Assembly: GCA_944990035.1 (NCBI GenBank)
Contig: CALYLX010000112.1
Location: forward strand, 868,001-932,000
DNA: 64,000 nucleotides
Reading direction: 5' to 3'
Source: Clitopilus passeckerianus
Lineage: Eukaryota > Basidiomycota > Agaricomycetes > Agaricales > Entolomataceae
The position numbers and the translations under genes are program-made. Every line of letters begins with the position of its first letter. The first letter of the stretch is position 1. The notes under the pieces were generated by a model. The model did no database searches. It was given only the letters and a program-made list of their open reading frames with translations, and had not been told where the DNA came from. Positions 1 to 64,000 of this stretch are shown here, piece after piece.

Positions 1-1769
1 GTTGGACTGAGTATCAGATCGAAGATTGGGGCCGACATCAACCAGTATGCCCTGCTGTTTGCAGCTATTCGGCGTGGAACCTTGGACGAGCCAAATCCGG
101 TTGTAAACTTGATTGGTGGTCAAGTTTAATGAGAAAAACGAATTCAGGGAGGGAACCAAGTCGACGATATTCTGTGCCAGCGGATCACACCGGCCTCCTT
201 GTTGCGAAGTACAAGTGCACGTCGCGTCTAGAGGAGGGAAGGTGTTAGCCAAATGTTTGAGCGGACATATGTGTAGAACGCACTCAAGTTGCACGATGCG
301 CCCACCAGATCCCCAGCGCAAGATGGTTGATTCTTCTTCTTCCCTACTACAACGCCGACAACGATTGCTACGACAGCCAGAATGACAGCTATACCAACAC
401 CAATTAGGATAATTTTCCTGCGTTTATTCGGAGGAGTATCCCTGTTGCTAATAGGGGTTTCCCGATTCCTGGACATAGCGAAACTAGGCTGGGGTGTACT
501 CCTTGATTCATATCCGGACTGATAAGTACCACTCGTCGCTTCGTGCAGTATTGTGTCGTCGTCAAACTGCGAATGATCCTTGTTTGCGGCGTAATACGAC
601 TGTAGGCTATGGTGGGGATGATAGCCTTTTTCTAGCAAGCCGTGGAGTGCCCCCGCGCGGTTGACCAAATCCGGTAGGGGTTGGCTCTCGTCTTCTCTCC
701 GGTGTTGAACCTCCGCTGTAATGGGGATGTGTGGAATAAGTGGCACTGGAGGTAGTGGTTTCGCTCTCCTCCAGCCTATCACTCGCTGAACGGAGCGATG
801 GGAAGATATCTTGGATATGAATGAGGATACTGCACTTTTAGTGGAGTGCACCGAGTCCCGGTTTTGATAATTTGAGGATGGGATCTTACGGTTTCGGGGT
901 ATGGGAAGGCTGGGGGGAACCAAGGGTTCACTACTAGACACATGTTGCAAAGGGTTGCTTGGTCCGGGAGAGATATTACGGAGAACAGCCTGGGCCATGC
1001 CAACAGGTTGAGGTGATAAATCCGCTCTAACGATAGAGAGTTGGTCTCTCTGAGAGTAGATCGTCTCAGAGTCGCCGTCACCATACATCGCCAATGGGTC
1101 GGGAGACTCAGGGATGGGAACAAATGAATTCGGTGGTGGTCTGCCTCCTTGCGGCCTAACGACAACAGCCCTCGATGTAGACGCTACATTTCGGCTTGCT
1201 ACTGTCGACGCCAGAGGTGGATATGTCATCTCGGAAAAGCCGCTGATAGCAGAGCTGCCGTTGGAAAGGCGTCTGCCTTTCTTCTTGGCGCTCTCTTGCA
1301 AAAGATTGGTGATAAAGGAGGTGGACAGGAGCTTATCCTCGGTGGCATCCATACCGATACTGGATGCACCATCGTGCCAATCGTACGGCGAAATTGGGTT
1401 GGCTCGTGACGTCGAGGATTGGGCAGGAGATGCTGGGGTGGTGGAGGAAGTCGATACTTGGCTGCTTTGAACCTTCTGCTGTAGGGGGCCTGGTATCGGC
1501 AAGGGTTTCCTGCGGGCGACACGGAGGGGTGAGGCTGGTACTGTCCTTATCGGTGAACCACTTGCAATGGGGCCGAAATCCGTGTGTATTGGAGTGGTAG
1601 GAATGGAGACAGGAGGTGTGGGGAATTGAGAGAGGACCATGGATTCACCACCATTACTGATGGTGCTGTCAGCGAATCCTGAGGCATTTGTATCTTGCGA
1701 AGGGGCGGAAACATGTCTTGTTCCCCGTCCAGTAGATATCGGAGGCGCTAGCTGCCTAGTTGGATTCAT
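1..1769 (-). CDS. Single-pass membrane protein with Ser/Pro-rich cytoplasmic side and Cys-rich ectodomain (3' end outside window)
   Basis: Function not recognised. Exon 1 (284..1769) encodes a long Ser/Pro/Thr-rich, low-complexity N-terminal region. A strong transmembrane helix follows at about residues 453-476 (Ile/Val/Gly-rich) and is followed by KKK. The reading is spliced (GTGCG donor, CTAG acceptor) into 1..227, where a Cys-rich domain begins (CTCTSQQGGRC, then a PLAQNIVDLVPSLN stretch and further Cys). It stays open to the left edge, so the C-terminus is missing. No signal peptide is seen; the layout suggests a type III membrane protein with its Cys-rich part outside. This looks like a conserved fungal membrane protein family of unknown role, possibly a surface sensor (inference). 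The start is the first ATG of the long ORF. Confidence 0.7.
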
Positions 1770-2394
1770 TCCGGACTAGTGGTGCGGTGCCGTCGTATAT
1801 GAACTCGGCGGCAGTAGTTGAAAGAGTGTCGAAGAGAGCGCGAGCGTGATAATCTGGCAGTGCTTTATTGCATTAATCTTGAGCAGCGAGCCAGTCGACC
1901 TCAATACACAACCAAAAGAGCAGCCCTAAGCTTGAAAGAGTGAAAGCTGGACCGTTTACCAGCTGTTGGCGACGAGCAAGGGTGTGAACGGCCTTGACAA
2001 CCTAGGGAATCAGGGTATACGGCTACATATCAATTCAATTTGTATCATTCCCATCTTTTCTGTTCCTGATGCATCACCATTTCCCGTCAGATGCGGGTGG
2101 GCGGCTGCACCCTCAAAAGGGTCGCACAGCTTGTTCGGGACCCGTTTTCAGCATTCGAGGCACAAAAAAGAGCAGGATATATTTTCCTACAACATGAAGG
2201 TCGAAGAGAGAGGGCATGAACAGGAGAATTGAAATCACCCGGTAGTCAACGTAAGGTCAATAAGGAAAAACAAACATCTGAACATACAAATCGTGAAACT
2301 TGACTAGGAACGTAAATGTCAGGATATAAGTAACGGCATGCTGATCGATGGGCTATGAAGCGAAAAGTACTGTCTTTATGGATGTTTCAACGTT
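1770..2394. other. Intergenic region, no gene seen
   Basis: Lies between the start of the membrane-protein gene and the stop of Rac1, both on the minus strand. It should hold the promoter of the former and the 3' UTR of the latter. The 88-codon plus-strand ORF inside it shows no recognisable protein. No tRNA or repeat was seen. Confidence 0.5.
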
Positions 2395-3360
2395 TCATGC
2401 AATGATGCATTTGCTGCCTTTGGGCTTCTTCTGTGGTGGGGGAGGATTCACTGAAATGCGGAGTTAACAGATAAATACTGGAGATACCGTGACTGCAGTG
2501 CACTTACAAACAGCTCTAATCGCTTCATCGAATACTGTCTTCAAACCTTTCTGGGTCAATGCCGAGCACTCTAGGTACTTGACAGCGCCGATATCCTTGC
2601 ACATAGCGAGACCTTGAGAGTACTGGATGGGTGCCATACGGCTAGAACGGAAAACAGGGTCAGCATTTCCTGAAGCTCAAATTGACCGTGATTTACCGAT
2701 CGCGAAGCTTCTCAATGGTGGCAGGGTCTTCACGCAGATCAAGTTTCGTGCCTACCAACAAGATAGAAGTTGAAGGCGCGTGGTGAGAAATCTCTGGATA
2801 CCACTGTTGTGCATTAGCCACGTCATTATTTCTTGGAGATGTGAATCGGCGTACCTTCGTCCGAACGTTCTCATAGCTTGGAGGACTGACAAGCGAGAAA
2901 CAAATCAGGAACACATCGGTTTGGGGGTAGGACAGCGGGCGAAGGCGGTCGTAGTCCTCCTGGCCGGCTGTATCCCATAGACCGAGCGAGATTGTTTTGC
3001 CATCCACCATAACATTTGCTGAGTAGTTATCGAAAACTAATGACAGCGTCAATGAAAAGCCGTCGCCATGAGACCTAATTTGAACACACCCGTTGGAATG
3101 TACTCTCCCTAACAATCAGAGTCAGTAAGATGGGCTTCTAAACACGAAAAAAGTCGATGCGCTCACAGGGAAGGCGTTTGTAGTGTACGATATAAGGAGG
3201 CATGTCTACACCAGCATGTTAGTATTCGGCTGAATAGAAGCATTCCGTGGGTACCCCACCTTTCCAACCGCACCGTCTCCAACAACGACGCCTGGAGATG
3301 ACGGCGAGTGAGCTCTTTTCTCCAACGCTAGGCGGTGGGCTTACACTTTATAGCCTGCAT
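2395..3360 (-). CDS. RAC1: Rho-family small GTPase Rac1
   Basis: Exons, minus strand: 3345..3360, 3260..3291, 3167..3205, 3090..3108, 2855..3036, 2697..2803, 2508..2641, 2395..2450, giving 194 residues, the usual length. Seen: P-loop GDGAVGKT (10-17), switch I with [40 protein letters not shown] and [22 protein letters not shown]. The VMVDG and LGLWDTAGQ context and the Q-rather-than-S choices match Rac better than Cdc42. The C-terminus has a short Lys-rich stretch (KKPKGSK) and the CAAX box CIIA. Family knowledge: Rac controls polarised growth, actin and NADPH oxidase in fungi and acts at the plasma membrane through its prenylated tail. X = Ala in the CAAX box is unusual (see findings). Confidence 0.95.
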
Positions 3361-3909
3361 TAGGATGAAAAAAGTAGTTCTAGAGGAGGTGTCGGAGAAT
3401 ATGGATCGTAACGTTGATTTCGTGTCGTTTATCGTTCAGAAACAGCGCACAGCGGTCTAGACAATGAAGCAGATTCCGTGCGTGGGACTTGCAGGTGGAT
3501 CCTTCGACGCAAAAAAGACTCAAACTGAGTTGACCAAGGGAGCCCAAGGGACAGAGAGGAAAGTAGGGTGATATGTTGGAGGCAGGGGAATCAAAATGGG
3601 TGTTGCAACTCTGCAATTTCCAAATCTGATTAAAGTCTCACGCTTCTGCTGACTATCAATCATGTACAAAGCCTTTGACTGCGATTTACTAGTACGACTA
3701 CGTTAAATTCAGAAAACTAACAACACAAGGAGAAACAGGCGTAGAATAAATATAGTAAAAAGATGGAGGATGGCAAGATCTTGGGAAAACATAGGGAGAA
3801 AAGCAAGACATACAAGACACATAACAATGTGTACACAGGAAAGAGCTGACGACTAATAGTACAAAAGAAGAGGACCACGGAATGAAGAGGCGCAAAGAGA
3901 GGGGTGGTT
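3361..3909. other. Intergenic region: Rac1 promoter and 3' side of the zinc-finger gene
   Basis: 549 bp with no convincing coding region. Short minus-strand ORFs at 3380..3929 are low-complexity, show no splice continuity with neighbours and look like chance ORFs in AT-rich sequence. Confidence 0.5.
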
Positions 3910-5806
3910 CTACGCAGGCGAGGACTCAAGTGCTAGGCGCCTTCTCTTGCGAACTGGGAGCTCTTCATCTTCTGTGCGACGGGAGTCGGGGTTCCCCCGA
4001 CATGGGCTGGATAGGAACATGGCGACTTCGGCCTCGTCCTCTTCCGCAGAGGACATGTCTAGATCACCAGTTAAATCCTCGTCGCCACCCACACTGGATT
4101 TATCATCAGCCAATCTGAAGGGTTCCAGAAGACCAATTCCAAGCCCGATGCGAGTCTCCTGTGAGCTACTTCTCACGACAGGGCTTTCAGCACCATTGAG
4201 AATGGCAGGTGAAGCAAGACGGTCTGAAGGACCAGCGTAGATAAGATGGCCAAAAGGTTTCCATGGAGAAAACGTCGAGGTGAACGGATCGTTGCCAGTT
4301 GGATCGCCCTTCGACGCCAACGGGGTCAATCGAAAGTCGGATAACCATTCATTCGCTGATGGACGGGCGTCTGTAGCACTGATAGGAGAGGATTGCAGAG
4401 ATGACGCGTCTCGAGTGCGTTTTTGAGACTTCACAGGCGTCTGTTTCGATGCTGATGACTTCGAGAGCTTCTCGAGACTTTCAGGGGTCTCTAGCTCAAA
4501 GACAGATTTCTTGATGAGAGATCCGAAGATGCGCGGAGTTACTACTGGTGAGTCACCCCATCGAGGGCTCGCACTTGTGGAAGGTTTACTGATCGGACTG
4601 CTGAAGTCACGGATCAACATGCTTAACGACAGCTCACGAGAACGTGAGTGCAGCGGGTGGCTCGGGCTTGGGTAGCGCCATGGTTGATCGGATGGAAGAG
4701 GTGGTGGGGAATGTCTGAAGGCAGGTGTTTGTAATGGATCGTAAGGAGAAGGTGGAACTGTTGGTGCCGCAGGTGGTGGAGATTCAATATTCTCCTCAGT
4801 AGTCACGCTACCTTGAGAGCTGGTTGGAGCTTCTAGCGAACGAGGGGTGAGAGGTGGACTGGGTGGCGGAAGGTGTGACCGAGAAAGGGGATGATGGCGA
4901 GTGCTTGACTCTGATGGATCCTCTGCGTTGGAATCGCTGGACTTCAGCGGATTTTGCCTGGATTTGGTGGTAGTTATATCGCTGCTCGACAAAAGCGATC
5001 GGAATTTAGATTTGAGTGAGTCATTTTGAAATTCTGTTTGAGGCTCAATCTTTATACTGATAAGGTTATCGTGTGAAAGATTGCCAGCTTTTGGTACGAC
5101 GTGACGATTTTCCTCTGCAAAACGGAGCCAATCAACGGCGAGCAATCATTTTCTGGGGGGACTGCTTACTATTTGAACCGCGCCCACGGGGACGATCATT
5201 TCCGTCGCGTCGATTTGACATGGCAATTTTATGTTTCTCGAAGACATGTCGACGCCACATACTCTTAGCGTTGACTCCAGCGTACGTGCGACGGCAGAAG
5301 GTGCACCTAAGCCGAGGCTCTTCACCTTCTGGCCATCCTTCAGTGCCTCTGTCTTTGAGATCTTTTTTCTTTGCGGGACACCAGCCCCGCGGAGGCTCAA
5401 GATGGGGCGGGTAAGTAATAGCATTGGCATTAGTATTGTCGGGAAACTTGTAGTCGTTTGGGTCTAAAAACCACTCCGGATTGTTGGCCATAAGCTGATA
5501 GGAGAGGCCCTCTGGGTGTTGATGGGAATTAGGGAAAACGGTGAAGGGCGGGTGTATGAATACGACATTTGGATCGGTGGGCTGCGGGTCCATTCCAGGT
5601 GGTGGTAGGTGAGCGTCCGCTAGACGATGGCGGGCAGATGTGCCGCTTGAAGAAGACGCCGATGCCTGTGGTGCATACGGGCGTGGGCGAAATGAGGTGG
5701 CAGCTGGGGTAAAAAAGCTGCTGATATCTTGTGAAGATAGACGCCTTTTCAAAGGCTTGAGAACTGTAATAGACGGTGCAGTCGACGAGCTGGGATCCGC
5801 TTGCAT
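3910..5806 (-). CDS. C2H2-like zinc-finger nuclear protein of unknown function
   Basis: Two exons, 5170..5806 and 3910..5114 (intron GTAAGC...TTGCAG), giving 613 residues. The N-terminal third has a Ser/Pro-rich region. It is followed by a single finger, LRCTFCRRTY...WRRHVFEKHKI (about residues 168-196), with C-x2-C and H-x4-H spacing. Directly after it come basic residues (NRRDGND, PRGRGSN) and, across the splice, a KENRHVVPK stretch. The rest is Ser/Pro-rich and disordered, ending in an acidic patch (GGDEDLTGDLD) and a basic KRRR cluster. Such a layout fits a nuclear DNA- or RNA-binding regulator (inference). I do not recognise a named orthologue. It is divergent from SPB1 across 382 bp. 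Confidence 0.8.
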
Positions 5807-6188
5807 AGAGGGAGACGCTAATTAGCTGGCGGCAGTGCAGAGGCAAAAGGCGACGGTGACTCTGTTGACACCAATTCAGTCGGAGTTTACACGATATAAC
5901 GCGTTCAGCACGTGGTCGCGTCACGCGTGGCAACCACAATATGGGCGCCGATAAATTTTCGGATGGAAGAACTTGGGCGTTAGATAATACAAGGCCTTTC
6001 AAAGATACAAATGAGCATTTTCTTGCGCGATTCTCGAAGTCGGCGTGCCGTACGAATATTGACAGGACCCGAGGCGGAGAGTCGGCAGTTTCCCCAGATG
6101 GGTGTTTGTCAGCGCCCTCTGAGGCAAATACGATCAAGAATTTTGCGGAAACCTCTTTTAGTAGAATCCAAATCTACAGGCCGCAAGT
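5807..6188. promoter_or_regulatory. Divergent promoter region between zinc-finger gene and SPB1
   Basis: 382 bp between the two start codons. No protein reading is supported; the plus-strand ORFs that cross it (5941 onward) end up out of frame with SPB1. No canonical TATA box is obvious. Confidence 0.5.
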
Positions 6189-9100
6189 ATGGGGAAGGCT
6201 CAGAAGAAGACAGGAAAGGGCCGCCTTGACAAGTACTATAAGCTTGCAAAGTAAGCCTCCAAAGATTATGGTCTTACCACCTTTCTAACTGCTTTGAACA
6301 GAGAACAGGGCTACCGAGCTCGTTCCGCTTTCAAGTTGATTCAACTAAACAAAAAATATGCCTTCCTAGAGAACGCAAGATGTACCATTGATCTTTGTGC
6401 TGCCCCGGGAGGCTGGCTGCAGGTAGCAAGCAAGTACATGCCAGTGAACAGCGTCATCGTTGGTGAGTACTTTTCGATTATAAACCCTGACCAGGCTCTA
6501 ACTCTGGGCAGGCGTCGACTTGGTTCCAATCAAGCCAATCCCTCGTGTCGTGACATTTGCCGCCGATATAACAACGCCAAAATGCCGCACTCTCATTAGA
6601 AGTGAACTCAAGGACTGGAAGGCTGATGTTGTTCTCCATGATGGTGCACCAAATGTCGGAACTGCCTGGATCCAAGATGCCTACACCCAATCTGAACTTG
6701 TGCTCATGAGTCTGAAACTTGCGGTCGAGTTCCTTACAAAAGGTGGTACCTTTGTTACGAAGGTCTTCCGAAGTACCGACTACAATAACCTCATCTGGGT
6801 TTTCAATCAACTCTTTGGTAAGGTTGAAGCGACAAAGCCTCCCTCATCGAGGTGCGTGCCTACCATTGAGACCATCAGATTCCGTTTAATAGCTGTGGGT
6901 TAGAAATGTCTCTGCCGAGATCTTCGTAGTTTGTCGTGATTTCCTGGCGCCAAAACACATCGATCCCAGATTCCTCGACCCCAGACATGTATTCAAAGAG
7001 ATCTCTTCAATAATAACGACGCAAACGGAGGAGGGCACTTCCATCGCACCTAACGCGCAGGCCAACGTATTTCAACCGGAGAAAAAGCGCAGACATCGCG
7101 ACGGTTATGCGGATGGCGATTACACCCTATTCCATACGATAAATGCGGCAGACTTCATTCGGAGTATGGACCCAGTCAATCTCCTTGGGTCAGGGAACAA
7201 AATCTCGTTTATCACCGATGAAGAAAAGGGGTACGATAAATGACTTTATTGTCATTACAACCCGCCTCTGATTCTCGTCTAGGTGGTTGAAGTTGCCTAT
7301 AACCTCAGCCGATGTGAAGGCAAACTGTGACGATCTCAAAGTCTTAGGCAAGGGTGACTTCAAAACCCTGATTAGATGGCGTTTGGCTCTGCGCCAGGAG
7401 GTAAGGGTAAACACATTATGTGGAGTGGCAGGGCTAACAAAATATCCGACTGAAGCTGGGACTAGATAATAAAGTCACGGAAACAGAAGATCTTGTGGAA
7501 GTTGCCGAAGTCGAGGAACAGGTCGATGAGGAACAGCAAATTACCGAGGAGGTCAGTTATATGGTTTACTGGCCTCGAACAACCATTAAATTGTTTGTAG
7601 CTTGAGAGGTTGAACTCTGAAGCCGCTGCACGGGCGAAACGGGACCGGCGCAAGGCGAATGAGATACGGACCAGGACTATCCAACGGATGCAGTTACAAA
7701 TGACTGCCCCACTTGATATTGGTCTGGAACAGGCGGACATGTCTCTCGGTGGTCAAGACGACATATTTACCCTCGACGACAGCAATGTGAAGCGGGTGGC
7801 AAAATCGAGGAGGGCTCTTGAGACATCGACTATGGAAGATGCAATGGCCGAATCTGACTCCGATGGTGCAGAAGGAGAGGATGACGAGGATGACGAGATC
7901 CTGAATTCAGATGAGGAGAGGGAACGGCGAGCTGAGGCACTCGAAGCCGAAATGGATGGTTTGTACGATGCTTACCAGGAAAGGTTACGAGAGAGGGATG
8001 CCAAGTTCAAGGCCAAGCAAGCGAGAGAGAAAAACCCAGAAAGAGAGGAGTGGCATGGAATTGGGAACAAGGACGATGATGACGATTCGAGCGACGGGGA
8101 GGGCGGATGGCGGGATGGGGTTGACGATAGCTCATTTGATGATACCTCAGATGAAGGTGATGAGGACGAGGAGGAGGTGCCTCACGGAGGGAAGAAGCGA
8201 CGACTTCCGCCTACCGGAGATACCCCAAAAACAAAACGTTCGCGGACCGATGGCCACAAGACGGCTGCTCAGGCAGTCAGTCAAACTGCGAAGGTGTGGT
8301 TCAGCCAGGACGTCTTTGCCGGGGTCGATGGTCTAGATGACGCAGGGCAAAGCGATGAGGATGAAGATGTTTGTGAGTCGGACCCAGAAACAGATATAGT
8401 GTGTCCCCTCCACCCGTCAATTTTGTCGTCCCGTTAATTCCCCTTATCAGGACATGGAAGAGTATGAGACAGATGAAGACGACTTCGAGATCGTACCCCA
8501 GGATGCGGAAGCTGATGCCGACATGTGGGACGTGGACGATGAGGATGAAAATGCTGTGAAACGAGCAAAACTAAAAGGTTTGGGTATGTCGCATCGGTTT
8601 CAAAAGTCCAACTCATCTCTTTTTAGCGCTCTCCCTCGACACTCCAGAGGCAGTCACTCTAGCGCAGCAGCTGGTGAACCGCCAAACGACGAAGACCCAC
8701 CTCATAAATGAAGGCTTCAACCGTTACTCGTTGAACGCGAAGGACGGACTACCATCCTGGTTCCTCGACGATGAGTCGAAGCACTACAAGCCGAACATCC
8801 CTGTCACCAAAGAAGCAATGGCAATTCTTCGCCAAAAGCAGCGTGCACTTGACGCCCGACCGATTAAGAAGGTTGCTGAAGCCAAAGCGCGCAAGAAATT
8901 TAAGGCCCATCAACAACTGGAGAAGGCGCTTAAGAAAGCTGAGGGTGTTAACTCTACGGCTGACATGTCCGAACGCGAGAAAGCTCAGCAGATAGAAAAA
9001 CTCATGAGTAAGGGGAGATCCAAGGCTAGGCAGAAAAAGAAGGAGATCAGTGTCGTTGTTGCCAAAGGCTCTCATAAGGGTATCCAGGGGCGGCCGAAAG

Positions 9101-9255
9101 GCGTGAAGGGAAGGTATGTTATGGTGGACGCGCGTATGAGGAAAGAGGTGTGTTTCCCGTTTTCTTTTCCATATCCCCTAAGACTCATCCCACGAATCCA
9201 GGTTCGAGCAAAGAAGCGCGCTGAAAAAGCAAACAAAAAGCGGCGAAAGGCGTGA
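6189..9255 (+). CDS. SPB1: AdoMet-dependent rRNA 2'-O-methyltransferase SPB1
   Basis: Ten exons: 6189..6250, 6302..6462, 6512..6851, 6904..7230, 7283..7400, 7456..7551, 7601..8398, 8451..8577, 8627..9147, 9202..9255, giving 867 residues. The start is fixed by the conserved [21 protein letters not shown]. The N-terminal FtsJ domain has [12 protein letters not shown], the SAM-binding [14 protein letters not shown], the [10 protein letters not shown] segment and [11 protein letters not shown] (K-D-K-E type active site). The middle and C-terminal parts (acidic DDDDD/EEE stretches, then Lys-rich helices ending [14 protein letters not shown]) match the Spb1 C-terminal domain. Family role: methylates the 25S rRNA A-loop in nucleolar pre-60S particles. 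No frame defect. Confidence 0.95.
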
Positions 9256-9323
9256 TGTATTAATATCTGGATGCATTATATGAATTCTATAAACTAGAAT
9301 AGATGGCGTCAGAATTTTGGTTT

Positions 9324-12071
9324 CTAAAATAATTCCTTGTCTTCAACGTCCTGTAGGGGGCCCCTTGATACGGGTGGGCTGCTGAGCGAATCCACGGTTG
9401 AGAGGAGGGATCGCCACGATATCTCAGAGGCAGGACCAGTATAAGAGACCTACAAAATACTTCAGCTATAGGCTTGAATACCAGCGAGGAGACTTACATG
9501 ACATAATTTCTGTGTTTGGCCACTTCCGAGATCCAGCACATTTTCTACGACGGTGGAAACGTTGTCATCGGCACCCTCAATCGGTTGGCTTTCTTGTCGG
9601 ATGTTATATGACGCGTCAAGTCCATATGTTAAGCCGCGTTGTTTTATGACAAGGGGAGGTTCAGGGCGGGGTAGGCCATCTATGGTCAAGCTAGCGATGA
9701 GTAGGTCAGGAAGCTGTCTTCTAGTCGTTTGATGCAGGACATACTGTGCTCGTAGTTGTTCAAAATACTCATGAAGTTCGTTGGGCCATTCATCCTGCGC
9801 TAGCACAGATGAGTTGGTGAAGGTAAAACGGACGTCCATTGTCCTAAAGAAAGGTCAGGTTGAACCGGATTAAGAGTTGGCATGGACAAACCTTGAAGGC
9901 ATAGATAAGTTTATATCGAGTGCTGCCCCCAATTTGCACTCCGGATCCATGCTAATCTGGTGGGATGATGGCGCCGGTGAGCTAGGCTGGCCAGAGCCCA
10001 TTGTTCCGTCGTCCAATTCAGATTGAGCTGCTTCGGAGCTAGCCTCTTTCAATGGTGAGGTAGTTGCAGCGTTCAGTGCGACACTGAACCTCATGAAAGG
10101 CCTTGTACTGCTAGATTGGGCCTTCGTGTCAGATTTAGAAACTGCACGATATACAAGTCTGTGGGACATCTGCGGGTGGGTTATGGAGCTCCCAGAAAGC
10201 TTAGCTGGCAGGCTAATGAAGGAATTGGATATCATTCTTGATCCGTGTTGGGCTATGCGTACTCTCGTACCTAGGTATAAATAGCTGCCTTTCCGGGTGG
10301 TCCGCAAGGAATTTCATCACAGCTTGAGGAGCCTGGGAACCCAGCAGCGGTGGCAAAAGTGATGGCAATTGACTGTCCCCAATGATCACTGTATGCCCGA
10401 AACTGGAGAGTCATTGGTCATTGTCTAAAGCGGATTAATGGTTGCCACATACGAAGCTGTTACGTCAGTTGCGAAATGCTGATGCTGAGAGACCGTCTCA
10501 TAAGCACGCTCAAGCACGTCACACAAACGGTCTTCAGATCTACAAACTAATGAGATATACCAGACAATGAATGGAGGATGCTACTAACCCTGTGGCTCCA
10601 CTGACAGGCTGGCTCTCGTTCAGCGGTCCCTGTGAAGAGTCGAACATTGTACCGAACATGCGCTCTACTGTCCGTAGACGGAAGACATTGGGCGAACGTA
10701 CAGAGGCGGGCAGAGGCTGTGGAGAGTAAAAGGGATAGAAGGCAAAACTGCCTTGTTGAGTGGCCTCGTGCTCGGACTCTAATATTCCTTTGCCACTCGC
10801 ACTGCTGCCTGAGAAATCGACAAAGGCAGAGTGACATTCGTTTGCCTGCTGATATTCCGGTCAAAAGACACTTGAGGGGAGGGGCATAGCAAATACCGAA
10901 AACGTTGCTTGAAGCATTAATTTCTTGGCGTAATGAGCTGACTGGGGGGAACTAGATCTGAAATGAAGTTTAAGCTAGTGCTTGGTTAGCATTCCTGTTG
11001 AGACCTGAAGCAAGCGACGCACGACGCCATCAGCCGGACTCTCTACGAACACGCCAGAACTCCTCGAAATGCGTTGAAGCGTGGTCCCATCGATGACCAC
11101 TTTAAGAGGCAGAGCGAAATCCTCCTCACCAATGTCCTAGGAAATGTCAATAGAAAGAAAGGTATTCATTGACCTAGAACAACTTACCTTTTTAATTGCC
11201 TCAACATGATCCGTGAGCTTTTGAACGGACGCCTTGACCCCCTCTACCTTCAAGGCTAGTGGATATGGAGAGAATGATACATGGACGTTATACTGGGAGG
11301 ACAGTGCAAGAAGATCGCTCCCGTCTAGATGGTGTCAAATGGAAATAAATTCAGGTGAAATCAATGTAAGACATACCTTTTCCCAGCATGAGGAAGGCCT
11401 GCTGCACATCAAGTGGAAATGCTGGCAAGGGACTAAATACTTACCCTGGAGCAAATCAACAAATGACACCTACATTTGAAGACAATATCCGTCCATTCCT
11501 TTCGTTTTTTCCGAATATCCGCAACCGATGGCCACCCCCATTGCTTTTCAACGATTGTTGCCACATAATGCCACTTGGTACGCTTGCCTTTTGGAGGATC
11601 AATGTGGTACAGAGAAACGAACTGTCGGAATTGCTGCAGACTAAACGTCCGCAACAGCGACTCAATCAGCTCTGCATATTGCTTTTCGTATTTGGGGGTG
11701 TCTGGTGCCGCATGCCCGGGTGGCTTGTAGCGTTCAATGTCTGCCAATGTGACCTCTCGGCTCCCAGAATCGATTTGCTGGAGGAACTCTTCGGCTTTGG
11801 ATGCACCAAGCGGATTCCTAGTTGTTTCCTTCTCTGTCTCTGCATTTAAGGCCCCCCCTTCGTTCTGTTCCTTTTCCTTCTGTGATGATCTAGAGCGCTT
11901 CTTTGCTTTCGTCGCATAGTGCCTATAGCTGGCACAGTGCCTTGACGAGAGTACCGGTCGTGCAGCAAAGTAGAACGTAGCTCGCGAACCATGGCTTGAC
12001 GCAGAGCTTATGCCTCCAATGAATAGTCTTGAGCTAGCATAGCACAGAGAGCGACGAGAGAGAGGCAACAT
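9324..12071 (-). CDS. SLS1: SLS1-like mitochondrial inner-membrane-bound gene-expression regulator
   Basis: Eleven exons, minus strand: 11474..12071, 11377..11421, 11188..11324, 11005..11136, 10897..10941, 10589..10848, 10453..10539, 10271..10402, 9892..10212, 9498..9843, 9324..9449, giving 742 residues, in line with the family. The N-terminus is Arg/Ser-rich and reads as a mitochondrial presequence (MLPLSRRSLCYASSRLF, later RHYATKAKKRSR). Then comes the family core: AEEFLQQIDSGSREVTLADIERYKP, ELIESLLRTFSLQQFRQF, KWHYVATIVEKQWGWP and LSSQYNVHVSFSP. Sls1 links transcription, membrane insertion and translation of mtDNA-encoded subunits at the inner membrane. The start codon lies only 65 bp from a transposon inserted upstream, so its promoter has been split. 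Assignment rests on motif memory, not a search. Confidence 0.85.
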
Positions 12072-12128
12072 GCACCAACTGGACCGTCCAACGGTCTCTT
12101 GACTTCTGAAAACGCGAGTAACTCGTAT

Positions 12129-12136
12129 ACGAATTT
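12129..12136. repeat. Target-site duplication, left copy (ACGAATTT)
   Basis: The 8-bp word ACGAATTT directly abuts the left terminal inverted repeat and is repeated exactly at 18068..18075, directly abutting the right one. Eight-bp duplications are known for hAT, P-like and KDZ-type cut-and-paste elements. Confidence 0.9.
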
Positions 12137-12166
12137 GGCACTTTAACTATAGTTGGGGGTTCGCGA
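12137..12166 (+). repeat. Left terminal inverted repeat of the transposon
   Basis: Starts GGCACTTTAACTAT and runs to CGCGA. Over 30 bp it matches the reverse complement of 18038..18067 with four mismatches (positions 15, 17, 24, 25), all transitions. AT-rich subterminal DNA with repeated ATTAATTAATT follows inward. Confidence 0.9.
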
Positions 12167-12439
12167 AGCGTTTCGAAAAAATTAATTAATTAATTGCCGA
12201 TGGAGCGAGGGAGAACGGAAATTAATTGATGAGGTACATGTACTACCGTATCGTAGCAACCACCAGCCCGACGAGACCAAAGAAATCGGCAGGAAATCAG
12301 TGAACGGGTAGCCTTACCAAAGAAAAGTATTGATTATATTGCAATTGAGTATCGGAATGCGTTTCGTAGACTGCAAAATGTTTTCCGAGTCAGAATTAGC
12401 ACTTGAACACCTACACAGACAGAAATATCAAACATACCT

Positions 12440-15400
12440 TCATGAACCGCTTGCACTGGAGCCAGCAAAGTTTGGACAGTAGTGTTCTCCGCCTCTCCTT
12501 ACATTTGTCTCCGCCACAGCAAAGACAAGTTCGGGCTTGCGGTACATCACCCGTGATAGGCCCAAGTTTGGACCTGGATGAAAATCACTTGGTTGAGCCC
12601 GTTTCTTCCCCTTGTCACGAGAGCCTGAGGATGCTGACCCTGCAGCCACTGGCAGGGTTTGTTGGAAACGGTGCGCTGAAGAATTCTTGAACACAAGTGC
12701 AGTCGGAGCCTGACTACCAGTGCTGCTTCTAGGTCCACTCTGCTCTGCCGGTGGGTTGGATGTATTGATCATTGTCCAGTCAGCGGGTATAGCTGGACGT
12801 GGTAGCGGGAGAGCCGTGATTTGAGCAGCAACCAGAGTACGCTCAGCAATTGGGATAGGTGGGATAGCAGAGCGGTCTGGAGTAAGATTAGAGGCAACTT
12901 GCTGGAATGTAGCACGATAGGGTTCGAAGCTGTTCTTCTCATTTCTTGTTTCCAACCATGATTTATAGAAGTTCTTCAAGTGTTCAGGAAGCTAATGGAA
13001 CAAATATGGAGCACTTAGTTAGTACTATCAACGTATGTTCAAGTACTACATAGACATACCTTGTAGAACACTTTTACTCCGTCAGATTTTGCAGACCATT
13101 GAGCGGTCAATGTTATCCAATTTGGCTTTAAACCATGTGTAAAGGGACCATCCGGCCTGAGGAACTCTCTGAACAAAGCACGTTCCTCTTGGGTGTGGAC
13201 GGGAGAACAGCAAACCGAGTTTCTTGTTGTATAGCAAGGTTATAGTGGCGGATTTTGTTGTCTTTGGCATGCTGAACGGAAAAGCTGTCCATACCAAGGG
13301 TTTGTTTGGAAGCAGGAGACAGAGGAAGAATACCAAAGGTCTCCCGGGATGGTCGGTAGTTAGTACCGTTGACCCACCCAACAAGAGAAGGTTCCAGGGT
13401 AGTTGGGTCAAACATGTCTCGAGTAACATCGATAAGGTCTGCAAGGTGGTTCCGAGTCCAGATATCAAATGATCCTTGAAACGGCTTTCCTGTGCGGTTT
13501 AGAGTCCCAACCTAAGTAGTTTAGAATGCCACTGTACTAAGCTTGTAAGGATAACAGTACTTACTACAAGGTTGTGATGACTGCAGTAATCACGAAGGAG
13601 GTTGGCTGCAAACTGCGGTGAGGCACAATATGAGCCAAAGCGCCTTGCTATGTTCTGGTGCACCCCACCCTCAACTCCATTTGTGCCCCGAAGACAGTGA
13701 TAGAGTTGAAGACCAAACTTGTCTTTGCGATCGGGAGTGTAGAGTTTGACTCCACATGGGTCAGAATAGTAACCCGCATGGATGTTCTCAAGGATGTTCT
13801 TTGCCTTCAAGAATGATGCTTCATTGAAAAGTGGCTGACTGGTTGTCGCATCAACAAGTGGTCCATAGGTACGGATGACCTGTGCAACTCGAGGAGCTAG
13901 AACATCGGCCCGGGGGACAAACCGTCGAACACGCTTCCAGACCCAGTTGGACTTCCAGAGAACCATCTGATCCCAGGTGATACCTTGAGTAGCTAAGAAC
14001 CGCTCTACTGCAGCCTTATCCTCTGGGTCCGGAATGAAAATAGCATCACGAAGAGCCCGGGCAAAGGCATGACGCAGACCATGAGTTCGTGAAATCTTGA
14101 ACTGATCCATAAGATGCCAAATGTCCCCGAGCACTCGTGAGCGTAACTCTGGGTCTGAGTAGAGACCAGAGACGGTAGCTGCAGTAGTGGCAAGGGCAGC
14201 CGGGATGTATTTGTCTGCCAGAGACATTGCTGCAGGATCAGCAGCTGATGATGCTGTCAACTGCTCGGTCTCCGCATCGTGGCTGATCAATGCTGGCCAT
14301 TGAAGCCGCTCAATATCATCCATACTCTCCTCCTCAGATAATAAGGAGGGATCAGGATGGGGCTCAATACCTTCAATAGGATCAGAGTAGGGATCATGGT
14401 TGGGAGTGTAAGGGTGGGGTGGAAGGGGGCAGCGGGGTAAATCACGAACAGGTGCAATACCAAGTGCTATTTGAACATCCCGCATATCACAGAGCATCCG
14501 GTAAGGAAGAGGCTGAGCCACTTCAGAGATAGCTGTGTCCGCTTTCGAGGGTAATAGGGCACCTCGGACCAGGTATGCAGGTTGGATAATGGCCGTAATA
14601 TTGATGAGAGTGCGGGTGCGGGTGACGTTCACACCATTGTGCTTCTTGACGCTTGCACGATCTGGTGCAACGTAGCCAATGGCCACAACAGAAGAGCCAT
14701 CCCGTGAGAGCAACTTCACCTGAGTGCCAGGAGGGGTGTCAAGGGATATGGGACGCTGTGAGGCCACACTGGTGATGTGCTCTTGGAGGGTCCAGGTTGC
14801 ATATCCGTCAAGGCTTGCATACCGAATTGCATCACTGGATAGTTCATCCTCAACCCAGGCTGTACTAATGCGAACAGTTTCATTCTTGGAAATGTATCGC
14901 TTCAACAGAACGCCAACAAGATCCTGCAGAGAGGTGTTGGATCTTTGAGTCAGGTTGCGTTCATGGGCCATAGCGCCAAGCTCAATGGCTCCAGAAAATG
15001 GAGGGATGTCACGTTTTGTGTCAAACCCACAGTTTTTGAAAAGCCGGGTGAAGTCAGCTTTAATATGGACACCGTATTTTCGGATCCGAGGGCTTCAAGC
15101 AAGGCCAGCAAGGCTGAGGGAGGGTTGAGGTATCCAGTGGCTGTAAGAGGAAGTTTTGAAAGCTATAAAGTATTTAATTGATGAACATAGTTGCAGTCAA
15201 TGCAGCTTACACAAATAAGATAAATCTTCTTATCCACAACAAGTGTAACAACGGCAACGTAACCCTGGATTCCTTCATCGACCGGCCATTCCATGTCCAT
15301 CCCCACATCAAAGTATTCTCCATCTCCAAGCCGACTAACCTGCTCCATTACGAGATTCATCTGGAAGGTGATCTGGAATGATGACTCCAGAATAACGATT

Positions 15401-17871
15401 GTCCAGTCCAAAGGTATGACAAGGGCATCCAGTGTAGTCGATGACGGTATAGGCTTGACATCACGACAAAGAGACGGAAACACTTTCTCGAGCTCTGCCT
15501 TGTCACCCCGAACATTATCTGTGAAGACCAGTTCAATATCATCATGGCCATACTCTCGAAGAGAGTGAGGAATGGTTGCCAATGCCGGCATGAACTGGTT
15601 GTGGGCCTTTGTGGGAGTGAGGGTCATGGTTCGAACCTCGTTGTACTCATTGATGCCGGTATGTAGAGCACCAAAAACGGGCTCGCCGTTCACCTTCCCG
15701 ATGTGCTTCGGAACCTGGAAAACAACGAGCACCTTGATAAGCACCCATATGATGTGTTGGAGAAAGGTTCATACCTTGAAACTGTGGTCTATCGTCAGTA
15801 TCCGGCAAGACAGCATTGCCATATGTTGGTCGATCTCGCATGCATGTCTTTCCATAAATGCATTGTAGAGATCTCCAAAGTAGCGCCCTGAGGGGACGTA
15901 ACCTGCATACTTAGCACGGTCATTCCACAGCCCAAACCGGGGATGCTGCACTAGCAGTCCTCTTATGGACTCAGTTTCCATCCGACTTTTCACGAGCTCG
16001 TAGTACAGCAGCTGGAGTTTTTCATGGCGACGAATGTAGAATGTACGAATCATGGCCGCAAAGGGAGATGGCCCATGACCGCGTTGAAAGCTGGATCGAA
16101 GGAGAGCAATCAGGCGGTCGGTAACACCGCAACGATGAGTGAGGTAGAATGTGAATTGTGAGGCAACAGCAGGGGAAGGGCATCGAGGAGGGCGGGTGAC
16201 CAGCTTTGATAAGTCTTCTTGCATTCCGAGCGTCCGCACTTATATCGGTACCCGATGATATAGATGTTCTGGTCAATGTCAACAATTCTTCGAGGCGAAT
16301 CCGTCCAGCCGTTGAGCTGCAATGCGACAGGTATGTGATTCCCAGCTGTTCGCCCAGCTTTGCGACACTCTGGGCACGGGATGCTCTGGTTGTCGACAAA
16401 GAAATGCGGAAGCCATACGAACCAGGTAGGTTCATAGAAGATCTCGGGTTCAATTTGAAAGATGCGTGCGGCCTTGAAGAGCGGATTTTTTGGCCGAATG
16501 AAGAACGATCCGTTCTCATAGCAGGATGGCTGCTTGGAACGGTTCCTGTCGGCCTCCTCACGGAGGTGGGTGCAGATTTCCTTGTATTTGGATTTGAGCC
16601 AGTGGGGTAGCGTCGAGTTCGGTTGTTTGCTCGTTGCGGGAGACATCTCGTCGTCGTCTGGGAGGGTCCCGAAGTTGTCTGCTTCGTCCTCTCTGTCCTC
16701 TCCTTCGCCCTGAAAGGCATCCGTGCCACCCACTCCCAAATCCTGGTCCAACCCACCGTCGAAATCATCGAAATCGTAGAAATCACAAGTGAGCTCCACC
16801 GGCTCGGTGGAGTTCTAGAAGTTACATCCGGCAGCGGATGTAACTTCCTCTGGTTTGTTGGAGCTGCTGGTGTTCCTGCTGAGCAACGGTTAGCGTCAAA
16901 ATCCAAGCAAATAGTGAAATGCAACTCACTGGTGCCGAAAGCGCGATGCTCGTGCCGTACGTCTTTGTCACGTAGCCTGGGGTCGACTACATTGAGTTCT
17001 GGGTAGGAAATAGGTGTTAGCATGCTTATATATCTTCGATAAAGTGAAATGAACATACCTGGATTGGCCGGCTCTTCTGTGAGATCTCTCCCTTCCATCG
17101 TGCTCTTATTGGCAGTTGCCGGCCTCTTTCCTTTCTCTCCAGTCGTGGTATTTGCTTGGTTTGTTACTAAGATATATTATTAGAATGTAAGAGTGTCAAT
17201 TTTACCAGAGAACATACATGGTAGTTCAGTAGGTGTGCCATGGCGTTCACTTGCGGCGACGCTGGTAGCACGCGAATGAGAAGAGAAAACCCTAGGTTTG
17301 TTAGTCAGGAGGCCTTCGAACATATGTTGAGTGATCACATACCTTCGAGCGATATCTGCCTTGTATTTCGAGGCGGATAAATAGCAGGAGATGAGTCGCG
17401 AGACTCGCTGCCTGATCCAGTCTGAGCACGAGACAAGCGCTTGTCAGGGCGCTTGTCAACGGCCGCGCTTGGTGCATTTGGCAAAGGTTCGGCCACTACA
17501 ATAGGTGGCGAGGCTGCTGGGGCATGCTGAGCCAAGGGAGTTGTGCCAGGCTCGTTGTCTGTAGGTGGGATGGATCAGAATCTCGTTTGGTTGCTCTTAC
17601 ACGTGCGTGAACGTACCAGGAGCCGTGATTGGCTGGCAAGAGGCCTCGACAGCCTTGTTATGGGCGTCTGATTGATGGAAGCAGCTGTCAGCGCTGCGTG
17701 GACTGAATAAGGTTGCCAACACTCACCTGGAGCCGTGCTCGATGCTGCCACCCTGGCCTTTGCAGGTCGGCCAACGGGCCTTCCGGTCGCGGAAGGGGCG
17801 CCTTTCCTATTCTTGGTCCCTTTCGGGCGTCCTGGACCGCGTTTGGTCCTTTCAGTCGCGTCTTGCTCCAT
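12440..17871 (-). CDS. Transposon-encoded AT-hook / DUF6729 / candidate DDE transposase with DEDDy 3'-5' exonuclease, probably frameshifted
   Basis: Read from 5' to 3' on the minus strand. AT-hooks (KRGPGRPKGTKN, GRPVGRPAK; about 17750-17850). Linker exons in 16.8-17.6 kb. A zinc region at 16.2-16.5 kb with CPEC...NGW...PRRIVDIDQNIYIIGYRYKC...C, which matches my memory of DUF6729. ILTIDHSFKV (Asp at 15787-15789). VFTDNVRGDK (Asp at 15517-15519). A complete DEDDy exonuclease: DMEWP (15297-15289), KADFTRLF (15053-15055), YASLDGYA (14807-14809). RGTNGVEGGVHQ (Glu at 13670-13672). A Cys cluster near 12500-12530. The long exon 13499..14971 is intact. Single-base losses are inferred in G/C runs near 16172, 13201 and 12560. 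Terminal exons and the exact start (17871 or 17964) are uncertain. The transposase role is inferred from the element's structure. Confidence 0.75.
16794..16847. repeat. Two adjacent perfect hairpins inside the transposon gene
   Basis: First, CTCCACCG-GCT-CGGTGGAG (16794..16812). Second, a 13-bp perfect inverted repeat GAAGTTACATCCG with the 4-base loop GCAG (16818..16847). They sit in the linker-coding region just upstream of the acidic stretch that precedes the zinc region. Confidence 0.75.
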
Positions 17872-17949
17872 AAGAGGACGTGCTGATTGTTGGTTGTCGT
17901 GAGCTGGTCGTCGTTGACAGATGGCCGCCTCCTCATTGCCTAAATTAGT

Positions 17950-18038
17950 AGTTAGCCGGAACATTAATAGTTAGCCGGAACACGAGGACTTAAAGTTACT
18001 CAAAAGAGTAAGTAGACTTAAATTAATAAATTAAGTCT
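17950..18038. repeat. Subterminal direct repeat and hairpin at right end of transposon
   Basis: AGTTAGCCGGAACA occurs twice, at 17950 and 17969 (19-bp spacing). Closer to the end, AGACTTAA and TTAAGTCT form an inverted repeat (18014..18021 with 18031..18038) abutting the TIR. Such subterminal repeats often bind transposase; here that is inference. Confidence 0.65.
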
Positions 18039-18067
18039 CGCGGGCCCCCAGCCATAGTTAAAGTGCC
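18038..18067 (-). repeat. Right terminal inverted repeat of the transposon
   Basis: Reverse complement begins GGCACTTTAACTAT and ends CGCGA, pairing with 12137..12166 over 30 bp with four mismatches. The terminus GTGCC at 18063..18067 is followed at once by the duplication ACGAATTT. Confidence 0.9.
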
Positions 18068-18075
18068 ACGAATTT
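18068..18075. repeat. Target-site duplication, right copy (ACGAATTT)
   Basis: Exact copy of 12129..12136. The following 93 bp lead to the eIF3b start codon. Confidence 0.9.
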
Positions 18076-18168
18076 GGCAATTAATGTGTTTGGCATAGCC
18101 CTGGTTGCCAAACATCTCAGAAAAAAGCTTACGACGGCACCGACGCGATTCGAAAAGTATCAGTAACG

Positions 18169-20751
18169 ATGCCGGGAACAACTGTCGACGATATTGACTA
18201 TTCGGACATTGATGCAAAGTAAGAAGCTAAATATATCTCTAAGGATTAGCCTTGACCTTCTATAGATACCAAGTTCAATACGATGAAAGCCTCGACAATA
18301 CTATCGTGATAGATGGTGTACCAAGTATCGACAAGTCCAAGCTGGACAAGCTTCTCGCAAAGATCTGCAAAGATTTTGGAAAGAAGGGTGTTTCAGTCAA
18401 ACCAGATGATATTTTCATGCCTTGGGATGAGAAAACTGGCAAGAACAAAGGGTAAATGTTTCTTCATCTTCCGTCAGACCCTTGTCACTCATGCCCTACG
18501 TAGATACCTGTTCATCGACTTCCGCAACGTAGAAGAGGCAAATACCGCCCTCGCAGTCCTCCAAAATCATGCCTTCGATGCCAAGCACACATTCAAGCTA
18601 AACCGATTTACCGATGTTGATACATTCGCTGATTTGGACGAGGAGTACATCGAGCCAGAAGAGGAGGAATATACACCCAAGGTAGAAATATTCATCCTTC
18701 TCAATATCTCTCACCTAACTTTACCTTATAGGAACATCTGCGAGCGTGGCTAGCCGACGCCCAAGGTCGCGATCAATTTGTGACTTACAGAGGAGAAGAA
18801 ATCCTCATTCACTGGCATGGAAAACCTTCTCAGAGCGAAGTCGCTCACAAACCTGTAAGATTCTTTCCTCAATCAGTTCATCAATCGCTGGAACCACCAC
18901 TGTAGGACTGGAAAGATTTCCTATATGTTGCTTGGTCTCCTCTGGGAACATATATCGCGACTCTCCACCGGCAGGGTGTGCGCCTATGGGGAGGTCCCTC
19001 GTGGAAACCTCAACAACGTTTCGCCCATCCCCTTGTCAAACTCATTGACTTCTCTCCATGCGAGAACTACCTTGTCACCTGGTCAAACGAACCCATTGTC
19101 GTGCCCGAAGGTGCTTTGCAAGGACCTCAGTATTTCTCTCCGGAGGACGAAGGCAACAACATCGCTGTCTGGGATATTAAATCCGGAAACCTTCTTCGTA
19201 CATTCTCAAGCCAGCATGACAATGAGGCGCTAGGAGCTAAAAAGCAGATGCAGTGGCCCGCACTAAAATGGAGTCCAGATGACAAGTTTGTTGCACGTGT
19301 CACCCCAGGCCAGATGATCAGTGTGCACGAACTTCCCAGCATGTACTTGCAAGGAAAGAAGAGCCTAAAGATTGAAGGTGTTATCGATTTCGAGTGGTGC
19401 CCACAAGGTGACAAAGACCGCGAAGAAGCTGAAAAAGCGGCGGCTGGCAAACCGTCCACCAAGAAGCCCAGAGAAAACATGCTTGCTTACTGGACACCAG
19501 AAGTCGCAAACCAACCTGCACGAGTAACTCTCCTGGCCTTCCCCAGTCGCACAATTTTGCGTCAAAAGAATCTCTTCAACGTGACTGAGGTATGGCTAGC
19601 AGATGGCCTATCTACACATGACTGAGATTTTGGCGTTTAGTGTAAGCTATTCTGGCAAAATCAAGGAGACTTCCTATGCGTCAAGGTTGATAGGCACACC
19701 AAAACAAAGAAGTCCATTTTCTGCAATCTTGAAATCTTCCGAGTTCGCGAAAAAGACTATCCCGTCGAGGTCGTCGAGCTGAAAGGTAAGCACACACACA
19801 AGTTTTCGTTGTGGAAGAGCTCTTTTTTACCACTCTTAGATACGGTCCTTGACTTCTCCTGGGAGCCTAAAGGAGAGCGGTTCGCAATTGTATCGAGCAG
19901 CGACCCCAATCTCGGTAACCCCGGCCCAGGGATAACCATCAAGACCGATGTCAGCTTCTACCAACTTGATCGTACCAAAAACGACTTCAAGACCCTTCGT
20001 ACGTGCATTCATATCTGCCCAGATCCTCTTCTTATCAAAGTGTAGGTACCCTGCCATCTCGCACGAGCAATGCTATTCGGTGGTCCCCTAGAGGTCGTCA
20101 TGTTGTTTTAGCTACCGTCGGCTCCTCAAGCAAGTCTGAACTTGAGTTCTGGGATCTCGACTTCAATGTTGAAGAACAAACCAGGCGAGAGCCCCTCAGC
20201 TCGAAAGAGGAAGCCTGGGGTGCTGGCATCCAATTGCTTGGAACCGCCGATCACTATGGGGTTACAGACGTCGAGTGGGATCCTAGTGGCCGTTATTTGG
20301 CTACAAGTGCAAGCGCTTGGACGCACACTGTTAGTGACGGAGCTCTATTTCTCCACAGATACTGATTTAGGGTTTTCAGCTTGAGAATGGTTACGCTATC
20401 TGGGACTTCCGTGGACAGGAAATCATCAAGCACGTTCAAGATCGATTCAAGCAGTTTATCTGGCGTCCACGACCACCTACACTTTTGAACAAAGAAAAAC
20501 AGAAGTTGGTTCGAAAGAATCTACGTGAATACAGTCGCGCGTTCGACGAGGAAGACGCCGCTGAGGAAAGCAGTGTTAGTGCCGAGCTTATTGCGTTACG
20601 CAAACGGTTGGTCGATGAGTGGAATGCTTGGCGTGCTCTCTGCAAGCGCGACGTTGACGATCGTACTTCAACTGAAGAGGATGATAAGGAGGAGATTGAG
20701 GTTTGGATCGACGAAGTTATTGAGCAAACTGAGGAGATGGTGATCGAGTAG
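18169..20751 (+). CDS. PRT1: Eukaryotic translation initiation factor 3 subunit b (Prt1)
   Basis: Nine exons: 18169..18218, 18266..18451, 18504..18681, 18732..18854, 18906..19589, 19641..19785, 19840..19998, 20046..20329, 20380..20751, giving 726 residues, normal for fungal eIF3b. Seen: N-terminal RRM (TIVIDGVPSIDKSKLDKL, GYLFIDFRNVEEANTAL). A WD40-type propeller follows with FLYVAWSPLGTYIATLHRQGVRLWGG, LIDFSPCENYLVTWS, WPALKWSPDDKFVARV and VEWDPSGRYLATSAS. The charged C-terminal helix region starts FIWRPRPPTLL. eIF3b is the scaffold of eIF3, binding the 40S subunit and eIF3a/g/i/j in the cytoplasm. The start codon lies 93 bp from the transposon's right duplication, so its promoter region has been separated from SLS1. 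Confidence 0.96.
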
Positions 20752-21067
20752 CTGATATCTGTCGTATAACGTATTGTCCAGCTTGCGTGAATACACTCAT
20801 CATTCCACTGTCTCTGCCAAGGTCTGCCTAAAGTAATATCCCCACAGCCCTGGACAAAAATTCTCAGGTTTCCTTGTAAAATGCAAATGGCACCACTACG
20901 CTTTTTTCCTGGTGCCACAGCACCAGCAGCTGACCCGGTAACAGCCGAAAACGTGATCAACTTGGATCTTATCTGACAAGGACTTGAGCTCAGATCTACT
21001 CTACCACCTTCCACCAAGCACAGTATCTCACCGCAACCTCTGCACTCAAACGTCTATTCGTCTTACC
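20752..21067. other. Intergenic region between eIF3b and HapX
   Basis: 316 bp, tandem arrangement, so 3' UTR of eIF3b and promoter of HapX. No RNA gene, repeat or ORF with support was seen. Confidence 0.5.
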
Positions 21068-22822
21068 ATGGCCTCCGCTGAGTTGGATGCTACTGCTTCA
21101 TCCTCTACAAAGCTATGGGCGACAGGTCAAACTCTACCCATCTCCGCAGCATTGTGTCCTGACATTTTTTCTGCGTCCAGCATCCAAAGAATGGGTCATT
21201 CAGCCTAAGCCCAAGCCTGGTAGAAAGCCAAAGAAGGACGCTTCTAAGGCCGAGAGCGAGGTATATAATTTATGGCTCGCATATTATAGCTCATCGGTCT
21301 GACTCATATGCAGTCGACCGCTACCGACAGTAAGGGACGAAGGGTCCAGAACAGGTTATACTTCCTCTGACCATGATGTTCAATTTTATTGATCGGAGAC
21401 TCGTTTAGAGCTGCTCAACGAGCTTTTCGCGAGCGAAAGCAATCCCAATTAGCTGAACTCCAGGCCAAAGTTCAATCCTATGAACAAGGAGAAATTGAAC
21501 GGAACGTAGCTCTCCAGAATATTGCTAAGCGTCTTAAGGAGGAAAATGAAGCTCTCCGAGTAGAGAATCAATCTCTCATGGATAAGCTTGCCCAGCTCGG
21601 TCAGTCTCTTGACCCCGCCACCGAGATTGGAAAGAAGCGGCCCCGGCCCAGCTCTCCTACTTCCCTCACAGCGAATGTGAATACAAAGAAGACGAAAACT
21701 CAGGAAACATTGGTTGAAGAGCCTATGTCTATTTTGTCATACCCCCCCACCCCGCCGTCTATGGTTCCTTCACCAGCCTCAGACGGATCTTCTGAGAACG
21801 CTGACTCTCCGTTTGGTTATGCTTCCCCACTCGATACCACTCAATCAAATATTAGCCCCATGCTCGATTTTTCAAGCTCTATGAAAATGACACAATTTGG
21901 TGGGAGCAACGAAATATCCTTTGGCTGTGGATTCTGTGCTGAAGGCGGGCATTGCGTCTGCAACGACTTCATTTCCCCTTCCCTTGACGCCCCAGAGCAA
22001 CTGGACGGCTATAAGGCGTCTGCTGAGGGAACAATCCGCTACGACAGCCATTTCCCCTCCGCTCCTGAACGTGTTGAACCTCCAGTGGCGAAACTTCGAA
22101 CCTCTATTCTTGACCGCCTCCCAGCATTCCAACCTGCTGTTCCTTTACGCCGCAGAAATCCCCCTTCCTCTACCACCAATATTTTCCCCGTCCGACCAGC
22201 TCCTAAGCCCTCAACCATACTTGCAACTTGTTCCGGAGACCCCTCGAATTGCCTTGCCTGTGCTGACGACTCCTTTGGGAAAGCATTTTGCTCAGCCATT
22301 AGAGAGTCTGTCGCAAACGAGACGCCTTGTTCTCCTGACTGCGAGACAGAAGCGGACATGCCTCCCAAAGCCTGTCGCGGACAGTGCTGCTCCGCGAAGA
22401 CAATGCCCCCCAATTCAAATCAACCTAGCCCCACAGAAAATGAAACTATACCCACCAGCGATGCGTGGCGCCAGATAAAAAATCACCCAAATGTGTCCTT
22501 TGCTGATCTCGCCTTACTCGCTGACGTCGTCTCACGTAGGTCCAAATGTACCGGACCTCGCGTGGTTATATCACCTGCGCCGGGATCTATCACTCCAGAA
22601 CGGACCATTTCCCCTAGCCAGCTCAAGAGGCAGCCCTCTAACGACACCATGTTATCGGCTGGCTTTGATAGCCAACCCACGATTTACGACCGTGTTCGAC
22701 CTACTTCTCTCGCCTCCCCTACCCCAATACCCAAAGAAGACTGGATCCGCCAGAGAGTTTGCGAGGTTCAGAAGGATGCGGTGGAAACTGCGTTGCGTAT
22801 GCTTGACCACAAGTTTGCTTGA
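21068..22822 (+). CDS. hapX: HapX-type bZIP iron-regulatory transcription factor
   Basis: Exons 21068..21125, 21181..21260, 21314..21354, 21409..22822, giving 530 residues. Seen: the Hap4-like CCAAT-complex-binding motif KEWVIQPKPKPGRKPKK (22-38). A bZIP basic region with NRAAQRAFRERK (59-70) is followed by a coiled coil with QSYEQG and KRLKEENEALRVENQSL. Cys-rich clusters: CGFC...CVC from residue 233, C334 with SGDPSNCLACADDSFGKAFC, and further Cys (CSPDCETEADMPPKACRGQCC). This combination defines HapX, which partners the CCAAT-binding complex and senses Fe-S supply. It represses iron use under starvation and promotes storage under excess. Splicing of exon 1 to exon 2 is needed to bring the Hap4 motif in frame. 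Confidence 0.92.
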
Positions 22823-22890
22823 TTTACAAATATGTATAATCTATTCCTCCTGTGTACAAATTGTAATATAGTCGAGTTATATTAGGCCTA

Positions 22891-25467
22891 TTAGGTATGA
22901 TTGCAATCTGATGAATGATGGTCTTTGGGGGGTGGACCATTTGACCCTACTGGCCGCCGCGAGCTATCTTCGTTCGAAAACAAATCCACCACCTCCCTGG
23001 ATCCAGATGATTGTTTGACCTTACGCCACAGCTTTCTGGCCTTCTTCAGCTCCTTCTGGAAGAGTAAACCCTCAGCACGGGATGGTTGACGCGGATTTCG
23101 GTATCCCTCGTCTAGTCGACGAAAATGTTGAACAAGCTGTCGAAGGGACACGTTCTGGAGCTCCGGTGGGAATGGCTCTATATGGGCCCAAAGGCGCACT
23201 AGAATCTGCCTGCACATGGAGTACTGCCCGACGGCGAAGAATGCGCTAGCAACTGCATCAATGGCACCAACGTCCGGTTGGACGCCGGATGCCACCATGA
23301 AGTCGAAGGCCCTCAAAGCTCTATCGGGATCGCCCTTGCGAGCATAACCAGAAATAAGGATGGTGAACATGGCAGCATTTGGCCGGCAACCAACGTGTTC
23401 AGCCGCCCTCAACGCGTCCCAGGCTCCGTCAAGGTCGTCAGAACGGGCTAGGCCCTCCATCAAGGCACTGAAATGGTATTCGTTGGGTCGCATTCCCCGG
23501 TTGAGGAGGACCTGCAAGATCTCTTTTGCCGTATCAGGATCGAAATTTGCCATGGCCTCATGTCGTATTCGCTGGGCAAATCCGACGGCGTCAGTGGTCT
23601 CCTTTGAAAGCGACAATCTCTTCAGGAATCCTTTGGAGCGCGCTGGGAGGTTCACACCGTCTGGAATTTGGAATCCGGCGGTCGGATCGAAAGGCTTGCC
23701 AACTTTCGGTATTAGGTGTTCGCGGTATTGCGGGTAGCTTTCAATGCGAGTAGGGCTATGCCTAGAAGCGGCCTTGTTCCAACCCTCGCCAAAGAGGAGG
23801 TACTTCTCGTGGCGTAGAAGGGCAGCCAATACAAATTGTATATGACGCACGGTCACTGGGAGGTCCTCGTGAGTGAATGTTCGTAATACGTCCATTATTT
23901 TGCCGGGGTGAGCGCGTTCGTTCTTGTAGAGATGTACAAGAAGGATTTGTAGAGTTCCAGTCGTCGGAGCAACGTCGTTGAGGCGCATGATCGTCAGTAG
24001 TCGCGGGAAGGCTCCACTCCCATGAATAGGCATCAGCCTTCGAAGTAACATGTTGAAAACTTTGACAGAAGGTCGTAAATCGGAAGGCGGTACCCATGGA
24101 AAGTCCAAAGCATCTTCAGAAGTGAAAAATGGCTTGAACAAATCCACGCTAGTGGTATCGGAGCACATCTTCGCGACGAGTTTTACGGCCGTATCACCTC
24201 TTCCGCCGGCAAACAAGAGGTTTACGAGGGCGCTCACAGTTGCGGTGGTGGGTTCGATGCCAGTTTCGAGCATGCCTCGGAATATATGAATTCCTTCCCC
24301 AAGTCTTTGGTGTGTGGCCATGAAGTTGAGAAATATGATATATGTGTCTGCGTTGGGTATGAGATTGCGGTGGGTGGCTGCTGGCACAATGTTTGCCTTT
24401 CCAGGGTGGTCGATGACGCTTTGGATGGTGGGTGTGGAAGTGATGCAGTCGATGTGAAAGGGGTCGAATAGGCCGAGTAACTCTACGGCTGCTGCGATGT
24501 CGTGGGTGTCGAGGCGTAGAAGGATGAGTCGATTGACAACGGAGGTGGCGGTTCGGGGAGTGAGAACAGGGAGAGCTCGTAGCGTGCGCACTTCTACACG
24601 AGGGTCGACGCCGAGGTCTCGGTAGTGAGTTGTAATGATAGCATCTGTAGACGGGTCGGGAGGGACATTTGTGGCTCTCATGACTCCGAGCACGCGCTTG
24701 GCCGAAGTCAAGTCCCGATTCTGGATATGACCAGAAAGGACGAGATGATATGTCCGTCTTGAGGGAGTGAGCGAATACTTGGTGTATTCGTCGATAACGC
24801 CTTTGAGGGCGGCATAATTTTTGGTCTCTACTAGGGCTCGGGCTCGCCAGTTCATTAACCGAAGCGTGGTCTGTCCGGTTTGCTGCAGGCCGAGTTGAAC
24901 CAAGGTCAAGATACCTCTCCAAAGACGCTTCCTGGAGAGGTGGAATGCAACCTCTTGATATACGTTTTGTGGAATTATGAGTCCGACGTTGTGAGCAAGG
25001 TGGAGAAAGTGAATAGCTCTGAGAGGTTCTGGAGAGGAGCCGATGGCCCGAGCAATCATGAGCGTTGCTTCGGGGTCGTGGGTGCTCCCTTGTATCAGAG
25101 GTATGTTCTTGAATGCCTCCAAAATCCTGCCGTAAGCTGGACTTGGAGTCAATGTATTCTGAAGGAGAATATAAAGTTCGTGAGGAAGATATTGGTTCGT
25201 GTCGGTTGTAGACGTAGGGGCGGATGTATTCGAGGAGTTTTGAACGTTCCTTGGGCTGGTGTCGCCTTGTACTTCTATTCCGGTGCTGGGCAAATGCAGA
25301 GCTACCGTTGCAGACGCTGCTTTCACCTGGGCGGCGCTGGCATTGCATCTCTGGTGACGAAGCGGTCGGCCAAAGGGCGTCAACGAAGAGCTTGTCTCGG
25401 CAAATCGGTTTAGAACGCAAAGCTGCTCGATATTGTGCCTTTGCGCGAAACCAACCCTCCTGAGCAT
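22891..25467 (-). CDS. Mitochondrial pentatricopeptide-repeat (PPR) protein
   Basis: Single-exon ORF, 858 residues. The Arg-rich, acid-poor N-terminus (MLRRVGFAQRHNIEQL...) looks like a mitochondrial targeting peptide. PPR-type helix pairs are spread through the protein, for example TYHLVLSGHIQNRDLTSAKRVLGVM, TYIIFLNFMATHQRLGEGIHIFRGM, NEYHFSALMEGLARSDDLDGAWDAL and NAAMFTILISGYARKGDPDRALRAFDFM, with the usual 35-residue period. Such proteins bind organellar RNA for stability, processing or translation; the target cannot be read here. The C-terminus is Lys/Arg-rich. The gene lies head-to-tail with the XRCC2-like gene, about 270 bp away. Confidence 0.88.
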   Translation of the reverse strand: MLRRVGFAQRHNIEQLCVLNRFAETSSSLTPFGRPLRHQRCNASAAQVKAASATVALHLPSTGIEVQGDTSPRNVQNSSNTSAPTSTTDTNQYLPHELYILLQNTLTPSPAYGRILEAFKNIPLIQGSTHDPEATLMIARAIGSSPEPLRAIHFLHLAHNVGLIIPQNVYQEVAFHLSRKRLWRGILTLVQLGLQQTGQTTLRLMNWRARALVETKNYAALKGVIDEYTKYSLTPSRRTYHLVLSGHIQNRDLTSAKRVLGVMRATNVPPDPSTDAIITTHYRDLGVDPRVEVRTLRALPVLTPRTATSVVNRLILLRLDTHDIAAAVELLGLFDPFHIDCITSTPTIQSVIDHPGKANIVPAATHRNLIPNADTYIIFLNFMATHQRLGEGIHIFRGMLETGIEPTTATVSALVNLLFAGGRGDTAVKLVAKMCSDTTSVDLFKPFFTSEDALDFPWVPPSDLRPSVKVFNMLLRRLMPIHGSGAFPRLLTIMRLNDVAPTTGTLQILLVHLYKNERAHPGKIMDVLRTFTHEDLPVTVRHIQFVLAALLRHEKYLLFGEGWNKAASRHSPTRIESYPQYREHLIPKVGKPFDPTAGFQIPDGVNLPARSKGFLKRLSLSKETTDAVGFAQRIRHEAMANFDPDTAKEILQVLLNRGMRPNEYHFSALMEGLARSDDLDGAWDALRAAEHVGCRPNAAMFTILISGYARKGDPDRALRAFDFMVASGVQPDVGAIDAVASAFFAVGQYSMCRQILVRLWAHIEPFPPELQNVSLRQLVQHFRRLDEGYRNPRQPSRAEGLLFQKELKKARKLWRKVKQSSGSREVVDLFSNEDSSRRPVGSNGPPPKDHHSSDCNHT

Positions 25468-25736
25468 GGACAGTCAGAGCGTTGTCCAGTTTGAAGTGTT
25501 TGCGCCCAGCGGCCTATATTCGGCTGAATTAGTCGGTGAGAACGAGAGTCCATAAGCAAATGGTGCATTACCGGTCCACAGGCTATTGTTGACACTTCTA
25601 CGACGACCAAGGGTTCTAAAACGACATGCACACTGTCGCTGTTGCTGTCGGCACTGTTCAGGGTAAACCCGATTCTTTCCAAAAAATGTTGATCACGTGC
25701 GATGCCAGTTGCGCCTGGACGCGTTCCAGCAGCAGT

Positions 25737-26766
25737 CTATTCTGCTAATACACTATCCTGTGTTACATGAACCTTGAGAACGCTCTCTTCTCCGCTTTCT
25801 ATTTTTCTTATAGCTGCAGTAAAACTATTCCTCGTTTCCCCCAATGATTCCAGTTCAGCATGGTCTGCGGAATCTGACCGTTCTTGGTCTGCTCCTCCCA
25901 GCGTGTCCTGACTGTCTACGTACCGCATCGTGATGTGATATGCCAAAGGCAATATCGGCTTTGAACTAGCACGAGTCGCGCTTTGGGTGGGTTGTGTAGA
26001 CTGTGTTTGGGCAGGAGGGCCGGATCCCTGGCGAGTGTTGGACTGCAGATTCCAACTGGTGACCACAGTTATATTCCCGTGTGTACGTCGGAAAGTGTCT
26101 AGACTTTGTTGGATATGATGAAATGTTGTCAACCCTTTGCGCAGCTGCTCTGCCTTGTAGCGATCCGGCCAATAATGAGCACTGACAGGGTCAATCGCAA
26201 CAAGGCCAATCTGTTCAGCCGCAAGGTTTGTTGCATGGTACTTTGGCAAGCCGGCAATCGTTGCTGCAAGCTGAGCGGAAGACGTTGGCCGGAATAAATG
26301 CAATCTTGGTAAAGCGCTCCGTGCGAAGGCGGCCAAATCTACAGGAGTGGAATCAAGGCGGGAAGCAAGGAGCTTCATGCTTATCTGAACCAGACGAGCA
26401 ACATCGAATCCGGAGTCCATGTCGAAGACTATGGCTGCTTTACCCCAGCCACCCGTCGGTATACCATGGTAGTGGGGGCCAGTTATAACATTAGAGAGGA
26501 TGTAGTACAGAAGATGCGTTTTTGCAGATGCTGGTGGCCCTTGTATCTCGAGCACATCCCCTGGTTTAAGCGATGACAAAAAGTGATCTAGGGTCGACTT
26601 GGGGTGAGGGAAAAGCACGGAGTCGGCGTGGACGTCAGTGAGCAGCTACAATAAGAGCTTACGTTCCAAATTTACCGATTAAAGATACAAATGGGCGTAC
26701 ATGTGCAAGGGTATCAGCATCAATCTCGGAGAGCATTTGAAAAGGATTGTTTGACGCGGTTGCCAT
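25737..26766 (-). CDS. XRCC2-like RecA/Rad51-family protein
   Basis: Two exons, 26701..26766 and 25737..26645 (intron GTACGC...TTGTAG), giving 324 residues. Seen: N-terminal FQMLSEIDADTLAHLL, a P-loop region LEIQGPPASAKTHLLYYIL, a Walker B-like AIVFDMDSGFDVARLV, LHLFRPTSSAQL, and a later strand with IGLVAIDPVSAHYW followed by NITVVTSWNL, in Rad51-paralogue order. XRCC2 works in a paralogue complex that helps Rad51 in homologous recombination. The P-loop is non-canonical (GPPASAKT, Ala where the second Gly should be), which fits XRCC2, whose ATP binding is considered dispensable. Could also be another divergent Rad51 paralogue. It shares a 141-bp divergent promoter with the coiled-coil gene. 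Confidence 0.8.
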
Positions 26767-26907
26767 TGTTATGGCTATGCTCAAATCCTGAATGTCCCTC
26801 TCAGCCACGGTCATCGCTTTCCCCGTCCCCCACGTTTCAAACCATTACGATCACGTTCTTAAGCTCGGTCCCAGTCCACTCTCCTTTCTTTCCCTTCAAT
26901 TTCCATC
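26767..26907. promoter_or_regulatory. Short divergent promoter, XRCC2-like / coiled-coil gene
   Basis: 141 bp between two start codons on opposite strands; pyrimidine-rich on the plus side. No TATA box seen. Confidence 0.5.
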
Positions 26908-29355
26908 ATGGCCACAACAGCCGGAACCGCGCGTGCTTCCACGCCAACCTCAAGGCAGCGGTTGGCTTCGGCCTCGCCCACCTCACCTCCCTCAATAGCA
27001 AGGGGTGCAACTGCTAGATCAGCAGTATCTCGCACGCCATCCTCTCTGAGCTCATCTGCTGCCAGCCGTCGCGCCTCCGTTAAACTTACACCAGGTGCAA
27101 GCCCTATGGAGACACGTGAAGCACTCACTGCTTCCCTCAAGCACGAGACCGAGCAGAAGGAGCAGGTGCGTGCACCCTTAGATCCCGATGCACGCTTCAT
27201 TCCGTATATTAATCTAATATCTCCCCCAGCTTCTTGTGCAAATCCAAAACAAAGAACAAACAATCACTAGCCTCACTGAGGAGAATGGCAATTTGACCTC
27301 AGCGTTGTCCGCTGCAGAGAATCGAGTCAACGAGCTATACGCTGAACAGGCGCGATCTGAGACGGATTTGGCCCAGAGGATTGAGGTAGCAGAGAAATTA
27401 CGCGCTCAAGTGCGTGAACTGGAGAAGGAGAAGCGGGATATCCAACGCCGATATAATGAGCAGGTCAGTGCGACGCTGTAGCAAGGAATCATCACCACTC
27501 AAGACGCTCTCTATAGACTGCCACGTTCGAAGCAGAGCGTCAAGCTTTCTATGATAATGAGCAGCATCTCAAGTCACGCATCCAATCCCTCACCCAGCAA
27601 CTCAAACAACGAGAAGAAACCGCGCCGGTTGTCGAGGAGACGACATTAACGGCCGAGGATGAGGACCCCGAACTTGAACAGGAAGTTCGGGAAGATAATC
27701 TCGAGAAGCAACTCAAAACTCCCGTCCGACAACATTTCCATGATCCAGATGATGAGCCCGCAGAAATGACTGCTCTCAAGCTAGAACTCTCGACGCTTTC
27801 AACGTCGTATTACTCCATGCAAACTACCCTTGGCCTTCTGCAGACTCAGCTAGTTGATCTCAAGCGGGTCAACAGGGAGGTACAGGAGGAGAACGAAAGC
27901 TACATGATCCTACTCCAGGAGAAGACTCTCAGTGGCCAGTTCAACCTCATGCGCCAAGTCGCGCAACCTGCTTCCTATGAAGATGAGGACGAGGATGAAG
28001 ATGATCTTGAAAACATAGATTCAAGGAGCATGCATAGTAGTGCTAGGAGCACCCTTGATCCTGTGGACGAACTTGCCGAAGAGTCTTTCGAGGACCAGAT
28101 GGCCATGTCCCGCCATTCTAGCCGACCAGGCAGGAGACGAGCGGCCTCCAGCACCTCCAGTGCGCCTAGAGGAGAAACTTTGGCGGACTTGCCAATTTCG
28201 GGCCCTGGCCTTGACCTCGCCGCCGAGCTTGGCCGCGCGGAGAACAAGGATATGGTCGGTTTCGATAACTTCGAGGACCGTAACCCCGCCCCCAGTGGCA
28301 AGAACAAACGTTCGAGAAAGGCCTCAGATACACGAAAGGTTTCATCCAATGAAAACAGGCCATTGGAAACCAGCGACTCTGTCAACTTCAACGACCTCGA
28401 CGCCCTTAGAAACGAGGTCAAATCCCTCAAGGATGCCAACAAAGCACTCTCATTATATGCGTCAAAGATCATCGACCGTATCATCTCCCAGGAGGGCTTC
28501 GAGCACGTCCTGGCTGTTGACTATGAGAAGCAGCCATCACCCACAGTTTCCAAGCCTACTGGAAAATCACCGGCTACCAACAACCAAGGCACTATTAGAG
28601 CAAGGCCACAATCTGTTATTGTGGAACGCACGGCTTCTGCCCCTGTACCAGAACCTAGGAAGGCCATGTCCCCTCCCATGCCCGCACCATCCCTCTCTCA
28701 GCCCACCTCGAAGGCCAACAGGCGCTCAATGTCCTTCGATTGGAGAGGATTCTCAATTTTCAGTCCTACAACTGAGAAGAAGCCTGACCCTAATCTCCGC
28801 CCATTGACTCTTCAGCCAGGTGCAAGCCCCGTGACCGGCGCTGCCAGGAAGTTGGACACTCAAGAGGATGAGGATGATAAAAAGGAACGGGAACGATTGA
28901 ATGCGACCATGAAACTCATGGGCATAGACCCAACCCAGCAGCAAGCCCACTCCCCTTCTATTCCTCCTGCGACCCCAACAGCTGTTCAAAGAACTCCCTC
29001 GACAGAAGGGGCACCTTCAGGTGCTCAGAATAGACGCTTCTCGTTCTGGGGCTTCAAAAATACCAGCTCGGACGCCGCATCCGTAAACTCCAAATCATCA
29101 GCCGAAGGCCAACCCACTGGGCTTGGTATCACCCCCGGTCTTACCCAGGAGGCCCTGGAGCAGGCGGAAGCACAAAACACCCTAGCCGCACTGGATGCTC
29201 ATGAGCGAAACTTGAGTGCGGAGCTTGCACGAGGCGGAAGCAGCGGATTCACTGAGATCTCCCCCCGGATGACGGGAAGGCGAAGCCGAAGGAGTGCAGG
29301 AGGTAGCAGTGGCAGCACCGTTTGGAGCGCAGGTATGAGCGCGGAGAATGACTGA
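26908..29355 (+). CDS. Coiled-coil cytoskeletal-type protein, conserved in fungi
   Basis: Exons 26908..27165, 27230..27463, 27517..29355, giving 776 residues. A Ser/Thr/Arg-rich N-terminus is followed by long heptad-rich helices (about 85-300: VQIQNKEQTITSLTEENGNL, ELEKEKRDIQRRYNEQ, LKLELSTLSTSYYSMQTTL). The segment EENESYMILLQEKTLSGQF looks like a conserved family block. A second short coiled coil (LDALRNEVKSLKDANKALSLY) and a long disordered Ser/Pro C-terminus follow, including NRRSMSFDWRGFSIF. Possibly a septum, cell-end or vesicle-associated scaffold; no catalytic motif is present and I do not name it. Confidence 0.8.
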
Positions 29356-29592
29356 TAAAGATGTTTTGTACGATTAGAAGTCTAAAGGAAGGAAGCCAAC
29401 ACGATACCAATACCCTGCTGTGAAATGTTTGTTTTTCTCTTCGTCTTTTTCCCTATTTACTTCCACAAGTTCCCGTCTCTGTATACCCACACTGTCACAT
29501 GTATTCTCCGTAATATTCAATCCCATGTAATCATCCGGAACTGTAATCCATCATTCACGCACTTGTTCTCTGCTTTGTCGATCTCCGTAAAA

Positions 29593-30162
29593 ATGGTGGG
29601 CTCTATCATAAGGCAAATTGAATATAGTTTGACCCTTGTCAGGCCGATAATGCTCCTCCGAAACCAGATGTCAACTCATTGTCTGGCGAAACTCTGGACT
29701 TCGCAAACAAGATGTTCGATGCTGCTAGAAACGGTAACTCGGAGTTGGTCCTGGCAGCAGTGGATGCGGGGCTTCCTGCCAATCTCACAAATGCAAAAGG
29801 TAGCAGTCGGGCGGAGGCGTGCATGCTCAACTTTACTGACAAAACATTTAGGCAACACGCTGCTAATGCTTGCAGCCTACGCTGGCCACAAGGATCTCTC
29901 GGAAGCACTGTTAAAACGAGGGGCAGATCCCAACCGGTTGAACGACCTCGGACAATCGATAATCGCAGGTGCAGTATTCAAGGGCTACGACGAACTGGTC
30001 AGACTGTTAGCAGCCAACGGGGCTGATCCTCGATCGGGTACACCAAGCGCGGTACAAACGGCACATATGTTTCACAAAAAAGAACTATTCGAGGTCTTGG
30101 GGACCAAGGAAGGGGATGCTGAGGTGGAGGTCCCTAAACCCCCGGCTATACCAATGCATTAA
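29593..30162 (+). CDS. Small ankyrin-repeat protein
   Basis: Exons 29593..29595 (the ATG alone), 29643..29799, 29852..30162, giving 156 residues. Reading: M|ADNAPPKPDVNSLSGETL, then ankyrin helices FDAARNGNSELVLAAVDAGLPANLTNAKGNTLLMLAAYAG, HKDLSEALLKRGADPNRLNDLGQS and GYDELVRLLAANGADPRSG. About three repeats cover the whole protein, as in the small stand-alone ankyrin proteins of yeasts. Function unknown, presumably protein binding. The start codon is separated from the rest by an intron that begins right after ATG (see findings). Its stop is 64 bp from the convergent SLX9 stop. Confidence 0.85.
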   Translation: MVGSIIRQIEYSLTLVRPIMLLRNQMSTHCLAKLWTSQTRCSMLLETVTRSWSWQQWMRGFLPISQMQKVAVGRRRACSTLLTKHLGNTLLMLAAYAGHKDLSEALLKRGADPNRLNDLGQSIIAGAVFKGYDELVRLLAANGADPRSGTPSAVQTAHMFHKKELFEVLGTKEGDAEVEVPKPPAIPMH

Positions 30163-30226
30163 TTGCAGAGTACATATTGTCCGAGGTCAAATCTAAAATA
30201 ACGACATTCATCGAAATGAATTAGGG

Positions 30227-31025
30227 TCATTGGGATGGTGGCTGGTGCTTGATGAGTGTGTTTTTAGCATGTGCTCGGATTGCTTGGAACGGATTGGCGG
30301 AAAAATGAGGATTGGAAAGAATCAAGGTTTGCCTGGCTTGCTCGAGTTGACTGGCGAGAGATTGGGCATCAACACTACGGGATGAGAATATATAGACTTA
30401 CAGAGCCCGCTTCCTCTGGGCCGCAGAAAGTGTAGATTTTCTTCCTTCACCGATCATCCCAGGCTTCAGGGAAGACGTTGTCTGTTGTCCTGTCGAACCA
30501 TTGGTACCATCGTTGGAAACTTCGTTATCCTCCAGAGCAATGATTGCCTGCTGAATTTCGTTCAACTCTCCTCCCACTAATTTCTCCTTGGCTTTACGCT
30601 TTTCCCGCCGAGTATGAGATTTTGAACCTTGAGAAGAAGCGCCGATTTCAAGCTCTATAGAGTATGCGTCAGGTTTTACTACAGCCAAAAAATGTAATGA
30701 ATACGCACTTTGTAGGAAGGCCGCTCTTTTGAGTTGATGCTTCTCCTTCTTCTTGAGGATAGGGCGAGCTTCCTCTGTTGTTGCCGAGTCCTCTACTGTT
30801 TTTGCCGCCTAGTCATGGGTCAAATGATAGGTATGTGTGAGGAAGGAGTTCTTTTACCACAGGAACCTCGTTTGCATGGATTGAATCGGCAATTTCTAAT
30901 GCCTGATCCACCTCGGACCTCCCAATTCTTGCGGAGGATTGGTGGATCCTTGCTCTCTTGCTACGCTCTTTGGGCTACTGCTAATAAGCACGTAGGTGTG
31001 AAACGATGGAGCTTGGTCGCACCAT
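30227..31025 (-). CDS. SLX9: Ribosome biogenesis protein SLX9
   Basis: Exons, minus strand: 31023..31025 (ATG only), 30858..30974, 30709..30808, 30402..30654, 30227..30350, giving 198 residues. Reads MPKERSKRARIHQSS..., then KKKEKHQLKRAAFLQKLE, SKSHTRREKRKAKEKLVGGELNE, PGMIGEGRKSTLSAAQRKRALQLEQ and the C-terminal NPHFSANPFQAIRAHAKNTL, the signature end of Slx9. Slx9 helps 40S maturation and export (ITS1 processing, pre-40S binding). The ATG inside the fourth exon region (30688) is intronic and is not the start. Every junction is in phase. Confidence 0.9.
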
Positions 31026-31181
31026 GTCTTTGGCGTATTCTTAATATGAAGGTAGCTTCCAAGCTCAGGTAAACAAAACCAATGCAAGAGTTAGCCGACT
31101 GTATACACTTTCTATTACAACATCCCGCAAAGCTAGAAAACAAGAAAGCAGGTCTAAATCACTAATAAATGCTAAAGGGTA

Positions 31182-32817
31182 TCATGCACTAGAGTCCAAG
31201 GGTATGATCATGCTGACTGGCCGGGATTTTCTCCGTTGCTGGGCAGCTTCGTTCCAGAACTCATCCTTCTTCCGCACCTCGTTCTCGCTCAATGCCACCA
31301 TGATTGGGCTGATGACAACTAGAGCAGCTCCAAAAAACACTGAAAATTTTGTTGGCCTTCCACGAACGACGTCGCCGAGAATGGCCAGAGGAACAGAGAG
31401 GGTTCCTCCTACTGTTGCGACAAGTGGCGTGGTTTTCAATAATGCTATGGCGTAAAGGTAGTTGCTGATTACGGTCAACAGATTCTGAATTAGTATCAGC
31501 CTCGAGCTCGAATTCAGAACCAAGGGAATTATTACTAACGTTGAGGAGAATATTGAAAATCACTTTGCGCCCCGTTGGTATAGCAAAGGGCTCAATCCCA
31601 AGATAATGGAGGGCAACGCCAGGAATCCAGTATAGGGCAATATCATAGAGGCCGACAAATCCGAAGAATAGTTGCATGTCGATACGGGATTCTGACCCAA
31701 CTCTGAGCTTCATATAAATGACGTACAGCGCATAGAAGGCAGACGACAGCAGAGCAAAGAAGTCCCCTAACAGTGCTAACGATTGGGAGGGGCTGGAGCT
31801 ATCCGTTGAAGGAGAAAGATTGGATGAATCGGAAAAGGATACTATTGAGATCCCTGCAAGGCTTGACAGGGTCTCAAATGAGCTGCGAGACGGACTGACG
31901 GTAGCAAATGCTTTACCTGATCAGAACAGCTGCTACTTTATACTTCGTGAGTTTCTCAATAGCAGCCAGCCGAGTCGCCACCATTGTAAAGATGCCTATC
32001 TCCGACAAAGCATCGTCAGATCTAGCGGATAGCCCTGAAGAAGGCTACAAACCGGTTGTGTTGGAGAGAACAGTAGCACTCCCCACGCTTGTGTATTTCA
32101 ACGCAGTGCTGACTAGCCATACGGTCGAGAACCAGAAGAAACATAGCAAAAATGCTAATTTTGCTGTTTCTTTGACAGTGAGAGGTTTCTCAGAGTCATC
32201 AAGAACCTATTGGTTTCACAGGAAATAAGTGGCGAGCATAGAGGTAAGGCAGAGTCATTTCCTACCTCATCTTCGGCGTCAAGCTCTTCCGAAGGGCCAA
32301 GCAGAGGTTGGTTGTCTGAAACCAAATGTTGTGAGAAATCTAGCCGGGTGGAAATTGCATAACGAGCTCACCGCTTAGACGACTCAGTCGGTGGGGATCT
32401 TCATTGGCCAGTTTCTCTGGCTGTTGCTTTGACAGCCTCCACAAGGAAGGAACCAAGTAAACGATATAGGAACTTGTGGATAGATATGTCAAGCTAGATC
32501 GGAGGTGCGTCAAGATTAACCAGTGACAAGAATCTATGTGAAAGCGTACAGAAATGGTTTATCGTAGCCTGCCTCGATGACAATCTGGACAGTGCATAGG
32601 TTAAGGATACGGGATTGAACGTTGAAGGCTGGTGGCATACCTGAACAGCAAACATAGATATCGTCCACATAAAGACCACCGCCAGCAAAAGGAGCAGTCC
32701 GATAGCGAAGTCCTTGCTAGCAGGCTGCGCTGCTTCAATAATTTGAGACGCCCTGTGGGAAGCCATGCTTCCCGTGCGAGAGTGGCCCGCCCTGGGGCGA
32801 GGCAGAGGGTCCTCCAT
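31182..32817 (-). CDS. SLC35F-like membrane transporter, tandem copy A
   Basis: Multi-exon gene (exact exons not all fixed). The start MEDPLPRPRAGHSRTGS is followed by the first membrane helix FAIGLLLLLAVVFMWTISMF. Then come GYDKPFL, the helix block TYLSTSSYIVYLVPSLW, a loop with LLGPSEELDAEDE, SEKPLTVKETAKLAFLLCFFWFSTVWL and YTSVGSATVLSNTT. The C-terminal half has LFFGFVGLYDIALYWIPGVALHYLGIEPF, YLYAIALLKTTPLVATVGGTLSVPLAILGD and FFGAALVVISPIMVALSENEVR. This is the DMT-superfamily layout of SLC35F5 and yeast YML018C (about 10 helices, vacuolar or endomembrane). The substrate is not known. The C-terminal tail is basic. It is paralogous to the gene directly upstream. Confidence 0.8.
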
Positions 32818-33134
32818 AGAACGTGAAGGGGAGAAAGAAGGATGGAAGCGCGCCAGAGGCCCTTCAAGTCGTGGACATTAATATTAAACCTGTTATAGTT
32901 GGTTACGCTCAAGGCTCACCGGCCCTGGGTGCGGTCAACGTATCAGATCAGCCGTCATGACTGTTCTGAATGGTTGGGAAGAAGTACCATCGACACGGAG
33001 TGCTTGTGGTGATGGCGCTGGTCAGAGTTGCCGGAAATCTAGCAGAAAGCTATGAAGGAATAATCTGGTACTGTACAACACAAAAAAACCGCTCTATGTA
33101 TCAACTATGTTCTCCTTCAGACACGTAGAATAGA
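32818..33134. other. Spacer between tandem transporter genes
   Basis: 317 bp between the start of copy A and the stop of copy B. No ORF or repeat with support; it should contain the promoter of copy A. Confidence 0.5.
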
Positions 33135-34680
33135 TTATGAACTCTCGGTAATGTTGGGACGATCCTCTTCTACCTTGCCGCGAACCTCGCTTTCACCCAA
33201 CCCAACCATGATAAAACTTGCCAGAACAAGTACGGCTCCCACTATGACTTGGAAGGCAGCAACCCGTCCAAGGAACAGATCTCCTAGCACGGCCAATGGA
33301 ATGGTAAGGCTGAGCCCAACTGTTACAACTAGCGGTGTCGTTTTCAGCATTGCGATGACGTATAAATAGTCACTTGTAAGAGTGATGAACATCTGGAATC
33401 AATCTTGGTTAAGGGCAAGGATTGAAGAACTGCAAATCACTCACATTTACAGCCAGACCTGCAAGGACCTTTCCACCACTGGGCATCTGGAATGGCTCGA
33501 TACCCAGAACGTGTAAGAGGACACCCACTATCCAGGAGAAGAGAATATTGTAGAGACCAACGAAGCCGAAGAACAACTTCATGTCAATGCGAGATTCCTC
33601 GCGAATCTTGACCTTGAGAAGGGTGACGTATAGTGCATAGAAAATGGCTGAAATGAGAGCCAGAAAGTCGCCGAGGAGAGGTGCTCTTTGGTGCGTGGGG
33701 TTGTCGTCAGGAATAGGTTGTCTCCCCGTGGATGAATCGGAGAGAGAAACGAGTAAAACTCCTCCAAAGCTAAGATTATGCACGGTGAGTTTAGAAAGTA
33801 CCTCAGCCTCAGATGGACAAACCTGACGAGAACGGCGAGAACCTTCGTTCTAGTCATCACTTCCAGCCTGAATAGTCTACTTATCGCCATCGTGAAGAGC
33901 CCTGGTCAGATGTTTGAGCAATCTGGGTTATACAACGGGTGAGCCTAATACGCACCACTAGTGCTAGACAATATCGTCGCACTTGCGACACTCGTATAGT
34001 CGAGCGAAGCATTCACAGACCAGTTAGCAATGAACCAGAAGACGCAAAAAGTCAATGCGAGGTCACTAGTCTCCTTGTCTGTCAAGGGTCGTTCGAGCAG
34101 CGTTGTCGTGACCTGCATCTGGGATTAAGAATCATTTTGAAGTTAGATGCAAAAGGGTACCTCAGGTCGTCCAGTTTCTATCTCAGTGGTAAGAGGCTGA
34201 TACGCTGGATGCATTGTGTGATGATGAGTTCGGATTGGGAGCAAGAGGTTCGGTAGCGTATTCACCTCTGGAGCCATGCTTCCATCTTTTCCAGAGATAC
34301 GGCACAAGATATAGTGCGAAAGAGCTCGTATTGAGGTAGGTGATTCTAGAATTCCACTTGAGTCCTGTAGTCGATAATCTTTCATCTGGGTTGAACATAC
34401 AGGAACGGTTTCTCATAGCCCTCGTCAAATATTGCCTGAGCCAGGACGAAAGGGGTCAATATTCAGCAGCAAACCGAAATTGTGAACGCACTTGAGTGAA
34501 GAAGTTGGAAGACGTCCATAGGAACACGACAATACCGAGCAGGAACAGCCCAAGCGCGTAATCCTTATGCATTGATAGAGCACGCGAAATCGTGACGAGT
34601 TTGGTGTTCCACTGTGTCCTCCTTGCAGGAGGTTCGGAGTGGTCTGGCACTTCCACGACGGAGAGACAGTAGGGGTACAA
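33135..34680 (-). CDS. SLC35F-like membrane transporter, tandem copy B
   Basis: Same exon blocks and helix order as its neighbour: HKDYALGLFLLGIVVFLWTSSNFF, FDEGYEKPFL, TYLNTSSFALYLVPYLW, RIDMKLFFGFVGLYNILFSWIVGVLLHVLGIEPF, SDYLYVIAMLKTTPLVVTVGLSLTIPLAVLGDLF and VGAVLVLASFIMVGLGESEVRGKVEED. This C-terminus lacks the basic tail of copy A. Predicted endomembrane (vacuolar) DMT transporter. The start (34680) is the first in-frame Met; residues before HKDYALG are not conserved with copy A, so the start could be further in. Tandem duplication is inferred from shared order and high residue identity in the helices. Confidence 0.78.
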
Positions 34681-34975
34681 GGCCCTTATCGGCTCAAACG
34701 GTCAAGTTGAAGGTGGCTGTTGCTGACATCGAGGATGGTTGGCGCATGCAAGAGTCAGTGATTGCGTGATTACTGTCGCAACCGAGTAAGGATCTGATAA
34801 TAATACATTTTCCAGTAACTAAATGGCATGCCTAGAATTACACAATAGATTTGGAATAGAAAGCTAGTGCTGATAGATGCTATATGCTTGAGTGTGTATT
34901 AAACGAGTGTGTGAGTGCTATGGGGCTATTTTACCAGTAAAATATGAGATGACGGTCCAGAACAAAGTGTTTATA

Positions 34976-36444
34976 CTATGACCGCAACTGAGCTGGGTGG
35001 TATTTGACCTTCTCAAAGATTCGGAAAAGACTGATGACCAGATTTGCGCAGTAAGCCATCAGGCCAATTCCAACCAGACAGATGAGTACGAGCTGATTGT
35101 CGCATATCTGGTCTCCGAGAGCGCCTTCGAAATTAGGAACAGGACTGCTGGGTCGAGGGAGTTGATTGTACCATGACATCTCTGAGGGAGATGAACATGG
35201 TATCAGAGATGTGAAGAAATTGTCAAAGCAGAGCGATAGTGCGGCCGACCATGCACAGATGAATATAACTTCTGATAGTGTATGGGTGAGCTTCCCAGAT
35301 GTACGCCATAAACCAAGGGGTCGACCGAAATATTCCAACTACAGGGAAGGTCAGATAGATCAGGTGCCAGGACGCGCATGCCAACATACGTAGATCGCGG
35401 CCATGACGTGAACTAATGTCATTGGCGCAAATATGATAACGAGTGTCCTAAAACAATCGTTCAGTCATGGTGCTGAGTCCAAACCATGTGAAACTTTTAC
35501 TTACGGAGAACTTCCTACAGCGCCAAGCGCAGATCCTTTTATCTCGATTTGCCGTATATGTATCGCAACAGCGAGAGCAGCACTTGTAAATGCTATGTTG
35601 ATAACGCGGAAAAGCTTGAGAGCATATCAGCAAAAGATCAATTAAGCAGAGTTTCGCTACTGACCAGAGGAACGTAAACGTTAGTAAGGACAAAGTTCCG
35701 CGCAAGTTTTCGCCTTTTCTTCCACTTGCCCGTGGGTTTTGGTGTTGCGAAAAGGTGGCGGTTTCCACGCTCTTCATCATCGGAAGAATCTTCATGGGCC
35801 AATGATGGACCTTGTGCACCCGCTCTTGGAGACCAGGGTACGTCCCATCCAGGAGTTTGGGCTTGAGCCATGGTATACGTTGCGGCTGGGGTTGGGATGT
35901 TAATTGAGAGCGTCCCATCGTTCTGAGCGTTCCCATCCATTGTATGGGAAGTATAAGCCTTTTCCTTGTCCTTGCGGGTAAAAGGACTGTTGTCCTTGAT
36001 GATCGACGATGACGTCGGGAGCCAGTTCTTTGAAAGGTCTCTAAAAGCCCTTCTCGGTGTTGCAGTCAGAGAAGATTCTGTAAAGCTGTCTTGTCTGTTT
36101 TGCCTCGGCAGTGTGAATGTCCACCAGCGAGATTTGAGGTCAATGGTGCTGGCATCATAGGAGACAGCATCCGACGGTCGGGAAGCTGTCGCGTGATTAC
36201 TGTCCATAACTGAAGCGTTGTCTTTGGGTGACGGTGGCTCATCGCGAGCCCATGCTAGTCACAATTCATTGAAAATAAGCGTCTCGCAGCGTGTGCGATA
36301 AAAAGAGTACCTACGAGGGGTTGTGATCACGGTTGAAATTGGAGGCGGAGGCCGTCGGGTGACATTACTGCGAAGACTGGCCGTATGATTGAGACTGGAA
36401 CTAGATGGCGTCGAAGGTGACTTGGATCGTTCGGCAGTTGACAT
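34976..36444 (-). CDS. SRF1-like four-helix membrane protein
   Basis: Exons include 36315..36444, 35665..36254, 35505..35614 and two or more down to 34976. The first junction uses donor GTAGGT, which keeps frame (TTP|PWARDEPP). A long disordered N-terminus (Ser/Pro/Arg, with WWTFTLPR and WDVPWSPR) is followed by four helices: [71 protein letters not shown] and QLVLICLVGIGLMAYCANLVISLF. The EYxGxPLGLR/W loop after helix 2 and the helix spacing match the fungal family annotated as regulator of phospholipase D Srf1. That name is from family memory; the function here is unproven. Divergent from NIP30 over 174 bp. Confidence 0.75.
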
Positions 36445-36618
36445 ACTACGAGCTCAAGCAGCGCCAGACGCTACAAAGAGGGAGGAAAGCGTTCAGCCCG
36501 CAGTCGACTTTGGAGGCACTGGACGACGTTTTGGATCTTCGTGGCAGTGCAAATTACGATTTCATGTGGGGGGCTGTCAGTCACACGTTTTGTGACAGAG
36601 TTTCTCCAGAATTGCCAA
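36445..36618. promoter_or_regulatory. Divergent promoter, SRF1-like / NIP30
   Basis: 174 bp between opposite start codons (36444 minus, 36619 plus). The plus-strand ORFs that begin here are out of frame with NIP30. Confidence 0.5.
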
Positions 36619-37508
36619 ATGGCGGATATCCCTTCGCTATCCTCAGGCCAAGTGGGCTCAAGATTCGTCTCTCAGAATGACTTGGAAAACGCTAGAGCTC
36701 GCCGAGACGAACAATGGAAGGCTGCATATGCTCGGCTAGGCCAAGAACCACCAAAACAGCAGGTGGACGATAGCTATGATGGGCGCAGTCTTGCTGAAGT
36801 GAGTGCTCTTGTCCGTAGTTCACTCAGGCTTGTATTGACTTTATTGCTGGTATCTGTAACTTTGGTCTAGAAACTTGCTGCGAATAAGGCGAGCAAATTC
36901 GGTACTAATTCAGGGATTCGGATGCTAATGCCTGCACTGTCAGATCGCTAAGCAGGAAGAATGGGAAGACAAAATGAAGCTAGGTATGCAAATGTCCTGT
37001 AAATGTTAACATTCCTGTAAACGTCCCGCAGCCAACCAGTTCCGTGCCCTGGAAGAGGATGAAATAATGTTCCTCGATTCGATCAGGGAACGGCAGCAGA
37101 AGGAGGAACGGGAAAGGAAGGAACGTGATGGAGAGGAATTGAAATCCTTCAAGGAGTGCGCTTGTCCTCCCCTCTTACACGTTGCAGTACCTCTAACGGT
37201 CAAACAGAGCTGTTGCTGCTCGCAGCGTTGCTTCTAACCCCCTTCCCCCAGCTGCCTCTGCATCAACGTCGAAACCTTCGCCACCCACTAAACCTACCAA
37301 GCCTATACCAGCACCAGCCAAGAAAGATGCCAAGAAAGGCCTGAAAGGGGTTGTGGTCAAGAAGAAAACAAAGACCACAGCACCTACTACTGCCTCTAGC
37401 ACAAAGCCCGCAGGTACCGGCGAAACATCGACTAAATCCGCGGAAGGAGAGGGGAGCGAGGATGAGGAATCTAAACGAAGTGCAAAAAGGCAGAAGACAG
37501 ATAGTTGA
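36619..37508 (+). CDS. NIP30/FAM192A N-terminal domain protein (PSME3-interacting type)
   Basis: Exons 36619..36798, 36871..36888, 36944..36983, 37032..37155, 37208..37508, giving 220 residues. Core motif: GSRFVSQNDLENARARRDEQWKAAYARLGQEPP, then DGRSLAEKLAANKIAKQEEWEDKMKLANQFRALEEDEIMFLDSI, which is the NIP30 domain. The C-terminus is Pro/Ala/Lys-rich and nuclear-looking (KKGLKGVVVKKKTK, KRSAKRQKTDS). In animals the relative PIP30 binds the PA28-gamma proteasome activator; in fungi the role is unknown. The 18-nt second exon is followed by a GC-AG intron (36889..36943). Confidence 0.88.
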
Positions 37509-37553
37509 GAGTTGGGAATACCCCATGTATCAAGTACTATAGGGTAAAATTCT

Positions 37554-39150
37554 CTATCGAATAGAATTCGGTGTTGGTGTCCATCGCACTCGATTTAAGT
37601 CTCTCTCCTTCGCTTGAGATGATCCGCCATCCCATCTTGCTGTCCGTTCCATAGCTTCAGCCCTCCTACCGGCAGCAGTGCCCATAGTAGTTCTCTCTAA
37701 CAACCTCTTGGCTGCCGGTGTCAGATTACCAGCGGCCTGTGAGCGCCGAGGGGTCATGGAGGGTGGCCCCATGTCGCTCTTCCTTTTCCCTGGGGTTAGT
37801 CCCAATAATTCTGCCTTTGCCCTCAGACTTTTAGAGGCCTTATTTGCGAGTTTTCGAGAAAGATTCTCCCGCGAGGACGTAGTAGGTATATGGAAAGGCG
37901 TACTATGCTCCGGAATGTCATCATCACCTTTTGAGATGATTCGAGGAGTGGCATTGAGGGTTCCCCAGGTCATGAGCTGTTTGACAGCTGCGGGCCCGAG
38001 ATCCGCTGCCGTGGGTGAGGGGAGGTTGGGTACGAGATTGAACTGGCCAGGAGGCGTCTTTGATCGATCTGTGGGTTAAGTCAGTGGAATGAACTTAAGT
38101 ATCTGAGGTGAACACGTACAGGGGGTGCCCATGATAGCCGCTTCAATACGGCTACGGGTAGGTGACGGGGGCGCAGACGCCCCACGGGATGCAGAGGTGG
38201 TATGTTCTTCCTCCTCAAGCCTGGTATTCCCATATTTAATAACCTTGGGGTCTTTGACTTTCTCCGAAGAGGATGTGAGATGATATGGGGATGAGTCTGA
38301 ATCAGGAGGGAACATGAGTGAATTCCGAGCCTGAAAACCGCATGTCAGACGCCGCATACCAGGCAGAGGCAATAGTACTCACCTTGAATTTCCACCCATC
38401 GACACCTGCAGACCGAGTATCCTTCTTTAGAGCCATAACATCAACATTTTCTTCGACCTCTATCTGTTTCACCATAGCAAGTGCCTTTCCCTGCTCTCCA
38501 CTCTCCTGTACTACTTCCTCGGTCTCTTTCTCGTTTCCTTTGTCCTCCTCCCCCTGAGTCAATAATCCCGCAACCGTAGGCGCCTCAATGACAAACTTCT
38601 CCCTCACTCCTGCCATCACCGGAGCCTCGATCAACATCCTCTCCCGGCCCTCAATCATCCTATCCCTCTGCGCCTCCACCCTCTTCTGGGCTTCCCATGC
38701 CCAACCCCACTTCTCCCGCCTCGTCTGATTCTCACTATCCAAGATTTTTGTAAAGCTAGAATTGTCCTCCGACGTATATCGAGCTTGAAAGTCGTCAAGG
38801 CTGATGTCCATGTCGAGTCTGGCTCGCTTTTGTGGTGGCTCCCCAGATGGCGTCCGGAGAGGTGTATCGGAAGGCCCTAAAGCGTACGGCGTTTGCGACG
38901 GCGTCTGGTAAAGTGCTCTTCGACTTGAAGAAGTTGCTGGAGTATTACTTAGTTGTTCAATCCGCCGTACAGTAGCACCAATTAAGTGGGGGTCGCGTGT
39001 TTGCAGAGCATCGAGGTATTCGTTCGTGGCATCAAGTTGAACGAGCGAAGGAAAGAAGTCCCTGGCTATGATATGCGACAGCGCAGCTGTATACTCATCC
39101 TCGTCGAGTACCAGCTGTTTGTTGAGAGACCGTTCACCAGCAGAGCTCAT
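37554..39150 (-). CDS. ESS2/DGCR14 family nuclear splicing-associated protein
   Basis: Exons 38383..39150, 38120..38330, 37554..38068, giving 497 residues, the normal length. Seen: LDEDEYTAALSHIIARDFFPSL near the N-terminus, TPSQTPYALGPSDTPLRTPSGE, SLDDFQARYTSEDNSSFTKILD, RREKWGWAWEAQKRVE, GWKFKARNSLMFPPD and a C-terminal basic region with LTPAAKRLLERT and the end RVRWTPTP. These are hallmark blocks of Es2/DGCR14 (Bis1 in fission yeast), found with the spliceosomal C complex in the nucleus. No frame defect. Confidence 0.92.
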
Positions 39151-39375
39151 GGTGGAGGCTTAAGGATGAGATTATGACATAAGCTAAACAGACTAATACA
39201 TTGTCTACGTGTAAAATATCGATTGAAACTGAAGGATTCACTAAAGAATCCGTTCATAGGGAGTGGAATACATATAAAAAGGATCGTGAATATCTACAGA
39301 AAATGTGTAGAAAGTCGGGCGACTAAGTATAGTTACAGGTGGAAGGAACGCAAACATAAACCGTTCTATACCACT

Positions 39376-41410
39376 TCAAGTCGACGATTTGCTGGGATCA
39401 AAGGTACTCTTATTCCCAGATAGTCTCGGGCCCCTGCTTGGCTTAGCTATCCGACTCTGAGAGAACACAGATGCAGCGGTAGCTGGCCCTGGTGACTTTG
39501 ATGTTGGCCGTATGGTCACATTTGAAATCGACGAAGGAAGTGAAGGAAGCGCCTTATCGCCTTTCTGCGAAGACGGCGGTCTTGACTGGAAGGGTGATGG
39601 ATCATCGAAATTTGCTTCTGGTAGGAGGGTGTTTGACCCTAGGGAAGCTCGTTTCGTTGTTGAGACTGTAACTGCTCGCTTCAGTCCGGTGGTTGTATTG
39701 CTCGTTGGTAAAGGGATAAATGTCGGGGTTGCTGGTCGCGAGGCAGGTGTGGATATTGAGCTCGTGGTAGCTGTGCTCATACTCGTGGCCGACATCCTTG
39801 AATGCGGCCTTCGTGACACTGACTTGGCCTGCGGGATAAATGAAGGTGACATCACCGAGGATGAACTCGACGCATGCGGGGTGGTGGGCGATGGGCTGGA
39901 AATTCTCCTCTTCTCTCGCGAATAATCCTTCTTCGGTGAAGGCGAGTCCTCCATGATCAAAACCCACCCGGAGGTATCAGCCGGCTCCGAAGCTTTGCTG
40001 CTGCTTCGTGAGCTCTCATTAGACCTCCGAGTGAATGCGCCGATCCCGTTCAACTTTGACACCGATGTCCTACTTGAAGCAGAGAAGGAAGGAATGGCGC
40101 TCTTTTCTGCGCCATTCTTGTCTCCTCTGTTCGTGATGCTAGCCATACGCAATCTGGGAACCCGGGTATGGATCTTCTGCTCTAGGTTACGCACGCGTGC
40201 ACGCATTTCAGAGACCATCTGCACACCCCGATTCTTGGGCACAGTTGCCGCTTGAGTAGAAGTCGCCAAGGTAGCAGTGACTTGGGGTTTGGCAAGTGTC
40301 CGTGTAGTCGGTGTGTAGGGGCTGCCAATGGAGGAACCATTGGTGAGTACGGGTAATGTAGTCGAACGAAGCACTCGTGAATTCGCGTTAGGGGTCGCCA
40401 GTTTCGATGGCATAACCTTTCTTTGAGGTGGTAGCTTGACAGTTGGCTCTTCCTCTTGTTCAGGAATGGTGGTCGGCCTAGTAGGAGATGACATGGGTGG
40501 CGACGCCTCGTCAAAGTCAAGGTCATCAGGTGGAATAGTGTGAAGCAAGTCATCTTCAGAAGAAAGCTGTGGCGCAGGGAAAGATAGCTGACGTTCTGGA
40601 GGTGAGACTAGCGGGTTGGTGGCGACTATCTTGAGGTCTTCAATTTGCTTCGCGAGGATGGAAATTTCTTCCGTGGCATCTGGTATGTTTAACCGAACAT
40701 GAGTACGCCGTGTGGGCGAAGGGTTCGAAATGGGCGCACCTCGTAGCTCGTCGCGCAATCTCTGGCAATCCTCTTCTAGGCTTGCCTTCCCCAGCAACTC
40801 ATGTTCCAGCAAAATCTTTTCCTCCAAGGCGCTGGAGTACTTCGCCTCCATATCCGCCAAGCTAGAGGTTACAGCTCTCTCGTTCCGCTCCAGGTCGTCA
40901 TTCCCCATCTCAAGATCGCGGTATTGGACCTTCAACTGTTGGTGTTCCTGCCTCAGTTTATCCAATTCACGTTGTAAAGAGGTCGTCGTCGTGTTATGGG
41001 TTGTCTGTAGAGCCATGAACTTGGACTGCGCGTCATTAGTAGCTAGTTACCGTCGAATAAACGCGAGGTCCACGCACTTTCCAGTCATCACGGTCTGCTT
41101 CCGCCTTGGACACCTTTATCTTGAGGTCCTTCTGTGCCTTTTCTGTCCTCTGCAACTCGCTTTCAAGTTCTGCTTCCAATTCCTTACTGGCATGATGGAA
41201 GTCGTCAAGTTCTGCCTTGGTCTCAGACAACATATCAGCCACCTGTTGCTTAATCAGTTTTTGCTCGTATAGAACCGCGTTTTAAAGTGTACTTCGAGGT
41301 ATTTGGCCCGCCAATCTGTCGAAGATGTCGAGTAGCTGAGGTGTTGTCATTAAGTCGATAGTTCCGAGGATAAGAACACGTAGATTGTATTTACTCGAGC
41401 TGGTTATCAT
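39376..41410 (-). CDS. nudE: Nuclear distribution protein NudE (dynein/LIS1 adaptor)
   Basis: Exons, minus strand: 41395..41410, 41293..41315, 41078..41242, 39376..41025, giving 617 residues. The N-terminal coiled coil reads WRAKYLEVADMLSETKAELDDFHHASKELEAELE..., then LEMGNDDLERNERAVTSSLADMEAKYSSALEEKILLEHELLGK and RLRDELR, the diagnostic NudE block that binds LIS1. The rest is Ser/Thr/Pro-rich. NudE links LIS1 to dynein for nuclear and spindle positioning. The first exon is short. MITSSN is chosen because MSFDDNQ, one base off, would break frame at the splice. Confidence 0.9.
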
Positions 41411-41585
41411 CGAAGGACATATGGCGCAGACCATTCGACGAGGACATAACTTCAGTCATGACTTGGTCGTTCAGAACTTGAAAGGAATGAGCAGAGGAAG
41501 GACAAAAAGGGATGACAGTGCCCAAGTGGAAACAACTGTCGCAGATTGCCTTTTTGGGGTAGTTTATGATCTACAATTACAATTT

Positions 41586-42295
41586 CTACAAATCCTCAGG
41601 TTTTGCGCATTTTCTTTTCTCTATTTTGCCAGTTTTTGGGCAACGCATTTCTTGCCACGAGACTGGTTCCATAGTCGCGCCTAATTGACGCGTTAGACGG
41701 TGACCAACATGCCAAATAGAATTGGATTTACCTGCTTCGCTTGTTGCGAAAATGACGCCGAGATCATTCCTTGCAGTCGTGACAAAGTAGCTTCGCGCGT
41801 CGCCAAGAGAGATCTGCAGCCTGTTGAGCAGCAACAAGGAAACTTGCAGGGCATTGACTTACCACAAGGCCTCGCACTACATCGCCGCCTCTGAAGCATT
41901 CGCTAATCTTCACCTTGTCCTTCTCGGTGGCGCGAACGTCCTGAGTTCGGATCACTCCAGTAAATTCTTCACCCAGAGGAAGAGGAATCCCATCGACAAC
42001 GGTTATCGAGAGCATGGCTTGCAAGGGCGATAAGCGCGTAACTGTTCCGAGAATAACTGAATTTGCGGTTGGAGGATGCGGGCGCAGGCGGGAGATGGTG
42101 AGAGTCTACAACGAGTGTTAGAAGTTTGCTGATAAGGACGAATGAAAGTGTACCAACAGAACGTTCATACTGGGGCACACCTACTAAGCTTGCTCTAACG
42201 ACATTGTTTCTAGTATAAGTTCCCTGTCCCAGCTGAGGTGCAGGCCCTCTGGGAATTGGAATAGGCTGGCCAGGCAAAACGACCGAGTCTGCCAT
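41586..42295 (-). CDS. CSL4: Exosome complex cap subunit Csl4 (EXOSC1)
   Basis: Exons 42158..42295, 41863..42105, 41732..41813, 41586..41680, giving 185 residues. Start [14 protein letters not shown] and the S1/OB-fold strands [67 protein letters not shown] and [22 protein letters not shown]. The C-terminal zinc-ribbon part is [28 protein letters not shown]. Csl4 is one of three RNA-binding cap proteins on the exosome ring in nucleus and cytoplasm. It is divergent from PDH E2 across 111 bp. Confidence 0.94.
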
Positions 42296-42406
42296 TGAGT
42301 AGAGTTGATCGGCTCAATCCGGTCTTAGTTTGACTGTATTTGGTTCCGGACTTGCTAACCGTCTCCCCAACGCAAAATATTCTGACTTTACCTCTCTTAA
42401 CTTCCA
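42296..42406. promoter_or_regulatory. Divergent promoter, CSL4 / PDH E2
   Basis: Only 111 bp separate the two start codons, so both genes must draw on the same small control region. Confidence 0.55.
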
Positions 42407-43977
42407 ATGGCCTCCTCCGTTGCTGCTCGTGTCTTTGCGCGTCGTAAGTGCCTTCAAGCCGTATGAGCACACAAAGTACTCATTACTCAAACAGAATTCC
42501 ATGTTTCGGCCAGGCGACATGCCCTGTCGCGCTTTAACATGCCAGCAATGAGCCCGACCATGTCCGAGGGTGGTATTGCTTCATGGAAAAAGAAGGAGGG
42601 AGAGACTTTTGCCACCGGGGACGTCCTCCTAGAGATTGTGAGCTTCACTTGTTGTCAATGTTTGAATTTCGTGACTCAATCCTCTTTGCGTCATCAAGGA
42701 AACCGACAAGGCTACAATTGACGTAGAGGCTCAGGAGGATGGTATCCTTGCCAAAATTATTGTATGCTCTCCTGAACATCTATCTTCTGGCTATATTTTA
42801 ACGCTATTCGAAGGCTCCAGATGGTGCAAAGGGTGTCCAAGTCGGCGCCGCCATCGCCATAGTTGGCGAGGAGGGTGACGACATTGCTGGTGCTGCCGAG
42901 CTTGCTGAGAAGGCAAAGAATGATACACCCAAGGAGGAGTCAAAGGCAGAAGAAAAGGCTCCCGAGCCACCTCAGCAGGAATCCTCTCAACCCAAGGCTG
43001 AGGAGAAGCCTGCCCCATCACAGTCAAAGGCTGAACTTGCCGCTGGTGCTCCCATTTTCGCATCTCCCATTGCGAAGAAGATTGCCCTCGAGCGTGGTAT
43101 CCCTCTTGCCAAGGTCAAGGGTACTGGCCCCAACGGCCGTATCATCCGTGCTGATGTCGAGGGCTTCAAGCCGGAGGCCGCCGCCGCCGCTGGTACACCC
43201 GCACCTGCAGCAGGTCCCTCTGCAGACTATGTTGACACACCCGTTTCCAACATGCGAAAGACTATTGGCTCTCGCTTGACGCAGTCCAAGCAGGATATTC
43301 CCCACTACTACCTCACAGTGGACATCAACATGGACAAGGTCCTCAAGCTGCGGGAAGTCTTCAACACCACTTTGGCTGAGAAGGACAAGGCTGCTAAGCT
43401 CAGCGTCAACGACTTCATCGTCAAGGCCGTTGGTTGCGCTCTTGCTGATGTACCTGAGGTCAACTCCGCCTGGTTGGGTGATGTCATCCGACAGTGAGTC
43501 CTTAAACGATATGCTGAGAACGTCAAGTGCTGATTCTATTCCAGATACAAGAAGGCTGATATCTCTGTCGCTGTGGCAACACCCACCGGCCTCATCACCC
43601 CCATAATAAAAGATGTTGGCTCGAAGGGTCTTGCCACTATCTCATCAGAAGGCAAGGCTCTTGCCAAGAAGGCTCGCGATGGCAAGCTGCAACCCGCAGA
43701 ATACCAGGGCGGCACCTTCACCATCTCCAACTTGGGCATGATGGGTATTGACCACTTCACCGCCATCATCAACCCCCCTCAATCATGCATCCTCGCCGTT
43801 GGCGCCACACAGCCCAAGCTCGTCCCTGCACCTGAGACCGAACAAGGTTTCAAGACAGTGAACAGCATGAAGGTCACCATGAGCTCAGACCACAGGACCG
43901 TTGACGGTGCTGTTGGTGCCAGGTGGCTGCAAGCATTCAAGGGTTACCTCGAGAACCCTTTGACTTTCATGCTCTGA
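42407..43977 (+). CDS. LAT1: Dihydrolipoyllysine acetyltransferase, E2 of pyruvate dehydrogenase
   Basis: Exons 42407..42443, 42495..42637, 42699..42761, 42814..43493, 43545..43977, giving 451 residues. Mitochondrial presequence [21 protein letters not shown]. Lipoyl domain with [21 protein letters not shown] and [15 protein letters not shown] (lipoyl-Lys64). Pro/Ala/Glu linker. E1/E3-binding domain [29 protein letters not shown]. Catalytic domain ending [16 protein letters not shown] (His424, Asp428). It transfers the acetyl group from lipoyl to CoA as core of the matrix complex. Lipoyl synthase, which makes its cofactor, is encoded 5 kb away (47514..49016). No frame defect. Confidence 0.97.
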
Positions 43978-44271
43978 TGTGTAGACGCTTTAGAGGTTGA
44001 GAGCTCGGAGATATTTTACTGAGGGGTTTCTTATTTTGTTTCCCATAGACTCTACTACTTTAATACATGCTTTCATGCTCTTATGATTGTTTTGTGTGGA
44101 CACGAGTCAACTCGAAAGTGTGATCAGGATTTTGACAATACATGGCTTTCCGCATTTGGTATATCAGAAACTGAAGTCATCAATTTGCTGCCATGCCAGG
44201 GCTGCAGAAGGCTCCGCTGAAAAATCCAGGTAAGCTGCGGTATAACACTGGCAGACCCAAGCTGAACTGGA

Positions 44272-45641
44272 ATGTCTGCAGATCGACCTTATCTTGCATT
44301 AGGTCTTGAAGGCTCTGCGAATAAATTTGGAGCTGGTATTATCCAGCACTCCCCAGATGGATCGACATCCGTCTTGGCCAACATCCGACATACATACATC
44401 ACACCTCCTGGAGAAGGTTTCCAGCCTAGAGATACAGCTTTGCGCCATCGTGAATGGTCGTTGAAGATTATTAAGCAATGTTTCAAGCAGGCAAACTTGT
44501 CCCTGCATGACATTGACTGTATCTGCTTCACGAAAGGTGCGTGATGACACTTCTGCTGGACTCTACTACTAGAGTCTGACCAGCGAACAGGCCCCGGAAT
44601 GGGCGCACCTCTTCAGTCCGTGGCTCTAGTTGCTCGAATGTTGTCGATCATGTACGGTAAACCACTTGTCGGGGTGAATCATTGCGTCGGTCGTGAGTCT
44701 TCCTTGGTTTCTCCCCGTTCGTTTCTCTCACTCCAGATGACTCAGACATCGAGATGGGAAGAGACATAACTGGTGCTCAGAACCCCGTCGTGCTTTACGT
44801 TTCTGGAGGAAACACACAAGTCATTGCCTACTCCCGCCAATGCTATCGTATATTCGGAGAGACACTTGATATCGCAGTCGGGAACTGCCTAGATCGGTTT
44901 GCGAGGGTCATCGATCTAAGCAACGATCCAAGTCCTGGATACAACATCGAGCAAGAGGCAAAGAAGTGTGTATGCCCAATTCGACTATTACTCCGCATTC
45001 TAATGGTTTGGAAGGGGCAAACGGCTGATGACTCTCCCGTACACAACCAAAGGAATGGATATAAGCCTCTCAGGCATTCTCAGCTCTATAGAGGCATACA
45101 CTTTTGACAAGCGGTTCAGAGCAGATGGAAAACCAAAAAACGAAGAGGACACCGACTTCTTTACTCCGCAGGACCTCTGCTTTTCACTCCAAGAAACGGT
45201 GTTTGCTATGCTGGTGGAGATTACGGAGCGTGCCATGGCTCATATTGGGAGCAAAGAGGTCCTCATTGTCGGCGGGGTTGGATGTGAGTATGATTGGATT
45301 TGGCATAAGCTGTGACTGATCTTCCGGCAGGTAATGAGCGCTTGCAGGAGATGATGGGAATTATGGCCCAAGAACGAGGAGGCCAGGTTTTTGCAACGGA
45401 TGAGAGGTATAGACTGCATAATTCATGCAAAACATAAGCTCACAAATTTGCAGATTCTGCATCGACAACGGCATAATGATTGCCCAGGCTGGGCTGCTGA
45501 GTTACCGCATGGGTTTCCGAACAGCACTTGAGGACAGCACATGCACCCAAAGGCAAGCAAACGCGCATTTATCTCTAATCCGATTGCTAATCGTGTGGTA
45601 GGTTCCGTACGGACGAAGTTCATGTCTCATGGCGTGCTTAA
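44272..45641 (+). CDS. KAE1: KAE1/OSGEP, tRNA N6-threonylcarbamoyladenosine synthase subunit (KEOPS)
   Basis: Seven exons; first 44272..44536, second 44591..44692, third from 44746, last 45602..45641. Motifs: [76 protein letters not shown] (metal-binding His-x3-His), [49 protein letters not shown] and [22 protein letters not shown]1 is the catalytic subunit of the KEOPS complex making t6A37 in tRNA. The last intron is GC-AG (45553..45601). An alternative start at 44193 (MPGLQKAPLKNP), spliced over a 53-nt intron into the same frame, is possible. Its 3' end faces the GT8 gene only 23 bp away. Confidence 0.94.
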
Positions 45642-45664
45642 CGGGAAGACGTCAACCTGACACA

Positions 45665-46712
45665 TCAATGTTTGGAACCTTTGTCTACATTTGCGTCCAC
45701 GAGCTTCCATCCCTCAGGATCTCCCGCTTTCAGCTCTCCCACCAAGTCATCATATTGCACCCACCACCACCGATTTGTTTCACCAAGTTGGTCTTCCACC
45801 TCTGCTGGAACACCCCTTGACTGCCACGGTTTATCTGGTAGAATATAATGAAGACATCGGACTTCTTTATCATCCCACAAATTTGTATGGACGTAGCGCA
45901 GCGTCCTGAGTGCATTGTAATACCAGGGAAGTGGTTTCCAGGCCCCGTCGAAAAACGCCGTAAGGAGGTCTTGATCTGGGAATGCGAATTCTCCGATTTT
46001 GTCTGTTGTGAGCAGGAAATGCTCAATCGCTCCGAAAAGCTCCTTCGAGGGGTTGAGAACAACCGTTCCGGAGTTCAATTGTCCGTAAGGGCGGGGGCTA
46101 CTTTCGGAGGCTGCGGGAGGCATCCCAAGTGGATTCTTAACCGCAGAGTGTGCACAATTTTCGGGGACCCTAGTAGGCAAGAATCAGGTTATATGCTGCA
46201 GCCGAGGGGGCTCAAGATTACTTGCCAATCCTCGGGATAGTGCAGCAGCTTCCGTGGGTTGCATGCACAGACATGGGCTGCAGCGATTTGGTTCTTCCCC
46301 AACTCGAGGACCATCAACTCATCCATGCTCTTGCAGACTATCATATCGCAATCCAGGAGAACGACCCTCTAGAATTACCATGAGAAAGAAGGCAAGACAG
46401 ATGCGGTATGTCAAGTCGTACATCAAATTCAGCCAGTTCAAAGCCTCGAAGTTTGGTCCATGTGTCGGTAAATCGCTCGTCATGCGCAGAGAGTGTATGA
46501 GATCCTTCTCGAGGCATTAGGGACTGAACAGGTCTGGTGCGGATGCCCCGCTTGTCTAACACCTCCTTTGCTTCCTTAGGAAGTGCAGGAGTTATCATGA
46601 CAACTAGAGGATATTTCGATTTGACCTGACGTAGGCCATGATCAAGAACAAGGACTCCTGGCAGGTACGAAGTTTTCGTGAGCAAGGTCACATACGCAGC
46701 GTTAAGGTTCAT
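45665..46712 (-). CDS. GT8-family (glycogenin/galactinol synthase-type) glycosyltransferase
   Basis: Three exons are seen, with junctions DVQ-free FELAEFD|RVVLLDCD and PEDW|VPEN. Seen: N-terminal MNLNAAYVTLLTKTSYLPGVLVLDHGLR, PLVVMITPALPKEAKEVL, then the DxD motif in RVVLLDCDMIVC, MDELMVLELGKNQIAAAHVCACNPRK, FGQLNSGTVVLNPS-like block (PYGQLNSGTVVLNPSKELF), FPDQDLLTAFFDGAWKPLPWYYN and HYILPDKPWQSRG. About 300 residues, one domain, no signal peptide, so cytosolic; it lacks the C-terminal glycogenin tail. Donor and acceptor sugars cannot be told. The start could be extended by a short upstream exon. Confidence 0.88.
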
Positions 46713-46948
46713 AGCGGCGGGGCGATCGTCTGTAGGATTGGATAAAAAGAACGAGGGGATCGAAACGTGGTGCAGGAAATATCAAGCCAGGATGAGGCGA
46801 TCATGATCACAACTCATGTTGCCCACACGTGCTATTCTTGATTGCATCGTTTCCCTAGCCAAAAATTCCAGAGTATTCGAAAGCATGTGCAATTGAGGTC
46901 TCAAATATGGAACATGAAGGTGGTAGATAGGCTAATGTATGATGATGC

Positions 46949-47324
46949 CTAGCGGAGACGGCTGTATAACAAATCCGGTATTAGATCGCACCACGCTAAA
47001 GTGAGCGATGTTGAACGTACCGAGCTTCACGTTCGGACTCTAGGAGGGCGAGGATATCCTGCTCACGGACAGGGCCCTTGACGTTACGAATGATCGTCCG
47101 TGTTGTGTCGTCCATGAATTCGACTCGGACTTGAGTGACACCTCCACGAGAGCCAGTCCTTCCCAAAACCTAGAACATCGAACGGTCAATTCAAGTCCAA
47201 TAAGATCCACCCAAACGCTTGAACCTTGATAACTTTGGCGAGTTTTACGCTGGTTTTTGAAGAGTCCTGATATTGGATCTGTTTAGAAAGCATTCATTGT
47301 AGCGACGACGCTGGTACGCACCAT
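46949..47324 (-). CDS. RPS28: 40S ribosomal protein eS28
   Basis: Exons 47322..47324 (ATG only), 47225..47266, 47021..47169, 46949..46961, giving 68 residues, the full family length. Reads [68 protein letters not shown]. All conserved residues of eS28 are present. It lies near the mRNA exit and platform region of the 40S subunit. Too short and too fragmented for an ORF scan. The start codon alone forms the first exon, as in two other genes of this window. Confidence 0.95.
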
Positions 47325-47513
47325 TTTTTGTGCTTGACTTGAAGCGAGGAGGGCTTTGACTAGTGGTGTTGATTGCCACAAAACAAGGTTTGAACAGTTG
47401 ATCAAGTTCACAGCTCCGCTTCAATTCAGCTGATGGTCAATTTATTATCTAATTACGAGAGAAATCCCAATATACACGTACTCTAAAAATAAAGAAAAAT
47501 ACGATAGTCTACT

Positions 47514-49016
47514 TTACAAGGTGCTCGAGGCCTTTGAGAGTTCGCTCTCGTTAGGAAGCTTCTTGGCCTGGTTTTCGGAACCCTTGCCACGCAAAACATT
47601 CTCAATGAAGAATTCACCAGCCTGCGACGGATGATTAGCTCGGGTGTAAAATAAAGCATGGCGGACAGTCTTTACCTTATAACTGCTTCGCACAAGTGGC
47701 CCACTGGCAACATACAAGAAGCCCATATCCTCGGCAATCTGCTTCCATCGGTCGAATTCAGCCGGTTCAACATAGCGATCAACCTTCATATGACGTTTCG
47801 TTGGCCTCATGTATTGACCAAACGTCACGACGTCGACGTTGACTTTGCGCAGCTCTGGAAAGCACGGGTTAAGCACCGATAGAGAAGGGAGGAAGATATA
47901 GCATACCTTTTAAGGCAGCAAGAACCTGTTCCTCTGTTTCTCCAACCCCAAGCATGATGCTGGTCTTTGTTACTCTAACCCCTTGCTTCTTAGCATGCTC
48001 CAGTACCTTCAAGCTTTGCCTGAACGTTGCCCTACGATCCCGAACGAAGGGTGTGAGTTCTTCGACAGTCTCAATATTGTGTGCATAGACGTCAAGCCCA
48101 GAGTTCGCCACAACGGCGACATGATCGAGGTTGCCAGCGAAGTCACCAGTAAGAGCCTCAACCAGAATTGTAGGTGCCCTGTAAAACAAAAAGTAAAGGT
48201 CGATCTCAGATAGGAAGGGTGGAAAAAAAAGAGGCGCACTTTTGCTTAATCTTCATAATTGTTTCAGCGAAGTGGTGTGCGCCACCGTCGGCCAGGTCTG
48301 AGGTCGATTGTCAGTCGGCAGTATGAGTTAGTCGAAGGAAGTAGGTACCATCTCGGTCAACACTGGTGAGTACAATGTACCCTAGTCCCCATCGAGAGAT
48401 GGCCTCTGCGGTATTCTCTGGTTCATGAGGGTCCAAAGGTCCTGGGTTCTTCGACGTCTTTACCGAGCAGAATCGGCATCCACGGGTGCATGTATCACCC
48501 ATCAACTGAGGAGGAGACGTAAGCCTAAGCCAGGATAATGGCGGTTGAAAGTCGACGCACCATGATAGTAGCAGTAGCAGCATGCTTTCCCTCAGCTTCA
48601 GTTGCGCCAGGTTTTCCTCCCCAGCATTCTCCGATGTTTGGGCACCTAGCCTCTTCGCAGACGGTGCTAAGTCCAAGCCCTCTCAGGTCTTTCTTGATCT
48701 TGGCGAATGAAGCGCCTTTGGGGATCCTTGTTTTGAGGAAAGATGGGAGGCGGGGACTACCAATGATCTCGTGAGTCTCCAGTCAATTTACGGAGAGGGT
48801 TACGACGCACGCAGCGGTATTACCAAGGATTACCCTCTCGGGCTCATTTCCTGCGACGAAGTCGTCGAAAGTGGGACCATTCTCCAGAGCTTCCTTGAAC
48901 GAGGTTTTGGAAGTGCCAGCTCCAGTCGTTGGTGGTGGCGTAGTGGCTGTAGCCAGACACCTCACGGACCTCCTCTTGAGGTGTGAACGAGCAGCAACGC
49001 ACAGGACTTGGGCCAT
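47514..49016 (-). CDS. LIP5: Lipoyl synthase, mitochondrial (radical SAM)
   Basis: Multi-exon gene. Presequence [24 protein letters not shown]. Auxiliary cluster motif [13 protein letters not shown] and radical-SAM motif [12 protein letters not shown]. Then [95 protein letters not shown] and [20 protein letters not shown]. It inserts two sulfurs into octanoyl groups on E2 and H proteins in the matrix, so it modifies the lipoyl Lys of the PDH E2 encoded nearby. It is divergent from CMC1 across 189 bp, pairing two mitochondrial genes. Confidence 0.95.
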
Positions 49017-49205
49017 GTTGTCAGTCCAACAAAGTAAGTTTGCAAGGAAAGGTCCGAATGAGTCGAGGTATTGCACGGAGTGACGGAGAGCCTATCCGGG
49101 TTCGTAACTTTGTAATATTTGGGGCTATGTATTTTCGAGTCCGGCTAACTCGGGATAGCCGAATTGGTCAAGTCAACGCTCATCCTTCGAGCGACCATTA
49201 TAGCA
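49017..49205. promoter_or_regulatory. Divergent promoter, LIP5 / CMC1
   Basis: 189 bp between the start codons of two genes for mitochondrial proteins (lipoate synthesis and cytochrome oxidase assembly), a candidate for co-regulation. Confidence 0.5.
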
Positions 49206-49592
49206 ATGAACGCACTCTCGCGGAGGGAAGAAGACAACCTGCTCAAGACTACGAAGGCGAGGGCCATGAAGGAGTGTGATGCTTTCGTTAAAGGTATGTG
49301 TTTCTGAGAGAATTACCTCCTGAATTTCTAACATCTGGAATTTCAGCTTTTGCTGAGTGTGCAACTGGAAGGACAATTTCTGTCGCATGGGCTTGCAGAA
49401 CACAGTTGAAGGAGGTACAGAACTGTATGGTTCAATAGTGCGTTACCTTCATTTTACCTTATCTAGAAGGAGACTCTTACATGAGATGCTAGCACTGGCC
49501 CCGAACCAATGGAGGCTGTTAGGGCTGAATATCTTCGCCTACGTGACCAACAGAAGGCAGGCGAAACATCACCAGCACCATCAGCTTCGTGA
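49206..49592 (+). CDS. CMC1: CMC1-like twin Cx9C cytochrome c oxidase assembly factor
   Basis: Exons 49206..49293, 49347..49437, 49493..49592, giving 92 residues. Reads MNALSRREEDNLLKTTKARAMKECDAFVKAFAECATGRTISVAWACRTQLKEVQNCMVQYTGPEPMEAVRAEYL. The pairs C-DAFVKAFAE-C and C-RTQLKEVQN-C are two perfect Cx9C motifs, the CHCH fold imported by Mia40 into the intermembrane space. Cmc1 stabilises newly made Cox1 during complex IV assembly. Convergent with PEX11, stops 121 bp apart. Confidence 0.93.
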
Positions 49593-49713
49593 AATCACGA
49601 GAGAATTTATACCCGTCTCTCAAGCTTTCGGGAGATTTTGTCGCACAAGTTGCAGATTATCCACGAATAATATAATATTAATCTCAATAGATGTACATCA
49701 ACCCAGCTCAGGT

Positions 49714-50789
49714 CTACTTGCTTCCATTAACTGAGTCCCACTGCGCCTTGCCACCCAGGACTGAGGAGACGAGGCTATCACGTTGTTAATTCAAGATATC
49801 AGGCAATGAAGTTCAATGTACTCACCCAGCGATACCCAAAGCACCTTCACTGATATTCAGTATACCTGCTCCAGTTGCGGGAATCCATACGTCAAGGAGA
49901 TCAATTGTGAACTGTTTGCGGGTGGCAATTTGGGAGCTACACAAGGAGTTGAGCCAAAGACTTTGTTTGGGTGAGAATGATGAGACGCACGACTTGATTT
50001 CCTGTAACTTGGCCTTCGTCTCCGTCTCTTCCCCAACATCCTTTTCGCCTCGGAGTTTATACTTGAGTTTCTTGCCTTCTTTCAAGAGACGCGAGCTCTG
50101 CAGTCGCCACATTCAGTACCCTGTTTCAATGCATTGGGATGAGTTACACACCTTGAGAGTACCATTGATGAGGCTGAAGACAATGCCTGCAAACCAGAAT
50201 TGGAATGCCCTCTTTGCCACAGTCTTTGCAGTCTCGGGAGACAATGCAACGAATTTGATAGAGTGTGCCTACAATTGATTCAGTCAATTATCGGGCTTCG
50301 ATGGGGATGAGGGGCGCATTGCATACCCAGACGATGGCGTCATAGCTCAAATATCCAAAGTACGAGAGCTGCCTTGCAATCGTCGTGATTTGTTCAGCAG
50401 GAGGAGCGGTTGCCATTGTAGCACGGAGGGCAGCCTGTAGGTGTTCCATGGGCTTGCCCAATCTCATCACTTTCAGGTCAGCGTTAGCGTTTCCATGGGA
50501 TAATTAGGAGAGCGGTAGCCTACACTTTCTCGCTGTTCCAAGGTGTCCCTTCAGTGCAGCCCATCTGGCAGCATCTTCCTTCCTGCCTTTAAGGAGGAGA
50601 TACCATGCAAAGAAGCGAGCGTAGTATTGAACGGCTCGGTAAAGCTTGTAAACGCCGGATTAGTCCCCGCACCTGAATCCACTTCACATTGCTCTGACTT
50701 GCCTTGTCGCGGCCGAGTGTGGTAGCACCATATTTCAGGGATTTTGAAACTGCAGGGTGCAGGACGACTTGGGATGCGATGGTGGCCAT
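49714..50789 (-). CDS. PEX11: Peroxisomal membrane biogenesis factor PEX11
   Basis: Multi-exon gene from MATIASQVVLHPAVSKSLKYGATTLGRDK. Then comes LYRAVQYYARFFAWYLLLKGRKEDAARWAALKGHLGTARKLMRLGKPMEHLQAALR, the characteristic amphipathic-helix region, followed by ITTIARQLSYFGYLSYDAIVW and AFQFWFAGIVFSLINGTLK. The C-terminal part is RKQFTIDLLDVWIPATGAGILNISEGALGIAGLVSSVLGG. PEX11 tubulates and divides peroxisomes. The first intron is GC-AG (donor at 50702, GCAAGT). The stop TAG is at 49714..49716. Confidence 0.92.
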
Positions 50790-51335
50790 TTTGGAGAGAT
50801 GCTTGGAGGAAAGAAACGTTTACCGGTTATGATGTTCTTGGCTATACTTGGGTTATATGTACTCGCGTGCCGGACCTGTCATGTGTTTTCTTAAGACCGC
50901 TTCAATGCTTTCGTCGCGATGAATTTAGTCGTTTTCCCGACGGTGAACCGCGTATTTTATGACTGGAAATGTGTTGCCTGAAGCCATATCTAATACGATT
51001 GGCATTGAAACCGAACTGTAGAGAATGGTGGTATTGTCAGGCCTTCTTCTCTAAATGTCACTGTATTTTCATTCGTATGCTCATTTCTACGTATCCGAAG
51101 ACTGGCTAAGGGGAATAAATGGGAATACGCCTCGACGAGACCTACACCGACGTTCATCGGACATGCCTTACTGGATCTTCGCCTATAACCCACATCCAAA
51201 CGGGGGATATCGGACATCTCACGGAGCAAACCGTTTATTAGAGTATGGCATTCTGCTCACGGTTGTCTTCTTCCACATAGAACATTTTCTCGTCCACGCC
51301 ATTCACCACTTAGAAGACCCCAATTACTTACCATA
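50790..51335. promoter_or_regulatory. Divergent promoter region, PEX11 / fumarase
   Basis: 546 bp between opposite start codons. A 93-codon plus-strand ORF (51055..51336) crosses it, but it has no recognisable domain and ends right at the fumarase start, so it is treated as non-coding. Confidence 0.5.
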
Positions 51336-53211
51336 ATGTCAATGCTTGCGGCATCTCGTTCTAATACTGTAAGCTGCCTTGTCATCTGTTTTTCTCTAAA
51401 ATGGACAACATCTAAGCGCACGTGATAATTCGTCCAGATTCTATACCCCCGGTCGTCCTACGTCCGTTTGTTCTCTACATCTAGAATGGTGAGTCTATCA
51501 AGGTCTCGAACGAGCAATATGTCATTAGGTCTTGTAGGCACAACAACAGTATCGCGTGGAAAGAGATACCTTTGGCGAGCTTCAAGTCCCTGCCGACCGG
51601 TACTGGGGCGCCCAGACACAGAGGTGCATCATTTCTATATATTTGCTCCCGCTAGTTCAGTGGGTCTAATCTGGAGGGCCATGAAGGTCGCTGCAAAACT
51701 TTGACATTGGTGGGCCCACGGAACGCCTCCCACCACCTCTGGTTAAGGCGTTCGGTATCGTCAAGAAGGCTGCTTCGATCGTGAATATGGGCTACGGACT
51801 TGACCCCAAGATCGGCAAGGCTATCCAGGAGGCTGCTGACGATGTAAGTATCCAGGAAGGCCCAGGTGAAGGATAGACTGAATTCGGATCCACAGGTCAT
51901 CTCCGGAAAGCTGCACGATCACTTCCCTCTGGTTGTTTTCCAGACTGGAAGTGGCACCCAGAGCAACATGAACGCTAACGAGGTATGTCATCAGCGTATT
52001 GACCTTTGTAGCCTTGACTAATTTTTGCTTTGAGGTTATCTCAAACCGTGCCATTGAGATCCTCGGCGGTGACCTTGGGTCTAAGAAGCCTGTCCACCCA
52101 AATGACCACGTTAACATGAGCCAGAGCAGTAACGATACCTTCCCCACAGTCATGCACGTTGCATCCGTGGTTGAAATCAACAACACCCTTATTCCTGCTC
52201 TGGTTGAGCTCCGTGATGTTTTGGACGCCAAGGCGAAGGCGTTCGATAAGATCATCAAGATTGGACGTACGCATCTTCAGGATGCTACCCCTCTTACTCT
52301 CGGCCAAGAGTTCTCAGGATATGTTCAGCAAGTGTCCAACGGTATTGAGCGCCTCCAGGCTGTTCTGCCTCGCCTGAGTTACTTGGCTCAGGGCGGTACT
52401 GCTGTGGGAACTGGTTTGAACACCAAGAAGGGCTTCGATTCAGCAATTGCTGCTGAAATCTCCAAGTTGACTGGTCTCGAATTCAAGACTGCTCCCAACA
52501 AGGTTAGCTATCTGTCATTCTTCACCAACGCCTACTAACTCATCATTTCATAGTTCGAGGCTCTTGCCGCACATGACGCCATGGTCGAGGCACATGGTGC
52601 TCTCAATGTCATCGCCTGCTCATTCATGAAAATCGCCAACGATATCCGGTTGCTCGGCTCTGGTCCCCGATGCGGTCTTGGTGAACTCTCACTCCCCGAG
52701 AACGAGCCGGGTAGCAGTATCATGCCGGGTAAAGTCAACCCCACACAATGTGAGGCTTTGACGATGGTTGCGGCGCAGGTTATCGGTAACCAAACTGCAA
52801 TCAGTGTCGCTGGTGCCACTGGCCACTTTGAGTTGAACGTGTTCAAGCCCGTAATGGCTCAGAATGTTCTCCGCAGTGTGCGTCTGCTGGCTGACGGTGC
52901 CCGTTCATTCACCAAGAACTGCGTTGTTGGCATTGAGGCCAATGAGAAGCGCATCAATACCCTCCTGAACGAGTCTCTAATGTTGGCGACTATTTTGAAC
53001 AGCCACCTTGGCTATGATAGTGCGTTTTGATCCTATTGTGCCTCTCAATGTCCGATACCTAATCCGTATTACAGACGTTGCCAAGTGTGCAAAGAAAGCA
53101 CATAAGGAAGGAACGACCTTGAAGGAGGCTACTGTTGCGCTAGGATTCCTTACGCCGGAGGAGTTTGACGAGAAGGTTCGACCTGAGCTGATGTTGCACC
53201 CGGACCCATGA
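51336..53211 (+). CDS. FUM1: Fumarate hydratase, class II, with mitochondrial presequence
   Basis: Multi-exon gene. Presequence [28 protein letters not shown], then [98 protein letters not shown] and GLNTKKGF. The family signature [17 protein letters not shown] and [12 protein letters not shown] follow, and the end is [21 protein letters not shown]. Converts fumarate to malate in the TCA cycle. Fungi often use one gene for both mitochondrial and cytosolic enzyme; an internal start near residue 28 (the Met closing exon 2) could give the cytosolic form (inference). No frame defect. Confidence 0.97.
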
Positions 53212-53679
53212 TTTTACACCTTACTGCGATTGGTTTATGTAATGGGAGTCTAGTCTAGGTGACGTGGTGAATGGACAGGGTTATTTAATGGGAAGATATT
53301 TTGGACGGAATCTTGGGGGAAATAAGCAAATTTGGATGAAAAACAGAGTAGTCGAGTTGGAAGTCGATGATTTCCTTATTTGGATTGAGGAGAGTGAACA
53401 GTGCCCATGTAAAATGAGAAGGAACAAGTTTGAAACAGTTGGCCCTTTGGCCTGACAGCCAGTCAGCGTCTGATTTCTTCCGTTCTTTCCTCCTTTCCAC
53501 CATCTCCTTCGAGTTTCTTCCTCTTTCTTCTTGCTCGTCGTCGTTAATACCCTTGTCGTCGTTGGTGCCTCCATTGACGTGGTATTACTACTCATCCTCC
53601 AACAAACTTTCCAAAGAGATCCCACGAGGTCCCTTGATCGTCAAGCTGGCTTAGATTCGTCCTTCCTTCTGCCAGCAAC
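53212..53679. other. Intergenic region between fumarase and INO80
   Basis: 468 bp. It holds a pyrimidine-rich tract (about 53480-53540, repeated TTC/TCC) typical of fungal core promoters. No gene seen. Confidence 0.5.
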
Positions 53680-56600
53680 ATGTCTCTAAGTCGCATACTC
53701 AACGATGATCATGTACCTCCTACACTACCACCTCCGCCGTCAACCACGTCGTGGTCTGAGCAAACCCCAGCTCTGACTCCCTCGTCTCGCGTCGACGGTC
53801 CCTTTCGGAGAGACCCTTCTCCACAAGAGTCAATTATCAGTGGGCGTATCTCACCTGCGCAGTCGCTGAACGAGAACATCGCACCTACGTCAGAAGTAGA
53901 GCCCCCACCGGCAATTCTACCCCCTTTGCCTGAAGTACCACAAGCGCCAACTCCCTCACGCGCAAAAGGGCGCTCCAAAGCCGCCAAACTCTCCAAGGAT
54001 AGTACACCTTCGGTCTCGCAGTCACAACAGGCAGGAGACGAGGTGCCAGCAGCACCGAAGAAACGGCGGAAAGCTAATGCTGCCAGTGCAAATGCCAATT
54101 CCGAAATTAAGGCGCCGAGGACGCGTCGTGTAAGTTCTACTTGTCGAACAACATCTCCTTGTATTGACCCGGTGTCTCTCAGACATCCCTTCGGAAGCAA
54201 GCTGCTAAAGCCAAGGCGAACCTCCCCCAGATCCCTCTTGGTGCTACCCCAGAGCCAGATATTATCATCGAGCAACCTCTGCGTCCGCTGACGGAAGAGG
54301 AACTTCGTCTTCTTTCCTCTGACCTGAGTGATTGTGAAGAGGTATGGCGACCTGGGATGTGGGAGTACGAGCAGGCAGTTCAATTCCGTCGACGGCAAGT
54401 TGTAGACTGGTTCGAAACTAGTGAAATGGTAATTACGTCTACGACTCAATAGCCTGACGGCCTACTGACTTATCTTACAGGAAAAGAATGCGTTGACGGC
54501 ACAGGAAATGTCCCACCATTACAACGCACAGATATCTAGAATACCACCTCCACCCCCTCCGCCGACCCATTCTATCTCGCGACATGACCATCTTAGGGAC
54601 CGTTCGCCATTCGCCGATTACCCCAACGGCCACGAAAACGGCGACCGTCAACACCGACATCGGTACAAGGAACATCAAAGGCGATATGATTCTGGTGCTG
54701 AAGACGCTGCACACGAGCTTGAGAGGTCAATTCTTGGTGATTTCGATGACCTTGATGAACCACGCCCGCCCCCCAAAAAGCTTAAGAAGACGAAGGAGAA
54801 CAATAAACGCCCTCCTTCAGATGCTGGCTCAGATCGCGAAGCTCCACCTCATCGAAAGGAAGGACACGCCTCGAAGAAGAGAAAGTTGGAGAATGGCTCT
54901 GTGCTCAAGAATGAGTCACTCGATGGGTCACCCGCTTCCACCATTATTCACCTCTCTAAGGGCAAGGCCAGGGTTATCCAACGGGAAGGCAGTATTGATA
55001 GTGTTTCTGTCACTGCAACCCCCAAAGGCCGCAAGAAAGGGCCGAAGAAGAAGGGTGCGCTTTTGGCACCCGATGTGGATAGCGATCTGCTGTCTGCCTC
55101 GCACCCACCCTCTGTGGCAGGCGATGCTACACCAGCAGCATCTCGCCCTGGGTCTCCTGTGCCAGGAACTAATGGTGTTATCTTCGAACTCGAGGAGCAT
55201 GCGCCCCCTTTGAAGAAGGCCAAGAGGATGGATGATGCCACAATGGCAAAGAGGGTCAAATCATTGGAAGAAGCGCAGAAGAAAGTGTGGACAAATATCG
55301 CCAAACGCGATATTGCAAAGGTATTTTAATTCCTTGTTTCTTGTCTATCTTACGGATGCTTACTCTAATCTAGGTGTACAAGTACCAGGTCTCTGGTTAT
55401 CAAGCACGGCAGTCCCAGATGGAGCGAATTGCCAAAGTCGCATCACTCCAAGCAAGAAGGCCGTTTACTAAGACGGCGAAAGCAACCAAGGACACCCAAG
55501 CGAAGGCGAAACGGCTCATGCGTGAGATGCAAGTATTCTGGAAGAAGAACGAGAAGGAAGAGAGAGACGTAAGGAAGCGTGAGCAGAAAGAGGCATCAGA
55601 TCGGCTCAAGGTTGAGGAAGAGAAGAGGGAAGCGGCGAGGCAGGCGAGGAAGCTGGAATTCTTGATTAGTCAAACTGAGCTCTACAGCCATTTCGTGGGG
55701 AGCAAGCTCAAGAGTGAGTACTGCTTGTTTACCCTTAAAAACTTGGACTGATACGAAGACATCAGCGACCGAGATTGAAGGCGATGGAGAGAGTCTTCCT
55801 CTCCCTGCTGGCGCAAATGTGGCGGATGTCGAGGATCCGGCCAAAATGCTGGATATCAACTTTGATGATGGTAAAGTCAGCCATCTTTTGGTACCCACTG
55901 CTCAGCTCACAATGAATAACAGAGGATACAACCAACCTCCATCAACACGCCAGGCACAATGCACAAGAGGCCATCGCACTTGCTAAGCAACGTGCACAAG
56001 CCTTCGATACTCAAGCCGCTCTGGATAGGAAGACTAATGAAGCACTCGCATTGGCAAAAGCACAGGCGCATATTCACGATGCGGAAGACTCTGCAGGGGC
56101 ATCTGGTTCCTCTGTGCCTCTGGTGGATCGTAAGTTTATTGTTTGAATGTACGTCAATCTGTGGCCTAAACCTCCGTGGCAGTCGATTCGGACGAACTCA
56201 ACTTCCAAAACCCAACATCTTTGAGTGGACCCCTTACGATCGGGCAACCTAAGATGCTGATGGCCCAACTCAAGGAATACCAGCTTAAAGGCCTCAACTG
56301 GCTTGCAACCTTGTACGAGCAAGGTATCAACGGCATCCTTGCAGACGAGATGGGTCTTGGAAAGGTAAGTCCTATCAAGATTGCTAGTCACTTACAATTG
56401 CTCACTGTACTTGCAGACGGTCCAATCAATCTCATTGCTAGCATACCTGGCCGAGACCCACGACATCTGGGGACCTTTCCTTGTCGTTGCACCAGCGTCT
56501 ACTCTTCACAACTGGCAACAAGAAATTACACGTTTCGTTCCCGGACTCAAGGCTCTGCCGTACTGGGGTAACGTCAAAGACCGTGCCACACTTCGAAAGT

Positions 56601-59206
56601 TCTGGAGCAAGAAGGAGATCAGCTACAATCGTGATGCACCTTTCCACGTTCTGGTAACCAGCTATCAGCTCGTGACTCAGGACCAACAATACTTTCAGAG
56701 AGTGAAATGGCAGTACATGATTCTCGATGAGGCCCAGAATATTAAGAACTCTGCTAGTGTACGCTGGAAGACATTGCTGGGGTTTCAATGTCGCAATAGG
56801 CTGTTGCTGACTGGTACACCGATCCAGAATTCTATGCAAGGTATGTGCGTTTGATACATTCCGAGCCGCACCAAATTTACCCCTCATAGAATTATGGGCC
56901 CTGTTGCACTTCATCATGCCCAGCTTGTTTGATTCTCACGATGAGTTCAACGAGTGGTTCTCCAAGGACATCGAGAATGCTGCCGAAAACAAGGGGAGCA
57001 AACTGAACGAACACCAGCTTCGTCGGCTGCATATGATCCTCAAGCCGTTCATGCTCAGGCGTGTTAAGAGGCACGTACAAAATGAACTTAGCGAGAAGGT
57101 GAGTAACTCGTCTATATGGCCTCTCAGTTGTGCTCAGCTTTTCCTATAGATTGAGATCGATATCTACGTTGATCTCAGCGCCAGACAACGGGCACTATAC
57201 AATGTTCTCCTATCTCGAGTTTCGGTAGCCGACCTTCTCGCCAAGGCCGCTAACTTTGGAGACGCAGAATCTGCGAGGTCCCTCATGAATCTCGTCATGC
57301 AGTTCCGGAAGGTTTGCAATCACCCGGAACTCTTCGAGCGCGCAGATGTCGTCGCCCCATTCTCGTTCTCAGATTACGGTCGAACGAACACATCCTTCAA
57401 GAATGAAGGGGACTTTGTGTTGCTCCCGTACTCCTCGAGAAATCCAATCGAGTTCTCTATACCGAAGTTGTTTTACCTCGATGGTGGTTTGGTGGATGTG
57501 CCCCAGGAAGACTCCACCGATGTATCATCAACAAGCGTAGTGACCAAAATGTTCAATATATGGTCATCGGATTGGATAGAACGTTCGCTCAACGAGACGT
57601 GTGAGTCTGTTACTCCTTCGCTGTGACACGAAGCCTAACATGTGGTGATATAGCGGCTTCTTCGTTCTCGTTCCTACGCTTCCTCGATATCGGCACGGAG
57701 GAAGTCCATGCTCTACATAGAGCCCCTCTCATTCGTAGACGGTTGCTTGCTATCCAGGCGGAAGCAATGAAGAATGAGATCATCGACTACTGCTCGTAAG
57801 TATCCTATCATCTTGTTATTTTCGCTTGGCACGCGCTGACAGAAGCTCCTCAGCGACTCGCATTTTGCTGCATCCTCTATCACCAGCCCATTCCAGGTGT
57901 TTCCTACAGTTTCTCTATCCTCTCTGGCCACTGCACCTCAACTACCAGCTCTTCATGAAATTTCATCAACGATTTGGACCGAGACGTGCCTTTCTCGTCC
58001 TGGGATGAAATGGTTCATCCCGCCAGTTGTTGCTCCACCAATCTCAATGTATTGCTCGGAAAGGACACTTTTGGACTCGCAAACACAGTTACTGGATGCA
58101 CCAGTTGAATCACTCGCTCTCTACGGTTTACCGCCTGCCCTTCGGGATTCGGTGCCAGCTGGTGAGGCCTATCATAAGAATGTGCCATCTATTCCTCCTT
58201 CGGGTCTATTCGGAGTTTCCCCCCAGAACCAAATCCCTGCACCTCCAATGCAAGTCCCCGAGGCGAAGCGGCTCATCTACGACTCCGCTAAGCTGGCCCG
58301 ACTTGATGCACTCTTGCACGAACTCAAGAAGGGTGACCATCGTGTATTGGTCTATTTCCAGATGACAAGGATGATGGATCTCATGGAAGAGTACCTCATC
58401 TATCGCCAGTACAAGTACTTGCGATTGGACGGTTCTTCCAAGCTAGAGGACCGACGAGACATGGTCATTGACTGGCAGACACGGTATGTAATCCAAGCAA
58501 TCTTTACCCTGAACTTCGTAGACTGATGGCTTGCCCAGACCCGACATATTTGTCTTCCTGCTAAGTACCCGAGCAGGTGGTCTAGGAATTAACTTGACCG
58601 CTGCTGACACTGTTGTTTTCTATGATCACGACTGGAATCCTTCCAACGATGCTCAGGCTATGGACCGAGCTCATCGACTGGGCCAAACTCGCCAGGTCAC
58701 GGTCTACCGATTGATCACGAAAGGCACTATAGACGAGCGCATTGTCCAATTGGCGCGCGTCAAGAAAGATGTCAGTGTGGTGGCCTTCCATGCACAAACC
58801 AATCTGACGTTCTATATAGGTACAAGACATCGTTGTTGGCAACAAGAACTTCACGGACGTCGCCAAACCGAGTGAAATTGTTCAATTGCTATTGAACGAT
58901 GAGCAGCTGGCGAGCTTGAACAATGGCAATGGATCTGCACCTTCCGCTGGAGATCAGAAAGCGGCCAACAGTGTTTCGCAAGACATGTGGAACGATGATG
59001 AGGACGGCTTCTTTGGACATTCTGGGCCTCAGAACAACAACGCACAGGATACAGATGGAAATGGAAATGGCACACCTGTGCCTTCTGGAAGCGGACGTGG
59101 GAGGAAGCGCAAGCCAGGAGGAACCGGTGCCCCTCGTGGCCGAAAGCCGGGCATGGGCAAAAAGAAAGCTAGCGCAGTAGATGATGGGGTCACGGTTGTG
59201 GAATAA
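53680..59206 (+). CDS. INO80: INO80 chromatin-remodelling ATPase
   Basis: Large multi-exon gene. The N-terminal region is Pro/Ser-rich and Lys/Arg-rich. The DBINO region follows ([74 protein letters not shown]). The Snf2 ATPase has [40 protein letters not shown] (P-loop near 56340, split by an intron), [15 protein letters not shown], the box LDEAQNIKN (DEAQ) and [21 protein letters not shown]. The large INO80-specific insertion (57.2-58.2 kb) separates it from the second lobe: [33 protein letters not shown] and [17 protein letters not shown]. The C-terminus has AT-hook-like RGRKRKPGG. It slides nucleosomes and exchanges H2A.Z in the nucleus. Confidence 0.97.
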
Positions 59207-59671
59207 TTGGACAATTAGGTATTTTCTTGTCAATAATGTGTCTTTCGTATTTTGCAAGCTGTCGTATAGAACACCATATATCACTACTTATGTTACTGTA
59301 TGTGTACCCAGTGTAAATAATAACAGGAAATCAATCATTTCATGCACTACGGGAGCTTGAGACGGGCAAGGAAGCTGAATGGGGTTGCTGTGCAGCCACT
59401 TCCCGGAATTCGAGATTCCAAAGCCCTCTGCATTCAACATTGATCATGGTATGTTTCGGCTAGCTTCACTGACAACGACTTCATCTTCTATCCTATGCAC
59501 CACCCAAAGCTGAAAGCCCCGAACTATCACACAAGAGCTTGAGAAAGAGTCATACGCCGTAAACCTGAGTCATCGATCCATTCGGTTCCTCATATAATCG
59601 GGCGAATACAAACGACTTCATCTAGACAAACAGAAGAAGAGAGAAATACAGACGCAGGTCCCTTCTGAAGG
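59207..59671. other. Intergenic region between INO80 and the DExH helicase gene
   Basis: 465 bp: 3' UTR of INO80, then promoter of the helicase gene. No ORF, repeat or RNA gene with support. Confidence 0.5.
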
Positions 59672-62600
59672 ATGGCAAAAAAGAAGAAAACTCAGCTGAA
59701 GCCAGTTGCCCGCGGATTCGCCACCACCTCCGTACCAAAGAAGGTGACACCCGCCCCCGTCGATGAACCAACCCTAGCTGCGGAAGAAGCAGAGCCGGGC
59801 GACAAGGTTGACGGGGATGCTGAGGGTATTCCTGCAGGCAGCACCAAACTCGCTACAAGCCAGGAACCTGATTTAGCTCAAGTCGAGCAACAGGAGTTAC
59901 AAGCCTTGGTGGAGAAGCTGCAAGATAAAACAGAGAAGGAGATAGTTCGGTGCGATTCAAGTCGTGGGTTGTATGCATGAACTAACGTAGCTTCAGGACA
60001 ATCAAGGTAGATCCATGGGCTGTAATTGCGCGTCGTGGAGAGTTTACTTATGGAACTTTAGGCGCTTGAAACTGAGAGGCGCTTTTCCAAAACTCTGCCA
60101 GTTTTGGAACTTGATCCTCAGGTGGCGAAGTCTATCATCGAGTACGCCGTGGAGAGCTCCAATTCACGGGCAGAGAGTATGCATCCGTGCTATCTGTTTT
60201 CCTTCTCAAGTGCTAATAATGGATTAGCAGTCCAAGCTGCTCTGGAAGACTACTCGGAAGAGCAGGCGCTTCACAGAATGGGTATCACGTATGGGGCACT
60301 TCGTCGCCTGGGTTATTCTGAGGCCCGTGTGTTGGAATGCTTAAACGCCATCAGAGGGGTTGAACTCGATGAAGCGTTTGAATGGGTGTGTTGTTAAGTA
60401 TCATATATTGACGAGGGATTGACCACTGTTCCAGCTGTGTTTGCACTGCTCGCTGGATGAACTTGAGAATGATGGTAAATTTCGAGCTTTGAGAGGCCGC
60501 AGTTTCTGACACGCCATTCTTCGTAGGACTAACCCCCGAAGCGAAGCCTTCCGCTAAATCTGGTTCGACACAAACCCCTCAAACACCACGGACACCATCG
60601 CAGTTCCAGATAACCCCGTCATCTACAGGCCTCACGACACCTCCAACTCCGGCAAGGCTTGACGCCAATGCGCCTGAGTTCCGACCATCTGGACTCCTGT
60701 TCAACCAGGCCAAACCTCCCCCCCAGAACATGCCGACTGGTAATCTGGCCCGGGACAACTCGAGCACTAAGCAGTCATCTGGCACAGATTCTGGTCGTTC
60801 GTCTCCGGGCACCCTTGATCCGACTGGGCAATACGTCCAGTTGAAGCTGCAGTTCGACGCTATTCAATACAAGAAGGATGCGAGGAACCGCGACAAAGCT
60901 GGAAGGCTGCAAAGGAAGCTTACAGAGCTCAAGTCAGACTACATGTTCAGCCAGAAGGAGGCAAATGCGCTGTACCAGATAGAGCGCAAAAAGGTTGATG
61001 CTGTTAATCTCAAAAAGAAACTGGAGGGGAAAGAAGACTTATCCTCCCCTGCTCCTGCTCCTGCTGCTCCCATCAAAGTGAAGTCTGAATCTGGCCGCTC
61101 TTTGGTACCGCTGCCCGCCCCGGATGGCGAAAGTGATGATGAACAGGAAGGGGGCATGTTCTCAATTTTGGAGTTACTTCCAGAAACGGAGACGACTAAG
61201 GAAGGGACCACGATTACCATTAGAGAAATGGCGCTACCAAAGCATTGGTCTGGTCGGACTCCCAAAGCACTGCTCAAGGAGATGGTGGCCAAACAGGATC
61301 GCTACGCAGCTATATCCTACAGGATGATATCCGGCCACAGCCGAGCGAAGAGAGCCTCCGTAACCATACGCTGGGAAGGTCGCTCTACAGGCGAGTGGAC
61401 AATGGAGGACATCGCCTGTCATGACGAAACACAGGCAGAGCAGTATATTTCCACAGTGGCCCTCCATGCTATCACCTTTCCATTGACAGAAGGTTTCACT
61501 ACAATACCTCTATCCAACACGGGCCAAACATTCTTCAGAACGTTCCCTGCGGTATTTCGGGATCTTTGGGACGAACTAGAAGTCAAGAGGAAGGAACGCG
61601 ATGACGAAATCAACCGTGAGGCCTGGAAGAAATTACAGACCATTGTCCATGAGAAATACGATAGCAACGAAAAAGTTGGTTTCCGCACGCATGAAAATCT
61701 GGTAATTAGAGCTGACATTGACGTAGGTTCAGACTAAGAGCTCTAGGCAGATTCAAAATGGCATCCAGCGCTCGTCTGGTCAAAATTCTATGACAAGAAA
61801 TCTCGAAATTTCAGAGCAAGTCGCGTCTCTGTACGAACAGTGCCACAGTAGTACTGCATACGAAGAAATGCTGGTAAATCATACCTCAGAGAACTGTCAA
61901 TTCACCTTTCATCACCATCCTGTAGGCATATCGGAATCTACTTCCCATTGCGGGCTATCGGAAGGAGATTCTTTTTACCCTAGAAGAGTCACAGATTCTT
62001 GTCCTAAGTGGAGAAACCGGGTGGTACGTAGTACCGGGTGTTCATCCCGCGGTTCTACTTTAACCGCATGACTTTACACAGTGGTAAGTCGACACAGGTC
62101 CCCAGCTTCATCCTTGAAGACCACCTTTCCCGTGGGAAACACTGCAAGATCTATTGCACAGAACCTCGACGAATATCAGCGATATCGCTGGCCCAGCGTG
62201 ATTTGATTTCAACCCCCTCTGAATGTCAAGCGTAATCTTACATCAAACATTGCAGGGGTATCGCAGGAGCTCGGGGAGCCTCAGAATGCGCTTGGAACAG
62301 TTAACTCCCTCGTCGGCTATTCCATACGTTTAGAGAGCAATACTTCTCGCAATACGTGCCTGACATTTGTCACTAATGGTATTGCCCTTCGCATGCTGGA
62401 AGGGGGCTCAGGTCCAGCTGGTCAGGGTACCGCTTTCGATGAAATCACTGTGGGTTTGCTATCAACTGCTTTAGTATGTCTAGTTTGGCTGATCCAATTC
62501 CAGCATATAATTATCGACGAAGTTGGTCAAAGTTTATAACCACCGGATCATCCACTCAATGCCCTCTAGGTTCATGAACGCACGATAGAATCCGACTTCC

Positions 62601-64000
62601 TACTGATCGTTCTGAAATCGCTCTTGCGACAAAGGCCCGACCTAAGGCAAGCCCTTGATTAACTCCATGATTGACCCCGATTAACTGACCTTGGTCTATA
62701 GGGTAATCCTTATGTCTGCAACACTGGATGCGGAAAAGATATCAACATACTTCGATGGATGCCCTACCTTCCATGTGCCAGGACGTACTTTCCCTGTCAA
62801 CGTCAATTACCTCGAAGATGCGGTTGAGCTCACAAACTGGACCATAAACGAGACCTCACCTTTCGCCAGGCGATGTTAGTCAGTTCCATGACCTTTTCCA
62901 TTTGTAGGCTAATTATACGCTCGGCAGTGCACGACAAATATTATCAGACGAAAGGTCGCGACTGGTCAGAAGACGCTGTCCTACCAGATGACGACGGGGA
63001 CGAGGCCACACAGAAGGATGTCAAACTTGAGAAACGTTACTCTGCTGAGACTACCACTACAATCAACCTTCTCGACGAGCGGCTAATACCGTTCGATCTC
63101 ATTGTTCGCCTTCTAGAGACCATTTGTTGCGATTCAAGATATGCAGATTATTCTCCAGCTATCTTAGTGTTCATGCCTGGTATCGGTGAAATCCGCCGAC
63201 TCAATGATGCGCTAATGGAGCATCAAACCTTTGGTTCAGAGGAGAAATTCCGCATCTATCCCCTTCACTCAACCCTATCAAGTGAAAATCAAAGTGCGGT
63301 CTTTGACATCCCCTCTCAAGGCATTCGTAAAATAGTGATAGGTGCGATTGGTCTGCTCAACCCATTCAATATTCTCTGACCACTTTCTTCCAGCAACGAA
63401 TATTGCCGAGACTGGTATCACCATACCTGATGTAACCTGTGTGATCGACACAGGCAAGCATCGAGAGATGCGATTCGACGAGAAGCGCCAGATCAGCCGA
63501 CTCGTAGAGACATTCATTGCTAGAAGCAATGCAGCCCAAAGGCGAGGGCGAGCCGGACGTGTCAGAGAAGGCATCTGCTTCCATCTATTCACTAAACTTC
63601 GTTGTGATACTCAGGTAATTACTGGCTCTTCTACTTCAAACGAAGTCGGAACATCTTAATCTGTTCCCTTTTTTTCAGATGGCAGAGAGTCCCTTACCCG
63701 AGATGATGCGTCTGAGCCTCGCTGATCTCGCTCTTCGAATCAAAATTATGAAGGTCAACTTCGGCTCCTCGATCGAGAATGTACTATCGCAGGCCTTGGA
63801 CCCGCCAACTTCGATCAATATCCAAAGAGCGGTTGCGATGCTGGTGGAGGTCCGAGCCCTTACGCCGTCTGAAGACATCACCCCCATGGGCAGGTTATTG
63901 AGCAAGCTCCCAACAGACGTGCATTTGGGCAAATTCCTGTTGATTGCTACCATCTTGCGTTGCCTGGATCCTGCCTTGACAATCGCTGCTGCTCTTAACT
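59672..64000 (+). CDS. DHX29/YLR419W-type DExH-box RNA helicase (3' end outside window)
   Basis: Start MAKKKKTQLKPVARGFATTS. The N-terminal part has a UBA-like helical region (YGALRRLGYSEARVLECLNAIRGVELDEAFEW) and an RWD-like region after 61.1 kb. The helicase core has SGETGCGKSTQVPSFIL (P-loop, spliced near 62022..62081), CTEPRRISAISLAQRVSQELGE, FVTNGIALRMLEGG, IIIDEVHERTIESDFLL (DEVH box), ILMSATLDAEKIS, LVFMPGIGEIRRL, NIAETGITIPDVTCVIDTG and QRRGRAGRVREGICFHLF. Then the ratchet and HA2 region runs off the window. DHX29 helps 48S scanning on structured mRNAs; the yeast relative YLR419W is less studied. Two introns appear to use GC donors (62647 and 62870). Reading stays open at 64000. Confidence 0.93.

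Follow-up and report, generated by a model that had tools for sequence, protein, structure and literature searches.

A probable Dada-type DNA transposon family whose single DUF6729/exonuclease protein is the likely transposase

Introduction

Does the gene for a DUF6729/exonuclease protein at this locus travel as the passenger of a mobile element, or does it encode the enzyme that moves it? The question was raised by a sequence-only reading of the window, by which we mean the whole 64-kb stretch of DNA that was analysed. That reading proposed an exactly bounded class II element, in which the gene would be both the cargo and the only candidate transposase, and which would define or extend a transposon superfamily. 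Here, the ends of the element, its copies and relatives, its insertion sites and the anatomy of its protein were analyzed in the same assembly, and the element was compared with Dada by the published description of that superfamily.

Results

Ends of the element

The element occupies positions 12137–18067 of the window (5,931 bp, with its gene on the minus strand) and is bounded by terminal inverted repeats (TIRs) and a direct duplication. The left 30-bp TIR, which starts with GGCAC (12137–12166, plus strand), pairs with the right TIR (18038–18067, minus strand) at 26 of 30 positions, and all four mismatches are transitions, as had been claimed. The perfect 8-bp duplication that had been read around the element, ACGAATTT, was found at 12129–12136 and again at 18068–18075; in the empty allele (L029) it is present once. 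When the window was scanned for 8-bp direct duplications around at least 22 of 30 inverted matches lying 0.2–12 kb apart, 12137–18067 was the sole pair that passed, and the same scan on first-order Markov resamples of the window gave none in 20 of 20.

Copies in the genome

Copies were searched for in the same assembly (64.8 Mb). In the genome, 23 exact occurrences of the left-end pattern were counted, against 0 of the reversed-pattern control. Eighteen copies with both ends were found: 16 are full-length, and contig C18 holds two more in tandem. The idea that no other copy shares these ends failed outright. The 16 full-length copies align end to end at 99.5–100% identity, with a mean pairwise substitution of 0.12% (maximum 0.37%), and begin and end at identical bases, which bears out the exact coordinates first proposed. 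The duplication was checked in 17 insertions of the window family (L001–L016 and L018) and was present in all 17, being 8 bp long in 15 and 9 bp in 2; all of these duplications differ. L003 carries an additional 152-bp right end within its duplication, and the tandem pair on C18 is flanked by CTTTTTGTG, with CTTTTT between the two copies.

L018 and L019 have a common 336-bp internal deletion that takes out the stretch with the catalytic E, yet their sites carry different 8-bp duplications; the simplest reading is that the deleted copy was mobilised with protein from another copy. The deletion, at about position 2487 of L018, has ACT on both break edges, a 3-bp microhomology as is left after interrupted gap repair.

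Several other copies are interrupted or incomplete. L017 contains a nested 7.2-kb LTR retrotransposon (L017:1002–8217) with 469-bp LTRs that are 99.8% alike, TGTTA...TAACA termini and the duplication GTTTC. The end sequences of this retrotransposon also lie next to the interruption of L019 (L019/L042) and the truncation of L020, and it seems to have entered the family more than once. At the start of contig C157, L041 is a copy without its first 45 bp. It begins 50 bp past the point where L015 is inserted, and the DNA there is 95% like the L015 flank; this may reflect either rearrangement of the copy or an effect of assembly near a contig end at the L015 site. At L028 only a diverged right end was found, and a short TIR element looked for there was not seen.

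Empty sites and the window locus

For 15 insertions, not including L003, the two 150-bp flanks were then joined around a single copy of the duplication and used to search the assembly. For 12 of the 15, a second place in the same assembly spans the junction at 85–96% identity; for L007, L012 and L013 no unoccupied counterpart was found among the 40 of 54 candidates that were scored. Base-level alignment showed the target unchanged and single in 7 of these 12 (L001, L004, L006, L008, L014, L015 and L016), the other five being altered there by substitutions or a gap. Element sequence was looked for in all 12 empty-site loci and found in none.

One of the empty sites is on contig C10, which is collinear with the window locus and holds its unoccupied allele. 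Window 9001–11000 corresponds to C10 46421–48414 at 94% identity, and window 20001–22500 to C10 51481–53974 at 96%, each flank query matching exactly two places in the genome; this collinearity was obtained with flank probes of 2–2.5 kb, ten-kb probes being uninformative. The empty junction lies at C10 49403–49705, and the C10 interval is shorter than the window interval by about 5.9 kb, the length of the element. From this we infer that C10 is the other haplotype of a dikaryon. The claim of a class II element with exact ends is thus supported by copies, duplications and empty sites together.

The window copy lies between divergent genes. The left neighbour is SLS1-like (PF20776, E 0.0013, below cut-off). 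In the right neighbour, one exon passes the cut-off of the eIF2A family model (PF08662, E 4.8e-11), with WD40 models scoring below their own cut-offs; we take this gene to encode eIF3 subunit b. The neighbours are at 11433–12146 and from 18169 onward; the element lies 102 bp from the apparent start of the eIF3b-like gene and may therefore affect the promoter of one allele.

Related families

A second family comprises six near-identical copies of 6.1 kb, which match parts of the window element at 65–67% identity. Its ends are GGCACTCTAACTATGG, and 8-bp duplications were found in four of the six copies. Neither L023 nor L024 has a duplication of its own; the left flank of L023 and the right flank of L024 show the same 8 bases, as if flanks had been exchanged by recombination between copies or the assembly misjoined.

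A family of 1.11-kb elements, probably non-autonomous because of its size, begins with GGCAC on the left and GGCAG or GGCAA on the right. Its 23 end matches gave only 5 two-ended pairs, the remainder being one-ended under the pattern used, and all five two-ended copies have a perfect 8-bp duplication. There are two further relatives: L021 has recognisable ends without a duplication, and a relict on contig C146, 48% identical over the 531-residue exon, lies between LTR retrotransposons with its right end retained and its left end not found. At this place (L047–L049, C146 606873–626500) the two flanking 7-kb LTR retrotransposons are near-identical and in opposite orientation.

Target choice

No target motif was found around the duplications of 21 sites, with at most 0.26 bits in any column. 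None of the 12 empty-site loci contained an Rfam family at gathering thresholds, and ARAGORN found one tRNA over 23 loci, about 590 bp from an end of the second family. The sites of the window family are scattered, and no fixed position in snRNA or tRNA genes, such as is reported for Dada with definable termini, was observed.

Gene and protein

One multi-exon gene, read on the minus strand, lies in the interior, and no other gene was seen in the element, in agreement with the claim that it is the only one. That this gene fills the interior holds in outline; at several homopolymers of the window copy the reading frame shifts. The lengths of these homopolymers differ between copies, which leaves the coding state of the window copy uncertain and fits long-read assembly error. 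The 531-residue exon was matched as one open stretch at seven places in the genome.

The N-terminal region (17752–17871, minus strand, as are all features below), the exon limits of which are uncertain, contains GRP motifs that we take to be AT-hook-like; GRPKG or GRP recurs in many homologues. An open frame at 16110–16814 follows with the DUF6729 zinc region (CPEC at 16365–16382, CGRSEC at 16215–16244). In the window copy PF20499 (DUF6729) scored E 3.5e-5 and 23.9 bits, below its cut-off of 27; elsewhere in the genome it was over the cut-off in 11 of 11 scored hits, all in the lineage of the window element, in a search that missed the window copy itself. No solved structure related to the DUF6729 model (pLDDT 75) was found, the best Foldseek E value being 0.66, and a literature search for DUF6729 found no paper. 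A near-perfect palindrome (AAGTTACATCCG...CGGATGTAACTT, 16819–16846), which may be a structured or inserted piece, lies just upstream of this frame.

Beyond the zinc region, the motifs follow in the order D–D–DxxH–E, and a complete WRN-type exonuclease of the DEDDy class lies after the second D and ahead of DxxH. The presumed first catalytic D (DHSFK, 15775–15789) is present in 37 of 42 aligned homologues (gap in 5) and the second (VFTDN, 15514–15528) in 42 of 42. In the DxxH motif (DIWH, 14114–14125) D is kept in 37 (N in 3, gap in 2) and H in 40 (gap in 2), and the third catalytic residue, the E of GTNGVEGG (13664–13687), in 35 (K in 2, gap in 5). The spacing between the first and second D is 70 in 24 of the 30 homologues in which both were located, and 144 residues separate the last zinc Cys from the first D in homologue P0009. 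The C-terminal coding region (12440–12991, LPEHLKNFYK onward) has a Cys cluster, CxxCx4C, at 12501–12527, which reads CxxCx4Cx8C in 13 of 16 copies.

The exonuclease domain (14798–15297) was assigned by its three motifs, Exo I DMEW (15286–15297), Exo II KADF (15050–15061) and Exo III YASLDGYA (14798–14821), and by structure matches. Its fold and aligned catalytic motifs match the WRN exonuclease (PDB 2e6l and 2fbt); Pfam PF01612 is weak in the window copy (E 0.0019, 18.5 bits against a cut-off of 23.6). VIA-align and Foldseek with the large model gave only exonuclease-type entries among the matches listed, and these bear on the exonuclease, not on the DDE part. When eight open frames were compared with Pfam at E up to 10, no hAT model was listed, HMMER filters dropping most matches above 0.1; KDZ models were likewise not listed for the same frames, and such absence from Pfam does not by itself amount to exclusion.

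Discussion

The explanation we favour, at a probability of roughly 0.86, is a family of autonomous, Dada-type class II transposons that was recently active in this basidiomycete, with the single protein most likely its transposase. According to Kojima and Jurka (2013), Dada transposases combine a D–D–E catalytic triad and DxxH with an N-terminal CCCC zinc motif (PMC3706591). The members from Laccaria bicolor (Dada-1_LB and Dada-2_LB) and Ectocarpus (Dada-1_ES) also carry a DEDDy exonuclease, placed after the second D and before DxxH, and their describers suggest that it processes cleaved 3' ends (PMC3706591). Those Dada elements with definable termini were placed in snRNA or tRNA genes with 6–7 bp target-site duplications (TSDs) (PMC3706591), and a 2022 paper describes the targeting as not always strict (PMC8869645). 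A repeat table of the button-mushroom genome has 15 Dada families, so that fungal Dada is recognised by name (PMC7473861).

The rival that survives best is a new superfamily outside Dada, which would have reached the same list of parts by a separate route and have its own termini and duplications. The TIRs, TSD length and absence of targeting are all unlike those published for delimited Dada (PMC3706591), and a profile search named only Agaricomycete proteins among the 7,996 candidates scored. Against this, the identical placing of the exonuclease, after the second D and before DxxH, zinc before the first D and near-equal spacings were all published for Dada, including that of the agaricomycete Laccaria (PMC3706591), and we regard the rival as improbable. 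The founding of a superfamily was set aside on the same ground: of the two options first offered, to define or to extend one, only the second stands, since the layout was described for Laccaria bicolor and Ectocarpus in 2013 (PMC3706591). The element is best seen as an exonuclease-bearing, untargeted Dada-like transposon that extends a known superfamily.

A highly improbable alternative is that another transposase, for example of hAT or KDZ type, moved the element and the DUF6729/exonuclease gene is its cargo. The 8-bp duplications are common to hAT and Zisupton (PMC12730594), but the DDE and DxxH residues are conserved in most of the 42 homologues, the related family with a diverged gene retains similar GGCAC ends, and the eight open frames gave no hAT or KDZ model. 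We therefore reject the passenger view: of the dual role first assigned to the gene, the part of transposase candidate holds for the sole gene seen, and that of cargo falls, as the gene carries D–D–DxxH–E. From its motifs it is most likely the transposase.

A host gene that chanced to lie between inverted repeats, or copying by segmental duplication, might be suggested by the tandem pair and by copies nested with other repeats, but is refuted by 17 sites with different duplications, empty counterparts for 12 of 15 insertions and 11 scored PF20499 hits confined to the lineage of the window element.

For the favoured Dada-type transposon, homology and anatomy suggest how the protein would work. 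The zinc-binding N-terminal part, DUF6729 with the AT-hook-like motifs before it, probably binds the element ends. The D–D–E core with DxxH, putatively of RNase H type, probably cuts at the GGCAC ends and would join them to a staggered target, giving the 8-bp, sometimes 9-bp, duplication. For the WRN-type 3'–5' exonuclease inside the core, the probable task is to trim 3' ends that are exposed; the donor flanks would most plausibly supply this substrate, because the transposon's own 3' ends must survive for joining. A more far-reaching proposal is tentative and rather doubtful: that the family is a lineage apart from target-specific Dada at superfamily level, with an obligate two-nuclease transposase whose DDE core is split by an exonuclease of WRN type, the latter processing donor ends at each round of transposition.

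For a Dada-type element that bears an exonuclease, the exact ends, the length of the duplication, unoccupied sites and small partner elements are now available; none of them is defined for fungal Dada in the main text of 2013 (PMC3706591). The results indicate that this architecture does not always go with strict targeting of small-RNA genes, and suggest that scattered insertion is possible. With a mini-element, the role of the built-in exonuclease becomes testable. The results also suggest that many mushroom proteins named "hypothetical" or "3'-5' exonuclease", and DUF6729 itself, should be re-annotated as parts of transposases.

Comparison with known systems

At the level of motifs, the element appears to share with Dada the DDE triad with DxxH after the second D; the window has these residues, and 35–42 of 42 homologues keep them. 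As in the Laccaria and Ectocarpus members, a DEDDy exonuclease lies in the interval from the second D to DxxH. Further shared features are the CCCC zinc before the first D (CxxC...Cx4C in the window), a multi-exon gene and a length that falls within the published 4,666–10,979 bp (PMC3706591). The spacings are close, with 144 residues from zinc to the first D in P0009 versus 135 in Dada-U6_DR, and 70 between the first and second D versus 68 (PMC3706591). The zinc pairs are ordered CxxC then Cx4C here and Cx4C then CxxC in Dada-U6_DR, and the C-terminal Cys cluster lacks the spacing published for the C-terminal CCHC zinc of Dada (PMC3706591).

Termini and sites differ more. The TSDs are 8 or 9 bp (17 of 17 in the window family; 8 bp in 5 of 5 in the 1.1-kb family) versus 6–7 bp in delimited Dada, the 30-bp TIRs contrast with Dada-U6 and Dada-U1, for which the main text reports no TIRs found, and the sites are scattered and motif-free rather than in snRNA or tRNA genes (PMC3706591). 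The main text gives Laccaria Dada without termini or target, so that it may agree with the window element (PMC3706591). Given the same plan and close spacings together with these differences, the element probably works like Dada and belongs there by its transposase, as judged from the description, and is not a standard member.

Zisupton/KDZ elements resemble it in the 8-bp TSDs and TIRs of Zisupton and in being present in Agaricomycetes (PMC12730594), and differ in their transposase, to which none of the eight open frames gave a match. The hAT, P, MuDR, Kolobok and IS256 transposases form the C/DxxH group; they share the C/DxxH motif after the second D, and hAT and P also have 8-bp duplications (PMC3706591). 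The fold and aligned catalytic motifs of the exonuclease are the likeness to WRN. To our knowledge, none of the five groups just named has an exonuclease inside its core. In WRN, the exonuclease precedes a RecQ helicase, whereas here it sits inside a putative transposase.
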